Source: Chthoniobacter flavus (lineage in GTDB: Bacteria; Verrucomicrobiota; Verrucomicrobiia; Chthoniobacterales; Terrimicrobiaceae). From it: 63,287 nt of DNA. The notes below the pieces were generated by a model. That model saw only the letters and a program-made list of their open reading frames with translations, did no database searches and was not told where the DNA came from. The translations under genes were made by a program, and so were the position numbers. The stretch covers positions 1 to 63,287 of the forward strand of contig CAMCXK010000007.1 of NCBI GenBank assembly GCA_945883435.1, written 5' to 3'. Of this stretch, positions 1 to 63,287 are shown one piece after another; position 1 is the stretch's first letter, and each line of letters opens with the position of its first letter.

Positions 1-347
1 GTGGCAAAACTCAGCGCGGTATTGAAAGCCAAGTCCGGGCTCGGAGCAGGAAGGCCCAACGGGTTTAGCGGGAGAAGATGCTGAAGGCGAAGCAACCCAT
101 ACGTGAAGAGGGTTCCAAACAGACTGAAAACCAACAGAGCGAGCGTGTATTCAACCCAGGTCTGCTCCCGGCGGGGATCAACCCCCAAGATTTTATAAGT
201 CAAAGACTCGAAGGGCCTAATAAGCCAATCCAATGGCGTGCTCCCACTTGCTGTGAGGACCTTGGAAAGATAAATGCCGATGGGCTTTGTCAGCCCCGCA
301 AGCAGGGCCACAAGGCAAAGAAACTGGATCCAGTCTGTTAAACGCAC
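1..347 (-). CDS. kdpA: Potassium-transporting ATPase subunit A, N-terminal part
   Basis: About 115 residues are visible before the left window edge cuts the gene. KdpA is the K+-binding, channel-like membrane subunit of the high-affinity KdpFABC pump. The visible part holds a first membrane helix starting at WIQFLCLVALL, then a segment with PLNPLGLP and LAFNTALSF, which match the family's conserved PLNP and AxNTAxSF stretches. No ATG is available; the chosen start is a GTG (VRLTDWIQF) placed 8 nt after the kdpF stop, so the two genes are likely translated together. The identification is strong for the family; the exact start is an inference. Confidence 0.88.
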   Translation of the reverse strand, partial: MRLTDWIQFLCLVALLAGLTKPIGIYLSKVLTASGSTPLDWLIRPFESLTYKILGVDPRREQTWVEYTLALLVFSLFGTLFTYGLLRLQHLLPLNPLGLPAPSPDLAFNTALSFA

Positions 348-355
348 GGCCTTGT

Positions 356-439
356 TTAAAACTTCTCCGGGTAAAGCATCGCGGCGGCGAGGTAAACGAT
401 CAGGCCGATGGCAATAGTGGCAGTGACGACGGTTTCCAT
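356..439 (-). CDS. kdpF: KdpF small subunit of the K+-transporting ATPase (27 aa)
   Basis: This 27-codon ORF encodes one hydrophobic helix and ends in MLYPEKF, the family hallmark ([YL]xPE[KR]F). KdpF is a single-pass inner-membrane peptide that stabilises the KdpFABC complex. It lies 8 nt upstream of kdpA and 12 nt downstream of another 27-codon membrane peptide. Such genes are often missed by automated gene callers because of their length. No strong ribosome-binding site is visible, so translation may depend on the upstream small ORF. Confidence 0.85.
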   Translation of the reverse strand: METVVTATIAIGLIVYLAAAMLYPEKF

Positions 440-451
440 GAAGTGGTGGCT

Positions 452-535
452 TTAGAGGCGCTGGCAGCCCCTGAGATAGGCAGCTCCCGAAAGAATAAGC
501 AAAATGATCACTGCAACGGGAGCCATATCAGACAT
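452..535 (-). CDS. 27-aa membrane micropeptide heading the kdp operon
   Basis: A short ORF begins at the ATG at 535 (MSDMAPVAVIIL) and ends AYLRGCQRL. It has a single hydrophobic helix (residues 5-21) followed by a polar, Cys-containing basic tail. Its position directly ahead of kdpF, same strand, 12-nt spacing and the same length as KdpF argue that it is a real first gene of the operon. From memory, similar peptides ending in a G-C-[DEQ]-R-L tail precede kdpF in other phyla, but I cannot verify this here. Function unknown; an accessory subunit or a regulator of the pump is possible. A second ATG at codon 4 could also serve as start. Confidence 0.6.
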   Translation of the reverse strand: MSDMAPVAVIILLILSGAAYLRGCQRL

Positions 536-546
536 GAAATGAAAAT

Positions 547-639
547 CTATTCCCAAGCCGAACCTTCCTTGTCAATTCGCGATAAGAATCGCTTGACCCG
601 ACTGGAAGCAAATCCCCGGCCGACGGTTGGTGTTCTCAT
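547..639 (-). CDS. Possible 30-aa leader ORF upstream of kdp
   Basis: A 31-codon ORF (MRTPTVGRGF... to SAWE) has a good Shine-Dalgarno-like AAGGA seven nt before its ATG and ends 11 nt before the kdp micropeptide start. The peptide is basic and not hydrophobic. It matches no family I know. It could be a translated leader or chance. A TTGACA hexamer (minus strand, 570-575) lies inside it, which would instead make this stretch the kdp promoter region. Support is limited to the RBS and position. Confidence 0.25.
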   Translation of the reverse strand: MRTPTVGRGFASSRVKRFLSRIDKEGSAWE

Positions 640-689
640 GAAATTATCCTTTTTACAAATTTTACCCGTATCTCTAATAGGGGCATCTT

Positions 690-1223
690 ATGAAATTCCT
701 TGCCCTTGTCCTCGCCTCCTTCCTAACCGCTCTTACACTCTCCTTTGCCGGAACCACTGCCAAAACCTTCACTCAGCCCGTTAACGAACCAGAAGCCCTC
801 TTCCGCAGCGGGGAAATCCAACTCGATGCCTACTTCGCCGGGGTCGCCGAGTCGGATGGATTTCTCCCGGGGTGGGGCGGGGGTGTCGGAGTGAACTACT
901 TCTTCACCAAATTCTTCGGTGTGGGAGTCGAGCAGGATGTCTTCGGCAAAAAGGGCGGATCCCTTGCCCATTGGGGAACTTCAGCCCATCTCTTCGCCCG
1001 CTACCCCATCGAATCCCTTCGCCTCGCTCCCTATGCGCTCGTCGGTGGCGGCGCCTGCTACGCGGCTGGTCTTACAGGACATGGATCCGGCGACGTGGGC
1101 GGGGGATTGGAATACCGCTTCACCCGCAACGTCGGTCTCTTCGGCGAAGCCCGCTATTTCTACTCCAGCGAACTTCCTCGCGACTCGGTGATTTACCGCA
1201 CAGGTTTCCGGTTTGCATTTTGA
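690..1223 (+). CDS. Small outer-membrane beta-barrel protein (177 aa)
   Basis: The product starts with a clear Sec signal peptide (MKFLALVLASFLTALTLSFA) and continues with alternating aromatic and small residues and Gly-rich turns, ending in an aromatic-rich strand GFRFAF with C-terminal Phe, the usual outer-membrane insertion signal. Length and pattern suit a small eight-stranded OmpA/OmpX-like barrel. An AGGGG Shine-Dalgarno lies seven nt before the ATG, which fixes the start. It is transcribed divergently from the kdp genes. No enzyme motif is seen; role unknown. Confidence 0.7.
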   Translation: MKFLALVLASFLTALTLSFAGTTAKTFTQPVNEPEALFRSGEIQLDAYFAGVAESDGFLPGWGGGVGVNYFFTKFFGVGVEQDVFGKKGGSLAHWGTSAHLFARYPIESLRLAPYALVGGGACYAAGLTGHGSGDVGGGLEYRFTRNVGLFGEARYFYSSELPRDSVIYRTGFRFAF

Positions 1224-1354
1224 AAGCTCCCGGAGGCGGAGCTTTGCTGAATGCATTTTTGAATCCGGGTTTGTTCAATCAACCGAACGCAAATTCGTCG
1301 CTTATTCGTCTGAGCCGCTTTATTTTTCGCCGTTCCTGAAGAAGGTGACTCTCC

Positions 1355-1858
1355 ATGGCAATTCTTTGTTCCCTGATCTTGAACCGATCTGTTGTCAGGA
1401 CTCTGGTGCTCATCGCGGCCGGCGTGTGTCTTCACTTTGCCTACCGCGATTATCTTCAAATGATGGCCTGCTGGGAGTGTTTCAGCGCGGGCATTCACGA
1501 TGAAAAACTTGAACTCCGGCAGGACAGTATTGCGGCGATTCTGGTTGCCGTTGGAGTGCTGCTTGAGTCCTTCGACATCCTTGCAAAAAAAGCCGCTGGT
1601 TTTCTGCCGGGTCAAAGAGCCCGCTTTCACGCCACGGCCGATGTCTGTGCTGTGAACGGGGCCTTTGTTGTCGTGATCGGACTGCTGATTGAAATGGTCA
1701 ACCAAGTGGCCAAAACCATCGATGGCAACCACGCGATCATTCACTTGGTCAAATCGGCTCTCAACCTTCCTTTGATTCTGTCGGCGCTCGCCTTGCTTCT
1801 CTCGGTCTTCCTCTCCCTCTGCCGCAAAAACGCCCAGCCCGACGGGACCGCAGCCTGA
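1355..1858 (+). CDS. Hypothetical integral membrane protein (167 aa)
   Basis: Four hydrophobic stretches are visible: residues about 12-30, 58-78, 97-120 and 135-155, so this is a small polytopic membrane protein. It has a Cys pair near the end of the first helix (MMACWECF). A GAAGGTG Shine-Dalgarno precedes the ATG by about seven nt. It follows the barrel gene by 131 nt on the same strand. I do not recognise the family. An antisense ORF also exists but lacks coherent features, and the hydrophobic pattern favours this strand. Confidence 0.55.
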   Translation: MAILCSLILNRSVVRTLVLIAAGVCLHFAYRDYLQMMACWECFSAGIHDEKLELRQDSIAAILVAVGVLLESFDILAKKAAGFLPGQRARFHATADVCAVNGAFVVVIGLLIEMVNQVAKTIDGNHAIIHLVKSALNLPLILSALALLLSVFLSLCRKNAQPDGTAA

Positions 1859-1861
1859 TTT

Positions 1862-2034
1862 TTACCGCGCCGGATTTTTTCCGCGAGAATGGGGTGGATC
1901 CGCCGCAAAAGTGGGCCCCCTCGGCGATGCGTCTCCACCCACCATTTTCGAAAGGCACTCCCGCGCCTTGCTCCGAGCTTCCCCGGAGTTTGGAGCTCCC
2001 ACAGCATCGAGCAGGCATCCAGCAGGAATCTCAT
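1862..2034 (-). pseudogene. Decayed VapC/PIN-type toxin gene remnant
   Basis: The reading frame starts with MRFLLDACSMLWELQ, which fits the opening strand and first acidic residue of PIN-domain toxins (typically LLDTxxLLW). Its ATG overlaps the antitoxin stop in an ATGA, the usual arrangement of such modules. After about 22 residues the frame turns Arg/Gly-rich and unrelated, while the neighbouring frame supplies KARECLSK, as expected for a toxin after a frameshift. The remaining catalytic acids of a roughly 130-residue PIN domain are not found. It is best read as a truncated, frameshifted fossil. Confidence 0.5.
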
Positions 2035-2270
2035 TCGCCGAGGAATTCCTCCTCGGTGAGTCGCCAATCATCGGCGATGTGGAACGTCACCTTGCCTGCC
2101 AGGATTCCGAGCTTGCGCTTGGCCGGCGCTTGGGGCGGCGGCACCAACAAGGCGACCGGCTTTTTCGAACGGCCGTAGGTTACTCCCTCCGTGCCCCGGC
2201 GAGCGACAATCTAGAGGGCTTCGGAAAAGCGTGACTTGAAATCGCCCACCGGGAGTTGAAGTGTTTCCAT
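2031..2270 (-). pseudogene. Phd/YefM-type antitoxin gene interrupted by one amber codon
   Basis: Reading from the ATG at 2270 gives METLQLPVGDFKSRFSEAL, then TAG at 2211-2213, then 59 further residues in the same frame: IVARRGTEGVTYGRSKKPVA and, near the end, KRKLGILAGK, DWRLTEEEFLGE and the stop. This matches the Phd/YefM layout: an N-terminal DNA-binding region, the typical TYGR[RS]xxPVALLVP core and a C-terminal toxin-binding tail ending in DW[RK]xTxEEFL. Full length would be about 79 residues. A single substitution (for example CAG to TAG) explains the break, so the inactivation looks recent. The stop overlaps the toxin remnant start. Confidence 0.65.
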
Positions 2271-2621
2271 TGGGGGCGCAACCTGAGCCCGCCTGGATGA
2301 ACTTGTCAAGTTGTCCATCGGTTTTTTGGGTCGCGCGCTGGAATTTCATATCCATGGTAACCCGCTGTCGGGGAAGCAAGCGAGGCAACGAGCCTACTTC
2401 AAATGCGGAGTCGTGGCGGTTTGGGGAATTCGGAATGTGAAATGGGGGGAGTTGCCCTCGATTGCTCGAGGTGCGATGTGAGCCCGCCTCGCAATCTTCG
2501 ACAGAGAACGAAAGTTTCAATCCGCGCGCCTTGGGGGGGGCAGACCATCCCAATCAGTGGAAAACGCGCCCTCGCTGGCGATGAGGTAGATGCTCACCGC
2601 TCGGTAGCGCAGGATCCCTGA
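2271..2621. other. 351-nt stretch without a recognisable gene
   Basis: No frame on either strand gives a convincing protein between the antitoxin start and the topB stop. The only notable element is a 32-nt segment at 2514-2545 that resembles a single type I-C CRISPR repeat; no second copy is seen. The stretch looks like decayed or junction sequence beside the broken toxin-antitoxin pair. Confidence 0.5.
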
Positions 2622-5156
2622 TCAAAAGTCTGTTTTCGGAGCGGCGGTTTTGCGGGGGCGTTTGGTGGGTTTGGCGGACGCGGTGGCTTTGGGTGATGTC
2701 GAGCGCGCGGCCGGGGATTTTTTTTCGCGGGGCGCACGTGGTTCGAATTCGAATTTGACCTTGTCGCCGTCGAGGGTGAGGTAGGCGGAGAAGGGTTTGC
2801 CCTTTTTGCTGATGAAGCGGGGGATGAGGTCGGTCTTGCCGAGGGTGAGGATTTTTTCCACTTGTTCGCGGGGGATTTCGCGTTGGCAGAGGCTTTTGCC
2901 CATGCGGAATTTGCACTGGGCGGTATTCGAACACACGTAGGAGGTGCCGGCATCGTGAATTTGGCCGGTTTTGCACGCGGGGCAGACTCCGATGAGGGGG
3001 AGTTCCGAAAAATTCAACTGAGCGGCGGAGTTGGCGCTGTCGCCAAAGTCGAAGGATTGCTTGCCCTCGTCGTCCAGTTGCACGATCGCTGTGAAGGGGC
3101 GCCCGAGTTTGCTGCGGAAGCCCTCGAGAGGGCCGATGCGGCGGCTTTGCAGCAGGGCCTGGACCTCCTCGCGCTCGAAGGTGCGGCCGGACATGTTTTT
3201 CCAAACGATCGCTCCGCATTTCGCTCCACATTCGAACGCTTTGAAGGATTCCTTGAACCCGGTGTGCCCGCACTTCGGGCAGGGGACGTCGAGGTCGCGA
3301 AACTGGCCTTCGATGGCATCGCCTTCGAACGATTTCGCCTTGTCCACGATCTCGGCGGTAAAAGTGCGGATGTCCCGCATGAATTCCGTGCGGTCGAGTC
3401 CGCCGGATTCCATTTGCTTGAGTTTGAATTCCCATTCGCCGGTCATTTCGGGCGAGGTGAGGGACTGGATGCCGAGACCGCGCAGGAGGGTGATGAGGGC
3501 GAGGCCCTTGGAGGTCACGATGAGGTCCTTGCCTTGGCGGAGGAGGTAACCGTCGCGTTGCAGGCCTTCGATGGTGTCGGCGCGGGTGGCGGGAGTGCCG
3601 AGACCGCGCTGGCTCATGGCTTCGCGGAGTTCCTCGTCATCGACCAGTTTGCCCGCGCTTTCCATCGCCGAGAGCAGCGTGGCCTCGGTGAAACGCGCCG
3701 GCGGGCGGGTTTCGCTTTCTTTGATCTCGAGCGCTTCGGTGCGGGCCTTTTCGCCGGGAGCCACGGAAACCACGGATTCATTCTCGCCGGTGGCGGCCTC
3801 TTTGCCATACACGGCGAGCCAGCCGGGATCGGTGAGGATTTTGCCGTCGGTCTTGAAGGCATCCTTCTCGATGCGGGTGATGCGGGTGGTCACCTCGAAC
3901 TTCGCCACCGGGTAAAACGCCGCGACGAACCGGCGCACGACAAGGTCGTAAATCTTGAGTTCGAAATCGTCGAGGTTCCGCGGGGAGGCGCCGGTGGGAA
4001 TGATGGCAAAGTGGTCGGTGACTTTGGCCGAGTTGAAGACGCGGCGGTTGAGGCCGATCCAGCCTTTGTCGAGGGCGTGGCGGGCGTGGGCGGCGAGGTC
4101 GGGAATTTCGAGTCCGGCGAGGATTTTTTTGACGTTGGGAAGATTGTCGTCCGGCAGGTAGCGGGAGTCGGTCCGCGGGTAGGTGAGCACCTTGTGCTTT
4201 TCGTAAAGGGCTTGGGCGACCTGAAGCGTGCGTTTGGCGCTCAGGCCGAAGCGGGAGTTCGCCTCACGCTGGAGGGTGGTGAGATCGTAAAGCTGGGGCG
4301 CGATCTGGGTGGTGGGCTTTTTCTCCTCGGTGATCAGACCGGGTCGGCCTTGGCAACGGGCGACGATGTCCTCCGCCGCGGTGCGGTCCCAGAGGCGCTC
4401 GGGCTTGGCATCCTCGTCGGCGCCTTTCTGAAAAACTTCGGAAAACCAGCGTCCACGATAGGTGCCGGCTTGGACGCCGAAATCGGCGAACACCTCGAAA
4501 TACGGCCGCGGCTGGAAAGCGCGAATCTTCTCCTCGCGTTCGGCCAGGATGGCCAAAGTGGGGGTCTGAACGCGGCCAACGGGGGTGAGTTGAAAGCCGC
4601 CTCCCTGCGAGTTGAAGGCCGTCATGGCGCGGGTGGCATTGATGCCCACGAGCCAGTCGCTTTCGCTGCGGCACACCGCGGCGTCGGCGAGGGGAACCAT
4701 GTCGCGGCCGGGGCGGAGGCGGGAAAAGCCATCGCGGATCGCCTCGGGGGTCATGCTTTGCAGCCAGAGGCGGCGGGTGGGCTTTTTGTTGCCCGCCAGT
4801 TGGAGGATGTAGTGGAAAATCAACTCTCCCTCGCGGCCGGCGTCGCAGGCGTTCACGATTTCGGTGATGTCGGGGCGCTTGAGAAGCCGTTTGATGAGCG
4901 AGAGGCGGTTGGCGGATTTTTCGATCGGCTTCAGGTCGAAGCGCTCCGGCAGGATCGGCAGGTTTGCGAAGCTCCATTTGCCGCGCTTCTTGTCCATTTC
5001 GTTCGGCAGGCAGAGTTCCACCAGATGTCCGACGGCGGAGGTGATGACCAGCGAGTCGCCTTCGAAAAAGTCGTCGCTTTTCGTCAATTTTCCGAGGGCT
5101 TTGGCGAGATCATTGGCCACTGAGGGCTTCTCGGCGATGACGAGGGTTTTGGACAT
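2622..5156 (-). CDS. topB: DNA topoisomerase III (type IA)
   Basis: The 844-residue product is a type IA topoisomerase that relaxes and decatenates DNA through a transient 5'-phosphotyrosine. It opens with MSKTLVIAEKPSVANDLAKA, the TOPRIM start of TopB, and has the TOPRIM acidic motif CDAGREGE (about 104-111). The active-site Tyr is in LTYPRTDSRYLP (Tyr about 326). The C-terminus carries two zinc-ribbon-like units, CPKCGHTGF with ECGAKCG and CPACKTG with CSNTAQC, then Toprim-C-like repeats and a Lys/Arg/Ala-rich tail. The start is set by homology; a longer frame upstream would add 35 unrelated residues. It lies 2 nt downstream of dprA and probably shares its transcript. Confidence 0.95.
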   Translation of the reverse strand: MSKTLVIAEKPSVANDLAKALGKLTKSDDFFEGDSLVITSAVGHLVELCLPNEMDKKRGKWSFANLPILPERFDLKPIEKSANRLSLIKRLLKRPDITEIVNACDAGREGELIFHYILQLAGNKKPTRRLWLQSMTPEAIRDGFSRLRPGRDMVPLADAAVCRSESDWLVGINATRAMTAFNSQGGGFQLTPVGRVQTPTLAILAEREEKIRAFQPRPYFEVFADFGVQAGTYRGRWFSEVFQKGADEDAKPERLWDRTAAEDIVARCQGRPGLITEEKKPTTQIAPQLYDLTTLQREANSRFGLSAKRTLQVAQALYEKHKVLTYPRTDSRYLPDDNLPNVKKILAGLEIPDLAAHARHALDKGWIGLNRRVFNSAKVTDHFAIIPTGASPRNLDDFELKIYDLVVRRFVAAFYPVAKFEVTTRITRIEKDAFKTDGKILTDPGWLAVYGKEAATGENESVVSVAPGEKARTEALEIKESETRPPARFTEATLLSAMESAGKLVDDEELREAMSQRGLGTPATRADTIEGLQRDGYLLRQGKDLIVTSKGLALITLLRGLGIQSLTSPEMTGEWEFKLKQMESGGLDRTEFMRDIRTFTAEIVDKAKSFEGDAIEGQFRDLDVPCPKCGHTGFKESFKAFECGAKCGAIVWKNMSGRTFEREEVQALLQSRRIGPLEGFRSKLGRPFTAIVQLDDEGKQSFDFGDSANSAAQLNFSELPLIGVCPACKTGQIHDAGTSYVCSNTAQCKFRMGKSLCQREIPREQVEKILTLGKTDLIPRFISKKGKPFSAYLTLDGDKVKFEFEPRAPREKKSPAARSTSPKATASAKPTKRPRKTAAPKTDF

Positions 5157-5158
5157 GG

Positions 5159-6247
5159 TCAGGAGATTTGGACAAACCGGCTCCCCGGAAGGCGGCGGAC
5201 CAGTTTTTTGATTTCGAGGGCAAGCAGGGTAGAAGACACGGTGGAGCTTGGCAACCCGCATCTTTCAATAATCGTGTCCATCGTCGCTTCGTCGGACCCG
5301 ATGGCGTCGTGCACGGATTTTTCGATGCCTTCAAGTTGGTTGGCTCGCGGCGGAGCCAGATCCGGGGTTTCCGCAAAGAGAAGTCCCATGTCATCAAGGA
5401 TGTCGGACGCGCAGGTCACGAGTTTCGCGCCTTGTTGAATCAAGCGGTTCGAGCCGATGGCGTTCGGGTTGTCGATGCGGCCGGGAACGGCGTAGACCGA
5501 GCGGCCCTGCTCGCCCGCCTGGGTTGCGCTGATGAGCGCGCCGCTCGCCGCCCCGGCCTCCACAACGAGAACGCCGAACGAACACCCGCTGATGATCCGG
5601 TTGCGCATGGGAAAGGTCTGGCGGTCCGCCTTGGTCCGCATGGGAAACTCGGTGATCACCGCGCCTGATTGGCTGATTTTTTCGGCAAGCGCCTCGTTCT
5701 CGGGTGGATAAAGTTCAAGCAATCCACTGCCGAGAACGGCAATCGTGCGGCCTTTGGCGGCGAGGGCGGCTTGGTGGGCGGCGGTATCAACGCCCCGGGC
5801 CAAACCGCTGACGACAGTCACTCCGGCGTGTGCGATTTGGTAGGAGAGTTTCTTGCTCGCGTCACCGGCGTAATGGCTGGGCTTGCGTGTGCCGATGATG
5901 CCGATCGCGTGGCGGTCTCGTTCCAAGAGCGTTCCCCAAGTGTAAAGCACTGTCGGGGGATCGTGGATTTCACGCAGCAGGGCTGGGTAGGCGGGATCGG
6001 CGAGGGTCGTCACAGAGGCTCCGAAATCGCGAGCCAATGCCAGCTCGGCAGCCAGATCCACGCGGGATTCCCAGGCGCGCAACGCCTGCGCCGCCTCCGG
6101 TCCGATACCCTCCACAGCCGTCAAGCGGGCAAGCGGTGCGGACAACACCTGCGCCGGCGAACCAAAGGCCTCGAGCAAACGCCGCACCCTCACCGGGCCG
6201 ATGCGCGGCACCATGTTCAAGGCAACGTAGGCTTCGGATTCCGTCAT
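5159..6247 (-). CDS. dprA: DNA-processing protein DprA
   Basis: This 362-residue protein loads RecA onto incoming single-stranded DNA during natural transformation. It has an N-terminal helix-hairpin-helix/SAM region (RLLEAFGSP, AVEGIGPEAAQ), then the Rossmann-like DprA fold with GIIGTRKPSHYA, VSGLARGVDTAAH and GSGLLELYPPEN. The C-terminal winged helix (TMDTIIERCGLPSSTVSS) completes the domain set. No comEC or comF is in the window, so competence is only suggested. The topB start follows after 2 nt. Confidence 0.95.
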   Translation of the reverse strand: MTESEAYVALNMVPRIGPVRVRRLLEAFGSPAQVLSAPLARLTAVEGIGPEAAQALRAWESRVDLAAELALARDFGASVTTLADPAYPALLREIHDPPTVLYTWGTLLERDRHAIGIIGTRKPSHYAGDASKKLSYQIAHAGVTVVSGLARGVDTAAHQAALAAKGRTIAVLGSGLLELYPPENEALAEKISQSGAVITEFPMRTKADRQTFPMRNRIISGCSFGVLVVEAGAASGALISATQAGEQGRSVYAVPGRIDNPNAIGSNRLIQQGAKLVTCASDILDDMGLLFAETPDLAPPRANQLEGIEKSVHDAIGSDEATMDTIIERCGLPSSTVSSTLLALEIKKLVRRLPGSRFVQIS

Positions 6248-6327
6248 TGCGGCGGGAGTTAATCACAGCCCGTGGTCCACCCAAGGAAAAATCCGCTTCG
6301 ATGCCTCGCCGGGTCCGAATTCTCAGT

Positions 6328-7170
6328 TCAAAAGCTCACCCGCACACCGGTGTTCGCCCACGCCACGCCGGGTTGGCCGATTTCATCCAGCACCTCCATC
6401 GGAATGCTGCCGTTCACCCCTGCAAAAATTTCCACGTGGCGCTGGACCCTCCACACGAGTTCGCCACCGAATTGAATATTGTTCCACCCGTAGGCTTCAT
6501 TGGTGTTGTAGCCGATGTTCAGGCCCAGCAGGGCGTAGGGGCGGAGCCACAGCAGGCCCTTCCGCAGGGGAATGTCGCCGTCCAACCGGCATTCGACAAA
6601 TCCACCGGGGCGCGTGTTCAGATCCCAAATCAGAGCCACCGATGGTGTGACGTAGGGAATCTTCGTGGTTCCCAAAACAACAAACAATTCGTTGCCGACC
6701 GCCTTGTGGGAGTGATCGGCATGCCCCGATTCCTCCCCGGAGTGCTCCTCCTCGTCCTCTTCCCCGTGATGGGCCTCCTCGTGGTGGTGGTGTGTGGATT
6801 CATCCGCAGGCAGGCGCGGGGTAAGGCGCAGATTGTAGCCCGGCACCAGAAACAACGGTCCTGCGTCGAAGGCATAGGAAGCGGTGAAATCCCACTCGGT
6901 GAATTGCGACCCGAAGCCGCTCCAAGCGCTCAGCGAAAAGTCGCCGATCTCCCAGCCCAGTTCATTTGTCCAAGCGCCACCGGGGCCGGTTTCGTCCACG
7001 CCATAATGCACGTGCCGCCCCTCCCAGGCGCTGGTCCAAGACAGGCCCGCCATGCCGGGCGAGGCCTCGATCTCCGTGTTTCCCAGATCCTCCTCCACCG
7101 TGCCGGCGGTGTGAGTTCCGTGTGCAAAAACCGCCGACGCGGCCGCCAATAAACAAATCATCCATCTCAT
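6328..7170 (-). CDS. His-rich outer-membrane beta-barrel protein, possibly metal-linked
   Basis: The 280-residue product begins with a signal peptide (MRWMICLLAAASAVFA) and its mature end starts HGTH. Residues about 127-156 form a loop of His and Glu (THHHHEEAHHGEEDEEEHSG, then HADHSHK). The rest alternates Gly, aromatic and charged residues, and the protein ends GVRVSF, with terminal Phe, as in outer-membrane barrels. The start was chosen at the ATG behind GAGGA; an upstream ATG would add seven residues. Two perfect 6-3-6 palindromes lie in the 62 nt upstream. The loop is a plausible Zn or Ni binding site, so a metal-uptake or metal-sensing porin is my inference; I do not recognise a named family. 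Confidence 0.7.
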   Translation of the reverse strand: MRWMICLLAAASAVFAHGTHTAGTVEEDLGNTEIEASPGMAGLSWTSAWEGRHVHYGVDETGPGGAWTNELGWEIGDFSLSAWSGFGSQFTEWDFTASYAFDAGPLFLVPGYNLRLTPRLPADESTHHHHEEAHHGEEDEEEHSGEESGHADHSHKAVGNELFVVLGTTKIPYVTPSVALIWDLNTRPGGFVECRLDGDIPLRKGLLWLRPYALLGLNIGYNTNEAYGWNNIQFGGELVWRVQRHVEIFAGVNGSIPMEVLDEIGQPGVAWANTGVRVSF

Positions 7171-7186
7171 AAGGGTCCTCAAGATA

Positions 7187-7201
7187 TGCAAGCGACTTGC
7201 A
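7187..7201. promoter_or_regulatory. Palindromic operator-like site 1 (6-3-6)
   Basis: TGCAAGCGACTTGCA is a perfect inverted repeat of six bases around a 3-nt centre, 17 nt before the start codon of the His-rich outer-membrane gene. It shares ATATGCAA at its left side with site 2. The layout resembles Fur-family metalloregulator boxes (TTGCAA half-sites occur in Nur/Zur-type sites), but the regulator is not identified. Confidence 0.55.
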
Positions 7202-7217
7202 GTTGTCGATCAAAATA

Positions 7218-7232
7218 TGCAAATAGTTTGCA
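7218..7232. promoter_or_regulatory. Palindromic operator-like site 2 (6-3-6)
   Basis: TGCAAATAGTTTGCA is a second perfect 6-3-6 palindrome, centred 31 nt (about three helical turns) from site 1. Two equal sites on the same DNA face suggest cooperative repressor binding. The site lies between the divergent His-rich gene and the YfhO-like gene starting at 7312, so it could affect either. Confidence 0.55.
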
Positions 7233-7311
7233 AAAAATAAAAGCTCCGCGAGGAAGGTGTCGAAGGGCGCGTTGGACAGGGGCGCGGGGGGCGGTTAGGA
7301 AGGAAACGTAA

Positions 7312-9609
7312 ATGGACAACCGGATGCGATGTGGCTGGATCTTGGTGGCGTTGTTGCTGGGAGGCGTGTGGGGGATGTGGCGCGGGCAGCCGGTGGGCGA
7401 TCAAGAGCTGTTGGCCAACCTTGCAAAAGCGCGGGATTTTTTCGGCCACTGCCTCGCGGAGGGCGGGCTGGCGTGGTGGAGTTCGTCATTTTTGCAAGGC
7501 ACGAGTCTGGCGGCGGCGTGGGGCACGATGGGCACCAATCTTATTCTGTGGGTGGCATCGTTGGCATTGGGCGATTTGGCGGGGGCGAAGGCGGCGGTGG
7601 TCGTTTTTTGGGGAGTGGGAGCGTTGGGTCAGTATGCGTTTTTGAGGGTGTGGACGGGAGATGTCCGGGCTGCCTGGTGGGGAGTTCTTTACTATTTGGC
7701 GGGGGCGTCGTTGTTAACGCGGGCGTTTGATTACGAGCATGCGGTGACCGTGGCCTCGATGGGTGTCTTGCCGTGGGTTTTCGCGGGGGTGGTGCGGCTG
7801 GTGGAGCGGCCGGATGCGAGAAATGCCGTGCTCTGCGGGATGGCGGGGGCGGTCCTTTTTTTGACGTATGCGAAGACCGGTTTCATGGCGTTGCCGGCGG
7901 TCTTGGCGCTGGCGGTGGCTTCGGCTTGGAGGGCCGGGGCTCCGGCGGGGGCGTTGATTCGGGCGTTTGCTACGGCGGCGGGAGTCTTCTTTGTTCTGGC
8001 AATTTTGCCGAACCTGCCGGCGTGGCGTGAGGCGGGGAGTTTCACGATGTTCGAGTTGGCGCCATTCGAGTCGTGGCAACGGGCCTTTAGTTCGAAGAGT
8101 GCGGTGTCCTGGATTGATCGCGCGGGGGTGCTGAGCCGCGGGATGGATCCAGGATTCGCGCCCACCACGGCTGTGGGAGGCACTTATCTGGGGCTTGCGG
8201 GAGGATTGATCGTGGCATTCGCGCTGTGGAGGGGCATTTTGCAGGGCAGTCTGACCGGTTGGGCGTGCCGTGTCCTGGCGGGGATCGCCTTGGGAATGTT
8301 CTGGCTTTCGCACGGACCGCGAAGTGTGGTGGGCGGGCATTTCGCCTTTCTGGAAATGTCCGGAGGTGCGGCGGACTGGCTGCCTGCGGCGGGGTGGGTT
8401 TTTCTGGCCGCTTCGGTCTGGGTCATTTTTCAACTGTTGCCATCGAGGGGGCGCCCGTGGATCGGGGCTGTCCTTGCGGCGGTTTATCTTTTTGTTCCCG
8501 GATTCCGGCTGATCGAGTGGCTGCCCGGTTTCTCCACGATTCGTGCCCCGTTCGATTTTTTCCAAGTTTCCGGCGCGGTTTGCTGGGCGGGTGCGGCCGG
8601 CTTGGCAACGTGTGTGGCACTGGGAACCTTGGCAAACCAGCGATGGAGGAGAGCGGGGGCGGTGGCGCTGGTCGCGGCGGTCGTTTGCGACGTGTCGTTT
8701 TTGATCGCGCCGCTTCGCCCGGCGAAACTCGAGCACGCGGTTTGGAGCGACTTTCTCGAGGCACAGGCATTCTTGAAATCCGCACCGGTCGAGGGACGGG
8801 TGTATCCCTTTTCCGGGCGGTATTTTTATTTGATGACCCCCCTCCTTTCGGGACGGGCCTTGGCGAACGAGGCGTTCAATTCCTACCTTCAGCAAAAAGG
8901 CGTGGCGCTGCTGCAAAGTTCCGCCTTTTTCAGTCCGGATGATTTTTGGCCGTTCTTGCGGGTTTCGGGAATCGCTTATGTGCTCGTGGACAAATCGGAC
9001 CCCGACACCGGCGCGGATTTGCAAGAGCGCTTGCGCACGGAACTGCCGGTGGTTTTCGAGAACACCCACATGGCTGTCTTGGGAGTTCCAGAACCGCTTG
9101 GAGGGGCCTTTCTTGCGCAGGACTTCGTGCGCTCCCCCGGCGGCGACGCCCGCGAGGCGCTTGCCGCGCTGGGGGCGGCAGGGAACAGCCTTGCCATGAT
9201 CGAATCGCCCGGCGGGGCAACGAACGAACCGGGCTTGCAAGGGGTGGTCAAGGAGGGCCGCATCGTGGCCTTGGAGGATCGAATCATGCACCCCGGCAGG
9301 GATTTTCTGCCTGTGGCAGCGAATCAAGCCCGTCGATCCGGAGAAGCCTCGTGGGGGCCGGCGCCAGAGGGGGGATGGTTGGTTTTCAACGATGCTTGGC
9401 ATCCCGATTGGACGGCATGGAACGGCCGCGAACGAATACCGGTGGTCAGAGCCTTCGGAGCGCTGAATGCCGTGGCTGTGCGGCAGGGAGAGACGGTGGT
9501 TTTCCGTTTTCAAGCTCCTTGGTGGTATGACGCCTGTGTGTGGACGGCCCTTGCGGGCTGGTTGCTGGCCTTGGGTTGGGTGATCTCGCGGATGCGCGCT
9601 GGCGGTTGA
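7312..9609 (+). CDS. YfhO-like polytopic membrane protein
   Basis: The 765-residue protein has about twelve hydrophobic helices over the first 440 residues, followed by a roughly 300-residue soluble part and a final helix near the C-terminus (WTALAGWLLALGWVIS). This layout is that of YfhO-type membrane proteins, which belong to the GT-C-like lipid-linked sugar transferases acting at the outer face of the inner membrane. AGGAAGGA before the ATG supports the start. It lies 13 nt upstream of the GT117 gene, and the two probably act in the same envelope glycosylation or polysaccharide step. The substrate is unknown. Confidence 0.65.
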   Translation: MDNRMRCGWILVALLLGGVWGMWRGQPVGDQELLANLAKARDFFGHCLAEGGLAWWSSSFLQGTSLAAAWGTMGTNLILWVASLALGDLAGAKAAVVVFWGVGALGQYAFLRVWTGDVRAAWWGVLYYLAGASLLTRAFDYEHAVTVASMGVLPWVFAGVVRLVERPDARNAVLCGMAGAVLFLTYAKTGFMALPAVLALAVASAWRAGAPAGALIRAFATAAGVFFVLAILPNLPAWREAGSFTMFELAPFESWQRAFSSKSAVSWIDRAGVLSRGMDPGFAPTTAVGGTYLGLAGGLIVAFALWRGILQGSLTGWACRVLAGIALGMFWLSHGPRSVVGGHFAFLEMSGGAADWLPAAGWVFLAASVWVIFQLLPSRGRPWIGAVLAAVYLFVPGFRLIEWLPGFSTIRAPFDFFQVSGAVCWAGAAGLATCVALGTLANQRWRRAGAVALVAAVVCDVSFLIAPLRPAKLEHAVWSDFLEAQAFLKSAPVEGRVYPFSGRYFYLMTPLLSGRALANEAFNSYLQQKGVALLQSSAFFSPDDFWPFLRVSGIAYVLVDKSDPDTGADLQERLRTELPVVFENTHMAVLGVPEPLGGAFLAQDFVRSPGGDAREALAALGAAGNSLAMIESPGGATNEPGLQGVVKEGRIVALEDRIMHPGRDFLPVAANQARRSGEASWGPAPEGGWLVFNDAWHPDWTAWNGRERIPVVRAFGALNAVAVRQGETVVFRFQAPWWYDACVWTALAGWLLALGWVISRMRAGG

Positions 9610-9622
9610 AGAAGGTTTTCAA

Positions 9623-12505
9623 ATGGATAAAAAAATCAAATCCAGTGCAGCCCCCGACCAATCCTGTTCTGATTCGGCAGGCACGGGTCCGCACGCTCCC
9701 GGTCGCAACGCGGAATGCAAAACGGCTGCTCAAATCTGGGACCGTCGCGACGCCTGGGTGGTGGCGTTGACTGTTTTGGCCAGTGCAGGGGTGTATTTTT
9801 GGACAGCGGCTCCGAATGTTACCCTCCTTGATTCCGGCGAATTCGTTGTTGCCGCGCAACACTTCGGGGTGCCCCATCCAACGGGATATCCCTTGTGGAC
9901 GCTCTTGGCGTGGCTTTTTCAGTTGTTGCCTCTCGGCAACGCGGCTTGGGAAATCAATCTTTTCAGCGGGTTTTGCGGTGCGATTGCGACCGGCTTGCTG
10001 GCGTGGCTGTTCTGCAGTTCCACGCGGTGGATGCTGGCGGAGCGCGCGGTCGGGCGGGAGGATGCGATCGCCCTTGCCGGCGGAGTGGCCGCACTGCTTT
10101 TTGCGTTCAGTTTTTCAATGTGGTCACAGGCTGTGATCGCGGAGGTCTACACGCTTCACGCCTTGCTGATCGGGCTTTACCTGGCTGCGCTCTACATCTG
10201 GTTGAGAAACCCCGGAAGTTTGAGATGGCTGCTGGCGGCTTTTTTTATCCTGGCCCTGTCGTTCAGCAACCATCAGCTGAGTATTGCGATGGCTCCGCTT
10301 CCCCTTTTGGCGGTCATGCTGGTGCGGAGGGACCTGTTCTGGGACCTCGTGGTGGCGGGGCTTCTGACGGTGCTTCTTGCCTATCTGGGATTCGCGATTT
10401 TGTCGGAGGAGGTGCCCGTCTTGAAAACAGCCGTCCGGTTTTTCTACTGCGGCGCGGCGGCCTTCGTGGTTTTTGCCGTGGTTCGCAGACGGCGGATCGA
10501 ATGGCGCTTGCCCGCTTTTCTTCCCGTCGCCGTCGCGCTCGGCCTGCTTCCCTATGCCTACATGCCGGTGGCTTCATCCACGAATCCGCCAATGAACTGG
10601 GCCTATACGCGGACACCCGAGGGGTTTTTCTTTTCCTTCAACCGCTCGCAATACGGGGGCAGCCTGAGCCAGCAAAGTTTGCGTTCGCTCGGGAGGTTGG
10701 TGGGCATGGCTCCAACCGCTTCGGCGCCATCCAGCCCGGTCCGTGGCGCTCTGGCGGGTGCCCAGGAGTGGATTTCCTTCTTTTGGTGGCAACTCGGGCG
10801 CAGTTTTTCGCCATTCGGAATCGTGGCTTCCTTTGCGGCGCTGTTGCTCGTTCTTGGTTTGAAAGATGTCGCTGCCCGGACCTGGGTTTATCTCTTGGAG
10901 ATCGGATTCGTTCTGGCTGCCATTCTTCAGCCCGTGGCCGATGGGGCAACGACCGACAACGGTGGATGGTGGTTGCAAATGCCCTACCACACTTACACAA
11001 ATTTCCTCTTCGCCTTGTTGGTAGGACTCGGTCTTTTTGCGGGTGTGGCCTGGTGGCGGCGGCGTTTTCCGCGATTGGCGTGGATACGTTGGAGCCTGAT
11101 TTTGCTGCCCCTTTGGCCGTTGTGGTTCAATGCCGACGGGTGCAGCCAGCGCGGGCGGTGGTTTGGTTGGGAGTTTGGCCACGAAATGCTCAAGGACCTG
11201 CCTGCGGGAAGTGTGATTCTGGGGGGAACCGACCCCGGGCGGTTTGTGCCGACCTACATGATTCTGGGTGAAAGCTCCCAACCGCCCGCCTTGAAGCGCG
11301 ATCCGGACTTTGACCGGCGCGACCTTTTCATCATCACCCAAAACGGGGTGGGGGAATCGCTCTACCGAAGGTATCTTCGGGACCAATACGGCGCCGGGCG
11401 TCCGGCGGCGCGGAATGCCTTTGAAAAATGGTTGGGCCGGGACTCCGCCTATCCGCGCGACACCCTGGATTTCCCGACCGAGGAGGAGATTGAGCTGGCG
11501 ATCGAGGCCGAGGCGCGGAGGCTCCAAGCCGCCGGTGAGGTGCCCGATCCCTCGATGCCCCACAGCATCGTCACAAAAATGATCTGGGAGAAAAACCGCC
11601 ACCGGCGCGCATTTTTTGTCGAGGAGAGTTTTCCGCTCGAGTGGTCGTATCCGCATGCCGAACCGCACGGCCTCGTCTATCAAATCCATCCCGAGCCGCT
11701 GGAGTCCCTCGATCCCGAAGTGGTCGAGGCCGATTTCGAGTTTTGGAATAAAACCATCCAGCGGCTCCGCTCCCATCCCGACTATGCCCGTGACTACGAT
11801 GCGAGGCGCTCGTTTTCAAAGCTGCGGGCCACCACGGGCAATCTCTACGCCCACCGCAAAATGGACGCCGAGGCCGGGCGGGCGTATCGCCAGGCCTTGG
11901 ATCTCTGGGAGGGCAACGGGGAAAGCTTGAACGCGCTCACCGGCATGCTTTGGGAGCGGCAGGACTTCGATGGCGTGCTGGCGTTGCTGCAACCCGCTGT
12001 GGAGGCGGATCCCAACAATCTCGGCCTCTGGCAACTCGTTTTTCTCACGGAAAAACGCAAGGAACTCCAAGGCGAGATCGCCCAAAGGCGGAAATCCGTC
12101 GAAGACGATCCCGAAAACAAAACTGCTGTGCTCGAATTGCTCGCTCTCTACCACACGGTCGGCGAGACCAATCAAATGGCCGGTTTGTTGAAATCCGGGA
12201 TTCCACGGTTCTCCAACGATGCCGACTTCCTGCGCTCGGCGATTGATTGGGCGGGCCAGATCGACCAGCCGATTCTGGCTTCGCAGGCCGCCAGATCACT
12301 CGTTACGGCCGATCCCGGGGATTTCGAGGCCTGCCTCATCCTTGCGGGAGAGGCAACCCGATCAGGGGACGCGGACGAAGCCTTGCGACAGGTGCGCATG
12401 GCTTTGGAAAAAGGAGGTCTTCCGGCTCGCGAGCAGCTGCGCAAAAGCCCGGAACATGAGGCATTGCGGGCGGTTCCCGAGGTGGCCGGCCTGCTCGACC
12501 GTTAA
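9623..12505 (+). CDS. GT117 (DUF2723) membrane glycosyltransferase with C-terminal TPRs
   Basis: A 960-residue membrane protein. After a 45-residue polar N-terminus comes a helix and then the DUF2723 signature LLDSGEFVVAAQHFGVPHPT, where the Asp-Ser-Gly-Glu loop is the likely catalytic acidic site. About ten more helices follow to residue 510. The C-terminal 250 residues are soluble and TPR-like (YAHRKMDAEAGRAYRQAL). The family resembles protein O-mannosyltransferases of the GT-C fold and is common in Bacteroidota and Verrucomicrobiota. GAAGG lies before the ATG. It is likely co-transcribed with the YfhO-like gene. Confidence 0.85.
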   Translation: MDKKIKSSAAPDQSCSDSAGTGPHAPGRNAECKTAAQIWDRRDAWVVALTVLASAGVYFWTAAPNVTLLDSGEFVVAAQHFGVPHPTGYPLWTLLAWLFQLLPLGNAAWEINLFSGFCGAIATGLLAWLFCSSTRWMLAERAVGREDAIALAGGVAALLFAFSFSMWSQAVIAEVYTLHALLIGLYLAALYIWLRNPGSLRWLLAAFFILALSFSNHQLSIAMAPLPLLAVMLVRRDLFWDLVVAGLLTVLLAYLGFAILSEEVPVLKTAVRFFYCGAAAFVVFAVVRRRRIEWRLPAFLPVAVALGLLPYAYMPVASSTNPPMNWAYTRTPEGFFFSFNRSQYGGSLSQQSLRSLGRLVGMAPTASAPSSPVRGALAGAQEWISFFWWQLGRSFSPFGIVASFAALLLVLGLKDVAARTWVYLLEIGFVLAAILQPVADGATTDNGGWWLQMPYHTYTNFLFALLVGLGLFAGVAWWRRRFPRLAWIRWSLILLPLWPLWFNADGCSQRGRWFGWEFGHEMLKDLPAGSVILGGTDPGRFVPTYMILGESSQPPALKRDPDFDRRDLFIITQNGVGESLYRRYLRDQYGAGRPAARNAFEKWLGRDSAYPRDTLDFPTEEEIELAIEAEARRLQAAGEVPDPSMPHSIVTKMIWEKNRHRRAFFVEESFPLEWSYPHAEPHGLVYQIHPEPLESLDPEVVEADFEFWNKTIQRLRSHPDYARDYDARRSFSKLRATTGNLYAHRKMDAEAGRAYRQALDLWEGNGESLNALTGMLWERQDFDGVLALLQPAVEADPNNLGLWQLVFLTEKRKELQGEIAQRRKSVEDDPENKTAVLELLALYHTVGETNQMAGLLKSGIPRFSNDADFLRSAIDWAGQIDQPILASQAARSLVTADPGDFEACLILAGEATRSGDADEALRQVRMALEKGGLPAREQLRKSPEHEALRAVPEVAGLLDR

Positions 12506-12512
12506 CCTTTTG

Positions 12513-13904
12513 CTATTTTGCCCCCACGCCAAAAGCCACCGTGGGCACCGTGCGAGCGAGAATGTAAAAATCCAGAAAGAGCGACCAATGGTCGATGTAT
12601 TCCAGATCCATCTTCACCCACTCGTCGAAATTCCGCACCTTGCTGCGGCCGCGTATCTGCCAAAGACAGGTGAGGCCGGGTTTCATGCTAAGTCGGCGGC
12701 GGTGGACCATTCGTTCAAAGCGCTTCACCTCGTCCACGGGAAGAGGCCGGGGGCCGACCAGACTCATGTCACCCCGCAGCACGTTCACAAGCTGGGGAAA
12801 TTCGTCGATGCTGAATTTTCTGAGAATGCGGCCCAGTGGCGTGATCCGGGGATCATCGCTCACTTTGAAGACCGGTCCGCTCATTTCGTTGAGGTGGCTC
12901 AAGACGGCTTTACGATGCTCGGCGTCCTGGCACATCGTGCGGAATTTCCACATCTCGAACGGCCGGCCATGAAGCCCTGCGCGCTGCTGCCGGAAAAGGG
13001 CGGGCCCCGGAGATGTCAGGCGCACCGCCGCAGCGATGATGAGCAGGAACGGAGACAACAAAATCAAGCCCACGGCCGCACCGCAGCGGTCGATGAGGTT
13101 TTTGAAAAAGAGCGCCCAGGAAATTTCCGGAGTCGTTCGAAAAACCAGCATGGGCCGGCGGCCAAGACTTGCAAACGACGGCTTGGCAATGGAGGTCGCG
13201 ATGAATTCCGTGCTCAGCCACGCCTCCACTCCCTCCACCTCGCAGGCCTCGATCGCGTGCTGCACCCTGTCCAGGTCCATGCGGCTGAAGGCCAGCACCA
13301 CGCGTCCCACGGAGTGCCGGTGCAAGGCATCGACCAGCGCCTCGACCGGATGGGCTTGCAAATCCACCATCTCAACCACCCGGATTTCCATTTTTTGCTG
13401 AGGGCTGAATCCCTCGGCCAGCGCCTGCATGCTGGCCAGCTCGCCAGCCATGAGAACATTCTCGATTATGGAGCCCTCGCGCACGCTGCGCCAATACAGC
13501 CAGCGGGAAAGGCGCTCCCGCGCCAAAAGCACCCCGGGAGCCAGCATGGCGAAAAGAATGAGCACGGAACGGCTTGGAACCGTCACGCGGAAAAAAATCA
13601 CCGCCGCGCCCAGAAGCACAAAAAGCCACACCCCGGCCGACGCGATTTGCTGCATGCCCCGCCAGGTCGATTTCTCCTGCGGATGACCATAAAACCCCTG
13701 CAGTTCGAGAAGAAACGGCGCGAAAGGGGCAATTATCGCCACCATCCAGAGAAACTTGGGGAACTCATCGATCTCAACAAGTCCGTCCATCACGATCATG
13801 TCGTGGTAGCGCAAAAAATGGGCGAACCAAAAGGCCCCCGCCAACAAAAGGGCGTCGGCGATTTTCAAGAGTTGCAGATTGATTTCGTGGCGCTGTGCAA
13901 GCAT
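12513..13904 (-). CDS. Polyprenyl glycosylphosphotransferase (exopolysaccharide initiation)
   Basis: The 463-residue enzyme has the layout of WbaP/PssY-type proteins: four N-terminal helices, a central nucleotide-binding-like region and a C-terminal bacterial sugar-transferase domain. The latter has a re-entrant helix (LILLSPFLLIIAAAVRLTSP), then KFRTM, LGRILRKFSIDEFPQL, NVLRGDMSLVGPRP and KPGLTCLWQI. It transfers a sugar phosphate to undecaprenyl phosphate to start a polysaccharide chain. It converges with the GT117 gene (7-nt gap). No flippase or polymerase for this pathway is next to it. Confidence 0.92.
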   Translation of the reverse strand: MLAQRHEINLQLLKIADALLLAGAFWFAHFLRYHDMIVMDGLVEIDEFPKFLWMVAIIAPFAPFLLELQGFYGHPQEKSTWRGMQQIASAGVWLFVLLGAAVIFFRVTVPSRSVLILFAMLAPGVLLARERLSRWLYWRSVREGSIIENVLMAGELASMQALAEGFSPQQKMEIRVVEMVDLQAHPVEALVDALHRHSVGRVVLAFSRMDLDRVQHAIEACEVEGVEAWLSTEFIATSIAKPSFASLGRRPMLVFRTTPEISWALFFKNLIDRCGAAVGLILLSPFLLIIAAAVRLTSPGPALFRQQRAGLHGRPFEMWKFRTMCQDAEHRKAVLSHLNEMSGPVFKVSDDPRITPLGRILRKFSIDEFPQLVNVLRGDMSLVGPRPLPVDEVKRFERMVHRRRLSMKPGLTCLWQIRGRSKVRNFDEWVKMDLEYIDHWSLFLDFYILARTVPTVAFGVGAK

Positions 13905-13943
13905 GACTCAATGCGGCCCCTCAACCGTGCCGCTGCCATCGAA

Positions 13944-14630
13944 ATGACCACAAACGACGACACATTGCATCAAAAGATTCCTCAAGCCGCGATCGTGGGC
14001 ATCGTGGATTCGCCGGAGGCCCTTGCGGCATCAAGCGACCTGAGACCTGGCACAGTGGATTTTTTGGAATGGCGGGCGGATCATCTGGGCATGGATCTTC
14101 CCGGGCGCCTCCAGCCTTGGATTCTGACGGTCAGGCATCCCGACGAGGGCGGGGCCGCAGATGCCGATCCCGGCGCCCGCCGTGCTGTTTTCCACGCCTT
14201 GATGCCCGCCGCAGCCATGATTGATTTGGAAATTTCGAGCTGGTCCGGGCTGGCCGACGTCGCCGAGACCGCGCATCGGATGGGGATCGCCCGAATCGCC
14301 TCGTTTCACGACTTCGAGAAGACACCGTCTTTCACGGTCCTTTGCGATTTGGCCCGGCGTGCCGCCGACGTCGGGGCCGACATCTTTAAAATTGCCACAC
14401 GCGCCGAGGGACCCGGCGATGTGGCCCGGTTGCTGGGACTTTTGGAGCGAAGCCCCCTTCCGGTGGCCGCGATGGGGATGGGACGTCTCGGGATGGCCTC
14501 CCGACTCGTGCTGGCTTCCGCAGGTTCGTGCTTGAACTACGGTTGGCTGCACCAACCAAACGTTGCCGGCCAATGGTCGGCCTCCGAACTGAAGTCGCTT
14601 TTGAGGCGCTCTGCACCCGGGGTTTGTTGA
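13944..14630 (+). CDS. aroD: 3-dehydroquinate dehydratase, type I
   Basis: This 228-residue enzyme dehydrates 3-dehydroquinate to 3-dehydroshikimate in the shikimate pathway. Type I features are visible: FLEWRADHL near the start, the catalytic His in SFHDFEKTP and the Schiff-base Lys in DIFKIATRA, with PVAAMGMGRLGMASR near the end. The start is uncertain: ATG 13944 is used, but the in-frame ATG at 13911 is possible and neither has a clear ribosome-binding site. It is divergent from the sugar transferase and precedes xseB by 47 nt. Confidence 0.9.
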   Translation: MTTNDDTLHQKIPQAAIVGIVDSPEALAASSDLRPGTVDFLEWRADHLGMDLPGRLQPWILTVRHPDEGGAADADPGARRAVFHALMPAAAMIDLEISSWSGLADVAETAHRMGIARIASFHDFEKTPSFTVLCDLARRAADVGADIFKIATRAEGPGDVARLLGLLERSPLPVAAMGMGRLGMASRLVLASAGSCLNYGWLHQPNVAGQWSASELKSLLRRSAPGVC

Positions 14631-14677
14631 AAAGCGGATTGCGCCCGCCGTCCGACTCGGGTGTATTGAACGCCCCT

Positions 14678-14929
14678 ATGCCCAAGTCTGCCGATGCCGC
14701 TGAACCGAGTCTCGAAGAGGCCATGACCCGCATTTCGGGACTTGTCGAAACGATGGAGTCCGGTGATTTGCCCTTGGAAAAACTGATCGCCTCCTACGAA
14801 GAAGGTATCGCCCTTGTGAAATCCTGCCAGGACAAGCTCGACGCAGCCGCCCGGCGGATCGAAAAAATCTCGCGCGACACCAAGGGCCGCTTGTCAGTGG
14901 ACTCCTTTGAAGAGGTTGGCCAGGAATGA
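14678..14929 (+). CDS. xseB: Exodeoxyribonuclease VII small subunit
   Basis: An 83-residue protein with the XseB pattern: SLEEAMTRISGLVETMESGD, then PLEKLIASYEEGIALVKSC, two helices that form the coiled small subunit of the ssDNA-degrading exonuclease VII. The large subunit xseA is not in the window. Its stop codon overlaps the dxs start (ATGA at 14926-14929), so it is translationally coupled to dxs; xseB beside isoprenoid genes is a common arrangement. Confidence 0.93.
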   Translation: MPKSADAAEPSLEEAMTRISGLVETMESGDLPLEKLIASYEEGIALVKSCQDKLDAAARRIEKISRDTKGRLSVDSFEEVGQE

Positions 14930-16818
14930 CAACCCTTCTCAACCACATCTCCTCGCCTCAGGATGTTCGCGACCTGCCAGCGGAACAACTTCCCGCGCTC
15001 GCGCAGGAAATCCGGGAGGAACTCATCGACGTTCTGTCCCGCACCGGGGGCCACCTGGGCCCGAACCTCGGAGTGGTGGAATTGACCATCGCTCTGCACC
15101 GCGTTTTCGAGACTCCCCGCGACCGCTTCGTCTTCGATGTCAGCCACCAGGGCTATGTTCACAAAATTCTTACCGGCCGCCGGGAGCGGTTTCCCACGAT
15201 TCGCCAGTATGGTGGTTTGAACGGTTTCCTCCTCCGCACGGAAAGCGAGCACGACTGCTACGGCGCGGGGCATGCGGGAACCGCCCTCTCGGCCGCCCTT
15301 GGAATGGCTGCCGGCCGCGATCTGACAGGCGCCGAAGGCCACGTGGTCTGCGTCGCCGGGGATGCCGCATTCACTTGTGGGGTCACGCTCGAGGCGCTCA
15401 ACAACGTCGCTGCCACAACCCGCCGATTGATCATCGTTTTGAACGACAACGAATGGTCGATCGCGAAAAACGTGGGTGCGATTGCCGATTACTTCAACCG
15501 TCTGGTCACCCATCCCGCCTATGCGAACTTGCACGCGAATGCCGCCAAGTTGCTCGAGTGGATCGGCGGAAAGACCGCACGGAAACTTGCCCATAAAGCC
15601 GAGGCGGGCCTGAAAAGCCTCCTCGCCCCCAGCGTCATCTTCGACGACCTCGGGGTGCGCTACTATGGTCCGGTGGATGGACACGACATCGCCGCGCTCG
15701 TCCAGACATTCGAATTTCTAAAAACCCAAAACGAGCCGGTCATCGTTCATGTCCTCACGAAAAAGGGGAAGGGCTACGCCCCGGCACTGGCGAAGCCGGA
15801 CAAGTTCCACGGTCTGGGAAAATTCCATCTGGACACCGGCGAGACGCTCCAATCGCCGACGCCGACCTACTCCGAGTTGCTCGGCCAACGCCTGGCCGAC
15901 TTCGCCGATTCGAACAACAAGATCGTCGCCATCACCGCCGCGATGCCGACAGGCACCGGGCTTGTTCATTTTGCCAAGCGCCACCCGGGCCGTTTTCACG
16001 ATGTGGGAATCGCCGAGGAGCATGCCACCTTGTTCGCCTGCGGTCTCGCCACCCAAGGGCTCAAGCCCTTTCTTGCCATTTACAGCACGTTCATGCAGCG
16101 CGCTTACGACATGATTGTCCACGACATCGCGCTTCAAAACCTCAACGTCGCCCTGTGCATGGATCGCGCCGGTTTGTCGGGCGACGATGGTCCGACCCAT
16201 CACGGGCTGTTCGATATCGGCTACCTCCGGCCTGTTCCAGGCTTGATTCACATGCAGCCGAGGGACGAGGCGGAATTCGTCGACATGCTGTGGACGATGG
16301 CCAATCACGACGGGCCCTGTGCGATTCGCTACCCTCGCGGTGTCGGCACCGGTGCGGTGCCCGCCAAAAAACCCCGCTTGCTGGAAATCGGGAAGGCCGA
16401 GGTTTTGCGCCATGGCACCCGCGTGGCTATTTTTGCGCTTGGCAACATGTGTGAACTCGCCCTTCCAGCCGCCGACAGGTTGGAGGCGGAGGGCCTCTCG
16501 ACCGCGGTGGTCAACGCCCGCTGGATCAAGCCGCTGGACACCGCAACCATCGAGTTCTTCGCCCGCGCCTGCGATGTCGTTTGCACCATGGAGGACCATG
16601 TCCTGCACAATGGATTCGGAGCCGCTGTGATTGAGCACTTGGCCGAGGCCGGCATCTCGGTCCCGGTGGTGCGAATCGGATGGCCCGATCAATTCATCGA
16701 GCACGGCACCGTCGACATCCTTCGGGAAAAACACGGACTGACCGTCGAGGAAACCATTCGCCGTATTCAGTCCAAGCTGTCCCCGCAGCGCCTGGAATCT
16801 GTGATTCCCGCCGCCTGA
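14926..16818 (+). CDS. dxs: 1-deoxy-D-xylulose-5-phosphate synthase
   Basis: A 630-residue thiamine-diphosphate enzyme that condenses pyruvate and glyceraldehyde 3-phosphate in the first step of the MEP isoprenoid pathway. Family features: RTGGHLGPNLGVVELTIALH, FDVSHQGYVHKILTGR, the TPP/metal motif from AGDAAFTCG to NDNEWSIAKNVG, the catalytic Glu in GIAEEHAT and a transketolase C-terminal domain (VVNARWIKPLD). The TPP motif has GDA where most Dxs have GDG. Length is normal. The start overlaps the xseB stop. Confidence 0.95.
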   Translation: MTTLLNHISSPQDVRDLPAEQLPALAQEIREELIDVLSRTGGHLGPNLGVVELTIALHRVFETPRDRFVFDVSHQGYVHKILTGRRERFPTIRQYGGLNGFLLRTESEHDCYGAGHAGTALSAALGMAAGRDLTGAEGHVVCVAGDAAFTCGVTLEALNNVAATTRRLIIVLNDNEWSIAKNVGAIADYFNRLVTHPAYANLHANAAKLLEWIGGKTARKLAHKAEAGLKSLLAPSVIFDDLGVRYYGPVDGHDIAALVQTFEFLKTQNEPVIVHVLTKKGKGYAPALAKPDKFHGLGKFHLDTGETLQSPTPTYSELLGQRLADFADSNNKIVAITAAMPTGTGLVHFAKRHPGRFHDVGIAEEHATLFACGLATQGLKPFLAIYSTFMQRAYDMIVHDIALQNLNVALCMDRAGLSGDDGPTHHGLFDIGYLRPVPGLIHMQPRDEAEFVDMLWTMANHDGPCAIRYPRGVGTGAVPAKKPRLLEIGKAEVLRHGTRVAIFALGNMCELALPAADRLEAEGLSTAVVNARWIKPLDTATIEFFARACDVVCTMEDHVLHNGFGAAVIEHLAEAGISVPVVRIGWPDQFIEHGTVDILREKHGLTVEETIRRIQSKLSPQRLESVIPAA

Positions 16819-16923
16819 GGCATCCACATCCCGGAGCGGCGGTAAGTCTTTTTGGAGACATTCTCCCTCAAATTCCCAACCCCGAAACCGGTTCGGCCGC
16901 GAGTGAAAGGCTCTGACGGTGGT

Positions 16924-17988
16924 TCAGGATTTTGTGGCCGGAACCGGCACCGCGGGCTGCTGTTGGGTGAGGCAGTGGAAGGCTCCCAGGCCCCAGATGA
17001 GTTCGCGGCAATCGATTGGCGCGATGCGGCGGGTGGGGAAGGCCTCATGAAGGGCCGAGACGGCCCATGCGTCGTTGCTTTCGCCGAAGACCGGCAGAAG
17101 AACGGCTTCATTCGCGATATAGAAATTCGCGTAGCTCGCGGGCAACCGCTGGCCGTCGCGTTCGATCCGCCGGGGCATGGGGAGGGTGAGGACATGCAGG
17201 GGCTCGCCCCCGTGGAGGCGCATGGTGTGAAGCAGGTCCAGATTGCGCCTCAGAGGCTCGAAATTCGGATCATGCTCGTCCTCCTCGACCACCGTGACCA
17301 CCGTGGAGGGAGAGACGAAACGCGTGAGATCGTCGATGTGGCCGTCGGTGTCGTCCCCTTCGATGCCGTCGCCGAGCCAGAGGATTTGACGGATTCCGAG
17401 AGTGTCGCGGAGCTTTGCTTCAATGGCTGCGCGGTCAAGGTGGGGGTTCCTGTTGGCATTGAGCAGGCAGCTTTCGGTGGTGAGCACCGTGCCCTGGCCG
17501 TTGACATCGATCGAACCGCCTTCGAGCACAAAATGCGGATGCGGGAAGACCGGAATGCCAAGAGCCTTCGCGATTGCGGGTGGCACCGCATTGTCTTCGT
17601 CGAACGGGGCCAGCTTGTAGCCCCAAGCGTTGAATTGAAAATCCAGCGCCGCCAGTTGCGGAGCGGCTTCCCGGGTCACGAACACCGGACCGTGGTCGCG
17701 GCACCAAGGCTCGTCGGTGGGAATTGCAAAAAACTCCACCCGCTCGGGCGGGCAGTTGTGCAGGAGCGAGCGAACCAATTTTTCCTGCGCGGCATTCTTG
17801 ACGTTGATGCGCAGTGTTTCCGAATCGGTGATGGCTTCCGCCATTTGCACAAACGTTGGAATGACGCGGTCGTAGGAACCGGGAAAACTGTTGCCCTCCG
17901 GGTGGGGCCAGGAAATCCAAGTGGCGTCGTGACGTTCCCATTCGGCAGGCATGCGATAGCCCAGCTCCGAGGGTGTGGAAGAATTCAT
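16924..17988 (-). CDS. aguA: Agmatine deiminase / peptidyl-arginine deiminase family
   Basis: A 354-residue protein of the guanidino-modifying fold. It hydrolyses agmatine to N-carbamoylputrescine and ammonia in putrescine synthesis. Visible motifs are MPAEWERHDATWISWPH at the start, the WCRDHGPVFV loop, VLEGGSIDVNGQGT, DDTDGHIDDLTRF and the C-terminal catalytic Cys in GAFHCLTQQQP. The ATG at 17988 was chosen because it gives the usual N-terminus; a longer frame adds 12 residues. No carbamoylputrescine amidase gene lies nearby, so only the first step is visible here. Confidence 0.9.
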   Translation of the reverse strand: MNSSTPSELGYRMPAEWERHDATWISWPHPEGNSFPGSYDRVIPTFVQMAEAITDSETLRINVKNAAQEKLVRSLLHNCPPERVEFFAIPTDEPWCRDHGPVFVTREAAPQLAALDFQFNAWGYKLAPFDEDNAVPPAIAKALGIPVFPHPHFVLEGGSIDVNGQGTVLTTESCLLNANRNPHLDRAAIEAKLRDTLGIRQILWLGDGIEGDDTDGHIDDLTRFVSPSTVVTVVEEDEHDPNFEPLRRNLDLLHTMRLHGGEPLHVLTLPMPRRIERDGQRLPASYANFYIANEAVLLPVFGESNDAWAVSALHEAFPTRRIAPIDCRELIWGLGAFHCLTQQQPAVPVPATKS

Positions 17989-18130
17989 GGGTTGGTAATC
18001 AATCCGAGAAGCCCGCTTGGACAAGGGGAATTTGGAAAAAAATTTTCAGCTCTTGCGGAAAGCGGTATTGACGGAGCCCGTTCCAACAGTCTGGAAACCT
18101 GCGGTTGGAAAGCGCTGCGGCGGGAATCTG

Positions 18131-19252
18131 TCAGGCCTCTCCGGCCAGAAGGTGCGCGGGATTGAGTTTTTTCAATGCGGCAGGAAGGAATAGCCCGTCT
18201 TGCCGCACCAGCTTGCCGTCGAACCACACCTCGCCTCCGCCGTAGTCGGGGCGTTGGATGCACACCATGTCCCAGTGGATGCGGCTGGTGTTGCCGTTGC
18301 CCGCGGTTTTGTAGGCTTGCCCGGGAGTGAAGTGGAACGAGCCCGAGATTTTTTCATCGAAAAGAATGTCGCGCATCGGGTGCAGGATGTGCGGGTTGAA
18401 GCCCAGGGAAAATTCGCCGATGAAGCGGGCGCCCTCGTCGCTGTCGAGGATGCGGTTGAGGGCGGCCGTATTGTTCGCGGTGGCGTGGGTGATGCGTCCC
18501 TGATGGAACTCCAAGCGGACATTGTCGAAGGCGATGCCCTGGTAAATGCTCGGCACGTTGAAGGTGACATGGCCTTCCACGCTTTTCTTCACCGGGCAGG
18601 AGAAGACCTCGCCGTCAGGAATGTTGCGGTCGCCGCCACAGGTGACCGAGCCGATGCCTTTGATGGAAAAGTGCAGATCGGTTCCGGGTCCTTGAATGTG
18701 CACCCGGTCTGTGCGGTTCATGAGTTGCTGGAGGGCGACCATGCCGGGAGCCATGCGTGCGTAGTCGAGAGTGCAAACTTTGAAGAAAAAGTCCTCGAAG
18801 GCGGGAGTGCTCATTTGCGCCTGCTGGGCCATGGCGGCAGTGGGCCAGCGGAGGACCACCCATTTGGTCCTGTTGATACGCCAGTCCATGACCGGCCGCA
18901 TCGCGCCGGCGATGAGCTTCATTTTTGCGTCCGGCACATCGCTCATTTCGGTGATGTTGTGGCTGCCGCGCACCGCGATGTAAGCCTGCATTTTTTTCAT
19001 GCGGGCGAGTTCCAGCGCGCGCGTGGCGGCCAGTTGGGAATCCTCGGCCCCAAGAGCCAGTTCGCGCGACACGCGCGCGTTGTGCATTTGCACAAAAGGC
19101 ACCGCTCCGCGGCGGCGCACCGCCTGGATCAGGGCGATGGCGATCGCCTCCGGGGCGTCAAAAACGTCGATGAGGACATTCTCGCCGGGTTGGAGTTTGG
19201 TGGAGTGCCGCGTGAGAACGTCGGCCAGTCGGTCGCAGCGTGGATCGTGCAT
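18131..19252 (-). CDS. M29-family (thermophilic-type) metallo-aminopeptidase
   Basis: The 373-residue product matches the AmpS/M29 aminopeptidases, dimetal exopeptidases of the cytoplasm. It begins [20 protein letters not shown], typical of the family. The C-terminal half carries likely metal ligands in [23 protein letters not shown] and [10 protein letters not shown], and ends with the family's [11 protein letters not shown]. The ATG at 19252 restores the standard N-terminus; the longer frame adds 44 unrelated residues. It follows the small YqjK-like gene by 13 nt. Confidence 0.85.
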
Positions 19253-19265
19253 GGAGAAAATCGGG

Positions 19266-19631
19266 TTAGCGTTGCACCTTGGTCGCCAGTTCCCCGAGTT
19301 TTTGGGCGGCATACGCGGAGAGAGCCGGGCGAAGGACGGGGACGAGGAGCTTGGCAATGTTCCATACCAGGTTCCAGAGGCCAAGTCGTGCAGGGGGCGT
19401 TTTGAGGGTTGGGGCCTTTGCCTTGCCCGCGGGGGGCGTGGCGGGCGCGCGGCGGCCGGATACGAGATATCCGACAGCGGCAGCAGCTCCCAGCCAGGCC
19501 AGTGGATGGCGCTTCACCGAGCGGCGGGCCCTGTTGGCGAGATTGAGTTCGTCGCCCACGGCCCACAAGTCACGCCGGACCGCGGCACGGCTTTTGGCGA
19601 GTTCCGAGAGCAGGGATTCCTTTGTGATCAT
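19266..19631 (-). CDS. Small envelope-associated protein, third gene of a YqjD/YqjE-like set
   Basis: A 121-residue basic protein. The N-terminal half is helical and polar ([20 protein letters not shown]), then comes a hydrophobic segment [18 protein letters not shown] and a second possible helix near 90-105. Its start overlaps the stop of the holin-like gene by 4 nt. Position and layout match the third member of YqjD-YqjE-YqjK-type clusters, but sequence alone does not prove family membership. Function unknown. Confidence 0.6.
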
Positions 19632-20032
19632 GGGGTCGGACTGTCCGAAAGACTGGCCAGGTCGCGGGCTATTTCAGCCCGGGTTTTTTCAAAAAGCGGA
19701 GTCCGCAGGTGGTCGCGCACATGGCGGGCACAGAGGTAGGCGACCCCAAAGTGGAAAAACGCCAATACCCCGAGTGTGGTGATCCAAGGAATCCCGAAAA
19801 TAAACGATGCCAGAAAGGCGATCGTCAAAATTAAAAACAAGTATCCGATGGTCGCAAAAACCACCGCCGCCCCCAGCATGATTGCCAGACGCGTGCCCAA
19901 GGCCAAGGCCTCGCGGGATTCGAAGCCCGCCAACTGTCCCAGGGATTGGACGTAGCGGCCTGCGGATCCCAGCAGGCTCAGCGCGGAGGCCAGAAGTCCC
20001 CCGGTGCGGGGTTTGGAGGTTTTGTCAGCCAA
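19628..20032 (-). CDS. Phage-holin-family / YqjE-like membrane protein
   Basis: A 134-residue protein with two strong helices (about 48-73 and 76-100) separated by a short loop with FGIPWITT. This is the arrangement of the YqjE/holin-X (DUF1469) family, inner-membrane proteins of unknown role that sit beside DUF883 proteins. Despite the name it is not evidence of a prophage. It lies 9 nt after the DUF883 gene and overlaps the next gene by 4 nt. Confidence 0.75.
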   Translation of the reverse strand: MADKTSKPRTGGLLASALSLLGSAGRYVQSLGQLAGFESREALALGTRLAIMLGAAVVFATIGYLFLILTIAFLASFIFGIPWITTLGVLAFFHFGVAYLCARHVRDHLRTPLFEKTRAEIARDLASLSDSPTP

Positions 20033-20041
20033 GGCGGTGGA

Positions 20042-20443
20042 TCAGCGGCGCAAGAGCAGCCCCAGAATAAATCCCGTGCCGAGGGCGATGCCAACAGCCT
20101 GCAGGGGATTTTCGCGAATGTAGGTCTCGGCTTCGGTTTGATAGCTCTTCACACACTCGGTGGCATCGGATTGAAGCCCGGCGGCGCGATGGCGAAGGTC
20201 CTCGGCGGTGTGTTTGGCGGACTCGCGCAGGTCGCCGACCTTGGCGGAGGCCGCTTCGCCGAGATCTTTTGCAGCCGCGCCCAGATGTTCCTTGCCGGCA
20301 TCGATCGCGGTTTTGGCGTGGTGTTTTACCGTCTCCCCGATCGCGCGGCCGGCTTCCGTGGCGGCGTCCAAGGCTTTTTTCGCGTGCTCGGTGCTGCTGG
20401 CGAGTTTTTTGGTGGCGGGTGTGGAATCGGAATTTTCAGACAT
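20042..20443 (-). CDS. DUF883 (ElaB/YqjD-like) protein
   Basis: A 133-residue protein with a long amphipathic, Ala/Lys/Glu-rich helix (STEHAKKALDAATEAGRAIG onward) and a C-terminal membrane helix after YIRENPLQAVGIALGTGFIL, ending LLLRR. That ENPxxAVGxAxxxGFxxG motif is the hallmark of ElaB/YqjD proteins, which in E. coli are stationary-phase inner-membrane, ribosome-associated proteins. First gene of a three-gene set; divergent from galK by 80 nt. Confidence 0.85.
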   Translation of the reverse strand: MSENSDSTPATKKLASSTEHAKKALDAATEAGRAIGETVKHHAKTAIDAGKEHLGAAAKDLGEAASAKVGDLRESAKHTAEDLRHRAAGLQSDATECVKSYQTEAETYIRENPLQAVGIALGTGFILGLLLRR

Positions 20444-20523
20444 GGAAATAGTCGGTTTCAAAGGAAATCGTGACACGGAAATGGCTCTTGGCAAGCGCCC
20501 ATCGGGCTGCGGATGATGGGGCG

Positions 20524-21612
20524 ATGTCCCAAGAAGTTTTTTCCTTTGCACCCGGACGGGTGGAAATTCTCGGCAATCACACCGACTACAACGGCGGAGT
20601 GGTGCTTTCGGCGGCTTTGCAACTCGGGATTTCCGCCGCCGCCCATGCCGGGCCGGACGTGCGTCTGCAAAGCTCGGCGATGCCCGAGCGGGTCCTGCCC
20701 TTGATCGGAGCCGATACCAAACCCTGTGGCCAGTGGACCGACTACCCGGCGGGAGTCGCATATTTTCTCCAGCGGGCCGGAGCGCCGATCGGGGGATTCA
20801 CGATGCGATTCGAATCCACGCTGCCCCATGGCGCAGGGCTGTCGAGTTCCGCGGCATTGGAGGTCGCCACGGCGGTGGCTCTGCGGAAGCTCTTTTCCGT
20901 GTCCATGAGCCGTCTGGAGACAGCCAAGCTTTGTCGCCGTGCCGAAAATGAATTCGTGGGGGTGAACTGTGGCCTGCTCGACCAAGCCTCATCGGTGTTC
21001 GGGAGAAAGGACCATTTGGTTTTTCTTGATTGCCGCGCCGAGAGCGTGGAGACGATTCCGCTTCCAGAGCACTTTTCGCTTGTGATCGTCAATTCCGCCG
21101 TGAAGCACGCGCTTACCGGAGGCGAATACAACGAGCGCCGTGAGCAATGCCATGCCGCCGCCGCCGCATTGGGAGCGGAGGCCCTGCGTGATGTCAACAT
21201 GGCACGACTCGAGGAGGCCGAGTTGCCGGATATCGTGAAACGCCGCGCGCGGCACATCGTGGGCGAGAATGAGCGGGTGCTGGAGGCGGTCGAGGCCCTG
21301 CGGGCTGGCCAAGGCCGGCGCCTGGGAGCCCTTATGACCTCTTCGCACCGCAGTTCGATGGCCAATTTTGAAAACAGCACGCGCGAGCTCGACATCCTCG
21401 TCGAGATCGCCACCTCCCAACCGGGGTGCCTGGGGGCCCGCCTCACAGGTGGCGGCTTCGGTGGCGCAATCGTCGCACTGGTGGAATCCAGCGCCGCGGC
21501 TTCGGTATTGGAGAAAACCATGTCGCTTTATCGCGAGCGCACCGGCATTTCCCCCGAGGGATTCATTGGCAAGGCCTCCGACGGGGCGTTGCCCGGCGAG
21601 GACTCCCTGTGA
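20524..21612 (+). CDS. galK: Galactokinase
   Basis: A 362-residue GHMP-family kinase that phosphorylates galactose at C1. The substrate motif reads GRVEILGNHTDYNGGVVL, the ATP-binding motif LPHGAGLSSSAALEVAT, and the C-terminal motif GARLTGGGFGGAIVAL. In many galactokinases the first motif has Glu-His; here it is Asn-His, as also occurs in a large bacterial subgroup with GNHTDH. A related sugar substrate is therefore not excluded. The next gene starts at a GTG overlapping this stop codon. No galT or galE is nearby. Confidence 0.88.
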   Translation: MSQEVFSFAPGRVEILGNHTDYNGGVVLSAALQLGISAAAHAGPDVRLQSSAMPERVLPLIGADTKPCGQWTDYPAGVAYFLQRAGAPIGGFTMRFESTLPHGAGLSSSAALEVATAVALRKLFSVSMSRLETAKLCRRAENEFVGVNCGLLDQASSVFGRKDHLVFLDCRAESVETIPLPEHFSLVIVNSAVKHALTGGEYNERREQCHAAAAALGAEALRDVNMARLEEAELPDIVKRRARHIVGENERVLEAVEALRAGQGRRLGALMTSSHRSSMANFENSTRELDILVEIATSQPGCLGARLTGGGFGGAIVALVESSAAASVLEKTMSLYRERTGISPEGFIGKASDGALPGEDSL

Positions 21613-22640
21613 GTGCTGTGCCTCTGTGCTCCATCGCCGCGGTGCGCGACAACGCGCGAACAGCCTCCGCTCCCGCCCGCGTGCACGGCCAGGTGGACGA
21701 GTTGATCAAAAGGGACTCCTCGAATGGAAAGCCTTATTGGGAACTTCGGCTGCGCGACCGCTCGGACAGCCTGACCCTGCGTGCTTGGAACGACTCCGAC
21801 GCCTATCACGACTGCAACGGCCTTCACCGGGGGGATTGCATCGAGGTCGCCGGGGACTTTGCCATGAACGGTTCGTTCGGTCTCGATGCGCGGCGATGGC
21901 GGGCGCGGGTTTTGGATGATGCCGAGTGCCTGGATCTGTTCCGGGGAAGTGAAATGGATTCGCAATGCGCCGAGCGGGATTTCGAAGCGGTTTGCGCGTT
22001 GGCATCGTCCCTTTTGGATCCGCGCCTGCGCGGCTTGGCCGGTCTCTTCATCGAGGAGTTTGGAATACGCTTCCGGCGTGCGGCGGCCGCCCGTCACAAC
22101 CACCATGCGCACCGTGGCGGGTTGCTGCGGCATACCGCCCAGATGATGCGTTCCGCCGATGTGTTGTGTGGCATCCACCCGGTATTGAACCGCGACTTGT
22201 TGCTCGCAGGGGCCCTTTTTCACGACAGCGGCAAACTCTGGGAAATGTGCCCGCCCGAGCGTGGATTCGAGATTCCGAGGGATTTGAGGGGCGAGTTGCT
22301 GGGACACATCCCGATCGGGATCGAACTCGTGAACGCTCTTTGGCGTCGTCTCCCTCTTGATGATTGGAAGGTCATCCAACCGTCCAGCGAGGATGTGCGC
22401 CTGCACCTGTTGCATCTGGTGGCCTCGCATCATGGTGAATTGCAATTCGGTTCCCCGGTGGAGCCCAAAACGCCCGAGGCGGTGGCGTTGAACATGATCG
22501 ACAACCTCGATGCCCGGCTCGAGATGTTCGCCATGGCGTATGCGCGCCATCCTGAAATTGCGCCCGGCATCCACGAGCGTATCAAGGCACTGAACTCCAC
22601 TCCGGTGAAACCGCTCTCGAGCTTTGTCGGACCGACTTGA
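21609..22640 (+). CDS. OB-fold plus HD-domain protein, YhaM-like 3'-5' exoribonuclease
   Basis: A 343-residue protein with an N-terminal nucleic-acid-binding OB-fold (VHGQVDELIKRDSSNGKPYW, then DSLTLRAWN) and a central HD phosphohydrolase domain with HNHHAHRGGLLRHT and the metal motif GALFHDSGKLWE. The pair OB plus HD is that of YhaM/CBF1-type 3'-5' exoribonucleases. The start GTG overlaps the galK stop (GTGA), indicating translational coupling. The C-terminal end overlaps the MFS gene start by 17 nt. Confidence 0.8.
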   Translation: MSAVPLCSIAAVRDNARTASAPARVHGQVDELIKRDSSNGKPYWELRLRDRSDSLTLRAWNDSDAYHDCNGLHRGDCIEVAGDFAMNGSFGLDARRWRARVLDDAECLDLFRGSEMDSQCAERDFEAVCALASSLLDPRLRGLAGLFIEEFGIRFRRAAAARHNHHAHRGGLLRHTAQMMRSADVLCGIHPVLNRDLLLAGALFHDSGKLWEMCPPERGFEIPRDLRGELLGHIPIGIELVNALWRRLPLDDWKVIQPSSEDVRLHLLHLVASHHGELQFGSPVEPKTPEAVALNMIDNLDARLEMFAMAYARHPEIAPGIHERIKALNSTPVKPLSSFVGPT

Positions 22641-23925
22641 TCAATCCGCCGTAGACGGGCCGGCGTTGCAGGGAAATGTGTGGCGATTCATCGCTTTCCG
22701 CATTTTTTTCAATGCCCGTTTTTACTACCCGGTTCTGGGGGTCCTTTTTCTCGATCTTGGACTCACGCTCGACCAATACGCGTTTTTGAACGTCGTGTGG
22801 GCAGTCACGATTCTAACGATGGAAATTCCCTCTGGCGCTCTTGCAGACTCGATCGGAAGGCGTCCACTGGTGGTTGCGGCCGGCGGGTTGATGGTGCTCG
22901 AGATGTCCGTGCTCGCCTTTGCGCCCGCTGGAGCCTGGCTTTTTCCCGTATTGCTGGCCAACCGGGTGGTAAGCGGTCTCGCCGAGGCTTGCGCCAGCGG
23001 GGCCGACGAGGCGCTGGCTTATGATTCGCTGTCCACGGAGCGCCGGGACGAGGTCTGGCGTGGCGTTCTGGCGCGGTTGGTGCGATGGAAATCAGCCGCT
23101 TTCTTTGTCACGATGCTTCTTGGTGCGTTGGCCTTCGACCCCTCGGTGGTTTTTGATTGGTTGGGTATCGAATCTCCGGCGACAACGCGCTGGCCTGTTT
23201 ATCTGACCCTAGGCATGTCGCTGGGGGCTTTCTGGAGTGCTTGGGGCATGCGGGAACCACCGGTCCGGCATCGCGGGCGTTTTCATATGGGCGAAGCCTT
23301 CGCCCGCATCTGGGCCGGTGCGCGGGTGGTGTGCGGGGACCGGCGGATCGCACTTTTGCTGCTGACGGCGGTTCTTTGTGACAGTCTGATGCGGATCTTT
23401 CTGACCTTCGGCAGCAATTATTACCGTCTCATCGAAATTCCGCCGGTTGTTAATGGCTTTCTTGGCTCCGCGTATGCGTTACCCGGGTTTTTTGCGGCTT
23501 CACTGGCCGCGTGCATGGGAGCACGCTGGCGGCCGGCCCGTATTTTTCTTTGCATCGGTGGACTGGTGTTTCTGGGGTTGGCCGGTCTCTCGCTCGCAAC
23601 GCCTTTGTGGGGTGTGTGGGTGGTGGTGCCCCTCGCGCTGGCGGGACCGTTGCTAGCCTTCTTTGTTTCAACCTACCTGAACGAATGGTGTGAAAGCTCG
23701 CTTCGGGCCACGGTTTTGAGTTTTCGCGGGGTGGCGATGAATCTCGGCTACGGATCGGCGGGACTGGCGTTTGGCGGACTTGCCGCTGCTATCCGCGAGG
23801 CCAATCCCGGTTGGGATGCCGATGCGGTTTTTCGCAGCGTGTTGCCTGCCCTGCCCGTGGCTTTTGTCATGGGAGCAGCGGCGTTAATGGTGATCCGGAA
23901 AATCACGGCATCGATCAAAGCGTAG
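22624..23925 (+). CDS. MFS transporter
   Basis: A 433-residue major facilitator superfamily permease with about twelve helices. The motif after helix 2, GALADSIGRRPLVV, is the MFS A-motif (GxxaDrxGrr). The start is a TTG inside the upstream HD gene; the first in-frame ATG would lie well inside the protein, so the TTG is favoured. It is likely co-transcribed with galK and the HD gene. Substrate cannot be told from the sequence; the galK context makes a sugar or drug-like solute equally possible. Confidence 0.85.
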   Translation: MSDRLDQSAVDGPALQGNVWRFIAFRIFFNARFYYPVLGVLFLDLGLTLDQYAFLNVVWAVTILTMEIPSGALADSIGRRPLVVAAGGLMVLEMSVLAFAPAGAWLFPVLLANRVVSGLAEACASGADEALAYDSLSTERRDEVWRGVLARLVRWKSAAFFVTMLLGALAFDPSVVFDWLGIESPATTRWPVYLTLGMSLGAFWSAWGMREPPVRHRGRFHMGEAFARIWAGARVVCGDRRIALLLLTAVLCDSLMRIFLTFGSNYYRLIEIPPVVNGFLGSAYALPGFFAASLAACMGARWRPARIFLCIGGLVFLGLAGLSLATPLWGVWVVVPLALAGPLLAFFVSTYLNEWCESSLRATVLSFRGVAMNLGYGSAGLAFGGLAAAIREANPGWDADAVFRSVLPALPVAFVMGAAALMVIRKITASIKA

Positions 23926-24025
23926 GCAACGAATGCGCAATCGTGCGCGACACCGGCGACGGGATCGGACGTTCAGACGTGGAGGTTGCCTTGAGAGGCG
24001 GGCGGGCTCACGGGTGTCGGTTTTC

Positions 24026-25609
24026 CTACCATGAGTCGCTGCGAAAAGGAGAGGCAGGAAGACCGTCCGTGTTGTAGAGGTTCGCACCGGCGGGATCCTG
24101 GCAGTAGGCGTAGCGGACAGCCACCGGGGCGGGCACTTCGGGACTTGAGAGAATCAAGTCGGAACCCTCAACAACCGCATCGGCAGGTTTGAATATACGG
24201 TCTTCTCCCGCGATTTCGATCCAGCGGAGTTTCGAGGCGGGATCCGGCGCAACGGGTGCCAAGCCATCCTTTTTCCCGATCATCAGACCATTTTGGGCAT
24301 GATCGAACGAAACGCGGAGGCCTGCATTTTCGACGCGGTGGTTTTTGTAAAGCGGGCCGGAGGGGTTGATTCCATTTCCGTAGCTCTTTGCAAGCGCCCA
24401 CCGGGCAAGGCGTTTTCCGACGTCTTGCTTGTTTGGGGGGTGGATATCTTTCGAGTTCCCAATGTCGGTGGTTACAGCCAATCCCGTGTTGGGAATCGAA
24501 AGGGCCTGTAATTGAGCTTCGCGGACACCGGTCCACGATGGTCCGTTGGGGCCGAAGTTTGATAGTTGAACGATGTAGAACGGGAAGTCGCCTTGGTTCC
24601 ACTTGGTCCGCCAACCGCCAATGAGCGCCTTCAGCTTCCCGAGATAGACCGGGGAGGGCTCCGCGCCATTGGACTCGCCTTGATACCAAATCGCGCCCCG
24701 GAGCGCAAAGGGTGCGAGAGGATGGATCATGCCCTTGTAGAGTTGTGTCGCTTGGGGTTGGTCCGTAGACATCCATGGCGCCGCGGGTGGCTCCGTGAGT
24801 GATTCGTCCCTTGCCAATGCGGCTTCCGCTTCGAGGGTCCACTTTTTGAGTTCGGCCAGATACGCCGTGTGGAGTTTTTTTCCTTCCGCCGAGAGGTTGG
24901 ATCGCGAGAGGAGTTTTTTGTGGAGATCGGTCAGGTCTGGCGATGCGGCGACACTTTCCGGGGAAAGCCAGAGTTCGATCGCAGTGCCTCCCCATGTCGA
25001 ATTCAAGAGGCCGATTGGCACATCAAGCGCCCGGAAAAGTTCGCGGGCATAGAAGTATCCGACCGCTGTGAACCCTCCAACGGTTTCCGGCGAGCAGACC
25101 CGCCACTCCGCCTTCGTATCGGCTTTTGAAAAAGCGCTGGCAGTGCGTGGAACCTTGAAATGGCGTATTTCCGGGAAGTTCGCGGTGGCCTTTTCATCGA
25201 GCGCATTCGCCGATTTGTTGACCTCCCACTCCATGTTGGATTGTCCCGAGCAGAGCCAGACTTCGCCCACGAGGACATTCTCGAGAGTGACTTTGTTCTG
25301 GCCTGAAACAACGAAGGACTGCGGCTTTTTGTTCGCAGGCAGGGGATCGAGGATGGTTTCCCAGAAGCCATTGGCCTCCGCCGTAACGGATTTTTCCTGT
25401 CCTGCGAAGGCCACTGTCACCCTCTCCCCGGGGGTCGCCTTGCCCCAGACAGGAACTGGCTTGTCGCGCTGAAGCACCATGTTGTCCCCGAAGATGCGCG
25501 GGAGGGCGACATCGGCGTGCGTCGCATAGGCAATCATCGCGAGTTGAAAAACAAGGGCTGCGCGCAACGAAAGCCAACTGTGCGCCGCCTGATTGTTATA
25601 GGATGTCAT
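24026..25609 (-). CDS. Sialate O-acetylesterase-type SGNH hydrolase, secreted
   Basis: The 527-residue product has an N-terminal hydrophobic signal segment (LRAALVFQLAMIAYATHA) and the fold of 9-O-acetylesterases. Family motifs are ADVALPRIFGDNMVLQRDKP, the nucleophile loop VWLCSGQSNMEWEV, the oxyanion region GAIWYQGESNG and the late Asp-His region DIHPPNKQDVGKRLA. AAGG precedes the ATG. It removes acetyl groups from sugars such as sialic acid or plant glycans. It closes the sugar-acid cluster on the minus strand, 234 nt after kdgK, so deacetylation of the same polysaccharide is plausible. Confidence 0.9.
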   Translation of the reverse strand: MTSYNNQAAHSWLSLRAALVFQLAMIAYATHADVALPRIFGDNMVLQRDKPVPVWGKATPGERVTVAFAGQEKSVTAEANGFWETILDPLPANKKPQSFVVSGQNKVTLENVLVGEVWLCSGQSNMEWEVNKSANALDEKATANFPEIRHFKVPRTASAFSKADTKAEWRVCSPETVGGFTAVGYFYARELFRALDVPIGLLNSTWGGTAIELWLSPESVAASPDLTDLHKKLLSRSNLSAEGKKLHTAYLAELKKWTLEAEAALARDESLTEPPAAPWMSTDQPQATQLYKGMIHPLAPFALRGAIWYQGESNGAEPSPVYLGKLKALIGGWRTKWNQGDFPFYIVQLSNFGPNGPSWTGVREAQLQALSIPNTGLAVTTDIGNSKDIHPPNKQDVGKRLARWALAKSYGNGINPSGPLYKNHRVENAGLRVSFDHAQNGLMIGKKDGLAPVAPDPASKLRWIEIAGEDRIFKPADAVVEGSDLILSSPEVPAPVAVRYAYCQDPAGANLYNTDGLPASPFRSDSW

Positions 25610-25843
25610 CAGCCTTAAAAAAAGACCCTAACGCTCGATCCAAGTCCAACCAAGAACGCAACGCTGCGGCGACCAGGCGCAGAAGTGTTAAGGTCGACTG
25701 GATGCTTTTGTGAGAGGAGTCGGGGATGGATATTCCGACTTAGGACGTCGCTTTGACCGCGGTGGTCTGGGTTTCCTGGTTCGAATTCCGCTTTCCGAAC
25801 GGGGCTTCTAAGTCAATGAAAGCCGTGCGAGCCCCGCGTTGAA

Positions 25844-26938
25844 TCAGCGAACCACGCGTCCCGAGCCGCTGCCTTTCATGAGGGCCTCCACCTCCGGGCG
25901 GGTGGCGTAGTTGATATCCCCCGCCACCGAGTGGCAAAGGCACGAGGCGGCGACGGCGAAGGTGATCGCGGTCTGCGGTTTCGAGAGTTCGGGCGTCGTG
26001 AGCGCGAAGATGAGACCGGCGCCGAACGAATCGCCTCCGCCCACGCGGTCGACGATGTTTTTGATTTCGTAGGGTTGATAACGGCGCTCGCGGAGCGGTG
26101 CGAAGTGCGACTCGCCTGATGCGGCGTCGAAGAGCATGGCTCCCCAGTTGTTGTGAGAGGCGGAGTGGCTTTCACGCAGCGTGATCGCCACCATTTTCAC
26201 GTTCGGGAATTGTCCGACGATGCGCCGCGCCACGGCGGGGTATTTGGACACATCAAGTTGGCCGGACTCGGCATCGCTGTTCTCGGCATGGATGCCGAGG
26301 ACATCGGCGGCATCCTCTTCATTGGCGATGACCACCTCCGCGTGTGGCAGAATCCCCCCCATCACCCGGGCGGCCAGTTTTTTTGAATCTGTGCCGGGTT
26401 CCCAATCCCAGAGTTTTTTGCGGAAATTCAGGTCGCAGGAAACCTTGAGACCTGCCTCCTGTGCTGCCCGGGCCGCCTGTTGGACCGCATCTGCCGCGAT
26501 CGGCGAGAGTGCGGGTGTGATGCCCGTGAGGTGCAACCATCCGGCATCGGCAAAAATCGCAGGCCAGTCGTAAGCGGTCGCCGGCGTGAGGCTCACCGCC
26601 GAATTCGCCCTGTCGTAAATCACATTTGAAGGGCGCTGGTTAGCCCCGTTTTCATAAAAATAAAGACCGAGGCGTCCCGCTTTTGTGCGGAGGATCTTCG
26701 AGGTGTCAACCCCGAGGCCGCGAAAGACTCCGACACAGGCATCCGCCACCAGATGGTCTGGCAAAGCGGTGACGAACCTCGCGGAAGCACCAAATTGGGC
26801 CAGTGAGGCGGCGACATTGGCTTCGGCTCCGCCGAATGTGAGATCCAGCGGGCCGGGCAGGGCTTGGCGGAAACGCAGGCAACCGGCGGGTGCCAGACGC
26901 CCCATGACTTCTCCGAATGTGACGATGGTTTTTTTCAT
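25844..26938 (-). CDS. kdgK: 2-keto-3-deoxygluconate kinase (PfkB family)
   Basis: A 364-residue ribokinase-type sugar kinase that converts KDG to KDPG. It begins MKKTIVTFGEVMGRLAP and has the PfkB regions LTFGGAEANVAASLAQFG and the C-terminal VDRVGGGDSFGAGLIFAL, where Asp-Ser is the catalytic loop. The start overlaps the stop of the KDPG aldolase gene (ATGA), and the two enzymes act in consecutive steps. Specificity for KDG is inferred from this pairing. Confidence 0.88.
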   Translation of the reverse strand: MKKTIVTFGEVMGRLAPAGCLRFRQALPGPLDLTFGGAEANVAASLAQFGASARFVTALPDHLVADACVGVFRGLGVDTSKILRTKAGRLGLYFYENGANQRPSNVIYDRANSAVSLTPATAYDWPAIFADAGWLHLTGITPALSPIAADAVQQAARAAQEAGLKVSCDLNFRKKLWDWEPGTDSKKLAARVMGGILPHAEVVIANEEDAADVLGIHAENSDAESGQLDVSKYPAVARRIVGQFPNVKMVAITLRESHSASHNNWGAMLFDAASGESHFAPLRERRYQPYEIKNIVDRVGGGDSFGAGLIFALTTPELSKPQTAITFAVAASCLCHSVAGDINYATRPEVEALMKGSGSGRVVR

Positions 26939-27588
26939 TTGGTGCGGAGGGAGGAAATGGCGCTCGCGGCATGACGGGCGAGTGCGGTGATGTCGTCCCA
27001 TCGTCCCTCGCGAATCGCGTCGCGCGGGGCGAGCCAGGAACCGCCGATCGCGGCAATCAAGGGATCGGAGAGATAGGTTTCCATGTTTTTCTCATTCAGG
27101 CCACCGAGTGGAATGAAGCTTACCCCAAGGTGGAGATAGGGAGCGGCGATCGCCTTGAGGTAGGCCAACCCGCCGGAAGGTTCGGCAGGAAAGAATTTCA
27201 ACAACCGGCATCCGTTCTCAAGGGCGAGTTCGATATCCGAGGGCGTGGCCACACCGGGGGCGAACGGCAGACCCGCCTGGGCAGCCGCTTGAATCACCCG
27301 GGGATTGACACCCGGAGAGACCGCAAACTCGGCTCCAGCTGTCTTGACCTCGGAGACCTGCAGCGGCGTGAGAACAGTCCCCGCTCCGGCCAACATCTCC
27401 GGGACCTCGGAGCGGATGCGGCTCAAAGCGGCCAAGGCGGCAGGCGTCCGGAGGGTCAGTTCCATGGTGTCGATGCCGCCATTCAACAGTGCACGGGCCA
27501 GTGGGGGGCCATCCTCGGCGCGGTCGATGATCAAAACGGCAACAATGCCGGAGCGTTGGATGCGGCAGGAAAGAGACTCTGGAATCAT
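26935..27588 (-). CDS. eda: KDPG/KHG aldolase
   Basis: A 217-residue class I aldolase that splits 2-keto-3-deoxy-6-phosphogluconate into pyruvate and glyceraldehyde 3-phosphate. Typical segments are GGIDTMELTLRTPAAL, MLAGAGTVLTPLQ, FAVSPGVNP, PFAPGVATPSD and the Schiff-base Lys in CRLLKFFPAEPSGG. The ATG at 27588 gives the normal N-terminus; an in-frame TTG 24 nt upstream is possible. Stop overlaps kdgK start. Confidence 0.92.
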   Translation of the reverse strand: MIPESLSCRIQRSGIVAVLIIDRAEDGPPLARALLNGGIDTMELTLRTPAALAALSRIRSEVPEMLAGAGTVLTPLQVSEVKTAGAEFAVSPGVNPRVIQAAAQAGLPFAPGVATPSDIELALENGCRLLKFFPAEPSGGLAYLKAIAAPYLHLGVSFIPLGGLNEKNMETYLSDPLIAAIGGSWLAPRDAIREGRWDDITALARHAASAISSLRTK

Positions 27589-27678
27589 GAAGATATCTTC
27601 AGGGATTACCAACTTGAATGCCTGGTGTCACGTTTCCAGGCCAGATGTTGTCCAAGTGATACTCCGGTCATCCGGTTC

Positions 27679-28827
27679 TCACGCGAGCTTGCCAACCGGC
27701 AGCCACCGGCGCTCGGCCCAGCTTTGCAGGCCGAGTTCCGCGAGTTGGACGCCCTTGGCTCCTTGAAGCAGCGTCCAAGGAAATGGCTCGTTCAGGACCA
27801 CGTGGCGGAGGAAGAGTTCCCACTGGATTTTAAAGGCATTGTCGTGGCTTTCCTGCTCGGGGACCTTCGCCCAGCCATTGAAAAAGTCGATAGGTTGGGG
27901 GATGTCGGGGTTCCAGGTGGGTTTCGGTGTGTTTCCGTAGTGTTGAATCCAGCACTCGCGGAGACCAGCAACCGCGGAACCATGCGTGCCATCGACTTGA
28001 ACGGTCAGCAAATCGTCACGGCGGACGCGCACGGTCCAACTGGAGTTGAAGTGTGCGATGACGCCGTCCTCCAATTCAAACGTGGCATAAGCCGAGTCGT
28101 CGGCCGTGCAGCGGTAGCGTTTACCCTGCTCGTCCACGCGCTCGGGAATGTGGGTGGCGCCCAGGCAGGACACGGCTTTGACCTCCCCGAAGAGATTGTC
28201 GAGGACGTAGCGCCAGTGGCAGAGCATATCGACAATAATGCCTCCGTCATCCTCCTTGCGGTAGTTCCAGCTCGGGCGCTGGGCTGGAATGCTGTCGCCT
28301 TCGAAGACCCAGTAGCCGAATTCGCCGCGCACACTCAGGATTTTTCCGAAGAATCCCTGCTCCTTGAGACGTTGGATTTTCCGCATGCCCGGAAGCCACA
28401 GTTTGTCTTGGACAACACCGTTTTTAACACCCGCTTTGGTCGCGGTGGCGTAGAGATCCAAGGCATCGGCGGATGTGACAGCGGTCGGCTTCTCGCAATA
28501 AACATGCTTGCCGGCGGCAATGGCTTTTTTCACCGCCTCCGCACGGCGTCCGGTGGTTTGGGAATCGAAGTAGATGGTGTTGGCAGGGTTGGCGAGTTCC
28601 GTATCCAAGTCGGTTGTCCAGCGGACGCCGGGATCCATGGAGGCGAGTTGGGCGAGTTTTGCCTCGCTGCGGCCGATCAGAACAGGCTCGGGCCAAATGA
28701 CCTCGCCGTCGTTGATTTTGACACCCCCTTGCTTCCGGATCGCAAGGATCGAACGGATGTAGTGCTGGTTGGTGCCCATGCGTCCCGTGACGCCGTTCAT
28801 AATGATGCCAATGTTGTGTTTTTTCAT
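27679..28827 (-). CDS. Gfo/Idh/MocA-family NAD(P)-dependent oxidoreductase
   Basis: A 382-residue protein with an N-terminal Rossmann fold ([13 protein letters not shown]) and the conserved EKP motif in [14 protein letters not shown]. The second domain contains [20 protein letters not shown], where the His is the likely catalytic residue. Enzymes of this family oxidise or reduce sugars and inositols; substrate unknown. It lies between the cupin and KDPG aldolase genes on the same strand and probably supplies a sugar-oxidation step of the same catabolic route. Confidence 0.85.
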
Positions 28828-28884
28828 AAAGGATGGTGATTTACGCGAAAGTCGAGGTCCGGAGTGCGAAACCCTCCGCAGAAA

Positions 28885-29337
28885 CTATGCCTGCTCCGGC
28901 TTGGTTGTGCACTGGGGACGGGCGCCTGAGGGAAGCGGCGGGGCTTCGACCCCCGCCTTGGGAAGGGTTCCATCCAATTCCTGCCGCCAGTGGGCGACGT
29001 CGCCAGCCGGACCGTAACAATACAGCATGCGAAGCGGGGTGGGGCCGATGTTGGTGAGTTGGTGGAACACTCCGGGCGGAATGTAAACCATTTGTCCGCT
29101 GGTGAGGGTTTGGCGCTCTTCGCCAAGGCACATTTCCGCGGTGCCCTCGATGACAAAGTAGACTTCCTCCTGTTCCTGATTGTGCCACGGAACCTGACCG
29201 CCGTCCGGATCCAGGGTGACGTTGCCGATGCAGAAGTTCGAAGCCTGGATGGGGGCCACACCGCCGGCGAGGTTTTGTGTGCGGCGGCGGGCCGGGTAGC
29301 GGCGGCCTTCGATGAGGGAGAGGTCGGAGACAATCAT
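28885..29337 (-). CDS. Cupin-domain protein in the uronate cluster
   Basis: A 150-residue single-domain cupin. Motif 1 reads VPWHNQEQEEVYFVIEG and motif 2 GQMVYIPPGVFHQLTN, giving a His, Glu and His metal site. In uronate gene sets a small cupin (KdgF) opens the ring of 4,5-unsaturated uronates released by GH88-type hydrolases; a similar role here is an inference from context, as the sequence also suits a sugar isomerase or epimerase. It starts 17 nt after the GH88 gene. Confidence 0.75.
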   Translation of the reverse strand: MIVSDLSLIEGRRYPARRRTQNLAGGVAPIQASNFCIGNVTLDPDGGQVPWHNQEQEEVYFVIEGTAEMCLGEERQTLTSGQMVYIPPGVFHQLTNIGPTPLRMLYCYGPAGDVAHWRQELDGTLPKAGVEAPPLPSGARPQCTTKPEQA

Positions 29338-29354
29338 GGTGTGAGTGGTTGGGT

Positions 29355-30731
29355 TCAGCGTGAGACGCAGCCGAAAAATGTGTAGTTGCGACCTTCCGCA
29401 AGCCGCTGGAGATACAAGGCCAATTCGCGGGCGTGATAGTCACCCCACATGGAAGACTCCCCGCGGGGGATTTTGGAACCTGCCGGAACATGGTCCCATC
29501 CATTCGGACGATGGTAGATCGAATGGAGGATCAGCCCCTGATGGCGGTCCGAGGTGGAAAGGTAGGGCTCGGAAAGGACGGTTCGGGCGGTGGTGAGACC
29601 CGCTTGCAAATAGCGCTGGCCGTCGGCCGTGCCATTGAGGTAGCGCCCCAGGCGGACGAGTCCCTGCGCGGCGATGGCGGCGGCGGAACTGTCGACCGGT
29701 TCCCAGTCGTTTTCAATCTGGGCCGGACGCTCGAGGGCATTCTCAATGCGGTGGAGGTTGGGTGCGCCAGTGTCCCAGTAGGGAATGCCATCGGTTGGAG
29801 TGTGCTCGATATAAAAATCACAGGACGCCCGCGCCGCCTTCAGAAAGAGGGCTTCGATGGATTCCCGGCCACCGAGTGGATCCAGATCGGCGTCCGGAAG
29901 GGTCGCGATCCATTCCAGTTGTTCGGCGTAGCCGGCCATGATCCATGCCAAGCCCCGCGTCCACGTGGTAAATGGCGAGTAGCCCTGTTGGGAATTCGGG
30001 CAGCGGAAGTTCCCATCGTTGGTGTTGAAAACGCTTTCATGCGCCACACGTCCCCGCACATCGTAGGCGTCCCGCCCCTCGCCGTAGAAAACCGCGAAGT
30101 CCGAGGTCGTGCGGGCGTGGTGCACCAGGCGCTCCAGAAGCGAAATGCGGGTGTCCTTTTCACCCATGAGCACATGCCCGAGAGCATGGGAGACGGCAAG
30201 CGCCCTCAAGCTGCGGATGGTGTCGGCGAAAAGCGAATGGGGGCCGTTGAACGAATAGATAAATCCGCTGCCGTTCGCGATCGGCGTCCAGCGTGCGGCT
30301 TGAACCGCTCCGGTGCACTTCAAGGCCAATTCGTAAAAATCCTTTTCCGCCCGATCGGGAGCGATTTTTTCCTCCACCATGAGGCGAAGAAGATTTCCGT
30401 AGGTGCTGACATTGTTGAAGCCATGGTCATGCACGCCGGTGTGGGTGATGTGGTGGGCCATGCGCTCCCGGGTGCGGGTGCGACCGAGTTCGAGGAATGC
30501 CGCATCGCCGGTCGCGTCAAACTGCAGAATCGCCGAACCGTAAACAAAGCCCTGGGTCCACTCGGTCCAGCCGCGGGCGGTGTAGCGGCCTTCCACGGTG
30601 AACACCGGGGTTGCCCGCCCCGGGACCTCGTCCTTGTCGATGGAAAGGATTTTCGGGGCAGACGACTTCCAGAGTTTGGCGATGGCGGGCAGGAGGTCTT
30701 GAGGTGTGAGTTGGAGGTCGGATCGGATCAT
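29355..30731 (-). CDS. GH88 unsaturated glucuronyl hydrolase
   Basis: A 458-residue alpha/alpha-barrel enzyme. The GH88 pattern is visible in GWTEWTQGFVYGSAI, THTGVHDHGFNNVSTYGN with the catalytic-type Asp, SPFTTWTRGLAWIMAGYAEQ, and IPYWDTGAPN followed by EPVDSSAAAIAAQGL. Such enzymes hydrate and release the terminal 4,5-unsaturated uronic acid from oligosaccharides made by lyases. No signal peptide is seen, so it likely works on imported oligomers. The start overlaps the SDR stop (ATGA). Confidence 0.88.
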   Translation of the reverse strand: MIRSDLQLTPQDLLPAIAKLWKSSAPKILSIDKDEVPGRATPVFTVEGRYTARGWTEWTQGFVYGSAILQFDATGDAAFLELGRTRTRERMAHHITHTGVHDHGFNNVSTYGNLLRLMVEEKIAPDRAEKDFYELALKCTGAVQAARWTPIANGSGFIYSFNGPHSLFADTIRSLRALAVSHALGHVLMGEKDTRISLLERLVHHARTTSDFAVFYGEGRDAYDVRGRVAHESVFNTNDGNFRCPNSQQGYSPFTTWTRGLAWIMAGYAEQLEWIATLPDADLDPLGGRESIEALFLKAARASCDFYIEHTPTDGIPYWDTGAPNLHRIENALERPAQIENDWEPVDSSAAAIAAQGLVRLGRYLNGTADGQRYLQAGLTTARTVLSEPYLSTSDRHQGLILHSIYHRPNGWDHVPAGSKIPRGESSMWGDYHARELALYLQRLAEGRNYTFFGCVSR

Positions 30732-31531
30732 AGTCGTTTCAAATGAAAACCACCGTCGATATTGAGGACATCGCCGGTTGAGAAGGGAAAGGCCCCTGCA
30801 AGAATGGCCTCGACGGCGAGGCCCACGTCCTCGGGGGTTCCCCAGCGTTTTTGCGGCACAATGCCCTCGGCAAGGAGCATGTCGTATTTTTCCTTCACTC
30901 CGGCCGTCATATCGGTGGCCATGATCCCCGGGCGAAGTTCGAGAACCTGCGCACCCGCGTCGGCAAGACGCACCGCCCAGAGCTTGGTGGCCATGGCCAG
31001 GGCGGCCTTGGAAATGCAATATTCACCCCGGTTCAGCGAGGCGGTCTCGGCCGACAGGGAGGAGACAAAAATCAGTTTGAACCCCCCGGGCAGGCGGGAT
31101 TGCCCCGGCCGGGAGAGCCAGTGGCGCGCGGCCATTTGTGAGAGAAAATAGGGCCCCTTCAAATTCACATCCAAGACCTCGTCAAAAACGTCCTCGGCCG
31201 CCTCAAGGATGTCCGCCCGGATGCGGGGGGCGATCCCGGCGTTGTTGACCAGGGCATCGAGTTGCCCGAAGGCCGCGAGCGTCTCCTCGAAAATTCGTTG
31301 CCGGTCCTCTGCCACGGCGATGTTGCCCCCGGTCACGGGGAAGATTTGGGCCGTGTTCGATGCGGCCTCTTTGCAAAGACGGGCGGTTTCCTCCGCTGCG
31401 GCGCGGTTTCCCGCGAAATGCACCGCCACGCTGTGGCCGCGGGCGGCGAGACGCACAGCGATGCCCCGGCCCAAACCGCGGCTTGATCCGGTGACGAGAA
31501 CAGTGGACGGAATTGACATGGTCGTGATCAT
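30728..31531 (-). CDS. Short-chain dehydrogenase/reductase (SDR), possibly uronate-related
   Basis: A 267-residue classical SDR: cofactor motif VTGSSRGLGRGIAVRLA, NNAG in LDALVNNAGIAP, catalytic Ser in FVSSLSAET and the YxxxK pair in GEYCISKAALAM, ending DVLNIDGGFHLKRL. By location it may act as the keto-uronate reductase (KduD-like) that makes KDG, but the family is too broad to be sure. A second ATG four codons downstream is an alternative start. It is coupled to the GH88 gene. Confidence 0.85.
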   Translation of the reverse strand: MITTMSIPSTVLVTGSSRGLGRGIAVRLAARGHSVAVHFAGNRAAAEETARLCKEAASNTAQIFPVTGGNIAVAEDRQRIFEETLAAFGQLDALVNNAGIAPRIRADILEAAEDVFDEVLDVNLKGPYFLSQMAARHWLSRPGQSRLPGGFKLIFVSSLSAETASLNRGEYCISKAALAMATKLWAVRLADAGAQVLELRPGIMATDMTAGVKEKYDMLLAEGIVPQKRWGTPEDVGLAVEAILAGAFPFSTGDVLNIDGGFHLKRL

Positions 31532-31603
31532 GGCACCGGCGCATGCCGGGATGTTATGACAAATCCACCACCGATTAGCACAAAACCGATATTATCTTTT
31601 GTT

Positions 31604-32479
31604 CTAAATCGAATGTCCGGAAAAGCGACTGGGGGCGATGCCGGTCTGGGTCCGGAACCATCTTGCAAAGTAATTGGCATCGTGAAAGCCGCATTCCTCG
31701 GCCACGCGCCCGACCGGCAAACCGCTCCGGAGAAGTTCCTGGCAGCGCAACAGCTTTGCGGAGTCACGGCACTGCCTGAGCGTAAGGCCGGTGTGCTTTT
31801 TGAACAACCGGTTCAGATGGTCCGGGCTTCGGTGCAGTTGACGACATAATTCCTCGACCGACTCGTGTTGATGCGCAGCATCCGCCGCCAAAGCCTCGAA
31901 CTTCCGGACAATCGCAGGGGAGGGGATCGATGGACGGGGCAGGAATCCCAATGCCCGGAATTGGATATCCAGAATAGCCAGCGAAACCGAGGACGTTAGA
32001 AAGCGGGATTCAATGCCCGAATGGTTTTTCAACGCCCCGAGATCGGTGAGCAATTGGCGGATCCGGATGGTTTCCGAATGGTTGAGCCGGGCGAAAGCCA
32101 GGGGCGGCTGCGGGCGCAATCGCAAGTCGATCGCAAGACACAGCGGTCGCCGCCGTGGATGCTCGTCAAACGAGTGGATACGTCCCGAGGGAATCCATGC
32201 CAGTGTGCCCGGTTCGACCTCGCGGGAGGTGGATCCCGTTTTCAAAGCCCCCCCGGCCGAGAGATAGCAGAGCAACTGGGCGAAGGAGTGACGATGGCTT
32301 TTCACGGTGTCCACCTCGTCGAGATGGCGGTGAAGACGCAGGCGCAAAACCGCCAAACCTGGAAGCCGGGTGTCGATTTTCGAGAGCAGAAGGGACCTGA
32401 AAAGCCTCACAGGCTCTGAATTTGCCACGACACGCGTATGACCTCCATCTTTTCCAGATCCATGCAAACTCAGCCGCAT
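31604..32479 (-). CDS. AraC-family transcriptional regulator
   Basis: A 291-residue regulator with an N-terminal cupin-like sensing domain (SHRHSFAQLLCYL, GTLAWIPSGRIHSFDEHP) and a C-terminal double helix-turn-helix: SVEELCRQLHRSPDHLNRLF and VGRVAEECGFHDANYFARWF. It is the first gene on the minus strand ahead of the SDR-GH88-cupin-Gfo-eda-kdgK set, 72 nt upstream, so it is the natural candidate activator of that operon, responding to a uronate intermediate. Confidence 0.88.
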   Translation of the reverse strand: MRLSLHGSGKDGGHTRVVANSEPVRLFRSLLLSKIDTRLPGLAVLRLRLHRHLDEVDTVKSHRHSFAQLLCYLSAGGALKTGSTSREVEPGTLAWIPSGRIHSFDEHPRRRPLCLAIDLRLRPQPPLAFARLNHSETIRIRQLLTDLGALKNHSGIESRFLTSSVSLAILDIQFRALGFLPRPSIPSPAIVRKFEALAADAAHQHESVEELCRQLHRSPDHLNRLFKKHTGLTLRQCRDSAKLLRCQELLRSGLPVGRVAEECGFHDANYFARWFRTQTGIAPSRFSGHSI

Positions 32480-32494
32480 GCTTGCCCGGATGAA

Positions 32495-33688
32495 TCAACT
32501 TCCGGACAAGGTGGAAATCCAATCTTCCACTCCGTCGGCGGCAATGGCGGCAGAGGTGAAGCAGCCTTGCAGGAGATATCCTCCGGTTGGAGCCTCCCAG
32601 TCGATCATCTCGCCGGCCATGAAAAGCCCCGGCATGCCGTTGACCATGAGGCGGTCGTTTAACGCTGTTCCACAAACTCCACCAGCGCTCGAGATGGCCT
32701 CCCTCAACGGCCGGGGGCCGCGCAGTGTCAGGTGGAAAGCCTTGGCCCCCCTGGCGACATCCATGGCGCCCTGCCAGGAGCGGGATTCCAGAAGGGCACG
32801 GGCGGCGGGGCCAAGGCGCCATCTTTCAGCAGCTTCGGAGGCCCAGTTTTTCCGGGCCGATTCCATTTTTTCCACAAGACGCGAAACCGGGTGTGCCGGC
32901 TTGAGATCAATTGTCAGTGCCGGTTGGTCCATGGCGCGAAGGATCGGGCCCAAGGCGTAAAGAGCACCGCCTTCCAATCCGTAGCCGGTAATCATGAGTT
33001 CCCCGGCCAGTGAATGTGCGCCCGCAGTCACCCGCACGTTTTTCAGCGGCTGCCCGGCGAGTGATCTGACGCCATCGGGCCAGTCGATCTCCCAGCCGCA
33101 GTTCGCAGCTTCGAAATTCCGAATCGGGATGCCAAGTGGCCTCAAGAGGCCGGTCCAGCGTGCGTCAGAGCCGGTTTGTGGCCACGACCCGCCGCCACAG
33201 GCCATGAGAACCGCATCGGCGGAATCCACCGGCTGGGTTTCAAATTCAAGACGGAACGGACGCGACGGGCACAATCCGGTCAGGCGGTGGCGGGTTTTGA
33301 TCGTGACACCTTGGGACGCGAGGCGCTCCAGCCAAGCCCGCAGGAGACGGGAGGATTTGCGTTCCCGAAGATAAACGCGGCCGTTGCGCTTGGCCATTGT
33401 CGGGCTGCCGAGTTCCTCGGCCCAGCGGCGAAGATCGTCCGGGCTGTGCTTCGCCAGCCAGTTCCTCCAGACACCAGGGGGCAGCGATGGCGAGTTGTAG
33501 CGGGCGGCGAAGGATTCGAGGGGCTCGGAATTCGTCAAATTGAGTCCTCCCGCCCCCGCCGCAAGAAATTTGTGGCCCGGAAAACGTGTGGCTTCAAAGA
33601 GCGTGGTATTGAAGCCGCGGGAGGAAAGGATTTCCGCGGCGTAAAGACCCGTTGGTCCGCCTCCGATGATGGCCACTCGCCGCCTCAT
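32495..33688 (-). CDS. TIGR03862-type (HI0933-like) FAD-dependent flavoprotein
   Basis: A 397-residue flavoprotein. The FAD Rossmann motif VAIIGGGPTGLYAAEIL opens the protein, followed by KFLAAGAGGLNLTNSEP, a signature of this HI0933-like group, and the C-terminal GLFMAGEMIDWEAPTGGYLL. Reaction unknown. The ATG at 33688 gives the canonical N-terminus and overlaps the recF stop by 4 nt, so it is translationally coupled to recF at the end of the minus-strand operon. Confidence 0.85.
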   Translation of the reverse strand: MRRRVAIIGGGPTGLYAAEILSSRGFNTTLFEATRFPGHKFLAAGAGGLNLTNSEPLESFAARYNSPSLPPGVWRNWLAKHSPDDLRRWAEELGSPTMAKRNGRVYLRERKSSRLLRAWLERLASQGVTIKTRHRLTGLCPSRPFRLEFETQPVDSADAVLMACGGGSWPQTGSDARWTGLLRPLGIPIRNFEAANCGWEIDWPDGVRSLAGQPLKNVRVTAGAHSLAGELMITGYGLEGGALYALGPILRAMDQPALTIDLKPAHPVSRLVEKMESARKNWASEAAERWRLGPAARALLESRSWQGAMDVARGAKAFHLTLRGPRPLREAISSAGGVCGTALNDRLMVNGMPGLFMAGEMIDWEAPTGGYLLQGCFTSAAIAADGVEDWISTLSGS

Positions 33689-34746
33689 GAAAGACTTCGA
33701 AGCCCACCACCCGACAGCGTCCAAACGCGCATCGGGAAGTCGGGCTCGATCCAATCCAGAAATGTGGTGGCCAGAATCGACTGGCTTTCGGGGGGAAGCG
33801 CCCCGAGCAACCGGTTGCGGCGCCCTGGATCCAGTTCGCCAAAGATGTCATCCAGCAAGAGGAGCGGTGGCTGTCCGGTGGAGGACTCGATGTGCCTCGC
33901 CTGGGCGATTTTCAGGGAGAGGGCGATCGTGCGTTGTTGGCCTTCGGAAGCAAATGATCCAGCCGGCAAGCCATTCAGAAAAATCCCGATGTCGTCCCTG
34001 TGGGGGCCGCAGACTGTCTGGCGCAAGCGCTCCTCTTCGGCGCGCGAGGCCTCCAGTGCGTCGGGGAAGGCCCCCGCCGCACCGGGTTGATAGTCGATCG
34101 AGAGCGACTCGTTGTTCCCGCCAATCCAAGACGCGGCAAAGGCGGCATGGGGACGAAGCGCCTCCACCAGACGGGTTCGCTCCTGCATGAGAACATTGCC
34201 GTTTTCAACGAGGGGTGTGTCGAAGCCTGCGACCTCGCGCCGTGGGCGGTTGTCTTTCAAGAGAAGGTTCCGGGAGCGGAGGGCCCGCTCGTAATCCCGC
34301 AGGCATTTGCGGTAGGCGGGGATGGTTTGAACCCCCAAAAAATCCAGATACCGGCGTCGCGTCGATCCGCCGCCAACCACAAGTTCCTGGTCGGAGTTGG
34401 AAAACCACGTGACGCGGGCCAGTGCCAGATAGTCGGAGGAGCGAACTCCCGGCTTGGATTCCAACGTGAGGCGGCGCCCGTCCCCGTCCTGTCGAACCGC
34501 CATCGAGTGGTCCTGCCACAATCCCTGAAGTCCGAATCCCGGGGTGCCCACCCGAACGAGATCGCTCGTGGATGTGGTCCGCGGGGACTGAAGGCGCAGC
34601 AGGACACAGACCGCCTCCAGCAAGGAGGTTTTGCCTTGGGCGTTCGCTCCGGTGATACATGTCGCCGGGGCATCGAGCTTCCATTCGATCGACGGGAAGC
34701 ACCGGAAGTCCCTCAGGCGGATTTCTTGCAGGGGAGGACGGTTCAT
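33685..34746 (-). CDS. recF: DNA replication and repair protein RecF
   Basis: A 353-residue SMC-like ATPase that helps load RecA at gapped DNA. Walker A is in TGANAQGKTSLLEAV, the family block IRLDFRCF-like sequence LRDFRCFPSIEW precedes it, and signature/Walker B regions are SFASEGQQRTIALSLK and PLLLLDDIFGELD. It is not beside dnaA-dnaN-gyrB but inside an operon with the RluD-type gene upstream and the flavoprotein downstream, both overlapping it by 4 nt. Confidence 0.93.
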   Translation of the reverse strand: MNRPPLQEIRLRDFRCFPSIEWKLDAPATCITGANAQGKTSLLEAVCVLLRLQSPRTTSTSDLVRVGTPGFGLQGLWQDHSMAVRQDGDGRRLTLESKPGVRSSDYLALARVTWFSNSDQELVVGGGSTRRRYLDFLGVQTIPAYRKCLRDYERALRSRNLLLKDNRPRREVAGFDTPLVENGNVLMQERTRLVEALRPHAAFAASWIGGNNESLSIDYQPGAAGAFPDALEASRAEEERLRQTVCGPHRDDIGIFLNGLPAGSFASEGQQRTIALSLKIAQARHIESSTGQPPLLLLDDIFGELDPGRRNRLLGALPPESQSILATTFLDWIEPDFPMRVWTLSGGGLRSLS

Positions 34747-35702
34747 GCGCGCCGGGACGCCATGGAGGGTCCTGCGAGGAGGTCGGCGGTGTAACGCGCC
34801 CAGTCAGGAAAATCCTCCGCAAGCGGCGCTTCAAATGACATGCGGCGTCCACTCAGGGGATGAATAAAGGACAGCCTCCACGCATGGAGAAGGTGGCGGA
34901 TTTCACGCCCCCGGCGGCCGTATTGCGGGTCTCCCGCCACAGGGGTGCCCAGATGCTTCAGATGAACGCGAATCTGGTGGGTGCGGCCGGTCTTGGGTTG
35001 GCATTCCACAAGGGCCCGCGAGGCATTTTGTCCCAGCACACGGTATCGTGTCAGGGCATCCCGACCGCGCTCGACCACGGCCATTTTTTGGCGATGGGTG
35101 GGATGTCGGCCAATCGAGGCCTCGATCGTTCCATGGGGCATCCGGGGAATTCCATCGGTAACGGCTAGGTAGGTTTTATCCACCTCGCGGCCGGCGAATT
35201 TCGTGGAGAGGTCCCGGTGGGCCAGTTCCGTTTTGGCCACCACGAGGCAGCCGGAGGTTTCCTTGTCCAAGCGGTGAACGATGCCCGGTCGATCCTCGCC
35301 GCCGACAACCGAGATTCCGCCGCAGTGGTGAAGCAATCCGTTGACCAATGTTCCCTCGCGGTTCCCGGCACCCGGGTGCACGACAAGGCCCGCTGGTTTG
35401 TCGATCACAAGCAGGACGTCGTCCTCGAAAAGGATTCGAAGGGGCATTTCCTCGGCTTCCAGTGGCACTGGTTGGGACTCGCGGGGAATCACAATGGTGA
35501 CCTGGTCACCTGTTTTCAGCGGCCAGGACGGCTTTGCCGGCGCCTGGTTGACCGTGACATGGCCGTGGCGAATGAAGTCCTGAATGCGAACCCGCGAGAA
35601 ATCCGGGCAGACCGCGGCGAGGAATTTGTCCAGCCTGTGTTCGTTGTTCGAGGAATCGATGGTCCACGATCGGAGAGGTTCGCAGGATGGTGGTGTTGTC
35701 AT
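34743..35702 (-). CDS. RluA/RluD-family 23S rRNA pseudouridine synthase
   Basis: A 319-residue enzyme with an N-terminal S4 RNA-binding domain (EHRLDKFLAAVCPDFSRVRI) and the RluA catalytic core: VIDKPAGLVVHPGAGN, then HRLDKETSGCLVVAKT carrying the catalytic Asp, and CQPKTGRTHQIRVHLKHLG. The S4 domain and motif order favour RluD (U1911/1915/1917 of 23S rRNA), though the target is inferred. Overlaps recF and the L,D-transpeptidase gene by 4 nt each. Confidence 0.92.
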   Translation of the reverse strand: MTTPPSCEPLRSWTIDSSNNEHRLDKFLAAVCPDFSRVRIQDFIRHGHVTVNQAPAKPSWPLKTGDQVTIVIPRESQPVPLEAEEMPLRILFEDDVLLVIDKPAGLVVHPGAGNREGTLVNGLLHHCGGISVVGGEDRPGIVHRLDKETSGCLVVAKTELAHRDLSTKFAGREVDKTYLAVTDGIPRMPHGTIEASIGRHPTHRQKMAVVERGRDALTRYRVLGQNASRALVECQPKTGRTHQIRVHLKHLGTPVAGDPQYGRRGREIRHLLHAWRLSFIHPLSGRRMSFEAPLAEDFPDWARYTADLLAGPSMASRRA

Positions 35703-36331
35703 TGGATGATACGGACCTCGGTGCCGACCGGCGCATTTTCAAAGAACCGCTGGGCTGCGCCGCGTGGAAGGCGGATACACCCGTGTGAGGCCGGGTAGCC
35801 CGGAAGATGGCCGGCATGCATTCCAACGGCTCCGTGCAGGCGCATGAAAAATGGCATCGCCGCCCCGCGAAAGATTGTTCCCGGTGGGCGTTTATGCCGG
35901 TGGGCGGAGACATTCGCCTGGACCACGTTGCCGTCGGAGTCCACAAAATCGCCATAGAGATTCGAGGCGTGGCTTTTGTTTTTCTGAATGATCCGAAATG
36001 TTCCTGCCGGCGTTGAAAAACCCTCCCTGCCGGTAGAGACGGGTGAGCGCCCGACCTCCTCGCCGCCTTTGAAGAAGCGGGCTGTTTGCCGTCCCAGGTC
36101 GATGGTGATCGAAGGGGTTCCGAGTATACCGTCTCCATTCCAAGTCCAATCTTCGGAGCGGGTGGATTTGATCGGAGTTGGGGAGTGTGAGGCGAATGTG
36201 ATCGTGTTCTCTCCGGTCAGGTAGGCTGTGGAGTAAACCCCGATGCGGGATTGGGCCGGCAAGTCTCCTGCAGCCCCTCCGGAGCACCCGCTGAGAAGTC
36301 CGGCCACAAAAGCTGTCAAAATCCAAAGCAT
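35699..36331 (-). CDS. L,D-transpeptidase lipoprotein (YkuD domain)
   Basis: The 210-residue product has a lipoprotein signal peptide (MLWILTAFVAGLLSGC, Cys in the lipobox) and a YkuD catalytic domain: STPAGTFRI, then MHAGHLPGYPASHGCIRLP with the catalytic His and Cys of the SHGC motif. L,D-transpeptidases form 3-3 peptidoglycan cross-links or attach proteins to peptidoglycan. The start at 36331 was chosen because GGAGAGG lies 7 nt upstream; longer in-frame starts exist but would put a basic tail before the lipobox. Confidence 0.9.
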   Translation of the reverse strand: MLWILTAFVAGLLSGCSGGAAGDLPAQSRIGVYSTAYLTGENTITFASHSPTPIKSTRSEDWTWNGDGILGTPSITIDLGRQTARFFKGGEEVGRSPVSTGREGFSTPAGTFRIIQKNKSHASNLYGDFVDSDGNVVQANVSAHRHKRPPGTIFRGAAMPFFMRLHGAVGMHAGHLPGYPASHGCIRLPRGAAQRFFENAPVGTEVRIIQ

Positions 36332-36447
36332 AAACCAGCCTCTCCGGGGTGGACCGGAATGGCCGGGGCGCGTTGGACAACGCATATCCGCTGGGAACCG
36401 CATCAAGGACATGGCGGGGCGTAAAGCTAAGGCGGCCTTCCGCCGTG

Positions 36448-37212
36448 TCAACGCGGGAGGATTCGCTTTGCCGCGCGTGTTTGCATATGCGCTAGATATT
36501 CCACATTTCCATCGCGCCCGGTAATCGGCGATTCCACTGCGCCGAGCCAACGGTGGCCGTCCGCAGAAACAAAATGCGCGATTTTTTCCACACACCGCTT
36601 GCGTGTTGCCGCATCGGTGACGACGCCCCCCGGCGGCAACTCCCCTCGCGGAGCCTCGAATTGGGGTTTGATCAAAAAAATCGCATCCGAACCGCCGGGG
36701 AGGGCGTCAAATACCGCGGGCAGGATTTTTGTGAGGGATATGAAACTCACGTCGCCCACAGCCATATCCGGAGCGGGAGAAAACCGCACCGTGCCAGTCT
36801 CCCGGGCATTCAGTCCTTCGTGCAGGATGACACGCGGGTCCTGTCTCAAACGCCAAGCCAGCAACCCGCGGCCCACATCGCAACTGTGAACGAATGCCGC
36901 ACCGTGCTGCAAAAGGCAATCCGTGAACCCTCCTGTCGAGGAGCCGATGTCCAGTGCCACGCGTCCACCGACATCCAATGAGAACTCGATGAGGGCTTTT
37001 TCCAATTTGAGTCCGCCGCGGCCGACATAACGATCGGGCAATTTGACATGAACGCGGTCGGTGGCGGTTAAAAGGCGCCCTGGCTTGGGAGGGGGCTCTC
37101 CCTCGATGACAACCCGCCCCGCCATGACAGCGAGTTTCGCGGATTCGAGATCCGCAAAATGACCTTCCGCAACCAGATGCTCGTCGAGGCGCCGACGCTT
37201 AAGGCGCTTCAC
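36448..37212 (-). CDS. tlyA: TlyA-family rRNA 2'-O-methyltransferase (hemolysin-like)
   Basis: A 254-residue protein with an N-terminal S4 domain (RRLDEHLVAEGHFADLESAK) and an FtsJ-like methyltransferase: DRYVGRGGLKLEKAL, the SAM motif ALDIGSSTGGFTDCLLQHGA and DMAVGDVSFISLTKILP. TlyA methylates 16S/23S rRNA and affects capreomycin sensitivity in mycobacteria. The gene overlaps the upstream secreted-protein gene by 14 nt and is 116 nt from the L,D-transpeptidase gene. Confidence 0.9.
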   Translation of the reverse strand: MKRLKRRRLDEHLVAEGHFADLESAKLAVMAGRVVIEGEPPPKPGRLLTATDRVHVKLPDRYVGRGGLKLEKALIEFSLDVGGRVALDIGSSTGGFTDCLLQHGAAFVHSCDVGRGLLAWRLRQDPRVILHEGLNARETGTVRFSPAPDMAVGDVSFISLTKILPAVFDALPGGSDAIFLIKPQFEAPRGELPPGGVVTDAATRKRCVEKIAHFVSADGHRWLGAVESPITGRDGNVEYLAHMQTRAAKRILPR

Positions 37213-37735
37213 CGCGCGAGGCTGCCGCCTGGTTCACCATGTCCACAAAAAGGGGCGCCGACAATTGCACCAAAGCCTCGGGGCCGGTCATCTTCACAAA
37301 AACATCCCCGGATTGCGCATCCTGCAGGATGGCTCCCTGCAGGGCATAGGCCTCCAAGGGAGTGGTTGGTCCTCCCGGCATACCGCTTTGAAATGTGCCT
37401 TGGGCTTGCACATAATACACCAACGTCCGCCCTTGGGAGGCTTCGGAGCGGGAGGTGCGCCCACCTGGAAACTGGCCGAACCACCGTTCCACATTCGCGT
37501 CCACAGACCCGCCTTGGCCCGGGCCGAAATGGAAAAAAGTGATCTCTGCTTTTTCGTTGTTCCCTCCGGGAACCTCCAACTGGGCTTTTCGCATGCCGCT
37601 TGAGGGAACAATCCACTTCCAACCGGCGGGGCGGGAGAATTCAAAGGCTCCAACGCGGAATTCCACCGGGTCGGCCGCGAAAACCTCCGTTGCCAGCAAT
37701 GCCAAAGTGAAAATCGAAAAAAAGAAACGAATCAT
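37199..37735 (-). CDS. Secreted hypothetical protein (178 aa)
   Basis: The protein begins with a signal peptide (MIRFFFSIFTLALLATEVFA) and continues with a soluble domain containing AGWKWIVPSSGMRKAQLEVP. No known catalytic motif is seen. The start overlaps the stop of the FecR-domain gene by 4 nt, so the two are translationally coupled exported proteins and may act together. I do not recognise the family. Confidence 0.65.
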   Translation of the reverse strand: MIRFFFSIFTLALLATEVFAADPVEFRVGAFEFSRPAGWKWIVPSSGMRKAQLEVPGGNNEKAEITFFHFGPGQGGSVDANVERWFGQFPGGRTSRSEASQGRTLVYYVQAQGTFQSGMPGGPTTPLEAYALQGAILQDAQSGDVFVKMTGPEALVQLSAPLFVDMVNQAAASRGEAP

Positions 37736-39162
37736 GGGTTGCTCGGGATCGGCGTCGGGGTTGGTGGAGGAGCGAAAGTGGGCGAGGGGGTCGGGGTCGG
37801 AACGTTGATCGGTGGAATCGAGTTGTCGCGAATCGGCGCATCAGGGCGGACTCCAACGCCGGTTCCTGAGCTTTGGGCTCCGGTTTGAACCGCGTTGTTG
37901 ATTGCGTTCGCGTCCACAGTGGGAACGGATTGAATGATCGAGTCTGCGATTTGAGAGGCCTGCTGGGGCTGGATTTGGGCCACACTGCGGGCGACATCGG
38001 TGGCCGAATCCGGAACCGCTTGGGACACGCTCGAGGCAATCTGGGGGGCGGCGGATGGAACAACTTGGGCGACCGAGGCGGCAATCTGCGGGGCGGAAGC
38101 CGGAACCGCCTGCGCCACACTGGCAGCGATGTTGGGAGCCAAAGCCGGGAACGCGGAGGTGACCGCTGCTGCAATTTGGGGCGCAAACCGGTCTGCCACA
38201 GAAGCGGCAGCAGCCGCGATTTGTGGGGCTGCGGACGGCAACAACTGCGACCCCTCGCCCGCGATGGCCGGGGAATCCTCGGGAGACTCCGAAACAAGGC
38301 TCTTGACCGCCTCGACCAAGGCGGCTTCGCCGTCATCGGCCGCGTCCTTCAGGCTCTCTCTTTGCTCCGGGGTCAATTTGGACTCGGGTGCCTGGGCACC
38401 GGACTGGCGGATGGCGCTTTGGAAAACGGATTGACCTCCAGCGCGCTGAGCTGAGACCGCTTGTGTGATGGCAGCTTGGGCTTGTGGGGAGAGTTGGGTG
38501 ACAAACGGAGCCTGCGCGCGCCCGCCTGAATCGCCTTGGGATGGTGACAAGGTGACCGAGGCGGCCGCGCCTGCTGAAACGGCCACCGTTTCTCCGCCGC
38601 TGGATGAATTGAAGCCCACTTGGCCGGTGGCGACGCTGACCGAGGAACTTTTAGGACTGCCGTCCGCGTTGCGGCGCGATGTGACTTTAAAATCCGTGCC
38701 GCGGATACCGGCGGTTCCGAGTGGAGTGGCGACCTGAAGCGAGGACCCGGTGTTCAGTTTTTTCACCCCTGTCACCAAGTCACCGAACTCCAAAAAAGCG
38801 CTGGTCTGGGAGCGCGAGGGTTCTGTTTTTGCCGCGGCGAGTTGTTCCGTGTTTTGATCCCAAGGGGCTTGGAGAAATTCTTGGATCACGAATTTGGAAT
38901 CCGCTTCCACCTGCATGACAGTGCCGTTCTCGAACGCCAGAGATGCTGTGGATCCATTGGAGGTCTCGATGCAGTAGGACTGGCTGAGAACAAGCCCCTG
39001 GGAGGGAGGGACGGATTTTTGGTCCACTACATTCGTAATACGAACTTTCCCTGTGAAGCCGGTCAGCACGATCTTGCCTTGAGGCAGGCCGGACTGGGAG
39101 CGGGCCGGTTGGACGATCAGAAAAACAGTGAATACGGCGAGAGCAAAAGGGTGGGGCTTCAT
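37732..39162 (-). CDS. Exported FecR-domain protein with eight 15-residue repeats
   Basis: The 476-residue protein has a signal peptide (ALAVFTVFLIVQPARS), a FecR-like beta domain (about 30-205; CIETSNGSTASLAFENG, and TPLGTAGIRGTDFKV, which is the FecR core), an Ala/Gln-rich linker, and from residue 312 to 431 eight consecutive 15-residue repeats with consensus APQIAASVAQAVPxx. It ends in a Pro/Thr-rich tail (VPTPTPSPTFAPPPTPTPIP). FecR domains occur in extracytoplasmic proteins that bind surface polymers or signal via anti-sigma roles; here no anti-sigma part is visible. The ATG at 39162 was preferred over one 27 nt upstream. Confidence 0.85.
   Translation of the reverse strand: MKPHPFALAVFTVFLIVQPARSQSGLPQGKIVLTGFTGKVRITNVVDQKSVPPSQGLVLSQSYCIETSNGSTASLAFENGTVMQVEADSKFVIQEFLQAPWDQNTEQLAAAKTEPSRSQTSAFLEFGDLVTGVKKLNTGSSLQVATPLGTAGIRGTDFKVTSRRNADGSPKSSSVSVATGQVGFNSSSGGETVAVSAGAAASVTLSPSQGDSGGRAQAPFVTQLSPQAQAAITQAVSAQRAGGQSVFQSAIRQSGAQAPESKLTPEQRESLKDAADDGEAALVEAVKSLVSESPEDSPAIAGEGSQLLPSAAPQIAAAAASVADRFAPQIAAAVTSAFPALAPNIAASVAQAVPASAPQIAASVAQVVPSAAPQIASSVSQAVPDSATDVARSVAQIQPQQASQIADSIIQSVPTVDANAINNAVQTGAQSSGTGVGVRPDAPIRDNSIPPINVPTPTPSPTFAPPPTPTPIPSNP
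37870..38229 (-). repeat. Eight tandem 45-nt coding repeats (15-residue units)
   Basis: The encoded units start at residues 312, 327, 342, 357, 372, 387, 402 and 417 of the FecR-domain protein. The most similar are APNIAASVAQAVPAS, APQIAASVAQVVPSA and APQIASSVSQAVPDS; outer units have diverged, which suggests central amplification and an older edge. Units are exact in length and in phase, with no insertions. Confidence 0.8.
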
Positions 39163-39370
39163 AAGGGGTAACAATTTCTCCCGTCTCATCGCGAGTCAAC
39201 CTCGGGAATGCAAGATTTTTCGTCCGGTCTGCAATAGAAACGACCCCTCCGCGCCCGTGGATGCCGGGGGGTTCACCCGATCAGGATTTTGCCGAATGGG
39301 ATTGTCATTCGCCGAGTCTGTGACAGATTCCCCGCGGCATCATGCCACGAAAGGAGGGGAAATTATTATT

Positions 39371-39490
39371 ATGAAATTCGCATCAATCGCAGCCGTGGCC
39401 GCTTTGGCCATCGCCGCTCTGGGTCTCGGTGCTTGCGCCAGCAAGCCGAAACCCGCGCCGGCGCCCAGCACGATCGGAACTTCCAAGTAA
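39371..39490 (+). CDS. 39-aa small lipoprotein
   Basis: The ORF encodes a lipoprotein signal peptide ending LGLGAC with the lipobox Cys at about residue 22, followed by a 17-residue Lys/Pro/Ala-rich tail ([17 protein letters not shown]). A strong AAAGGAGGGG ribosome-binding site precedes the ATG by about 10 nt, and a good terminator follows, so it is probably a highly expressed monocistronic gene. It resembles entericidin-like or Lpp-like small lipoproteins only in size and design. Function unknown. Confidence 0.75.
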
Positions 39491-39501
39491 GCCCGATCTC
39501 G

Positions 39502-39541
39502 AAGGCCGGGTGGAACACGCGTCCGCCCGGCCTTTCTATTT
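39502..39541 (+). terminator. Rho-independent terminator of the small lipoprotein gene
   Basis: The arm AAGGCCGGGTGGA pairs with TCCGCCCGGCCTT (one G-T wobble) around a short loop and is followed by TCTATTTT. It begins 12 nt after the lipoprotein stop and ends 18 nt before the purE start, isolating the two transcription units. Confidence 0.8.
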
Positions 39542-39558
39542 TCCTCAAGTTTGAATTT

Positions 39559-40059
39559 ATGCATATCGATCAATCATCCGAATTTCTCGCGGGCGTCGTG
39601 ATGGGAAGCCGTTCCGATTGGGCCACCATGAAAGAAACCGCTCTTTTGCTGGAAGCCCTCGGGGTGCCGCACGAGGCGCGTGTCGTCTCTGCGCACCGCA
39701 CGCCCGATTTGCTGGCGGAATACGCCAAATCCGCCGAGGCCCGCGGCCTGAGGGTCATTATTGCCGGCGCTGGAGGCGCCGCCCATCTTCCGGGGATGCT
39801 GGCCGCCCATACCCATGTGCCTGTGTTGGGAGTGCCGGTGGAGAGTCGGGCGCTGCACGGACAGGATTCGCTTTTGTCGATCGTTCAAATGCCAGCCGGC
39901 ATTCCGGTGGCGACCTTTGCCATCGGGGTTCCCGGAGCCAAGAACGCCGCGTTGTTTGCCGCGGCCCTCCTGGCACCGCACCATCCCGAAATTCACAAGC
40001 GCCTTCTTGATTTCCGCAAACGGCAGACCGCCGATGTGTTGAATTCCGAGTTGGAGTGA
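39559..40059 (+). CDS. purE: N5-carboxyaminoimidazole ribonucleotide mutase (PurE)
   Basis: A 166-residue purine-biosynthesis enzyme that moves the carboxyl group of N5-CAIR to C4. Conserved segments are [29 protein letters not shown] and [16 protein letters not shown], then [20 protein letters not shown]. This is the class I type that works with PurK, which is not in the window. The stop overlaps the GTG start of the tsaC-like gene. Confidence 0.93.
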
Positions 40060-40988
40060 AAACACGGTTGCTTCATCCCCCGGTTGGCATTGGCGAGGTG
40101 GTGGACGTTCTTCGCGCGGGCGGTCTCGCCGGCCTGCCCACGGAAACGGTCTATGGGCTCGCGGCAAACGCTCTTGACCCTGTCGCCGTCGCCTCGATCT
40201 TTTCCGCGAAGGAACGTCCGCTCAGCGATCCCTTGATCGTTCATCTGCCGGGTATCGGTTGGTTGGAGCGCCTGGCCCGCGCGGTTCCTCTGGCGCTTGT
40301 TCTTGCACGGCGTTTTTGGCCGGGTCCCTTGACGGTCGTCGTTCCGCGATCGGGTTTGGTGCCCGATCTTCTGACCGCCGGCCAGGAATCGGTTGCGCTC
40401 CGAATGAGTTCGCATCCGCTTTTCCAATCCGTGATCGAAAGGTTGGACCTGCCGCTGGCGGCTCCCAGTGCGAACCGTTTCGGGCGCATCAGTCCCACGT
40501 CCGCGGCTCATGTGCTCGACGAATTGGACGGACGGATCCACGCGGTGCTCGATGGCGGTCCGTGCCTGCACGGTATTGAATCAACGATTGTCGAAATCGA
40601 GGGAGGGCGCTTGAGGATCCTTCGTCATGGTCCCGTGACTGCGGAGCAACTCGCCGGAACAGCCCCTATTGACCCGGCAAGCTCGGCCACATTGGCACCT
40701 GGAGGATTGAAAAGCCACTACGCTCCCCGGACGCGTTTGATCATCGAAGCCAATCCCAAGCCCCACCCGCCGCGGAGGGGTCTTCTGGCCTGGAGCCGCG
40801 ATCCAGGCGGATTTGCGGCGGTCGAGATCCTGAGTCCCGGTGGTGATGTGCGCGAGGCGGCCGCAAATCTCTATGGTGCCATGCGCCGGTTGGATGCCGC
40901 CGGACTCGACCTGATCGTTGCAGAGCCTGTTCCCGAGTCTGGAATTGGAAAAGCCGTCATGGAACGGCTTCGCAAGGCGGCCGCATGA
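40056..40988 (+). CDS. L-threonylcarbamoyladenylate synthase (Sua5/YwlC type)
   Basis: A 310-residue enzyme that makes threonylcarbamoyl-AMP for the t6A37 tRNA modification. The YrdC domain shows [43 protein letters not shown] and [15 protein letters not shown]-terminal Sua5 domain follows [15 protein letters not shown]. It starts at a GTG overlapping the purE stop and ends overlapping murJ by 4 nt, so purE-sua5-murJ form one coupled operon. Confidence 0.93.
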
Positions 40989-42577
40989 GCGCGGACGGAA
41001 AAAAACTGAACACGCGGGCCAGCGGGGTGATTGCCGCGGCCGTGATGCTCAGCCGGGTGTTGGGCCTGGTGCGCGAGGTGCTGTTCAACTCGCTGTTCGG
41101 AACCGCTGCGATGGGGCTTTTTCTGATCGCGTTCCGACTGCCGAATTTGCTCCGCGACCTTTTTGCCGAAGGCGCCCTGTCCACGGCCTTCATCACGGTC
41201 TTTTCCCAAAAACTGGAAACTGCCGGCCGGGAGTCCGCTTGGAAGCTTGCCGCCAAAATGCTGACGCTGGCCACCGTCTTTATGAGCGTGGTCAGCCTCC
41301 TGGGCGTTCTCTTCGCCGAGCCGCTGGTGCATTTGCTGGCACCTGGATTCGCCGGGGCCGATGCGGCGCTCACAGTGCTGCTCGCCCGCATCATGTATCC
41401 GTTCATCCTGCTGGTCTCGCTGGCCGCCTTGGTGATGGGGATTTTGAACGCCTGCCAAGTTTTTACCGCCCCCGCTTTGGCATCGAGTTTTTTCAATATC
41501 GGATCGATTGCGGGCGGGACTCTGCTGGGGTGGATGATCGACCCGGGATTCGGACGGGGCGCGCTTGTCGGGTTGGCGGTTGGAACGCTTTTGGGAGGCG
41601 CTTTGCAACTTGCCATTCAATGGCCCAGTCTTTCGAGGGCCGGCTTTCGTTTGCGTGCGGACTGGGCATGGCGGGACGAGGGCATTCGCCGGATTCTGGT
41701 GCTCATGGTGCCCTCGGTGATTGCCGCCAGTGCCGTTCAAGTGAATGTGCTGGTGAATTCCCGCTTTGCCTCGTTCGCGGGAGCGGAGGCGGTGACTTGG
41801 TTGAACAGTGCGTTCCGATTGATGCAACTTCCGATCGGGGTTTTCGGAGTGGCAGTTGCCACCATCACTTTGCCGGTGGTTTCGCGCATTGCGGCCAGCG
41901 CGGATGCGGATCAGTTCGGTCCCACCCTGGCCAAGGCCATGCGCCTGGCTGTTTTTCTCACACTGCCATCGGCGGTGGGGCTGTGGTTTTTGGCAGCTCC
42001 GGTCATCGGGTTGATCTATGAGCACGGAAACTTCCGTCCCCAAGACACGCTGGAGACTGCGGCGGCCCTTCAATTCTATGCGCTTGGTCTGGTGGCCTAT
42101 TCCTGCATCAAGGTTCTGTCACCCGCATTTTATGCCGTGAACCGGAAATGGACACCGATGCTCGTCAGTTTTGCCGCTGTCGGGCTCAATGTCGGGCTCA
42201 ATGTTTTGTTCATGTTCCGCCTAGGGCTCGGACACAGCGGCCTGGCCCTTTCCACGGCGATTTGTGCCACGTTCAACTTTGCGGCCCTTTATCTTCTCAT
42301 GCGTCCCGTGGCGAGGCGGCTCGAAACTCGCCCTTTCCTGGGAACGTTGCTGCGCTGCCTCCTTGCCGCAACAGGCCTTGCCCTGGTATGCCGGTTCCTC
42401 CCTGAAGGTGTCGCGTCCGTTTGTCCGTGGGAAGGATTTTGGCTCCAGGGGGTGGTTCTCGGAGTAACGATTCCCGCCGCGGGTGCGGTTTATTTCGCGC
42501 TCTGCGGATTGTTGCGGGTGCAGGAGGTGTCGGGCGTTGTCGACTTTCTGAAAAAGCGCCTCCGCCGTCTCCGATAA
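40985..42577 (+). CDS. murJ: Lipid II flippase MurJ
   Basis: A 530-residue membrane protein with fourteen predicted helices of the MVF/MOP superfamily. It flips lipid II across the inner membrane for peptidoglycan synthesis. Typical features are AVMLSRVLGLVREVLFNSLFG at the start, the charged FRLPNLLRDLFAEGALSTAF segment and LNSAFRLMQLPIGVFGVAVAT in helix 7-8. The start overlaps the preceding stop by 4 nt. Confidence 0.95.
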   Translation: MSADGKKLNTRASGVIAAAVMLSRVLGLVREVLFNSLFGTAAMGLFLIAFRLPNLLRDLFAEGALSTAFITVFSQKLETAGRESAWKLAAKMLTLATVFMSVVSLLGVLFAEPLVHLLAPGFAGADAALTVLLARIMYPFILLVSLAALVMGILNACQVFTAPALASSFFNIGSIAGGTLLGWMIDPGFGRGALVGLAVGTLLGGALQLAIQWPSLSRAGFRLRADWAWRDEGIRRILVLMVPSVIAASAVQVNVLVNSRFASFAGAEAVTWLNSAFRLMQLPIGVFGVAVATITLPVVSRIAASADADQFGPTLAKAMRLAVFLTLPSAVGLWFLAAPVIGLIYEHGNFRPQDTLETAAALQFYALGLVAYSCIKVLSPAFYAVNRKWTPMLVSFAAVGLNVGLNVLFMFRLGLGHSGLALSTAICATFNFAALYLLMRPVARRLETRPFLGTLLRCLLAATGLALVCRFLPEGVASVCPWEGFWLQGVVLGVTIPAAGAVYFALCGLLRVQEVSGVVDFLKKRLRRLR

Positions 42578-42586
42578 AGACGTGCC

Positions 42587-43111
42587 TCAGCCAATCGCAG
42601 ATTCGGCCAAGGGTCGGATTTCCTCCGCGGCGATGACCTTTTCGATATCAAGAAGGCTTTTCACCTGGCCTTTGATCTTGGCCATGCCCAAGAGGTATTC
42701 CACTTCGACGGCACCGCCGAAATCGGGGGCGGGTTCGATGTCTTCGGCAGCAACATTGGCCACCTCCTCGACCGCATCGACGATGAGTCCCACGTGCTTG
42801 GTGTCTCCGCCGGGAACCGACAACTGGACCACCACGATGCAATTCGTCTCGCGGATTTCGATCGCGGGCAATCCGAGTTTTGTGCGGAGATCAATGACGG
42901 GAATCACCTTGCCACGGAGATTGATGACGCCCTTCACGTAAGGTGGCATTTGAGGGACCATCGTGATGTGAAGCATCGTGATGATCTCGCGGACTTTCAG
43001 CACCGGGATTCCATAGGCTTCATCAGCCAATGAAAATGTCAGGTATTTCCCGCTGAACCGTGAGGCTGCGGGGTGGGAATCCACGGATTGGGCGGCGGCT
43101 TGCATGGACAT
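42587..43111 (-). CDS. cheW: CheW-type chemotaxis coupling protein
   Basis: A 174-residue protein with one CheW domain: KYLTFSLADEAYGIPVLKVRE, then MPPYVKGVINLRGKVIPVIDLR and VEYLLGMAKIKGQVKSLLDI. CheW links chemoreceptors to the CheA kinase. The ATG at 43111 precedes a short polar leader; a second ATG two codons later is possible. It converges on murJ and is divergent from cheD; no CheA, CheY or receptor lies in the window. Confidence 0.92.
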   Translation of the reverse strand: MSMQAAAQSVDSHPAASRFSGKYLTFSLADEAYGIPVLKVREIITMLHITMVPQMPPYVKGVINLRGKVIPVIDLRTKLGLPAIEIRETNCIVVVQLSVPGGDTKHVGLIVDAVEEVANVAAEDIEPAPDFGGAVEVEYLLGMAKIKGQVKSLLDIEKVIAAEEIRPLAESAIG

Positions 43112-43284
43112 GAAGTAATCCGAAGTTCCCTGCTCGCGGAAGGATTTTTTGAGAATCGCCCCCCAACAGGGATGGCGGGCTCGAGCCTGCTGGTTGGTGT
43201 GGGATTTCCGGGCCTTGGATTCTGGACCCACAATGTGAAAATCCCCTTTCGAAAAGTGCTCGAACGGGTAGGTTGTCGCCGACC

Positions 43285-43797
43285 ATGACAGCGTCCCCGG
43301 GAGCATTCAGTGATTCCACGCGCACGATCATCGTCGGTGTTGCCGATTACAAGATCAGCACCGACCCGATGACGGCGATTTCCACCTTTGCGTTGGGCTC
43401 CTGCCTCGGCGTGACTTTTTACGATGAGCGCCGCCAGATCGGTGGATTGCTCCACGCGATGCTCCCCACCGCCAATCTTCACGAGGGGCGAAAAATCCGG
43501 GAGGCCATGTTCCTGGACACTGGTATTCCCAAAATCCTTACCGCCATGGTGCGCGCGGGGGCGAAAAAATCCGACTTGCGCTGCAAAGTCTTCGGCGGCG
43601 CACAACTCATGTCGACGGACAGTTTTTTCCGCATCGGTTCCAAGAACATCGACATGTTTTACCGGTTGAGCCAAGAACTGGACCTCGACGTCGTGGCTTG
43701 GGAGGTGAGTGGGCGCGTCAACCGCACCATCCGGCTCGACAACCAGTCCGGGGATGTTGTTGTGAAAGTTCCCTCGAAGCCTGAATTCATCCGCTGA
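43285..43797 (+). CDS. cheD: Chemoreceptor glutamine deamidase CheD
   Basis: A 170-residue enzyme that deamidates Gln residues in chemoreceptors. It carries the catalytic Cys in TFALGSCLGVTFYD and the His in GGLLHAMLPTAN, with KVFGGAQLM further on. The ATG at 43285 was used; an upstream in-frame TTG adds four residues. Its stop overlaps the HDOD start (TGATG). Its presence with cheW points to a chemosensory system elsewhere in the genome. Confidence 0.92.
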   Translation: MTASPGAFSDSTRTIIVGVADYKISTDPMTAISTFALGSCLGVTFYDERRQIGGLLHAMLPTANLHEGRKIREAMFLDTGIPKILTAMVRAGAKKSDLRCKVFGGAQLMSTDSFFRIGSKNIDMFYRLSQELDLDVVAWEVSGRVNRTIRLDNQSGDVVVKVPSKPEFIR

Positions 43798-44666
43798 TGA
43801 AAGCCGCCACCGACCTCCAGACTGTTGTGGAAATGACCCGCTCGATTCCGTGTGCGCCTGCGATTCTTCCCAAGCTCCTGAAGTTGGCCGAGGGAAGTTC
43901 CGCCGATATCGGCGAGTTGGAAATGCTCATCAGCCTGGACACCGGCCTTGCCACCAGTGTGATTCGCACCGCGAACTCGGCGTTTTTTGCCAGTGCACAG
44001 CGTTGTGACAACATCGCCGACGCGATCCTGCGCTTGGGCAGCAAGGTGCTCTACCGCCTGGCGGCGACCACACTCACCGGCCGATGGCTTGTGCACCCTG
44101 TTCGCGGCTACGGATGGGAGCCTGGTGACCTCTGCCGGCACTCGCTTTGCGTGGCGATTTGTGCGGAGACATTTGCCCGATCCATGCGGTTGGCCGATGC
44201 CTCGACCGCCTACACCGCAGGCTTGATCCATGACCTTGGGAAGTTTGCCTTGGCTTACGCCAACTTTAGCGCGTTGGATGACATCGCGAGCCGGGTGCCT
44301 GACGAGTTTGCCACTTGGCAAGAGGCCGAATTGGCGGTTTTGGGATTCGACTCCGCCCAGGTTACCAAAGCCCTTCTGGAGAACTGGGGGTTCCCGCAAA
44401 TGTTCATCTCGGTCGGCTTCCACTATCCATCGCCCTCCGGGGCACCCGAGGCCGACCGCGCTTTGGTCACCCTTATTCACGCGGCCAAGCATGTGGCCAC
44501 CCAGCTCGGCTACGGAGTGGGAGTGGATGGTTTTTATTATGAACCCGACGAGGCCGCCCTTCGGGAGGCGGGATTCAGCGAGGCGGAAATGGATGCCGCT
44601 GTGCCCGAGATTGTCTCCACCATCCAGCGATTCATCTCTCCGCGGGGGGAAATCAACTTCGCCTGA
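43797..44666 (+). CDS. HDOD-domain signalling protein
   Basis: A 289-residue protein with an HDOD domain: SIPCAPAILPKLLKLAEGSS, then ISLDTGLATSVIRTANSAFF and the degenerate HD-type motif TAGLIHDLGKFALAYA. HDOD proteins often sit in chemotaxis and c-di-GMP signalling operons and regulate other components without hydrolase activity; here the HD pair is retained. The start overlaps the cheD stop, so it is co-translated with it. Confidence 0.88.
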   Translation: MKAATDLQTVVEMTRSIPCAPAILPKLLKLAEGSSADIGELEMLISLDTGLATSVIRTANSAFFASAQRCDNIADAILRLGSKVLYRLAATTLTGRWLVHPVRGYGWEPGDLCRHSLCVAICAETFARSMRLADASTAYTAGLIHDLGKFALAYANFSALDDIASRVPDEFATWQEAELAVLGFDSAQVTKALLENWGFPQMFISVGFHYPSPSGAPEADRALVTLIHAAKHVATQLGYGVGVDGFYYEPDEAALREAGFSEAEMDAAVPEIVSTIQRFISPRGEINFA

Positions 44667-44679
44667 GACGGGCGTCGAC

Positions 44680-47600
44680 TCAGGCAAGTCGCGGCGGAGC
44701 TCCGATCGTGCCGCGGAGTTCGTTCGCGTAACCCGGCGAGGAAGCATGCTCCAGCCTGAGCAGGGCCTCTTGAAAACGCTGGCGCAGTCCAAGATTGGCC
44801 ACCCATTCACTGTTGTGCGGGCGGTTCATGAAGGTTTGGAGGTATTTCACATGGCGTTGCCAGAGTTGGACGTCGAGGGATGCGGCTGCTTCCAAGCGCT
44901 CCCGATACCACGTGCTCGCCAGCGCGCTTTCCGGATCGAAAAGTGCGCGGACCTCCGGATCGCCGAGGGATTTTCCTTCAAAGTGGCCATCCCTCATGAT
45001 GTGGAGAAGGGCGTGCAGCGGTGGAATGGCGAGATCCACCCCTCCATCGCGGAAATACGCCTCCGCGACATGGCGCTGTGTGTCCACGATGTTGTTGATT
45101 CCGTCGGCAAACGACTCCGGATCCTGCACCTCGGGTTTCAGGATCTCCTCGGTGAAAACGCGGTGGGGATAGTTGAAAACCCGGCCGAAAAAAATCCGCA
45201 CAAACCGCCGGTTGATACGCCATCCCAGACGGCTGGATGGCAGCGAGTGACCGTTGAACGGGATATCGGGAACTTGATCCAGACATCCCTGGGCGATGAG
45301 AAACGCGGGATCCCGCTCCCGGGGCGTCATGCGCGACCAGACCTCCGGCACCAGCAGGCTGATGTCGTGGTCAACCCGCATCTGGGGGCCGACATGACCC
45401 GCTGCTGTGAGGAATACCGGTTGCCGTGTCAGCAGGAGTGCAACCAAAGCGGCATTCAAATCAAGAATCGGCGGCAGCGCGTTGAAGGGACCTTTTGTCA
45501 AGGCCCCTTCGCTGCCGGCGCCGGTGGTCGAGGGCGACTTGCCGGTCAGCGAGCAGGTGTATTCCAAAAAAAGCTCCGGCAGTTCCAGATGGTGGATGGG
45601 GTTGAAAACCGCCAGCGGGCGCACGCCTTTTTCGGCGGGATTGTTTCGACGCCCGGGGAGTATCGCGCCGACTGGACAAGGAAGCGCTCGATCGAGTGGA
45701 AGGCGTCGGTTGAGGCGCTGGGCCATCCCTGCCCAATGAGCGTCCCGTGGTTGCACTAAATCCTGCCTCGTTTGAAGGTAGCGGGGATTCTTGGTGGGAA
45801 CCCCGTCCACCAAACGCGGAGACGCGGAACACACAAAATAGTCCGATTGGCCTGTCCCGCCGGCAAAGTTGCGAATGGCCTCTTGCATGGGAGCGGTGAA
45901 TTTCGAAAACACCACGGCGTCCTCGAGGATCCCGGCGACCTGCGGGCGGTCGAGGGGTTGGTAATTTGAGAAAAAATTTCCGTCCTTTGCGAAGTCGCTC
46001 TCGGTTTGCTTGTCGTAGCCGGGATGAATGGCATCGTCGGGGCGCTGAAAAAGGCGATACTCACAGTTCTCTGCGATTTTCACGGACTCCCCGGGGTGGT
46101 CGCCCGGCGCCAGATCGAGGGCTTTTGCAGGCACCACCACGGAGGCGGTGATGTCGTCTTCCAATTGCAATTTCACAGCCGGCGCAAAATCCTGGCGCAG
46201 GCTGAACACCCGCCACGATCCGTCGGTTTCGAAGCCGACCCGCAGGAAATCGGTGGTTAGAGGTTGGTTGAGGAATTTCAGTTCGTGGCCAGGCGTTCCA
46301 TTGAGCGTGTCGACACTGAAAAACGACCGCCACTCATCTCCCCAAGAGGGCGAGTGAAGGCGTTTCACAATGAAGAGGAGTTCCTTGATATGTTGGGGAA
46401 TTGTTTCCAGCCACGCGTTGTAGTCATCCGAATACTCGGCCGGTGCGGGAACAAAAAGTTTGATAACCGAGCCCAGAGAACGTTGGGGGCTCAGAACAGG
46501 ACGCTGGTCCTGGCCGCACTTCGCCGGGTCGCGGAAACGGTTTGAATAGTCGTGGCGGAGAAGCTCTCCGACATGATCAAAGTCCCTTTGAAAATCGGCC
46601 ACATAAACCGGACCTTGGATGATTGCATCGGAGATCGATTTGGAAATCTCCGACTTGCCGCCGCCCGAGACGGTGCATGGTTTGTGGCAAAAAAGCGGGT
46701 CGGGCCGCGTCCCGGTCAAACGCCAACGTCGGTTGCTCCCATCCCGCTTCAAGGTGATTCCGTATCCCGAGGGACGGAGATAAATATGCCCCGGCAGGAG
46801 CTTGAGTTCCCGCGCCACCCCGTCTGCGTCCGTCCACTCAAGCCGGAGCCGCCGCAAGCTGGCCTTCGCGTTTTCAGGCACGTAGTGGATCTCGGGAAAC
46901 GAGCGGTCAACCGCATGTCCCCCCACAACGGCGGAAATCTGATCCGGAAAAATCTCCATGGCCTCATCCAGCGAGTGGCCCCGGCTCTGAACGTGAATCG
47001 CTCCGTCGAACTCCTCGCCCAGGTCGTAAGAGGGAAAAACAAGTGCTCCGCCGGCGTGTTCCTCCTCGGCCCGGCCGCCCAGATTAGCCGCGAATCCGAT
47101 TTGGGTTTTCACCTCTTTTTTGCAATATCCGAAGTAGTTGTCCGCAATCAGGGTCACGATAACGCCGGAGGCGTCCCGCATCGTGGCTTTGAAAGCTCCT
47201 CCACCATTGTAAGGTTCGTTCTCGGAGGACCAGCACATTCCGTCCCTCCGCTGCCGGTCGGTAGCCTCGTCCAAGTGCGGCAGTCCAAGCGCTCGCTTGG
47301 TCAATCCCACCAGATGCGGCGCAAGAATGACGCATCCCGAATGTCCGCTCCAGTGCGCGGTATCAAGCCCGGCATCGTTTTGAGGCAAAAAAGGATCCCC
47401 TCCATTGCCGAAAATGCTTTCCACGAAGTCCAGATTGGCCACGAGGTTGCCGGGTGCGAAAAAGCGGATCTCCATTCGCTTTTCCTCACAAAAACCGGCT
47501 ACGGCCGGGCAAACGAGCGGCCTTAGAAGAAGGGAGACGAAGCATTCGGCGGGCGAGTCTCCCGAGGCGGTGAATGGCAAGCGCATCAACTCGCGGGGTG

Positions 47601-48129
47601 GATTCAGTGCCGCTTCCAAAAGCCGGGCGAACGCTCCCAGGGGGACGGCTTTTTTATCGTCGGGAATGGGGAGTCCACCCTCGGCAATGTGGAAAACGCC
47701 CTGCGTGGTGCGCCGGTCTTTGGCGGGGTTGTGCAGGACGCCATGGGCGACCCGGTAGCTGCTAATGATTTCCGACTCGAACTTCTCCCCTTCCGCGGGC
47801 AGTGAGAGGGCCCGGGCCAATCCGTGGCGGTCGAGAACGAAGGTTTGCGCAGGCAGGCGCGGCAGCAATCCCGTGGGATAAAGACGCTCGTCCAAAAATT
47901 GCTGGATGCGCGCATCCGCTGGGCATTGATGGTCGGCCAGGAGGCGCGACGTCTCGCGATGGTTTGCTAAAAGCGACTCGACCAGATTGCCAAATCCGTT
48001 GTCCGCGGATCGATCCGCTGCAACCGGGCAGCCGATCGCCGCGAGCTTGAGATTGATGTAGGTGCGGAGTTTCGAGCCCGCGAGCGAGGACTCCGGATGA
48101 AGTCCGATTTTCAAGGCGACGTTTTCCAT
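44680..48129 (-). CDS. Very large protein (1149 aa), candidate pyrophosphate-type PEP carboxykinase
   Basis: A single 1149-residue cytoplasmic protein, without signal peptide or membrane helix. Notable stretches are EPYNGGGAFKATMRDASG (about 305-322), YFGYCKKEVKTQIGF, EEEHAGGALVFPSYD (about 356-370), and a P-loop-like SGGGKSEISKS (about 488-498). The size and the glycine-rich kinase-like loop agree with the PPi-dependent PEP carboxykinases known from Entamoeba and Propionibacterium, which are about 130 kDa and make PEP or oxaloacetate. I recall rather than can prove this match; the alternative is an uncharacterised conserved protein. GAAGGG precedes the ATG at 48129. Confidence 0.5.
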   Translation of the reverse strand: MENVALKIGLHPESSLAGSKLRTYINLKLAAIGCPVAADRSADNGFGNLVESLLANHRETSRLLADHQCPADARIQQFLDERLYPTGLLPRLPAQTFVLDRHGLARALSLPAEGEKFESEIISSYRVAHGVLHNPAKDRRTTQGVFHIAEGGLPIPDDKKAVPLGAFARLLEAALNPPRELMRLPFTASGDSPAECFVSLLLRPLVCPAVAGFCEEKRMEIRFFAPGNLVANLDFVESIFGNGGDPFLPQNDAGLDTAHWSGHSGCVILAPHLVGLTKRALGLPHLDEATDRQRRDGMCWSSENEPYNGGGAFKATMRDASGVIVTLIADNYFGYCKKEVKTQIGFAANLGGRAEEEHAGGALVFPSYDLGEEFDGAIHVQSRGHSLDEAMEIFPDQISAVVGGHAVDRSFPEIHYVPENAKASLRRLRLEWTDADGVARELKLLPGHIYLRPSGYGITLKRDGSNRRWRLTGTRPDPLFCHKPCTVSGGGKSEISKSISDAIIQGPVYVADFQRDFDHVGELLRHDYSNRFRDPAKCGQDQRPVLSPQRSLGSVIKLFVPAPAEYSDDYNAWLETIPQHIKELLFIVKRLHSPSWGDEWRSFFSVDTLNGTPGHELKFLNQPLTTDFLRVGFETDGSWRVFSLRQDFAPAVKLQLEDDITASVVVPAKALDLAPGDHPGESVKIAENCEYRLFQRPDDAIHPGYDKQTESDFAKDGNFFSNYQPLDRPQVAGILEDAVVFSKFTAPMQEAIRNFAGGTGQSDYFVCSASPRLVDGVPTKNPRYLQTRQDLVQPRDAHWAGMAQRLNRRLPLDRALPCPVGAILPGRRNNPAEKGVRPLAVFNPIHHLELPELFLEYTCSLTGKSPSTTGAGSEGALTKGPFNALPPILDLNAALVALLLTRQPVFLTAAGHVGPQMRVDHDISLLVPEVWSRMTPRERDPAFLIAQGCLDQVPDIPFNGHSLPSSRLGWRINRRFVRIFFGRVFNYPHRVFTEEILKPEVQDPESFADGINNIVDTQRHVAEAYFRDGGVDLAIPPLHALLHIMRDGHFEGKSLGDPEVRALFDPESALASTWYRERLEAAASLDVQLWQRHVKYLQTFMNRPHNSEWVANLGLRQRFQEALLRLEHASSPGYANELRGTIGAPPRLA

Positions 48130-48184
48130 ATGTTGATTCCCTTCACCACCTGCGTTGGCGGAGTGCCGGACGCGGTAAAATCTC

Positions 48185-49147
48185 CTACGTTCGCCCAGAG
48201 GGGCTTGGCAATCCATTTCGGGATTTTTCGATGGATGTGGAACATTCCGGGGTGCCGCAGGGATGGGCGGGGAAATCCGCTTCGCTTTGTGGAGAACAGG
48301 AAATTCCGGCGATCAATTCGCGGCAGAGTGCGAGCAGGCGGTGGCGGATCGGTCGTGCCTCGGCTGCGAAGGCGGTTTGGTGTTCCTCATATTCACGCCG
48401 GCCCTCCGGGGTTTCGATCCGCACGGGTGAGAATCCGAGCGACGAGAGATCGTAGGGGCTCGCCCGCATATCGAGTTCCCGGATGCGTCGCGCCAGTTCA
48501 AAGGCATCGGCGATCCACTCGGAAGGACACCACGGCGAAAGTTTGAAGCTCCATTTGTAAAGATCCATGTTGGCGTGAAGGCAGCCGGGTTGTTCGCGTG
48601 GTTCGTCCCGGACGGGCTGAAGGCGGTTGAGTTCCCTCGAGTCGGGCGTGAAAAACCGGAAGGCATCGTAGTGCGAGCAGCGGATCGGCAACGACTCCAC
48701 CACGGCATCGGTCTCCTGCGGTCCGAGGCGCAATGGCAATTTCTCATGGCGAACCCGGGGACACCGGTAGACCATCGCCCATTCATGCAATCCATGGCAG
48801 GCGAAAAAAGCCGGACGGGCGGCGGTGCTTTCCAGCATGCCGGCCAACCACTCCAGAAACGGCCGGCGTTTTTCGGGAACCGCGCCCGCCGCGACTCCCC
48901 CGGGTGCATGGCAGTAGCCGGAAAGGTTCAAAAACTCCTCGGCGCCTTCGAGAACCACTCCTGCGCCCGGGTGCCATCGCCGCAGTTGTGCGGGACGATA
49001 AGGGTAATATTCGAAAAGAAAATCCTCGACCGCATGCCGTTCGTGCCTGGATTGGCGGGCCAATCGCGGTTGAATCCACGGATCGACCCTTGCTTCGTGC
49101 GCGGCTCGCCTGCTTTGCCAATCGCTCTTTGCAAGGCGGGTGTTCAT
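48185..49147 (-). CDS. Conserved protein often labelled 3-methyladenine DNA glycosylase
   Basis: A 320-residue soluble protein starting MNTRLAKSDWQSRRAAHEAR. The segment HAVEDFLFEYYPYRPAQLRRWHPG is characteristic of a family common in Actinobacteria and Verrucomicrobiota that databases often name 3-methyladenine DNA glycosylase. No Helix-hairpin-Helix-GPD motif of true AlkA enzymes is seen, so the activity is doubtful. The ATG at 49147 begins the conserved part; the open frame upstream is unlike protein. It lies 55 nt before the giant gene on the same strand. Confidence 0.6.
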   Translation of the reverse strand: MNTRLAKSDWQSRRAAHEARVDPWIQPRLARQSRHERHAVEDFLFEYYPYRPAQLRRWHPGAGVVLEGAEEFLNLSGYCHAPGGVAAGAVPEKRRPFLEWLAGMLESTAARPAFFACHGLHEWAMVYRCPRVRHEKLPLRLGPQETDAVVESLPIRCSHYDAFRFFTPDSRELNRLQPVRDEPREQPGCLHANMDLYKWSFKLSPWCPSEWIADAFELARRIRELDMRASPYDLSSLGFSPVRIETPEGRREYEEHQTAFAAEARPIRHRLLALCRELIAGISCSPQSEADFPAHPCGTPECSTSIEKSRNGLPSPSGRT

Positions 49148-49183
49148 CTCGTGTCGCCCGGCAGGCTTTGGCAAAGCAACGGC

Positions 49184-49240
49184 ATGACCATCGCAAAAAC
49201 CGTGCTTCTTCTGGTGCTCTCGAATGTGTTCATGACGTAG
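49184..49240 (+). pseudogene. N-terminal stub of a DUF486-family membrane protein gene
   Basis: An 18-codon ORF reads MTIAKTVLLLVLSNVFMT and then a TAG stop. It corresponds to the start of DUF486 proteins (typically ...TxLLLxxSNVFMTFAWYGHL), small four-helix membrane proteins of about 110 residues. The expected FAWYGHLK continuation and all later helices are missing; the sequence runs into the end of the glycosyltransferase gene. This is a truncated remnant left between two minus-strand genes. Confidence 0.5.
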
Positions 49241-49275
49241 GCCGGGTTGCCCCCCCGGAAGCCGTCCACAAAAGT

Positions 49276-50526
49276 CTAGCGCGCGGACGATCGTTTTCCC
49301 AGCAGATCGCGCTCGAGGGCGAGAAGCCCCTGTTCGAGGTTGTCCATACTGAAAGACTGGACCTTCTCCAAGGCTGCCATCCCCATCGCTTCGACCCGCT
49401 CGGGATCGTCGCGGAGGCATTCCAGTGCCTGGCGAAGGCCTGCGGAATCTCCTGCGGGAATGACGAAGCCATCCAATCCGTCCGTGACCACCCTTCCACA
49501 ATGCGGCGTCGCGACCACTGGCAGTCCATGGGCCATCGCCTCCAGTTGCGTGAGTGCGAATCCATCCGACAAGGTTGGCAAAACAAACACATCGGCCTCC
49601 CTGTAAAATGCCGCGGTGCGGTCGCGGCTGACGGATCCGTGAAAGCGCACATTGGCGGGAGCGGTGACCACTTTTTCGGGAGCGATTCCGACAGGACCCA
49701 CAATGTCGATTTGCACGCCAGAAAGACCCTTGGCAGCCTCCAAAAGATAGGGGATTCCCTTGCGGAGGTTGGCTTGGCCGAGGAAAAGCACGCGCAGTTG
49801 ACGGTTCCCGGGCGATGGGACCCCCGGAGCCGGAGAGGGCGTTGTCTCATAGGCCAGCGGCAGAACCCGCAGCTTGGCCTCTGGCACACCTTGCTGGAGC
49901 AGGGCTTCCCGGCTCCAGTCCGAGTTCACAAGAACCAGATCGGCAAGCGCCCACTCGGTCTTGCGCCAGGCGAAGTAATCCTCGGGCACGGGCGTTTCGG
50001 CTTTCGCCCATCCGGCCCATCGTTTTTGCTCCGCTTGCACCAATTCGACTTCTGTGCGTGCCGGATCCATCTGGCAAACGATCGATTTACCCCCCTGGTC
50101 CTTCACCCAGGCGGCCGCTTCGAGAAACCCCGTGTCGTAGCCAAAAAAAATCGTGCGGGACCAATTCTGGCCGGTGCGCCGCCGCAAGCGGGATCGGACC
50201 GCCTTTCCAAACCAGCTTCCGGCGCGAAGAAATCGAATGTAGGGATTGGACACGCTTCGCGTTTCGATCGCGCTCCGCAGCGAGGTCGCATGCAGGCCAA
50301 CCACCTCGGCCTCGGTCAGGTCCCCATGAAACCGCCCGGCCAACCGCCGGGCGCCGAGCGTCCGTGCCAACAAGGCCCTCCACCCGTTGATCCAAAAATC
50401 GGTGAAGAGCATTTCCAACCGGCCGCTTCGATGAAGCACCCGTGGAATGGCATAATGCTCCCGGGCCCCAATCTGCGCACAAATCCAAGAGTTGAAGGGC
50501 GCATGCACCCGAAGCTGGCGGCTCAT
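49276..50526 (-). CDS. GT4-family glycosyltransferase
   Basis: A 416-residue GT-B fold enzyme. The C-terminal domain shows RVLFLGQANLRKGIPYLLEA, FHGSVSRDRTAAFYREADVF and the donor-binding LPTLSDGFALTQLEAMAHGL (E-x7-E type). It transfers a nucleotide-activated sugar to an envelope or secondary glycan; acceptor unknown. The ATG at 50526 is preferred over an upstream in-frame codon that would add 24 residues. It stands alone between rpoD and the DUF486 stub. Confidence 0.88.
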   Translation of the reverse strand: MSRQLRVHAPFNSWICAQIGAREHYAIPRVLHRSGRLEMLFTDFWINGWRALLARTLGARRLAGRFHGDLTEAEVVGLHATSLRSAIETRSVSNPYIRFLRAGSWFGKAVRSRLRRRTGQNWSRTIFFGYDTGFLEAAAWVKDQGGKSIVCQMDPARTEVELVQAEQKRWAGWAKAETPVPEDYFAWRKTEWALADLVLVNSDWSREALLQQGVPEAKLRVLPLAYETTPSPAPGVPSPGNRQLRVLFLGQANLRKGIPYLLEAAKGLSGVQIDIVGPVGIAPEKVVTAPANVRFHGSVSRDRTAAFYREADVFVLPTLSDGFALTQLEAMAHGLPVVATPHCGRVVTDGLDGFVIPAGDSAGLRQALECLRDDPERVEAMGMAALEKVQSFSMDNLEQGLLALERDLLGKRSSAR

Positions 50527-50655
50527 GGACGGGACTCTGCCTGCAATCGGGAGGTTTGAAAACCTTGATTCCTGACCCTTGAAAGCGGCTGCGCGCATGC
50601 AAGCACGAATCCGGGATTCCAGTTTCGGTTGGCCCGCGGCGTCACATTGCCGCTG

Positions 50656-52812
<2,157 letters not shown>

Positions 52813-52823
52813 TCTGCGCTCCG

Positions 52824-54599
52824 TTAGGCCTGGGAAAAAGGCCGCCGAACTTCCGCCAATCGGATCGTCAAGTCAAGAATTTGTTTTTGGAGAGATTGGC
52901 GTTCCTGTGTGGAAAGGGCCGGGGCGGAGATGGATCCTTTGAGATTTTCGATGCGGGCTTGGATTTGGGCAATCTGAAGCCCCTGGTAGTTCAGTTGCGT
53001 GGCTTGAAGCAAATCGCCTCCGGGAGTCCGTTGGACAAGTTTTGAAAACGCCCTCTCCTCTTGGGCATTCAGTCCGGCCACAAACCCTGCGGGAGGTGTT
53101 CCCGATTCGTCAAACTCCAGCGCGGCGATCCGGTCCACAAAATCCCCGGCGGGATCGAGTGTGGCCACCGGATCATGGCTGCGGAGCCAGGCTCTGGCGT
53201 CTCCGCTGGCAATCGCCAAACGGGCCAGCATCTCAATCGCCGGAGGGAGGGGAGGGGGGGGCTCGGCCTCCATGATTTCGGCCGCCTCGTCTTTCGTTGC
53301 AGGGACTTTCATGTGGGTGCGAACGGCACCCGGCGAAACGCCAAGGCGGGCGCACAACCCGGCGACGCAGGACTCTTGAAAGACGCTGTCGGGAATACGT
53401 GCCAGGACGGGTCCCATCCGGCGCACAAAGCGGGACTTCCCGGCCGCATCGGCCACTTCGCCCGCTTCGAGCGCTTCATCCAGCGCATTTTCAAAAAAAT
53501 CCCGGGCGCGATTGACCACTTCCAGGAACTCATCCGCGCCCCGCCCTCGAATCAGTGAATCGGGGTCCTCGCCCGCAGGTAGGCGCACGACACGCACGTG
53601 AAGCCCATGCGACAGCAGGGCCGGGAGGGAGGCCAAGGTCGCTTTCCGGCCGGCGGTGTCGGAATCGAAACACAGAAGCACGGTTTCCACAAAGCGCTTG
53701 AGAATGCGCGCCTGGTCGGGCGTGAACGCCGTGCCTTGGGGGGCGATGACATGCCGGACGCCGGCCCCATACGCCGCGATCAGATCGAGTTGGCCTTCGC
53801 ACACGATGGCGGCGTTTTGTGAGGCGAGGTCCCGTTTGGTTTTATGGAGGCCGTAAAGCACCTTCCCCTTGGTAAAAACGGGTGTCTCCGGCGAATTGAC
53901 GTATTTTGCCGCCTTGGGATCGGTATTCAAAATCCGTCCACTGAAGGCGATCACCTCGCCATAGTCGTTGCAGATGGGAAACATCAGGCGGTCCCGGAAC
54001 CGTGCGTAAATCCGGGCTTTTTCCCCTGTGTCTTTCGACGAGGCGAGTCCGCCCAGGAGAATTTCCTCTCGGGTGAACCGCTTGGAACGCAAATGCTGCA
54101 GGAGACCATCCCAGGACTCCGGGGCGTAGCCCAATTGCCATTCCTTGGCCACTGTCGAGGTGATGCCCCGGCTTTTCAAATAATCTCTCGCATGGGCGGC
54201 GGAGGGCGACTTCAGCAATTGATCATGCATCCAGGCGGCCGCCTCGACATGTAGCGCCACCAACCGGGCGCGCTCCCCGCTTTTCGGTCCTTCCGGATTC
54301 TCCTCCTCCAGAACGGGAATTCCCGCACGCTGGGCCAGGCGGCGAACCGCCGAGGGAAAGTCGAGGTGCTCGTAATCCATCACAAACCGAAGCGCCCCGC
54401 CTCCCGCCCCGCACCCGAAGCAATGGTAGTTCTGGCGCACCGGATTCACATGGAACGAGGGTGACTTCTCACGGTGGAACGGACACAGCGCGCGGAACGA
54501 GGTGCCGGCACGCTTCAACGGAAAATAGGAACCCACGAGTTCCACGATGTCGGTGGCCTCGATGACGCGCTGGATGGTTTCCTCGGCAATAAACCCCAC
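52824..54599 (-). CDS. dnaG: DNA primase
   Basis: A 591-residue primase that makes RNA primers for replication. The N-terminal zinc ribbon reads [15 protein letters not shown] and HCFGCGAGG; the catalytic core has the DnaG motif [20 protein letters not shown] and the TOPRIM acidic motifs [12 protein letters not shown] and [13 protein letters not shown]. The C-terminal helicase-binding part is short and diverged. It is transcribed together with rpoD and starts 49 nt from the divergent nfeD-type gene. Confidence 0.95.
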
Positions 54600-54648
54600 T
54601 CCTGCAAATTACCTTGCTGGGCGAACCGGTGCGAGGGAGATTTCGGCC

Positions 54649-56043
54649 ATGAGATCAATGGCGTTCGGGTGGTTGCTGGCGCTCGCGCTGGCGGGTTTGG
54701 TTCAGGCCAAGGAAGCGACTCCCCAAGTGGGCGAGGTGGCTGTTTTTCCGGTCCATGGCATGGTAAGCGAGGCCCAGTTTTTCTTTTTGCGGCGGGCCTT
54801 GAAAAACGCCGAGGCCGCAGGCGCTTCGGGAATCATCCTTGATATGGACACTCCCGGGGGCGACCTCAAGGCGACGGAAAAAATCGTTCAGATGTTTTCC
54901 AGGACCCCGTTGCCTGTTTTCACTTATATCAACCCGAATGCGGGATCCGCCGGCGCCTTGATCGCACTGGGAACAAAAAAGGTTTTCATGGCTCCGGTGA
55001 GTGCGATCGGGGCTGCCGCCCCGGTGGCCGGGAGCGGGCAGGAAATTCCCGAGACGATGAATGCCAAAATTGTGTCCTACTACTCTGGATATTTCCGGAG
55101 CGTGGCCCAGAAAAACGGTTACCATCCGGAGTTGGTGGATGGCTTCATGAACGTCGACAAGGAGGTGAAAATCGGCGACGAGATTCTCAATCCCAAGGGT
55201 GCCCTGCTCACGCTCAGCGCGCAGGAGGCGGTGCGGATGGTTGGCGGAAAGCCGCTTCTGGCCTCGGGCATCGCTCCCGGCGTCGAGGAGGTGGCCCGCG
55301 AGTGCGGACTGGATCCGGCGGGGATTGTTCGTGTCGAGCCATCGGGTTTCGAGGCGGTGGCGCAGTGGATCACCGTCCTCGCTCCGCTGTTTCTCATCGG
55401 TGGAGTGCTGGGGGCCTATTTGGAATTCAAGGCTCCGGGTTTCGGGGTCGCCGGGGTGCTTTCGCTCGTGTGTTTCACCTTGTTTTTCGGTGGGCACTAC
55501 ATTGCCGGGTTGACGGGGCTGGAAATGATCGCCCTGTTTGCGTTTGGGCTGTTTTGCGTTGTTCTGGAATTGGTCTTTTTCCCTGGTGTTGTGGTGCTGG
55601 CTCTTGGAGGAACTTTGATGGTCCTGGCCGCTTTGTTTTTTTCGATGGCCGATTTCTATCCGTTGCAACCCGTGGCCTTCTCGCTGGATTTTCTCATGTT
55701 GCCGATGGTGAATCTCGGCCTGGCCCTCGTATTGAGCCTCGTGGGCGCGGCGCTGCTGGCGAGGTTCCTCCCCAAGGTTCCTGTTTTCCGGGGTTTGTTG
55801 CTGTCTTCGCAATTGCCCGTGGGCTCCTCGATGCCGAGTGCGGTGAGCGATCTGGGCGACGAGTCGGGTGTGCGGCGAGGCGATGAGGGGCGCACCCTCA
55901 CGCCCCTGCGTCCCTCGGGAAAAATTCAGATCGGTGACACCCACCTCGACGCCATTGCCCAGGGGGAGTTCATCGAGTCGGGAACGCTGGTCCGTGTGCT
56001 CTCGATCGAGAGCGGTCAGGTCGTGGTCGGTCGCGTCTCCTGA
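54649..56043 (+). CDS. NfeD-family membrane-bound serine protease (ClpP-class)
   Basis: The 464-residue protein has a signal segment (MAFGWLLALALAGLVQA), an N-terminal ClpP-like domain with DMDTPGGDLKATEKIVQMF and INPNAGSAGALIALGTKKVF (the Ser in this loop is the likely nucleophile; a Lys partner is expected in KIVSYYSGYF or nearby), four or more C-terminal helices (about 255-390) and a terminal OB-fold NfeD domain ([14 protein letters not shown]). GAGGGAGA before the ATG supports the start. Such proteases act on stomatin-type partners; no stomatin gene lies beside it. Confidence 0.88.
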   Translation: MRSMAFGWLLALALAGLVQAKEATPQVGEVAVFPVHGMVSEAQFFFLRRALKNAEAAGASGIILDMDTPGGDLKATEKIVQMFSRTPLPVFTYINPNAGSAGALIALGTKKVFMAPVSAIGAAAPVAGSGQEIPETMNAKIVSYYSGYFRSVAQKNGYHPELVDGFMNVDKEVKIGDEILNPKGALLTLSAQEAVRMVGGKPLLASGIAPGVEEVARECGLDPAGIVRVEPSGFEAVAQWITVLAPLFLIGGVLGAYLEFKAPGFGVAGVLSLVCFTLFFGGHYIAGLTGLEMIALFAFGLFCVVLELVFFPGVVVLALGGTLMVLAALFFSMADFYPLQPVAFSLDFLMLPMVNLGLALVLSLVGAALLARFLPKVPVFRGLLLSSQLPVGSSMPSAVSDLGDESGVRRGDEGRTLTPLRPSGKIQIGDTHLDAIAQGEFIESGTLVRVLSIESGQVVVGRVS

Positions 56044-57260
56044 GCCTTGGTCGCCGCCTCCCGGGCCTTTCTGCGGCGGGCCTGCCATTCGGTCCAGGCG
56101 TGCACGGCACGCACAGCCACCCGGACCAAGCGTCCCCGGAGGCTCGCGGGAAAAACAATCCAATCGTGAAGTTGCGACTCCCGGTTGGCCATCTGGCGCT
56201 TGTAGGCCTGGTCGTTTTGAAGAAAGTCGAAGACCGCTGCCTGCCCGGTGAAGCACCTTCGAACCGAGTGAAGCAACAAAAGGCGGCCCGGCGAATACGC
56301 CGCGTAAGCCGGATCGAAGGCCATCGTGTGCATGGCATGGCGATGGCCGTTCCAGAATGCGATTTCGTAGGCGGCCGGCTGGTCGTCTGCCAGAAGGATT
56401 GACAAGCGCAAGCGCCCGCTGGCGGCGAGCGCCTCAAAAAGAATCCGGTAAAACGCGCGGTGGTCGGCCCGTTTGAAAACACCCACGCCCTCCGCGCCCT
56501 TCCAACTGCTTTTTTCCAATTCCGCAATCCGGTCCAACCATTGCACCGCCCCGGCAGGGTCGGCAATTTCCAGAAATGCAACCCGATGGTTGTCTTCGAG
56601 CCGGCGCTGCTTGCGGCGCAGGCTTTGACGCGATTTTGAGCCGAAGGTGCACTGCTCCCAGGCGTCGAAGTCCTCAAACCGCGACAAATCGATTTCCAAT
56701 CGCGGCGTCCGCGGGCGCACCAGATGACGGGAGGAATTTTTCCGGGTGAGTGGATCGACGGTCGAGGCCGTGAACTCGCCCGAAAGCAGGGGCAGCCAGG
56801 CGAACGCATAGGAGGCGGCCAGACGCTCCAAGGCTTCGACCAACGCGTGCTCCGCACCCGGCGCGGCCAGCGGGTCGAACACGTCTGCCGCATGGGCGCA
56901 GGCGGGAAGAAGGGCGGTTCCGATGACCGGAAGGCGGCATTCGAAAAACGGCCAAAATCCCTCCAGCAAACCGCTGCGCCGCGCCACAAGGACAACCGGC
57001 TCATAGCGGCGCCCGAGGGTGCTGAGCCATGAGAAAACCCACTCCGGTCCCAGAAAGACATTCCCGTCCGCAGTGCGCGCCGCCAAGGCGACGCATTCGG
57101 GCTCCAGGGCGAAAACAGCGCGGCGTCCGCGTGCGATTTGGATTTCAAACGGCTCCACGGATCGAAGCATACCGGCCACCGGCAAATCCCTCCAGCCTTT
57201 GAGTGGCACGCGCCGGGTTTCGGATTTGAGACTTGAGCATTCGAGCAGAGGAACGGACAT
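56016..57260 (-). CDS. CelD/BcsL-like GNAT-fold acetyltransferase
   Basis: A 414-residue protein of the double-GNAT group found in polysaccharide biosynthesis. Visible are the N-terminal [20 protein letters not shown] and the GNAT core [39 protein letters not shown] and [16 protein letters not shown]. FemAB/CelD relatives acetylate exopolysaccharide or cellulose. The tail overlaps the nfeD-type gene end by 28 nt (convergent) and the start lies only 7 nt from the divergent queH start, so the start is provisional. Confidence 0.8.
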
Positions 57261-57267
57261 TGGGGGA

Positions 57268-57921
57268 ATGGACCAACGACCGGTTTTGGAGACACCCGGG
57301 GGGCACAAAAGGGTTCTCTTGCACTCGTGCTGTGCGCCTTGCTCGGGCGAGGTGATGGAGGCGATGACGGCCTCCGGGATCGATTACACCATTTATTTCT
57401 ACAACCCGAACATCCATCCCCGCGAGGAGTATGAGTTGCGCAAGGCGGAAAACATCCGCTTCGCGGAAAAGGAGGGCGTGCCGTTCGTGGACGCCGATTA
57501 CGACACCGACCAATGGTTCGCCCGCGCCAAGGGGCTGGAGTGGGAACCGGAGAAGGGAAAGCGATGCACGGTGTGCTTCGACATGCGGTTTGAACGGACC
57601 GCCCTCTTCGCGCATGAAAACAGCTTCCCCGTCATCACCAGCTGTCTGGGTATCTCGCGCTGGAAAGACATGGATCAAATCAACGATTGCGGAATCCGCG
57701 CCGCGTCCCGCTATCCGGGTCTTGAATATTGGACATTCAATTGGCGGAAGGGCGGAGGCGCCCGGCGAATGCTTGAAATTTCAAAGCGGGAACATTTTTA
57801 CCAGCAGGAATACTGCGGTTGCATCTACTCCCTTCGCGACACCAACAAATGGCGCCTGGCGAATGGTCGCCCGAAAATCGAGATGGGAGTCAAGTTTTAC
57901 GGCGACTCCGCCACGGCGTAG
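57268..57921 (+). CDS. queH: Epoxyqueuosine reductase QueH
   Basis: A 217-residue iron-sulfur enzyme that reduces epoxyqueuosine to queuosine in tRNA. The QueH pattern is present: [15 protein letters not shown] near the N-terminus, [18 protein letters not shown], and the C-terminal [10 protein letters not shown]; the paired Cys residues bind the 4Fe-4S cluster and metal. GGGGGA lies just before the ATG. It is followed by queD 59 nt downstream on the same strand, so both tRNA-queuosine steps are linked. Confidence 0.92.
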
Positions 57922-57980
57922 GACGTTCCGCGCCGCGCCGCATTCGACACGCGGTCTCGCGGCGCCTATGATCCGCAGCC

Positions 57981-58448
57981 ATGCCTTACCGGATTTGCAA
58001 AACGCTGGAGATTGAAAATGGCCACTTGCTCAGTCGCCACCCTGACAAGTGCCGGTTTCCACATGGCCACAGCCGCAAGGTGGAAATCGTGCTGCAGGCG
58101 GCGGAACTTGATGCGAACGGCATGGTGTGTGATTTCAAGGCCGTGAAGATGGCCGTGGGCGAGTGGTTGGACACTTTCGACCATAGCTTGTGCATGAATA
58201 CCGACGATCCGATGTATCCCGCACTGAAGGCGGCCTATGGTGAGCGGGTGATCGGATTCGACGCCACCGAACCGACCACCGAGGTCTTGGCGCGCACGTT
58301 TTTCAACCGGATTCGCGAGTTGCTCCGGGCCTATGCGGACCTTCCGGAGGCTCCCTACAAACTTGGGGAGAATGTGCGTTTGGTAAGGGTGCGCGTCTGG
58401 GAGACCTCGTCTTCGTGGGCGGAATATGAATCGGGAGAGGATTCTTGA
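57981..58448 (+). CDS. queD: 6-carboxytetrahydropterin synthase QueD
   Basis: A 155-residue enzyme that converts dihydroneopterin triphosphate to 6-carboxytetrahydropterin in 7-deazaguanine synthesis. The catalytic Cys and Zn-binding His pair are in KCRFPHGHSRKVEI, and further motifs are MVCDFKAVKMAV and FDHSLCMN. The last residues give the usual VWETSSSWAEY. No queC, queE or queF is in the window. Confidence 0.93.
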   Translation: MPYRICKTLEIENGHLLSRHPDKCRFPHGHSRKVEIVLQAAELDANGMVCDFKAVKMAVGEWLDTFDHSLCMNTDDPMYPALKAAYGERVIGFDATEPTTEVLARTFFNRIRELLRAYADLPEAPYKLGENVRLVRVRVWETSSSWAEYESGEDS

Positions 58449-58481
58449 CCCGACCCCTTTGCTCCCGATGATCTGCTCCCT

Positions 58482-59948
58482 ATGAACGCAACGACTCTTC
58501 CCTCGAAGGGATTTATCGCCGGCTTGAAAGCCGAGGACCGCACCTTGCTTGCGAGCCATGGCGCTTTCCGCTCCGCCAAAAGCCGTGAAATTTTGATCGA
58601 GCAGGGAAAATCCCACGGGCGGTTGTTTTTTGTGCTCGAGGGCACGTTCAAAGCGGAGCGGCGCGCGGACGGCCAGGCCACGACTCTGGGAACCATCGGA
58701 CAGGGGGAGTGGATCGGCGAAATTGACCTGTTTGATCCTTCCAGTGCGGTCTGCTCGGTGGTCGCCGAGGGCGATGCGGACTACTGGACGATCGCCCGCG
58801 AGGAGTTGGAAAAATTTATCAACGCCTCGCCGAAAGCCGGCAGCGCCCTGCTGATCGGCCTTGCATCGACCTTGGGGCGGCGCATCCGGGAATCCACCGA
58901 ACGTGCGCCCGTCAAAGCCGCCCCGCCGCTTTTCCCGATTCTGGCCTTGGGAGGAGTGGCTGCAGCCTGCGCGGTTGTCGCCTTTCTCGCCCTCTCAAGG
59001 CCCGTCGCGGAGCCGGAACAGATCGTGTCCCAGACCGAGGTTGTTGATTCCGGCGATGCGGACCGTTTGCGCCAGCGGGTGCGAGATTTGGAGCAAGAGG
59101 TCATTTCGCTGAATGCCGCCATCGGCGAAAAAAACCGCTCCGAAGCGGCCGCCCGTCAGGAATTGGAGAGCCTGCGCCATGTGCCTGCAAGCCAGCCGAC
59201 CCCTTCGCCGGTGCTCGTCGCCGCGCCTCCTCCTCCCCAACCACTCGCGGACCCCTCCCCGGCGCCTGAGGCCACTGGTGAATGGCCCGAGGAAACGACC
59301 CTGCGGGAGCAAGCCCAGATCACGATCCGCAAGGACGGCAAGGTGGTGGGATCAATGGTCCTGCCGGCCGGCCGCACGCTGCGGGTCACCGGCGAGAAGG
59401 GATCAAACGCTCTGGTCTCCCTTGCCGGAGGAACGGCGGAGGTGCCGAAGGACAAAACCGACTTTGTCGAGGCTCTGCAAAAGTCGAAGAGACAGGCCCG
59501 TCAGGTGCCGGCGGTTGCCGCCACACCGGTTGCGGCCCCCACTCCCCGCGAGTCGCCCCATGTTCGCAACGAGGCAGTGGCTCCCACAGCGGCGGTGACC
59601 TTTGTCGATATCAACGCCCTTTTTGAAGCGGTGGACATCCGGGAGGCCTTGCTTGAATTCAAACCGTCTGCCGCGCCGGCCAAGGATGCGCCTGCCAAAG
59701 CCGAGCCGGCCCGTTATTTCAAATCCCAGATGCCTAAATGGCGCGCGGCCGAGTCTCGGGCGCGTGAATTGATGCGGCGTGCGGAGGTGCCGGCTCCCAT
59801 GGCCGAGTGGCTTAAAAAATTTCTGCTGGCCGCCGAAATGGTCGAGGGCGAACGCATCGACTATCTCGAGGCCCAGCTCCGCCAGATCGACCGGGACTGG
59901 CTCCAACTCAAAACCGAAGACGGCCTGGAAACCGGCTCCCGTCCCTGA
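58482..59948 (+). CDS. Membrane protein with cNMP-binding domain, coiled coil and SH3-like part
   Basis: A 488-residue protein with an unusual domain order. Residues about 10-130 are a cyclic-nucleotide-binding domain (GRLFFVLEGTFKAER, GQGEWIGEIDLFDPSSAVCS); 149-171 a membrane helix; 190-232 a coiled coil (DRLRQRVRDLEQEVISLNAA); then a Pro-rich linker, an SH3-like segment (about 273-335) and an Ala/Pro-rich tail with helices at the end. It may sense cNMP or a structural signal at the cytoplasmic side and pass it outward. No DNA-binding or enzymatic domain is seen. I do not recognise a named family for the full protein. Confidence 0.65.
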   Translation: MNATTLPSKGFIAGLKAEDRTLLASHGAFRSAKSREILIEQGKSHGRLFFVLEGTFKAERRADGQATTLGTIGQGEWIGEIDLFDPSSAVCSVVAEGDADYWTIAREELEKFINASPKAGSALLIGLASTLGRRIRESTERAPVKAAPPLFPILALGGVAAACAVVAFLALSRPVAEPEQIVSQTEVVDSGDADRLRQRVRDLEQEVISLNAAIGEKNRSEAAARQELESLRHVPASQPTPSPVLVAAPPPPQPLADPSPAPEATGEWPEETTLREQAQITIRKDGKVVGSMVLPAGRTLRVTGEKGSNALVSLAGGTAEVPKDKTDFVEALQKSKRQARQVPAVAATPVAAPTPRESPHVRNEAVAPTAAVTFVDINALFEAVDIREALLEFKPSAAPAKDAPAKAEPARYFKSQMPKWRAAESRARELMRRAEVPAPMAEWLKKFLLAAEMVEGERIDYLEAQLRQIDRDWLQLKTEDGLETGSRP

Positions 59949-59997
59949 GCCGGTGCGCGGCGGCACGCCGGATTTGCTTGGGTGACGGGAAAATTGA

Positions 59998-61473
<1,476 letters not shown>

Positions 61474-61478
61474 CCGCC

Positions 61479-61883
61479 ATGATGCGACTCGAAATCGTCA
61501 CGCCCGAGGCGAAAACCTACTCGGAGGATGTGGATTCGGTGGTCATCCCCGGCGTGGAGGGCGAGTTCGGTGTTTTGCCGATGCACGTGCCTTTGATGAC
61601 CTTGTTGCAACCTGGCGAGTTAAGGGTCTCAAAATCCGGCCAGGAACTCTGCTTGGCGGTGGGAGAGGGATTTGTGGAAGTGACGGCCGACAAGGTCGCT
61701 GTTCTGACGGACATGGCAGTCAAGGAAAGCGAAATCGATGAGGCGGCTGCCGAGGAGGCTGTGCGCCGCGCGGAAGAGGCGATGTCGGGCCAGAAACTCA
61801 GCAATGAGGAATACGCCGCCACCAACGCGGCGCTGCTTCGTTCACTCGCCCTCATCAAGGTCAAGCGCCGCCGCGCCCATTGA
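61479..61883 (+). CDS. atpC: ATP synthase F1 subunit epsilon
   Basis: A 134-residue subunit that couples and regulates the F1 rotor. The N-terminal beta domain shows LEIVTPEAKTYSEDVDSVVI and GEFGVLPMHVPLMTLLQPGE, followed by a two-helix C-terminal hairpin. Stop overlaps the rdgB start. Located directly after atpD. Confidence 0.95.
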   Translation: MMRLEIVTPEAKTYSEDVDSVVIPGVEGEFGVLPMHVPLMTLLQPGELRVSKSGQELCLAVGEGFVEVTADKVAVLTDMAVKESEIDEAAAEEAVRRAEEAMSGQKLSNEEYAATNAALLRSLALIKVKRRRAH

Positions 61884-62485
61884 CCGTGGCTATTCCCCTT
61901 CTGTGCTCGACCCGCAACGCGCACAAATTGGGCGAAATCCGCGCAATCCTCGGCCCTGCGTTTGAGGTTTGGGATCTGTCTACCATTCCGGAACTCGGCG
62001 AAGTCGAGGAATCCGGCGTCACCTTTGAGGAGAATGCCGCTCTAAAAGCCCTCGCTGCGTCCCGTTATTTTGACGGATGGGTGTTGGCTGACGATTCGGG
62101 TTTGGAAGCCGATGCCTTGGGTGGTGAACCCGGGGTGCGCTCGGCCCGGTTTGCCGGGGAATTGGCCACGGATTCCGACAATCGTCATTTACTGATCCAG
62201 CGATTGCTTGCCCTGCCCAGTCAACGGTTCGCGGCCCGCTTCCGCTGCACCATCGTGATTGCCAAGAACCAAAAGATCTTTGGCACCTTTCATGGAACAG
62301 TGGAAGGGCATTTGATCCCTGAAGTCCGGGGTGGAGGAGGTTTCGGCTACGACCCTCTTTTTATTCCCGAAGGCCACACAGTCACGTTTGCCGAGCTTCC
62401 AGCCGAGCTGAAAAACACACTCAGCCACCGCGCCCGCGCCTTGCACGCTTTTCGAAACTGGGCCGCCGAAGCAATTGCGAGATAA
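61880..62485 (+). CDS. rdgB: dITP/XTP pyrophosphatase (RdgB/HAM1 family)
   Basis: A 201-residue enzyme that removes non-canonical purine nucleotides. Motifs are CSTRNAHKLGEIRAILG, VTFEENAALKALAAS, VLADDSGLEADALGGEPGVR and GGGGFGYDPLFIPEG. The start is a TTG overlapping the atpC stop (TTGA); a GTG at 61886 is an alternative. It is translationally coupled to atpC. Confidence 0.92.
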   Translation: MTVAIPLLCSTRNAHKLGEIRAILGPAFEVWDLSTIPELGEVEESGVTFEENAALKALAASRYFDGWVLADDSGLEADALGGEPGVRSARFAGELATDSDNRHLLIQRLLALPSQRFAARFRCTIVIAKNQKIFGTFHGTVEGHLIPEVRGGGGFGYDPLFIPEGHTVTFAELPAELKNTLSHRARALHAFRNWAAEAIAR

Positions 62486-62696
62486 ATTCAATTTTTGCTA
62501 TTTTTTAAAACACAGCGAATCCAAGCCTGATACCAATAGTCTATAGCTTTTGGACATCTGGAACAGCGTGCAGGGCGATTGGGCTCTCGAAGCGGCCTTT
62601 AAAATCCGCACCCTTCAAGACTTTGGTAAAATCCGTTATCCTCGCGCCGAAAAAGAGTCATTCCGTGAGCGTAGGAAAATCTGTTTTGCAAAGTTT

Positions 62697-63287
62697 TTAA
62701 AATTCGGGACCGACCCTTGGGCTGCGGAGGAATTCACCGAGATTGCGGCCCATCCGCGCATGACCATAATCGGAGGGGTGGATTAAATCAGTCGTAAGGT
62801 CGCCCGGGGAATCCAGAACCGAACCGCCTTCAATCAACCCCAGGCCGGGCCAATTCCCGCTGGCGTGGATTCGTCGGAGGATTTCCGAGAAGGCTTGTTG
62901 CCGCTGTTCGGGAACGCCCGAGGCATAATTCGGATACACCGTCACCAAGAAGAGTTGACGATCCGCACGGTGGACTTTGTCGAGCAGGCGCTCCACCCGT
63001 TCTTGGAAATCCCCGGTTTCCACCGAAGTGCGCATGTTGACGCCGACCTCGAGGGTGAAAATTTCGCAGTCATCTTGCTCCGCCAGATAATCCGCCACCT
63101 CGGGCTCGCAATGGCACGAGCCCGAGAGTCCAAGATTTCGCACATCCAATCCAGCCGTGCGGGCGGCGTGGTAGACATAGCTGTTGAGGTGCATCGACGC
63201 GGAGGCGCCGTTTGTGATTGAGCTGCCATAGGCGAGCCAGCGTCGCGCGGGGGTTTCCTCCGCGCGGGGTGGCCGCGTCTCATGGCC
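62697..63287 (-). CDS. SGNH/GDSL-family hydrolase, 5' end cut by the window
   Basis: About 196 residues are visible, in frame up to the right edge. Motifs of SGNH hydrolases are seen: block I YGSSITNG, then GLSGSCHCEPEVADYL, block III LEVGVNM and the catalytic Asp-His in HPSDYGHARMG. Block I here is YGSS rather than GDS, as in carbohydrate-esterase-like lineages. Such enzymes are mainly acyl-sugar or lipid esterases. The N-terminus is not in the window, so any signal peptide is unknown. Confidence 0.85.
   Translation of the reverse strand, partial: GHETRPPRAEETPARRWLAYGSSITNGASASMHLNSYVYHAARTAGLDVRNLGLSGSCHCEPEVADYLAEQDDCEIFTLEVGVNMRTSVETGDFQERVERLLDKVHRADRQLFLVTVYPNYASGVPEQRQQAFSEILRRIHASGNWPGLGLIEGGSVLDSPGDLTTDLIHPSDYGHARMGRNLGEFLRSPRVGPEF

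Follow-up and report, generated by a model that had tools for sequence, protein, structure and literature searches.

A small gene next to kdpF

The window (the whole stretch of DNA that was analysed, 63,287 nt from an assembly assigned to Chthoniobacter flavus) opens on kdp genes read from the minus strand. Positions 3-341 hold the N-terminal part of kdpA, cut at the contig end (PF03814, E 2.1e-25; TIGR00680, E 9e-27), and positions 356-439 hold kdpF, whose 27-residue product ends in PEKF and is recognised by PF09604 (E 1.6e-7; 31.5 bits, cut-off 21.2), its TIGR02115 score being 25.5 bits with a cut-off of 26.85. A 12-nt spacer (440-451, minus strand) lies between the kdpF start and the stop codon of a further minus-strand ORF at 452-535 (ATG at 535, stop at 452-454), which encodes a 27-residue micropeptide with a single predicted hydrophobic helix, MSDMAPVAVIILLILSGAAYLRGCQRL. 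A preliminary description of this DNA had singled out the ORF for its GCQRL ending and for its position 12 nt 5' of kdpF, on the same strand and of the same length, and the coordinates agree. The ORF gives nothing above cut-off with the models of Pfam or NCBIfam, while Pfam does recognise its neighbours KdpF and KdpA.

The peptide consists of an M-x-D N-terminus, the hydrophobic helix and the tail Y-L-R-G-C-Q-R-L. An alternative in-frame TTG would lengthen it to 34 residues (452-556); the alignment of relatives, which has M-x-D at positions 1-3, supports the ATG as the probable start. The copy in the window is without the F13-F14 pair present in most relatives, and its residue 25 is Q, a position held by E or D in most of them.

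A scan near the gene found no promoter-like or terminator-like site, and a search for regulatory RNA turned up no more than an RsmY-like match below threshold, at 1223-1262. On the opposite strand, adjoining the kdp operon, a gene at 690-1223 may encode an outer-membrane beta-barrel, judging by a weak match to PF13505 (E 0.021). The window's assembly, 97.6% complete, contains neither the remainder of kdpA nor a KdpB above cut-off, and KdpA was found in none of 15 other examined genomes of the genus. The operon may have been acquired, lost in assembly or misbinned.

A family upstream of kdpA

The preliminary description had also placed similar peptides ahead of kdpF in other phyla. The claim was sound, as judged by a survey of the DNA upstream of kdpA at 377 loci. 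These came from draws centred on Verrucomicrobiota, Pseudomonadota, Acidobacteriota, Chloroflexota, Planctomycetota and Cyanobacteriota, each labelled with the phylum of its centre genome, from 76 of 80 loci of named genomes and from 17 plasmid records. Several of the named loci overlap the draws (for example L096/L172, L070/L192, L088/L217, L106/L266, L124/L241 and L010/L056). Loci were left out where the match begins at a contig edge (L069, L082, L093, L130) or leaves merely 24 nt upstream (L187), and no use was made of two C-terminal fragments of KdpA (L022, L024) or of weak matches to its C-terminal half (L254-L262). Fifteen full-length matches from Cyanobacteriota, either second copies or entries not fetched, lay outside the survey. 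So did nine partial or edge matches that hold the KdpA N-terminus (G388:C412, G396, G488, G645:C64, G666, G709, G718, G294:C433 and G1094), the first three of which carry the peptide all the same.

Into a first profile went 17 peptides from other Verrucomicrobiota loci, without that of the window, whose peptide it scores at 15.9 bits. With the same profile, the rest of the window, cut into 178 chunks of 700 nt and read on both strands, has no match that reaches 6 bits, and none of the 377 reverse strands of the kdpA-upstream regions reaches 10 bits. At that threshold of at least 10 bits the profile finds the peptide in 37 of 78 regions from the Pseudomonadota draw, 19 of 32 from Acidobacteriota, 19 of 45 from Chloroflexota, 4 of 13 from Planctomycetota, 6 of 49 from the Cyanobacteriota-centred draw and 7 of 17 from plasmids, and no region of these sets had contributed to the profile.

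An iterated profile, built in two rounds on its own matches and hence in-sample, sorts 376 regions as follows: the peptide and kdpF occur together in 241, kdpF alone in 53 and the peptide alone in 5, while 77 have neither; the 80 named loci are enriched for the peptide because they were chosen as best matches to peptide-bearing KdpA. It finds nothing on the reverse strands of the survey regions. If attention is confined to the six draws, the same in-sample profile finds the peptide in 157 of 203 kdpF-bearing regions. By draw these are 58 of 75 in Pseudomonadota, 21 of 31 in Acidobacteriota, 39 of 45 in Chloroflexota, 7 of 11 in Planctomycetota and 6 of 8 in the Cyanobacteriota-centred draw, and 26 of 33 in the Verrucomicrobiota set, which pools two collections of genomes, so that relatives of the window's order are over-weighted. 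Both peptide and kdpF are absent in 39 of the 49 Cyanobacteriota-centred regions.

Carriers among the named genomes include Acidobacteriota, Aminicenantes, Myxococcus, Gemmatimonadetes, Chloroflexi, Planctomycetaceae, Melainabacteria and alpha-, beta- and gammaproteobacteria, and 30 loci from a plasmid collection add Deinococcus, Streptomyces, Rhodococcus, Arthrobacter, Bacillus badius and Subdoligranulum. No copy was found at the examined loci of E. coli, Staphylococcus epidermidis, Halobacterium, Acinetobacter, Picosynechococcus, Lactiplantibacillus and Tsukamurella. Since 53 of 294 kdpF-bearing regions have no detected copy, the peptide is not indispensable; some of the loci scored as absent (L050, L141, L361) hold divergent candidates below threshold. 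A tblastn search of plasmids with the Streptomyces peptide gave no match, its own record included, 27 divergent residues being too few.

In six loci from the Acidobacteriota draw that lack the peptide (L197, L200, L201, L205, L207, L210), a different ORF of 55-60 residues, probably with two helices, precedes kdpF and possibly replaces the peptide. At L010/L056 and L011 there is a second, longer ORF 5' of the peptide, between about 390 and 235-276 nt ahead of the kdpA match; it resembles the peptide in its helix and C-E-K stretch and is possibly a duplicate.

Conserved residues and coding evidence

Across genomes the 246 copies typically end in C-[ED]-[RK]-L, and the consensus reads M-x-D-L...F-F...Y...C-x-R-L. 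Asp3 is conserved in 227 copies, Phe13 in 160, Phe14 in 192 and Tyr or Phe at position 20 in 173; in the tail, Cys24 is found in 182, Glu or Asp at 25 in 177, Arg or Lys at 26 in 185 and Leu27 in 168. The start codon is ATG in 225 of the 246, and 194 have a Shine-Dalgarno-like tetramer just 5', as against 16% at random positions.

The peptide sequence is under purifying selection. In 46 independent pairs of related copies the in-frame pN/pS is 0.31, against 1.07 and 1.66 for the two shifted frames, and the same pairs show 203, 117 and 361 substitutions at codon positions 1, 2 and 3. What lies upstream of kdpA is a real, widespread and unnamed gene family linked to KdpA and KdpF.

An attachment to kdpA and kdpF

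Searched with the profile, 240 whole genomes of Verrucomicrobiota gave 11 matches at E ≤ 1e-3, all of them immediately 5' of KdpA, and in the window's genome nothing but its peptide matches at E ≤ 1 (E 1.1e-7, in-sample). In 249 genomes of Pseudomonadota, 34 of 36 matches at E ≤ 1e-3 lie beside KdpA, the exceptions being a stretch within a 611-residue frame (G456) and a 27-residue ORF (G307). A weaker match in G444 (E 0.002) lies close to a contig end, with kdpF after it and no KdpA. The ORF of G307 (L403; G307:C9:84620-84697) resembles the peptide at E 1.1e-4 and stands alone among unrelated genes, which by eye look like a sugar kinase and dioxygenases. One might take this single small ORF off kdp as a sign that the peptide does something that has nothing to do with Kdp and is merely co-transcribed with it, an idea that is hard to credit when 45 of the 47 whole-genome matches at E ≤ 1e-3 in the two phyla adjoin KdpA.

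The order is peptide, then kdpF, in 239 of the 241 loci that have both, and the gap between them has a median of 10 nt and is at most 30 nt in 219 of 240. The association outlasts changes of gene order and the absence of kdpF. In three loci (L253, L263, L264) the gene directly 5' of the peptide is KdpB (TIGR01497, 665-764 bits), and in a fourth (L335) the upstream frame has a C-terminus that by eye is KdpB-like; all four read kdpB-peptide-kdpA, with no kdpF detected. Neither is kdpF detected at L025, where the peptide gene and kdpA share 4 nt. In Deinococcus radiodurans the order is kdpB, then peptide, kdpF and kdpA. That the peptide stays with kdpA and kdpF in rearranged operons argues against a 5' leader and for an accessory subunit.

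A leader has something to recommend it nonetheless. In 61 of 240 loci there is an overlap of 1 or 4 nt between the stop of the peptide and the start of kdpF, as might be expected of a translational coupler, in which translation matters and the peptide does not. The stretch before kdpF is described as 5' UTR in Mycobacterium smegmatis, where the start site is 120 bp before kdpF (PMC5401905), and a structured 5' UTR of about 100 nt is predicted there in Caulobacter (PMC8552747); either stretch is long enough to hold the peptide ORF. It is too much to ask of a leader, however, that its residues (D3, F14 and C24 at the frequencies given above) be conserved across phyla with pN/pS at 0.31, and a leader makes no sense inside an operon after kdpB. 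A leader or coupler is thus quite unlikely. A leader peptide or attenuator of the known kind would lie at the 5' end of its operon and have an unconserved sequence; the peptide lies within the operon at L253, L263, L264 and L335, and its sequence is conserved.

What lies 5' of the peptide varies. At seven loci it is a kinase gene of HAMP-HisKA-HATPase type, with PAS_4 in five of the seven; in four of these (L065, L066, L067, L206) the kinase's stop overlaps the peptide's start by 4 nt, and in the other three (L012, L054, L064) the kinase also lies directly 5'. Some small membrane proteins, MgrB for example, act on sensor kinases, and the overlaps would suit a peptide that regulates KdpD or another kinase in the membrane and is no part of the pump. 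Yet no KdpD model is among the matches listed for these kinases, the same place is taken at other loci by porins, response regulators or KdpB, and the constant neighbours are kdpF and kdpA, all of which makes a kinase regulator unlikely. At five loci (L019, L071, L079, L184, L195) a same-strand gene for a BBP2 (OmpL-like) porin lies directly 5' of the peptide-kdp genes; the porin is possibly an outer-membrane partner for K+ uptake.

Presence of the peptide on a tree of 276 KdpA proteins requires 17 changes (12 of them forced by the starred branches), compared with 66.9 when labels are shuffled: the peptide is inherited with the pump and occasionally gained or lost. Independent pairs on the same tree, few of them informative, show no significant tracking between changes in the peptide and changes in kdpF. 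The length of KdpA shows no link to the peptide, with medians of 546 and 550 residues.

Relation to KdpF and to other small peptides

The peptide and KdpF are alike in having about 27 residues, a single predicted hydrophobic helix, an uncharged or acidic start and a basic end, and in being neighbours in one operon. Equal length, adjacency and the same inferred orientation might lead one to regard the peptide as a divergent second copy of KdpF, the more so as five loci have the peptide by itself where kdpF would be. The conserved residues speak otherwise: KdpF has YL in 238 of 240 copies and a P-[ED] tail in 221 of 240, whereas the peptide lacks the YL core and the P-E-x-F tail and has instead D3, FF and C-E-R-L. 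A profile comparison by hhalign gives 13% probability over 12 columns, and no KdpF seed exceeds 3.4 bits when scored by the profile of the peptide. A second KdpF is very unlikely, though a very old duplication from KdpF is conceivable.

The preliminary description called the peptide unstudied, and for the most part this stands. None of 63 members matches any model of Pfam or NCBIfam at E ≤ 0.01, and a literature search on small Kdp peptides found no description of such a family. The claim must be tempered by Clostridium acetobutylicum, where Treuner-Lange reportedly saw in 1997 two small hydrophobic ORFs ahead of kdpA. No family or function is known to have been described for the first of them, orfZ or kdpZ, whose likeness to the peptide is one of gene order: it is the first of two small ORFs before kdpA, as is the peptide in the 239 of 241 loci mentioned above. 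The layout, cited as a kdpZYABCXDE transcript in PMC5401905, is a probable precedent.

The operon of Sinorhizobium fredii is described in PMC9239096 as kdpFABC only; tblastn finds the peptide 5' of kdpA in an S. fredii record. A relative of the Rhizobium leguminosarum peptide occurs in 40 listed plasmid records, of which 3 call it a hypothetical protein, 33 have nothing there and 4 are unannotated, counts to be read with the incompleteness of the PLSDB annotation tables in mind.

Single-helix regulators of P-type ATPases are familiar from phospholamban and sarcolipin and, in bacteria, from MgtR and MgtS. These are single-pass peptides thought to act on a P-type ATPase, as is proposed here for the peptide, with no claim of a relation in sequence; phospholamban differs in not being encoded in its pump's own operon. 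The peptide likely belongs with the small accessory membrane peptides of ion pumps, and it likely functions as a pump subunit.

A second small subunit of Kdp?

I propose that the peptide is a second small accessory subunit of Kdp, the K+-pumping P-type ATPase, a reading to which I would give a probability of about 0.72. Its hydrophobic span is about 20 residues. The first five residues carry on average 0.008 K or R and 0.98 D or E, while those from residue 21 on carry 1.84 K or R, a charge bias that matches that of KdpF. The basic end of a membrane helix lies in the cytoplasm by the positive-inside rule, so the N-terminus of the putative single-pass peptide is predicted to be outside and the C-terminus inside. 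The helix would pack sideways on the membrane part of the Kdp complex, like KdpF, and once packed would stabilise or tune the complex. By this account the gene would be translated in the window's organism, and its product would bind KdpA or KdpB and affect pumping.

On a helix the conserved positions D3, F/Y6, T10, F13/F14, S17, Y20/V21 and C24 cluster on one face, within about 75 degrees, and the one-sidedness of conservation over 20 core positions is borderline (p 0.058). Covariation between the peptide and KdpF is not above that seen on permutation within neighbours (p 0.73), leaving contact with KdpF in particular unsupported and KdpA or KdpB as likely. No chain in the PDB resembles the peptide (best E 1.3). 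The PDB matches to KdpA are three near-identical sequences of 557 residues, presumably all from E. coli.

One may go further and suppose that most Kdp pumps of the kdpF type are complexes of five polypeptides with the peptide as a standing subunit, and that E. coli, from which all the structures come, is an exception by reduction. Its two working ends would then be Asp3 on the outside, which hardly varies, and the C-[ED]-[RK]-L tail of the peptide on the inside, the cysteine perhaps serving as a redox or lipid-facing switch. This wider picture is tentative, and I would sooner bet against it than for it.

What the peptide means for Kdp

Annotation usually misses this peptide, which lies beside kdpF or kdpA in many bacterial phyla. 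With the gene so rarely annotated, mutant and proteomic studies in rhizobia, Deinococcus and others have likely passed it over, and the family provides a test set for how tiny genes get missed. Kdp is the textbook high-affinity K+ pump, with many solved structures. If most of its relatives carry one more transmembrane subunit, then the mechanistic models built on those structures would rest on an atypical member.

Follow-up and report, generated by a model that had tools for sequence, protein, structure and literature searches.

A pair of perfect palindromes upstream of an outer-membrane-protein (OMP) gene of Chthoniobacter flavus are, on comparison of sequences, very probably operators for a zinc-sensing repressor of the Fur family (Zur), most likely the Fur-family protein encoded on contig C14 of the same genome. 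A sequence-only reading of this DNA had proposed a dimeric Fur-family (Zur/Nur-type) repressor, and that proposal is supported by a box at znuABC, by genus-wide conservation of the pair, by boxes at CobW genes and by adjacency of Fur-family and znuA genes. Here, the window is the whole 63,287-nt stretch of DNA that was analysed.

Form and frequency of the boxes

The two inverted repeats described by the sequence-only reading, 31 nt apart in front of an outer-membrane gene, were located exactly (Table 1). Both TGCAAGCGACTTGCA and TGCAAATAGTTTGCA are exact TGCAA-N5-TTGCA palindromes, and both have ATA in front, giving ATATGCAA at 7184 and at 7215; on the minus strand, read towards the OMP gene, the sequence is TTTTTTGCAAACTATTTGCATATTTTGATCGACAACTGCAAGTCGCTTGCATATCTTGAGGACCCTTATG. 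Within the 63-kb window, a pattern scan finds no further exact TGCAA-N5-TTGCA site. When the window was simulated with a first-order Markov model, 0.08 exact sites were expected per 63 kb, and 300 replicates yielded no pair within 60 nt. The complete genome (2.84 Mb) contains 4 exact sites vs. ~3.7 predicted from composition; because the genome-wide number equals expectation, raw site counts were dropped as evidence, and the case rests on position, pairing and conservation. A cluster of weak matches at 31653-31760 of the window, which lies inside a predicted ORF, was also dropped.

Each window site is a perfect 6-3-6 palindrome, as the sequence-only reading had stated, but among 28 orthologous boxes only 7 (25%, chance level) have complementary bases at the sixth position. 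The 6-3-6 form is therefore incidental and is ruled out as the functional unit. Judged from the aligned boxes, the true unit is 5-5-5 with a 4-5-4 core, GCAA-N5-TTGC. As expected of Zur boxes, the window boxes are inverted repeats of a form that would suit binding by a dimeric repressor of the Fur family.

Table 1. Features of the OMP promoter region (window coordinates)
Feature	Position	Strand	Remarks
Promoter-proximal operator TGCAAGCGACTTGCA	7187..7201		Kept in 14/14 congeneric promoters; would fill proposed -35/-10 spacer
Promoter-distal operator TGCAAATAGTTTGCA	7218..7232		Kept in 14/14 congeneric promoters; upstream of proposed -35
Proposed -35 TCGACA	7204..7209	-	Predicted from consensus match only
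Proposed -10 TATCTT	7181..7186	-	17 nt after -35; weak consensus; predicted from sequence and orthologue comparison
Target OMP gene	6328..7170	-	280 aa; signal peptide; predicted 12-stranded beta-barrel

Conservation of the pair at OMP orthologues

The search for OMP orthologues covered 26 genomes of the family, including 16 of the genus (g1); across the named genomes, the single OMP sequence retrieved 0 loci and an alignment query retrieved 19 loci. Orthologues with 51-58% identity are present in most of the 16 genus genomes. The box pair is found in all 14 genus promoters examined, with a spacing of 30-33 nt (31 nt in nine), in agreement with the earlier description of boxes about three helical turns apart. 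Within the 28 boxes of these promoters, GCAA-N5-TTGC is invariant, N5 is free and the outer base pair is looser. Upstream of orthologues outside the genus (L201, L206, L211, L213 and L214; 43-52% identity to the OMP for those aligned), the boxes are absent. The expectation that orthologues carry the sites thus holds within the genus but not outside it, and the absence of boxes at distant orthologues indicates that box control of the OMP gene is specific to the genus.

Placement of the boxes relative to the promoter

In most orthologues, the counterpart of the proposed -35 element is TTGACA or TTGACT, at an unchanged offset from the proximal box, and in 14/14 congeneric promoters a TTGACA-like hexamer begins 8-9 nt before the proximal box. 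A TTGACA-like hexamer at that offset would place the proximal box between -35 and -10 and the distal box just upstream of -35. On this placement, the boxes would overlap the core promoter.

The proposed -10 element ends 11 nt before the ATG (7170-7181), which would leave a leader that is very short or absent, and a GAGG at 7177-7180 would fall partly outside the transcript. The OMP start site or the proposed -10 may be misassigned.

Boxes at znuA and other genes

A genome scan allowing one mismatch, of the kind suggested by the sequence-only reading, gave the result predicted for Zur: the sole other promoter-located exact match precedes znuABC. This site (C89:4305) precedes a ZnuA gene (PF01297, 267.9 bits; His-rich segment HEGHDHSHDHSHG) by 26 nt, measured to the ATG; an ABC ATPase and then a permease frame follow downstream of the ZnuA gene. 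In its own genome, the box marks two transcription units only, OMP and znuABC; the genome's three CobW-type genes, which are scattered, have no box. The gene calls by which sites were placed, in the stretches around pattern matches, were made with a simple script based on codon usage rather than with a trained gene finder. An exact site inside a very long coding frame (G000:C64:6104) and the one-mismatch matches, nearly all of which lie within coding sequence, were taken as chance; of the few one-mismatch matches in intergenic DNA of this genome, none lies upstream of a recognisable metal gene. No box is present at another metal ABC operon of the genome (L162:3272-4579, G000:C43; ZnuA-like, ATPase, permease), whose permease frame continues into a DtxR/MntR-like C-terminal part.

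The box upstream of znuABC, as expected of a Zur box, recurs in relatives. Within the genus, TGCAATTGACTTGCA is found, exact, upstream of znuA in 13 genomes, and CGCAATTGACTTGCA is found in a fourteenth. Variants at znuA are TGCAAATCACTTGCA or TGCAAACCACTTGCA in genus g5 and CGCAATTTACTTGCA in genus g2, and znuA promoters in other families of the order (f4, f5, f6) contain TGCAATTCGCTTGCA, TGCAATTGGCTTGCA, TGCAATTACTTTGCA and TGCAAATTGGTTGCA; one znuA promoter (G052) has three boxes in a row. The box is absent from the znuA genes of g3 and g4. In family f9 (L229, L233), the neighbour of znuA is another Fur paralogue, and znuA lacks the usual box; in L233 a different palindrome, ACTTGCGGTTGCAAGT, precedes znuA. 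Among the genus promoters of znuA (L058-L071), many also carry a conserved element ~24 nt upstream of the exact box, TTGCAAACCCAATGC, which resembles the box but is weaker.

Across the genus, ~30 of 42 exact sites precede znuA, OMP, a CobW/COG0523-type GTPase gene or a choice-of-anchor-M-like gene; a reversed control pattern gives 5 sites in all. CobW/COG0523-type GTPases, assigned from the motifs GxxGxGKTT and CxCC, have a preceding box in five congeners (G015, G017, G021, G022 and G024), and at one locus (L131, G015:C77) three different GTPases of this type stand in tandem behind one box. The gene for a choice-of-anchor-M-like secreted protein is preceded by a box at L143 (G025:C173), on a contig that also encodes another ZnuA and one more Fur paralogue.

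The candidate regulator

The genome encodes three Fur-family proteins: C14, a Fur-like protein (C34) and a PerR-like protein (C30). The C14 protein (G000:C14:41205-41648; 148 aa; PF01475, 73.6 bits vs. a cut-off of 23.1) contains two CxxC motifs (CRQC and CSTC), as expected for a Cys4 structural zinc site, and these are conserved in most orthologues. Its C-terminus, GFRELSHSLEFFGLCSTC, resembles the end of M. tuberculosis FurB/Zur, ...GFSDVSHTIEIFGTCSDC. Where FurB has the strand Cys of its sensory site, the C14 protein has Ser in the alignment; Zur sensory residues vary in position between phyla (PMC6103462). The C14 protein scores 34.1 bits against the NCBIfam Zur equivalog NF008646, below the cut-off of 167, and is below cut-off for all NCBIfam Fur-family equivalogs. 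Because of these scores and the Ser at the FurB Cys position, the assignment of zinc specificity rests on the targets.

The C14 type and the box co-occur, although imperfectly. In g1, g2 and g5 the C14 type is present with 54-70% identity; it was not found in g3 or g4, where znuA has no box. In three genomes of family f4 (G066, G044 and G052), znuA and a C14 orthologue (44-48% identity) are divergent neighbours with the box in the gap between them. In f6 genomes with the box, the C14 relative has only 31-33% identity but is the best match by a margin of ten orders of magnitude, and two of these relatives share a contig with a znuA. The f9 genomes have the C14 type, yet no box at znuA, and in G020, a fragmented assembly, the box is present and no C14-type gene was detected.

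The target protein

The OMP has no Pfam or NCBIfam family match. An AlphaFold2 model based on 16 sequences (pLDDT 73.7; pTM 0.69) is a 12-stranded barrel in which residues 1-38 and 121-155 are disordered. The nearest solved folds are KdgM (Z 17.4), PcoB (16.4) and NanC (16.4), which have the same 12-stranded fold as predicted for the OMP, at 8-13% identity; VIA-align and Foldseek identify a generic 12-stranded barrel and assign no function. A His/Glu-rich loop (residues about 117-157) lies between strands 5 and 6. If both barrel ends are periplasmic, as in KdgM, PcoB and NanC, this loop is probably extracellular, and a conserved RHxHxGVxE segment joining strands 1 and 2 would, on the same assumption, face outward.

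PcoB, like the OMP, has a His-rich disordered region, and it conducts a metal; the region is at the N-terminus in PcoB (PMC12509749), and in the OMP it belongs to the loop that joins strands 5 and 6. PcoB admits copper (PMC9210255), which makes passage of a metal through an OMP-like barrel plausible. The His-rich loop of the OMP probably serves to capture zinc at the cell surface or to let it in. A more specific proposal, which we offer as tentative and somewhat doubtful, is that the OMP is a dedicated TonB-independent zinc channel, in which the His-rich loop and the RHxHxGVxE loop 1 gather zinc, and whose synthesis is turned on by a Verrucomicrobiota Zur with a Nur-like recognition sequence. 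The predicted mature protein starts with His (VFA|HGTH, window 7117-7125; GAHGPAHxHR in congeners), and the invariant H17 may form an N-terminal metal site.

Proposed mechanism and alternatives

According to the hypothesis that the boxes are Zur operators, Zur dimers loaded with zinc, the putative co-repressor, would occupy both boxes from one face of the helix, one dimer between the predicted -35 and -10 elements and the other just upstream of -35, and would repress by keeping RNA polymerase off. When zinc is scarce, Zur would let go, and the OMP would be made along with ZnuABC, whose promoter has the same box.

The same operators and a Fur-family repressor could instead respond to nickel, in the manner of Nur, or to manganese. 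The identity of the box core to the Nur consensus, the lack of a Cys aligned to the FurB sensory Cys in the C14 protein, and NCBIfam scores of ZnuA against manganese-binding models as well are consistent with another metal. The targets, however, are the operon of a ZnuA with a His loop and, in congeners, CobW/COG0523-type GTPases, together the usual Zur regulon, and no promoter-located match in the genome, exact or with one mismatch, precedes a recognisable nickel or SOD gene. We consider another metal unlikely.

Nor is it at all probable that the boxes are read by the C34 Fur-like protein, the C30 PerR-like protein or an unrelated dimeric regulator: of the three paralogues in the genome, only the C14 type is found beside znuA in relatives, and within the family the C14 type is missing where the znuA box is missing (g3, g4), even though related Fur boxes can overlap in sequence, binding by the C14 protein is a prediction, and the f6 and f9 genomes fit the C14 type poorly. 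An origin of the palindromes by chance or for structural reasons (RNA hairpin, promoter curvature) would agree with the equality of genome-wide exact-site number and expectation (about 3.7), but appears highly improbable, given that 14 diverged promoters keep the boxes with free spacer sequence and that the boxes are placed at zinc genes and recur at znuA across the order; in addition, the sites are upstream of or inside the promoter and would be absent from the proposed transcript.

Relation to known systems

Read as Zur operators, the boxes would agree with published Zur promoters in layout; they differ from them in sequence. Published Zur boxes include ones that cover -35 and -10 and ones that occur in duplicate, the latter at S. 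coelicolor znuA and B. subtilis yciC (PMC6103462). The present system shares with Zur regulons a palindrome with a 4-5-4 core that is located at znuABC and at an outer-membrane gene putatively linked to zinc; on the proposed -35/-10 assignment, the palindrome would also lie over the core promoter. The bases of the core differ from those of proteobacterial Zur (GCAA-N5-TTGC vs. GTTA-N5-TAAC; PMC4176598), and a further difference is that the outer-membrane target here is a predicted non-TonB barrel.

The closest likeness in sequence is to the Nur box of Streptomyces coelicolor, tTGCaa-N5-ttGCAA (PMC3919588), and the remark of the sequence-only reading that the TTGCAA-type half-sites are Nur-like was correct. 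The inverted repeat and its spacing are practically identical to those of the Nur box; the right outer bases here are usually T, not A, and the targets are zinc-uptake genes, not sodF or nickel genes. A single Zur site upstream of Luteolibacter zepA, likened in its report to a Clostridia box (PMC10957091), belongs to another PVC bacterium and, as compared by description only, is likewise a perfect palindrome that overlies a promoter; the gene there is a different one.

A search of open-access papers found no description of a Verrucomicrobiota Zur regulon and no earlier description of the box sequence or of the OMP target. The mechanism would be an ordinary one; what appears to be undescribed is the sequence of the box, the lineage that uses it and the target in the outer membrane. 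If the reading is correct, a Zur box can carry a Nur-box sequence, and the identity of the metal therefore is not readable from the box alone. For a large order of Verrucomicrobiota that has received little study, the finding would also define the sequence read by a zinc repressor, GCAA-N5-TTGC, along with a predicted regulon of small size, and it would link an unnamed family of outer-membrane proteins to zinc.
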